From contig JAGBXG010000120.1 in the NCBI GenBank assembly GCA_017629415.1, positions 1 through 5,190 on the forward strand: a stretch of DNA of 5,190 nucleotides, in the 5' to 3' direction. Every line of letters starts with the position of its first letter. Position 1 is the stretch's first letter. This stretch comes from Pseudomonadota bacterium (GTDB lineage: Bacteria; Myxococcota; Bradymonadia; UBA4248). Under the pieces are notes generated by a model. That model had not been told where the DNA came from. It saw only the letters and a program-made list of their open reading frames with translations, and searched no databases. Positions 1 to 5,190 of this stretch are shown piece after piece. Position numbers and translations under genes: made by a program.

Positions 1-352
1 AACGGAATGTCAATCCGAATGATGGATGTTGGACGGTGATTTCACGTTTGTTTGTGTCGAGTGCGTATGTCAATTGTGAGTTAGCCATGAGTTGATCGAG
101 CATCGTCCAGTTAAAATTGATACCGACACCGACTCCCATATCGAATCGGAAGAGTGCGGAAAGCTGAAGTCCGCCGGCAACATCAAAGAGCGGATTACCG
201 AGTGATTCTTTTTCGAGTGAGCTATTACCGCCGCCGAGTTTTCCGAGGAGTTCAAATTGTACTTCTTCCGCTTGGGCGGTTTGAGATGTAGTCATGCTGG
301 CAAAAGAGAAGAACAAGACAAACGCGAGAAGTGTTAGAAAATATTTTTTCAC
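1..352 (-). CDS. Secreted beta-barrel-like envelope protein, 3' part outside the window
   Basis: This gene reads leftward from a GTG start at 352-350, and the 117 complete codons inside the window contain no stop. The product begins with a clear Sec signal peptide: Lys2-Lys3, a hydrophobic core at about residues 4-18, and a probable signal peptidase I site after Ala-Gln-Ala (residues 26-28, before Glu-Glu). The mature part has Gly-rich stretches that alternate hydrophobic and polar residues (e.g. GGLQLSALFRFDMGVGVGIN at 60-79), typical of transmembrane strands of outer-membrane beta-barrels. There is no lipobox. GTG was chosen because it alone keeps the whole signal peptide and has an AGGAGA ribosome site 6 nt upstream. 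The next in-frame ATG (Met20) would destroy the signal. The gene is divergent from the M74 endopeptidase gene. Family and function are not recognised; the barrel assignment is inference from sequence pattern, and the signal peptide is secure. Confidence 0.82.
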   Translation of the reverse strand, partial: MKKYFLTLLAFVLFFSFASMTTSQTAQAEEVQFELLGKLGGGNSSLEKESLGNPLFDVAGGLQLSALFRFDMGVGVGINFNWTMLDQLMANSQLTYALDTNKREITVQHPSFGLTFR

Positions 353-358
353 AATGAA

Positions 359-364
359 TCTCCT
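359..364 (-). promoter_or_regulatory. Shine-Dalgarno AGGAGA for the leftward GTG-start gene
   Basis: On the minus strand AGGAGA lies 6 nt before the GTG codon at 352-350. It is a strong purine-rich ribosome site and supports the non-ATG start. Confidence 0.75.
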
Positions 365-414
365 ATATGCGGGCAAAACATAAAAATTTGCACCAAAACG
401 TTTAATCGGTTTCC

Positions 415-443
415 ATAATATCATGTAGTGTTTAGTTTTATAA
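415..443 (-). promoter_or_regulatory. Possible leftward promoter for the barrel-like protein gene
   Basis: The minus strand reads TATTAT at 420-415, a 5 of 6 match to the -10 consensus. The -35 position 16-18 nt upstream falls inside the inverted repeat at 430-450 and has no good TTGACA match. This would leave a 5' leader of roughly 55 nt. It is weak as a promoter on its own and is suggested mainly by the symmetric arrangement with the rightward TATTAT. Confidence 0.3.
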
Positions 444-450
444 ACTAAAC
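430..450. promoter_or_regulatory. Perfect 9-bp inverted repeat, candidate operator between divergent genes
   Basis: The arms GTTTAGTTT (430-438) and AAACTAAAC (442-450) are exact reverse complements separated by TAT. The element lies in the 146-bp gap between two divergent genes, roughly midway between a leftward TATTAT (415-420) and a rightward TATTAT (457-462), so it covers both -35 regions. Size and symmetry fit a site for a dimeric regulator of TetR, MarR or similar type; no regulator gene is in the window. It has no GC-rich stem or following U-run, so it is unlikely to be a terminator. Confidence 0.55.
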
Positions 451-462
451 CGTTCTTATTAT
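434..462 (+). promoter_or_regulatory. Possible rightward promoter for the M74 endopeptidase gene
   Basis: TATTAT at 457-462 matches the -10 consensus at 5 of 6 positions and lies about 36 nt before the ATG at 499. The -35 window (434-439 at a 17-nt spacer) reads AGTTTT, a poor match, and overlaps the inverted repeat at 430-450. A weak -35 overlapped by a palindrome suits either an activated or a repressed promoter. Confidence 0.35.
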
Positions 463-498
463 AGCATACTTAGCAATGAATCACGATGGATAATCCCC

Positions 499-2343
499 AT
501 GAAATATCGAAAAATATGGCATCAAGCGATTTTAATGTCTGTTTGTTTCAGCCTTTTGGGGTGTAATTCTGCGCATTCTGGGGAGCTTTCTGATGGGGAA
601 GCGTTGGTCGTATCGGATTGGCATCGCAGTGCAGAGATTCGGCGCAGGCCGTCATATGCGACGCCTGAGGTTTATCGTGCATTTTATATTCGCGCAGCGG
701 AATCCGCGATGCGTGAGCCAGCATCTGTGTTGCATCGCAAGTTTTTTGTGACAGAACACGAGCGTGAAATGTCGTTTTCGGTGGGCGACACACGTGATGG
801 GTATATGGTGAATGGACGACCTCTGCCTGCGCCAAGTCTTTTGCTTCGTCAGCTTCCGGTTCAATATGAGCGTGGTTTAGCCTATGCGACAACGGATATG
901 GTTGAGTTGTTTGTAGATACAGCTCGTGCGATGGAGAAGAAGTATCCGGGTACAATCATGTATTTGGGGAATATGGCGGCACGTGAGGGCGGAGATATTC
1001 CTTATTCTGTCAGTCATAATGCCGGGCGCGATGCGGATATTGGATTTTATTTGAAAGATGCCGAGGGAAAATTCGCCCATCCTCAAAATTTACATAAGAT
1101 CAATCGCAGGTTTCAATCCCGTGAGGAGGGGCCTGTTTATACGTTTGATCTTGAAAAGAACACGACGCTGATTGAGTTATTGCTGACCCATCCCAAGGTG
1201 AGAGTGCAGTTTATTTTCTTGGCCAAACATTTGAGAACTGCGATTTATCGTGAGTTAGTTGCGCGTGGCAGTTCTCCTGAGCTTTTGGAACGTTTTGAAA
1301 TGAGTGTGCAAAATCAGGCTGCTCATGATGATCATTTTCATGTTCGAATCTATTGTTCGAATTCAGATATTTGTGCCGGCTGTGTAGATAAATCTGTGAT
1401 TCATCCGTGGCATGAGGATCCGTTGCCCAAGCGTGAACAATGTGTTGCACGGTATGCTTCGATGCTGAAAAAAAGCAAAACAGAACCAGAGAGCAAGGCC
1501 GTGGCACTTCAGCGTTTGGCATTGCTTGGGGCTGCATCGGCAAATGAAAGTCAGATAATCAAGCATTTAGGGCACGAAAATTCGGAAGTGCGTCTGGCCG
1601 CAGCCATGGCGGCGTCTGAGCTTTCATCTGGGGTGACGCAAGCATTGGTCAAACAATTGGCGAAAGAATCCCAACCGTCTGTCAGATTGGCATTGATTCA
1701 GACGCTTTCGGGATTTGATACGGCGCAGACGCGGCAAACCTTTATGGAAGAAATCGTTCGCCGGACTTCACAAACGGATGCCGGATTTGCAGATGAGGAG
1801 ATGCAAACTATCTTTCATTTCATCATTCGGCATCCCCATGCCAATAATGCGAAACCTTTGCTTGATGCCATGCACGCCGCAGCCCGGCATGCGTTAAGCG
1901 ACACCAAAGCCTTTGAGGCTGTTGCCCACACTTTTGGCGTTGTCGTTAACATGGCTGTGAAACCGACACTGGCCGAAATGCTGGCTCATGCCGATGCCTG
2001 GTTTGCTGAACATGGCACTCAAACGCGTCAGCAATGGCTCATAGACGGATTTAAACGCGAAGGATTTCAAGTCACAAATCTCGAAAATGCCGATATTCCC
2101 ATTCTTTTGGATGCCATTGATGGCCCGGCTGAGATTTCATTGAACGCGCAGCTGCAGCTAAAAAAAATCAGTCGGCTTAAACAAGATTCTCTAAGTTGGC
2201 CTGTGGCAGATGCACGATGGCATTACACGCGATATTTTAAACGCAGAGCTAAAAAATTCCGTATTGATTTGAGTGATCGCAATGAACGCGGCATCAAATT
2301 TGTGGCAACCGAGGAAAACTCGAGTTCTCAAAAAAATCCCTGA
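499..2343 (+). CDS. Lipoprotein M74 (MepA-type) murein endopeptidase with C-terminal HEAT-like repeats
   Basis: The 614-aa product probably cleaves peptide cross-links in peptidoglycan. Residues 1-22 are a lipoprotein signal peptide ending in LLGC (lipidated Cys22). Residues of about 100-300 match the penicillin-insensitive murein endopeptidase family (M74). SHNAGRDAD contains His173 and Asp180, with the same 7-residue spacing as zinc ligands His113 and Asp120 of E. coli MepA. HDDHFHVRIYC contains His276, His279 and His281, matching MepA His206, His209 and His211, and is followed by the family's Cys-rich tail (Cys286, Cys292, Cys295). All metal and catalytic positions are therefore present. 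MepA itself is only about 270 residues. Here another 300 follow, with Ala/Leu-rich HEAT-like helical repeats at about 331-420 (e.g. NSEVRLAAAMAASELSSG) and a helical, unassigned C-terminus ending in a basic stretch. The ribosome site is weak (GATGGA, 8 nt upstream). Alternative upstream ATGs are out of frame or stop quickly. The lipid anchor suggests attachment to the inner face of the outer membrane (inference). Confidence 0.9.
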   Translation: MKYRKIWHQAILMSVCFSLLGCNSAHSGELSDGEALVVSDWHRSAEIRRRPSYATPEVYRAFYIRAAESAMREPASVLHRKFFVTEHEREMSFSVGDTRDGYMVNGRPLPAPSLLLRQLPVQYERGLAYATTDMVELFVDTARAMEKKYPGTIMYLGNMAAREGGDIPYSVSHNAGRDADIGFYLKDAEGKFAHPQNLHKINRRFQSREEGPVYTFDLEKNTTLIELLLTHPKVRVQFIFLAKHLRTAIYRELVARGSSPELLERFEMSVQNQAAHDDHFHVRIYCSNSDICAGCVDKSVIHPWHEDPLPKREQCVARYASMLKKSKTEPESKAVALQRLALLGAASANESQIIKHLGHENSEVRLAAAMAASELSSGVTQALVKQLAKESQPSVRLALIQTLSGFDTAQTRQTFMEEIVRRTSQTDAGFADEEMQTIFHFIIRHPHANNAKPLLDAMHAAARHALSDTKAFEAVAHTFGVVVNMAVKPTLAEMLAHADAWFAEHGTQTRQQWLIDGFKREGFQVTNLENADIPILLDAIDGPAEISLNAQLQLKKISRLKQDSLSWPVADARWHYTRYFKRRAKKFRIDLSDRNERGIKFVATEENSSSQKNP

Positions 2344-2370
2344 ACCATGAGACTTTTATGATAAGTCCGA

Positions 2371-2448
2371 GGGGACAAGCCCACGGCGTACGCAAAGTTC
2401 TTTTGTGGCTTGAGCCCCAAAACTCGCCAAGGGGCTCAAGCCCCTTGG
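2371..2448. repeat. GC-rich segment with competing hairpins, possible dispersed intergenic repeat
   Basis: Three related arms occur in 78 bp. Arm 2 (GGCTTGAGCCCC, 2407-2418) and arm 3 (GGGGCTCAAGCC, 2431-2442) pair perfectly over 12 bp with a 12-nt loop. Arm 3 can instead fold on itself with its flanks: CCAAGGGGC (2427-2435) and GCCCCTTGG (2440-2448) give a perfect 9-bp stem with a TCAA loop. Arm 1 (2371-2384) also pairs with 2405-2418, with one small internal loop and one bulge. The segment contrasts sharply with its AT-rich flanks. No T-run follows, so it is not a standard terminator. The style resembles REP-like intergenic repeats, but only one copy is visible here, so the repeat call is inference. 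Confidence 0.5.
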
Positions 2449-2592
2449 AACCCACCATAGATTTGATGTTTTTGTTAGTGAGCCGGGCACTGATAACACG
2501 CGTTTTTTGGAAAAATGGGGACTGCTTACCGTCAAATCTCGTGTGCAAGCACCTAAAAACTGTCAATTCATGATTCATTGTTTTTTCTAGTC

Positions 2593-2621
2593 TTGAAAGC
2601 AAACATGGAGCGAACTAAACT
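2593..2621 (+). promoter_or_regulatory. Candidate sigma70-type promoter of the lipoprotein/radical SAM cluster
   Basis: TTGAAA (2593-2598, 5 of 6 to the -35 consensus) is separated by exactly 17 nt from TAAACT (2616-2621, 4 of 6 to the -10 consensus). Transcription would start near 2628, giving a leader of about 34 nt before the ATG at 2662. This is the best promoter match in the gap upstream of the cluster. Confidence 0.5.
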
Positions 2622-2637
2622 GAGGATGGGTGTTTTT

Positions 2638-2652
2638 TTATGTCATACATAA
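2638..2652. promoter_or_regulatory. Small palindrome in the leader, touching the ribosome site
   Basis: TTATGT (2638-2643) and ACATAA (2647-2652) are perfect reverse complements separated by CAT. The right arm overlaps the first bases of the ribosome site AAGGTG (2651-2656), which lies 5 nt before the ATG at 2662. It could be a protein-binding site downstream of the transcription start, or a weak hairpin modulating ribosome access. AT-rich 6-bp arms also arise by chance. Confidence 0.3.
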
Positions 2653-2661
2653 GGTGTTATT

Positions 2662-3372
2662 ATGCATTTAAAGAAAATTTTTAAGCTGGTTTCAAGTCTT
2701 GGTGCTTTAGTTGGATTAAGCAGTTTCATGACGGGATGTGATGATGAATCGATAGAATATCCTATTCACGGTACCGGGGATGCGCATCGATGCTGTGTGG
2801 GATTGGATTCAGAAGCTTACGATGCCTGTATTCAGGATTACCAAGGCAGCAATCGTTGTGATGTGAATGTGGCGCTCTATGGTGTTCAAGTGCCGGATCC
2901 TATTATTCCTGGTACAAAGCCGGCCATTGAAGAATGCTGCGGCGTGTTGAGCGGTGCTGAATACGAAGCCTGTGTTGAGGATTACAAGGCCGTCGGTTCC
3001 TGCAACAGCAATATTTCCGACCCTGAAGCTGATGTTTATGGACCGCCTCCTGTAGATGAAGTCCCCGTGGATGAAGCGATGGAAGAATGCTGTGGCGCTC
3101 TTTCTGGGGAAGCTTATGAAGCTTGTGTTGAGGATTACAAGGCCGCCGGTTTTTGCGATATGAACGTGTCTTTATATGGCGTGCCTGAGCCTGATCCCAA
3201 TGAACCGCCTGTCATTGATGAACCCGTGGATGAAGCAATTGAAGAATGCTGCGGTGATCTCGGTGGCGAAGCTTACGAAGATTGTGTTGCGGAATACAAA
3301 GAGGCAGGAGCGTGTACTTTGAGTTCAACCGTTTATGGGGTGCCGTCGGTTCCGCCGGATGAGGATGAATAA
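2662..3372 (+). CDS. Cysteine-rich repeat lipoprotein, likely substrate of the adjacent radical SAM enzyme
   Basis: The 236-aa product has a lipoprotein signal peptide (Lys4-Lys5, hydrophobic core, lipobox FMTGC, lipidated Cys26) followed by Asp27 and Asp28. The rest is four tandem modules with exact spacing CC-x10-C-x9-C: Cys44/45/56/66, 92/93/104/114, 143/144/155/165 and 196/197/208/218. Modules 2-4 share the core pattern ECCGxLxGxxYExCVxxYKxxGxC. Each module is followed by a Tyr-Gly motif (YGVQ at 73, YGPP at 126, YGVP at 172, YGVP at 225), then an acidic Pro-rich linker. All 17 Cys except the lipidated one belong to the modules. The protein is strongly acidic. The ribosome site AAGGTG is 5 nt before the ATG. 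I recognise no named domain. Proximity to the radical SAM gene and a shared design with the second lipoprotein suggest that it is post-translationally modified. Alternatively the cysteines form periplasmic disulfides and the protein is structural or binding. Confidence 0.9.
   Translation: MHLKKIFKLVSSLGALVGLSSFMTGCDDESIEYPIHGTGDAHRCCVGLDSEAYDACIQDYQGSNRCDVNVALYGVQVPDPIIPGTKPAIEECCGVLSGAEYEACVEDYKAVGSCNSNISDPEADVYGPPPVDEVPVDEAMEECCGALSGEAYEACVEDYKAAGFCDMNVSLYGVPEPDPNEPPVIDEPVDEAIEECCGDLGGEAYEDCVAEYKEAGACTLSSTVYGVPSVPPDEDE
2791..3357 (+). repeat. Four tandem coding repeats with CC-x10-C-x9-C and YG(V/P) signature
   Basis: The repeat cores run at about 2791-2901, 2932-3060, 3085-3198 and 3244-3357. 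The distance between successive CC pairs is 48, 51 and 53 codons. Repeats 2 and 3 are closest at DNA level: an identical 22-bp stretch occurs at 2971-2992 and 3124-3145. Repeat 1 is the most divergent (VGLD in place of GxLxG). Repeat 2 has a 5-residue insertion between its last Cys and its YG motif. The order of similarity suggests stepwise internal duplication. Confidence 0.85.
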
Positions 3373-3409
3373 ACGCTCAAACATACCGAATTCTTAGGAT
3401 ATTTTACCG

Positions 3410-3466
3410 GCAGTCTTAACTCTTTTTGAAGTGAAGACTGCATCATTAAAAAATTGAGGAGTCTTC
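3410..3466 (+). promoter_or_regulatory. Possible RNA switch in front of the radical SAM gene
   Basis: The 94-nt gap between the first lipoprotein and the radical SAM gene holds a perfect 8-bp inverted repeat, GCAGTCTT (3410-3417) with AAGACTGC (3434-3441). It is extended by ACT/AGT after one mismatch. The right arm can pair alternatively over 7 bp (GAAGACT, 3433-3439) with AGTCTTC (3460-3466), which touches the end of the ribosome site TGAGGAG (3455-3461) and abuts the ATG at 3467. The two pairings exclude each other, one leaving the ribosome site free and the other burying it. No T-run follows the first stem, so it is not an intrinsic terminator. Function is inference from pairing only. Confidence 0.4.
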
Positions 3467-4564
3467 ATGCCTGATCTTCGTCTTATGATTTATCGCGCGA
3501 TGATGTGGAAACGTCACCAAATTCGCAGTGCCATGAATCGCGATGAGCACGAGTTGCGTTATTTGTTTTTTGAGGTTTCTCGCCGGTGTAATATCAGTTG
3601 CAAGTATTGCGGCAGCGATTGTACTCTTGAGGAACGTGCGGCTGAACTCACAACCCAGCAATGGTTGGATATCATCGATCAGCTTGCTGAAGATTTTGAT
3701 CCCAAACGCGTCATGATTGCAGTCACTGGCGGCGAACCGCTGTTCAGACCCGGGATTTTTGATATCTTTGCCCGTTTGCACGAACGCGGTTTTCATTACG
3801 GCATGGTGACGAATTCAACCTTGCTCAATGCAGAAGCGGCGCGTCGTCTTGTGGAATGTGGGATGGATTCGATTTCGCTCTCATGCGACAGCATTCCCGA
3901 GGTGAATGATGCCATTCGTTGTCCCAATGGTTCCCAACATGTTGTCAATGCGATTCGGAACTTGCGAGCCGCGGGTTATAAAGGCATTTTGGAGATTTTA
4001 TCGACGATTACCAAGCCTTGTATGCCGCATCTTGAGGCGATGCGCGATTGGGTTCAGGCTCAAGGCATTACGCGCTGGCGTGTTGCGCCCGTTATTGCAA
4101 TTGGACGTGCAGCTGAAAATTCAGAACTCGTTTTAGATGATAACGATGTGAATACGATTCTTCAATTCGTTCGTCATCAACGCCGTGTTTTGCCGGGTAT
4201 GCGCGTTGAATTCAGTGAAGAAGGCTATGTGGGCGATGATTATGAAGGCCTTGTGCGTCCCTATCTGTGTCAATGTCGCGCCGGTATTAATGTAGGCGGC
4301 ATTCGTTACGATGGTAAAATCGGGGCATGCCCTGAAATTTCACAAGTTTTTGATCAAGGCGACATTCTCAAAGAACGTTTTTCTGAAGTTTGGAACTCCA
4401 GATATCAAGATTTTCGTGATCGCAGTTGGACGCGCCATTTAGGACCTTGTCGATATTGCGATAAATTCAAGATTTGTCAGGGTGGTGCGATGCATTTATA
4501 CGAAGATAAAAACACGCCGACAGCAAGATGTTTCTATGAAATGATAGAACGTGCAAAATCCTAA
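3467..4564 (+). CDS. Radical SAM/SPASM enzyme of rSAM/lipoprotein type
   Basis: The 365-aa product is a cytosolic radical SAM enzyme, probably a peptide-modifying one. Cys41, Cys45 and Cys48 form CxxxCxxC, which binds the 4Fe-4S cluster that cleaves S-adenosylmethionine; a GSDC with Cys52 follows. TGGEP at 87-91 is the SAM-contacting motif. The C-terminus has a SPASM-like region for auxiliary clusters: Cys268, Cys270, Gly283-x4-Cys288, then Cys328-x2-Cys331-x5-Cys337 and Cys355. The Cys expected four residues after Cys337 in classical SPASM is Ala341. From memory, the segments HELRYLFFEVSRRCN and CQGGAMHLYEDK...CFYEM resemble the 'rSAM/lipoprotein system' enzyme family (TIGR04133), known chiefly from Bacteroidetes, whose members sit beside a lipoprotein. 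The ribosome site TGAGGAG lies 5 nt upstream of the ATG, supporting this start. The second lipoprotein starts 17 nt after the stop, and lipoproteins on both sides are the obvious candidate substrates. The reaction cannot be read from sequence. Confidence 0.9.
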   Translation: MPDLRLMIYRAMMWKRHQIRSAMNRDEHELRYLFFEVSRRCNISCKYCGSDCTLEERAAELTTQQWLDIIDQLAEDFDPKRVMIAVTGGEPLFRPGIFDIFARLHERGFHYGMVTNSTLLNAEAARRLVECGMDSISLSCDSIPEVNDAIRCPNGSQHVVNAIRNLRAAGYKGILEILSTITKPCMPHLEAMRDWVQAQGITRWRVAPVIAIGRAAENSELVLDDNDVNTILQFVRHQRRVLPGMRVEFSEEGYVGDDYEGLVRPYLCQCRAGINVGGIRYDGKIGACPEISQVFDQGDILKERFSEVWNSRYQDFRDRSWTRHLGPCRYCDKFKICQGGAMHLYEDKNTPTARCFYEMIERAKS

Positions 4565-4569
4565 TTAGC

Positions 4570-4575
4570 AAGGAA
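4570..4575 (+). promoter_or_regulatory. Ribosome site of the second lipoprotein gene
   Basis: AAGGAA lies 6 nt before the ATG at 4582 and within 11 nt of the radical SAM stop codon. It fixes the start of a gene that is open at the right edge and supports co-transcription or translational coupling with the enzyme. Confidence 0.65.
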
Positions 4576-4581
4576 CTTCTC

Positions 4582-5190
4582 ATGTTTGAAACTACACAAA
4601 AGCTATTAAAATTTGCGTTTGGCACATTGGCATCATTGGGTACTTTGTTTACGGCAACAGGCTGTGATGAACATGCATTTCATGCCACAAAACTGGAAGT
4701 TCCGGAATGTTGCCAAAAAATTCAGGATGCAGGCGATGAACCAGGGTTTCGTGAATGTCTGAAACTTTATGCGGAAACCGGCTTGTGTGCCTTGTCACCA
4801 GGTGATGATTTTCCCGGACCTTCTGTGATGTATGGTCCTGAACCTGTGGATCCTACGCCAGATCCTGAATCTTGTGATTTCGTCAATCCCTATTGTGAAA
4901 CACAGGAAATGGCAGTCGAATGTATCGATAATAAGAAGGTTTACAGCACTTGTTATTTTTGTGAAGCCTATAAAAAAGCCTTGTATTGTTACGATGCGGG
5001 CAATACCATTTATGGACCGCCGCCTGCCGAAGTAGGTGAACCGTGTTTTGGGGCTACTTCATACTGTGATGCCTGGCAAAATGCCGTTCATTGTGAAGAT
5101 GGCCTTGTTACAAAATATGAGGAAGGCTGTTACAGGGGAGAGTGTTCTGTAGATTCTGCAGGCAATATTTCCTGTTTAAAACGCACCGAT
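4582..5190 (+). CDS. Second cysteine-rich lipoprotein of the cluster, 3' part outside the window
   Basis: Two hundred and three codons are visible without a stop. The signal peptide ends in the lipobox TATGC (lipidated Cys28), with Asp29 following. Region A repeats the design of the first lipoprotein: ECC (Cys43-Cys44), 14 residues, Cys59, 9 residues, Cys69, then YGPEPVDP at 84-91. Region B uses a different pattern, Cys98-x6-Cys105-x8-Cys114-x9-Cys124-x2-Cys127-x8-Cys136, followed by YGPPP at 144-148. Region C begins the same way (Cys155-x6-Cys162-x8-Cys171), continues with Cys183, Cys188 and Cys198, and reaches the window edge. The gene starts 17 nt after the radical SAM stop and is likely in the same operon. 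The signal peptide aligns without gaps to that of the first lipoprotein (Lys, Lys, Ala, Gly and TGCD in register). No named family is recognised; the role as a modification substrate or partner of the radical SAM enzyme is inference. Confidence 0.87.
   Translation, partial: MFETTQKLLKFAFGTLASLGTLFTATGCDEHAFHATKLEVPECCQKIQDAGDEPGFRECLKLYAETGLCALSPGDDFPGPSVMYGPEPVDPTPDPESCDFVNPYCETQEMAVECIDNKKVYSTCYFCEAYKKALYCYDAGNTIYGPPPAEVGEPCFGATSYCDAWQNAVHCEDGLVTKYEEGCYRGECSVDSAGNISCLKRTD

Follow-up and report, generated by a model that had tools for sequence, protein, structure and literature searches.

An Xaa-Tyr-Gly motif points to a reaction for a radical SAM/lipoprotein pairing

Findings

The window analysed here, a stretch of 5,190 nucleotides from a Pseudomonadota bacterium placed by GTDB in the Myxococcota (assembly GCA_017629415.1, contig JAGBXG010000120.1), encodes a radical SAM/SPASM enzyme between two lipoproteins, A and B. 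The signature shared by these lipoproteins and the partners of related enzymes is Xaa-Tyr-Gly (XYG), usually with a Pro one or two residues further on, and not a Cys module. This motif points to a reaction for the radical SAM/lipoprotein pairing: the best explanation, to which we assign a probability of roughly 0.6, is a splicease-like system for modification of surface proteins, which would install ketoamides at four sites of A and at least two of B.

The open reading frames of the window confirm three genes on the forward strand: lipoprotein A, the proposed substrate (2662..3372, 236 aa, 17 Cys, lipobox MTGC with Cys26); the enzyme (3467..4564, 365 aa); and lipoprotein B, the proposed second substrate (4582..5190, lipobox ATGC with Cys28), whose frame runs past the window after 203 aa with 17 Cys. 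Both lipoboxes were assigned by eye rather than by a signal-peptide program. Gaps of 94 nt and 17 nt separate A from the enzyme and the enzyme from B, in agreement with the first-pass annotation, which had described a SPASM radical SAM gene between two lipoprotein genes on the same strand with 17 nt before the second.

Lipoprotein A contains four CC-x10-C-x9-C modules (2791..2859, 2935..3003, 3088..3156 and 3247..3315, all on the forward strand, as are the features below) and four YG[VP] sites: ALYGVQVP (2878..2883), DVYGPPP (3037..3042), SLYGVPEP (3175..3180) and TVYGVPSVP (3334..3339). Within the window, B has one CC-x14-C-x9-C module (4708..4788) and two YGP sites, VMYGPEP (4831..4836) and TIYGPPP (5011..5016). 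Both kinds of motif had thus been correctly noted in both proteins, though the lone module of B is weak taken alone, because 1,800 of 20,000 residue shuffles of the mature protein reach it; the same number of shuffles matched the two YG[VP] sites of B 130 times, the four of A twice and the four Cys modules of A once. Compared with each other alone, A and B show a weak similarity (E 8e-5; 29.5% over 122 columns). Relatives of A were found (P0121-P0124), as was a near-identical relative of B (P0126, 99%, 244 aa) with an extra CC module past the point where the window ends. Searches of NCBIfam and Pfam gave no credible match for A. The predicted structure of A is of low confidence (mean pLDDT 53, pTM 0.20), and we took from it only that helix pairs coincide with the Cys modules and that linkers of low confidence contain or adjoin the YG sites.

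Distribution of the Xaa-Tyr-Gly tag around the enzyme family

The first-pass annotation had proposed collecting homologues of the enzyme and inspecting their neighbours. A YG(x)P-bearing ORF on the same strand within 1.5 kb of the enzyme occurs in 37 of 43 family loci, a count that includes matches at L010 and L037 that look spurious (a 61-aa ORF; a 691-aa enzyme-like ORF) and three loci with almost no upstream sequence (L002, L010, L039), as against 7 of 19 control loci. The density of the motif per 1000 aa is 1.94 near the enzyme and 0.13 far from it, compared with 0.24 and 0.09 in the controls. L033 and L037 have CYG partners devoid of the Pro, L004 has no adjacent tagged partner, and none was seen at L018 and L027. 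By eye, the partner in Patescibacteria and a Methanocella resembles a small transmembrane protein rather than a lipoprotein.

The enrichment is specific for Tyr: 107 sites, about 36-fold, as against 1 site for Phe (0.6-fold), 1 for His (0.5-fold) and 3 for Trp (4.7-fold). In an untargeted ranking of dipeptides, YG heads the list for the larger Myxococcota group and takes third place both in the group of the window and in that of Bacillota, archaea and Patescibacteria; in the fourth group CY ranked top, owing to CYG at the lipobox, and the eight dipeptides listed do not include YG. The sets behind the enrichment and the ranking exclude L002 and L039, and the longest-ORF rule by which partners were picked lost those of L021, L024, L028 and L031; XYG is present in 36 of the 43 ORFs so picked. 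Cys, by contrast, is enriched in the partners of the two Myxococcota groups only (near versus far in the others, 0.8% versus 1.1% and 1.2% versus 1.4%), and five Myxococcota partners (L007, L008, L009, L015, L016) have 0-2 Cys yet retain XYG. Hence we rejected the Cys modules as the defining mark of the substrates; the Cys-rich repeats that the first-pass annotation took for the hallmark of the partners are lineage-specific, and XYG is the widespread mark. Nor is the presence of two substrates special, as that annotation had supposed: L003 has four adjacent tagged lipoproteins, and tagged proteins are also found on other contigs.

Affinities of the enzyme

The enzyme scores above the Pfam cut-offs for both Radical_SAM (81.7 bits) and SPASM (29.8 bits). 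Its predicted fold (mean pLDDT 93.3) matches SkfB, PqqE, anSME and SuiB in Foldseek, and its CxxxCxxC cluster motif, CNISCKYC (3587..3610), is followed by GS; C41, C45, C48, G49 and S50 are invariant across 39 aligned sequences. The nearest named family is TIGR04133 (295.8 bits, E 3.6e-88; next model 109.2 bits), so that the class first suggested for the enzyme holds as its closest relative; membership does not, since the score falls below the curated cut-off of 425 bits and the enzyme lies in a separate branch of Myxococcota and metagenome-assembled genomes titled Proteobacteria. The suggested likeness of the partners to TIGR04134 failed likewise: neither A nor B matches that model at E ≤ 1, and the related genomes G001-G005 gave no match at E ≤ 0.01. 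We accordingly rejected assignment to the TIGR04133/TIGR04134 pair. Members of the wider TIGR04133-like superfamily were seen in Myxococcota, Bacteroidota, Spirochaetota, Bacillota, Nitrospirota, Acidobacteriota, Patescibacteria and a methanogen.

Transfer of function from the splicease PlpX by whole-protein HMM score was also rejected: TIGR04103, the PlpX model, gives 109.2 bits with the window enzyme (cut-off 725), close to the 108.9 bits of the heme b synthase model, and is outscored by the mycofactocin model at L006 and the heme b synthase model at L028. Phylogenetic analysis gives moderate support for a kinship between the two clades. TIGR04133-like and PlpX-like enzymes grouped together against other SPASM families with support of 96/79 (4 outgroup rows) or 94/70 (8 rows), yet with 8 outgroup rows the tree did not recover TIGR04133-like plus PlpX/GDL enzymes as an exclusive clade, nor was such a clade rejected (p-AU 0.095). 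In both clades CGS follows the third cluster Cys, and most of the rows listed have a G[YF]xG..E-like motif ahead of the SPASM region. The L126-L128 enzymes also have CGS and fall beside PlpX, yet their neighbours bear no YG(x)P tag. A search of four genomes for heme b synthase found nothing over the cut-off and three weak matches; these have CGS, and the tree includes them as AhbD-like rows.

Proposed reaction and its alternatives

PMC10533398 gives MYG and LYG as natural sites of PlpXY and PIRPLYGLPI or PIRPGYGLPI as engineered tags. A Nostoc enzyme that passes the TIGR04103 cut-off, at 853 bits, adjoins a Nif11 precursor ending in ALYGLPPELF. The XYG tags resemble those of the known splicease, which cuts out Tyr and rebuilds the backbone, and therefore A and B probably receive reactive backbone ketone groups. 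We infer that before export, in the cytoplasm, the enzyme would recognise the Xaa-Tyr-Gly(-Xaa)-Pro tags of A and B, remove the Tyr of each as a tyramine equivalent, rejoin the backbone and convert Xaa (Leu, Val, Leu and Val in A) to an electrophilic backbone ketoamide. The Cys modules are probably a separate element: spacers held by disulfides, which would set the ketoamides apart along an envelope-anchored protein. The final role of that protein might be, for example, reversible covalent capture or inhibition of proteases. A tag does not suffice even for PlpXY: PMC10533398 tabulates 2 of 16 combinations of tag and site in FtsZ as accepted.

The strongest alternative is that the enzyme alters the tagged Tyr otherwise, with no excision of tyramine, for instance by a cyclophane-like C-C or ether cross-link, oxidation, epimerisation or decarboxylation. 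The tag would be Tyr-specific under any such chemistry, and other radical SAM enzymes act on Tyr, as with mycofactocin (PMC8326336). The enzyme also lies outside the PlpX clade, whose partner protein is PlpY, and a phmmer search of ORFs under 250 aa in the window and the loci then collected (L115 and L044-L062 left out) found no convincing PlpY-like ORF: the query, a small protein after the Nostoc enzyme chosen as a positional guess, gave two weak matches (E 0.049) apparently from one place (L029, L076) and none in the window, which has no room for a PlpY gene beside the enzyme. Against this alternative, the Gly that follows Tyr and the Pro that often comes after it agree with the splicease tags of PMC10533398, and PlpX-like enzymes of Myxococcota have the same kind of partner, with YGxP-bearing, apparently membrane-anchored neighbours in 8 of 10 loci. 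We consider this alternative unlikely, though of real weight.

Considerably less probable is that the YG tags serve only for recognition or export while another residue, such as one near the lipobox, is changed, or that the pairing is incidental. In one branch the tag does abut the lipobox Cys (AACYGTP and similar), but up to eight YG sites are spread along the length of a single protein (L003, L008, L022); therefore a modification site fits better than a single recognition site. Least probable is that the enzyme forms thioethers at the Cys modules, as in a sactipeptide or ranthipeptide system: many SPASM enzymes form such bonds, and some of the 17 Cys in each of A and B fall in regular modules, but oxidation to disulfides is the expected fate of CC/C modules on export, and the lineage-restricted Cys enrichment and the Cys-poor tagged partners argue against it.

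Beyond the window, we tentatively suggest, at somewhat less than even odds, that the TIGR04133-like superfamily is a second, PlpY-independent splicease clade with membrane-anchored surface substrates and widespread cell-surface ketoamides, one branch of which would splice at the lipobox Cys (CYG). NCBIfam labels the pairing no more than a hypothetical equivalog; the splicease-like reading offers a concrete reaction for it. This reading also takes the splicease tag beyond small peptides with leaders, to proteins built of repeats and anchored in the membrane, in several phyla. Were it true, electrophilic ketoamides would be exposed on the envelope proteins of many bacteria, where they could be protease inhibitors or covalent anchors, and these enzymes would be a source of spliceases that may work without a partner protein. 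In the predicted fold of the window enzyme, an N-terminal helix (residues 4-27) might stand in for PlpY.

Comparison with known systems

Three known systems invite comparison. 1) The window resembles TIGR04133/TIGR04134 in its nearest enzyme family and in its adjacent lipoprotein genes, here on both sides of the enzyme. Several lipoproteins of true TIGR04133 enzymes, among them TIGR04134 members, bear XYG(x)P after the lipobox, whereas the lipoprotein beside one such enzyme (G003) has no YG. The window partners differ from TIGR04134 in combining tandem Cys modules with tags, and some loci have several tagged partners per enzyme. Our literature search found no paper naming TIGR04133 and none on the enzyme-lipoprotein pairing; Scott 2022 may already cover such proteins. 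2) The enzymes of the GDL motif peptide/TIGR03913 system group with the PlpX-like ones. Of five of its DUF1843 peptides that were read, two have PYG near the N-terminus, two LYAA or MYAA, and one neither. They are short and have no lipobox, and their enzyme belongs to the PlpX-like clade, not to that of the window. 3) The PlpXY splicease (TIGR04103-type, Pleurocapsa plp cluster) is likewise a radical SAM/SPASM enzyme acting at an XYG site, of which a substrate can have several, and its relatives share both sequence motifs with the window clade and, in Myxococcota, similar YGxP partners. The window enzyme differs in its separate clade and in the lack of a visible PlpY, and where PlpXY acts on peptides with Nif11 or nitrile-hydratase-like leaders, the proposed substrates here are lipoproteins.

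Gene arrangement in the window

The radical SAM enzyme described in the first-pass annotation as flanked by two lipoproteins on one strand was confirmed: open reading frames on the forward strand encode lipoprotein A (2662-3372), a 365-residue enzyme (3467-4564) whose Radical_SAM and SPASM domains both exceed the Pfam cut-offs, as the annotation's SPASM-type label implied, and lipoprotein B (4582 to the window end), the lipoboxes being assigned by eye. In A there are four CC-x10-C-x9-C modules, with a YG[VP] site after every one of them, and the part of B within the window has one Cys module and two YGP sites. The motifs of A and the YG sites of B exceed the expectation from composition upon shuffling; the view that both lipoproteins carry Cys modules thus holds for A, but the single module of B, taken alone, is unconvincing. 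P0126, a database protein 99% identical to B, extends further with another CC module. Another, P0125, has an acetate-kinase-like N-terminus (Pfam PF00871) fused to the last module of A, and is either a chimaeric assembly or a product of recombination. In both A (2662-3372) and B (4582-5190) the lipobox Cys is directly followed by Asp, which is the inner-membrane retention signal in E. coli, a rule not known to apply in this lineage. The stretch between A and the enzyme (z -2.0; equal stability in 6 of 200 shuffles) includes a hairpin at 3410-3441 with an 8-bp stem (GCAGTCTT/AAGACTGC), which could reduce expression of the enzyme relative to its substrate. Positions 499-2343 encode a lipoprotein-like protein combining an M74 penicillin-insensitive murein endopeptidase domain with HEAT repeats.

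Affinities of the enzyme

The enzyme had been placed in the TIGR04133 class, the radical SAM component of a lipoprotein pair. This is indeed its best NCBIfam model (295.8 bits, E 3.6e-88), followed by TIGR04103 (109.2 bits) and heme b synthase (108.9 bits), but the 425-bit cut-off is not reached, and the enzyme is here termed TIGR04133-like. Trees built from 73 and from 46 proteins place it within a TIGR04133-like group of high support (100/97 and 100/99), the branch of the window consisting of Myxococcota and metagenome-assembled genomes titled Proteobacteria, with those from ruminant gut and UBA4248 closest. In a single genome, G003, a true TIGR04133 enzyme (486.5 bits) is encoded alongside an orthologue of the window enzyme (308.4 bits). 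We recovered 270 homologues at E <= 1e-30 (120 of them listed), and in an alignment of 39 sequences, including that of the window, the cluster cysteines are invariant and a CGS motif is present. The confidently predicted structure is the common radical SAM/SPASM fold, closest to SkfB, PqqE, anSME and SuiB, and leaves the reaction undecided. The enzyme-lipoprotein pairing is already a named hypothetical family in NCBIfam; our literature search found no paper naming TIGR04133 or describing the pairing. Scott et al. in 2022 reportedly described widespread ribosomal beta-amino acid peptides and proteins, and such tagged proteins may already be covered there.

A widespread XYG tag in the partners

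Of 62 loci recovered by scanning the genome collection, L001-L043 (identity of at least 29%) were treated as the family and L044-L062, remoter radical SAM enzymes, as controls, the boundary having been set post hoc with the list already seen. A same-strand ORF with the YG(x)P tag (Tyr-Gly with Pro one or two residues on) lies within 1.5 kb of the enzyme at 37 of the 43 family loci, two of these positives (L010 and L037) being apparently spurious, versus 7 of the 19 controls. Tag density per 1000 residues is 1.94 near and 0.13 far from family enzymes, and 0.24 and 0.09 for controls. The pattern is specific for Tyr (107 sites, 36-fold over far ORFs), as compared with Phe (1 site, 0.6-fold), His (1 site, 0.5-fold) and Trp (3 sites, 4.7-fold). 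Among 130 YG sites, Pro stands at +1 or +2 in 107, and the residue preceding Tyr is chiefly Y, L, V or F, with E, A, C, W and I also found. By dipeptide enrichment YG heads the list for the larger Myxococcota group and is third both for the window group (behind CC and CG) and for the Bacillota/archaea/Patescibacteria group (behind PP and GP). For the Bacteroidota/Spirochaetota/Nitrospirota/Acidobacteriota group it is outside the eight dipeptides listed and CY ranks first, because the tag abuts the lipobox Cys. Cys is raised near the enzyme in the two Myxococcota groups only (7.6% in the window group, 3.6% in the other). Hence the Cys modules first proposed are a local elaboration; the widespread partner mark is XYG (Xaa-Tyr-Gly).

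The partners themselves vary. In the branch of the window they are tandem-module lipoproteins (L001, L003, L005, L020, L041), with four tagged lipoproteins upstream at L003. L004 has no adjacent tagged partner, and another contig of the same genome encodes a lipoprotein-like protein (L155) with three YGPP tags; G002 and G003 likewise have tagged lipoproteins on further contigs. Clostridiaceae partners are lipoprotein-like ORFs of 63-73 residues, and those of Patescibacteria and Methanocella resemble, by eye, small transmembrane proteins. Lipoproteins adjoining enzymes over the TIGR04133 cut-off, or annotated as such, bear AMYGMPIA (L093), CPPLYGAPEY (L063), CEYGSPHA (L117) and CYGMPENY (L116), and the putative partner in an unannotated Phocaeicola record (L118) reads CEYGTPSA. 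Some matches to TIGR04134, the lipoprotein of the pair, lack the full tag (L101, ACYGIVID; L102, YG without Pro), and the lipoprotein adjoining the true TIGR04133 enzyme of G003 has no YG. At L090 two overlapping neighbouring ORFs each have five or six XYG tags; after most of these come Ile/Val and then Trp or Phe, the usual Pro missing. In some partners of both the TIGR04133-like and PlpX-like groups the tag directly abuts a lipobox or lipobox-like Cys (L032, L033, L034, L037, L038, L042, L043, L073, L114, L116), as in AACYGTP, SACYGLPPC and TSCYGMP; Pro is absent at L033 and L037. The residue to be modified in these partners would therefore be the presumed lipidated Cys itself.

Comparison with the splicease PlpXY

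The splicease PlpXY, a radical SAM/SPASM enzyme (PlpX) with a small partner (PlpY), excises tyramine from XYG, leaving a ketoamide. Its natural sites are MYG and LYG (PMC10533398, PMC11002830, PMC10373908); the first of these papers gives engineered tags PIRPLYGLPI or PIRPGYGLPI, and its table has 2 of 16 tag and site combinations accepted in FtsZ, and thus context matters. PMC11117315 and PMC10373908 present the products of spliceotide pathways as inhibitors of proteases. Hydrophobic residues precede the tags in A and B and would be in keeping with such inhibition; covalent anchoring or cross-linking would be just as plausible.

Several observations speak against a splicease-like reaction. 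By whole-protein scores the window enzyme is no closer to PlpX than to other SPASM families. Support joining the TIGR04133-like and PlpX clades is not strong (96/79 and 94/70), and their exclusive grouping is absent from the tree but is not rejected either (p-AU 0.095). CGS also occurs in L120 and in L126-L128; the latter three showed no neighbour with YG(x)P. Using as query the small protein after a Nostoc enzyme, chosen by position, we saw no convincing PlpY-like ORF; PlpY is termed a truncated RRE in PMC11002830 and too small for a true RRE in PMC12710340.

That Nostoc enzyme scores 853 bits with TIGR04103, above the cut-off of this model, and adjoins a Nif11 precursor ending ALYGLPPELF. 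We take PlpX to belong to TIGR04103 through IPR026482, the entry assigned to it in the PlpX paper. The ten best-matching TIGR04103-like enzymes of Myxococcota are all under that cut-off, and eight have apparently membrane-anchored neighbours with the same tag, none being seen at L107 and L108; therefore the window-type and PlpX-like clades share both tag and partner kind. By eye, most of these partners (L105, L106, L109-L114) have a zinc-ribbon-like CxxC..CPFC segment and YGxP tags, along with a hydrophobic stretch up to a lipobox-like Cys. Of five DUF1843 peptides encoded beside GDL-type enzymes and read here, two have PYG near the N-terminus (L121, 787-999; L119, 3741-3911), and the adjoining enzymes group with PlpX-like enzymes in the trees, hinting at the same chemistry. 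CGS is common to the window-type and PlpX-like clades. So is a G[YF]xG..E-like motif in most of the rows shown, with deviations in those from Bacteroidota/Spirochaetota/Nitrospirota. By analogy, chiefly from the common tag, partner kind and motifs, the window enzyme would work like the splicease.
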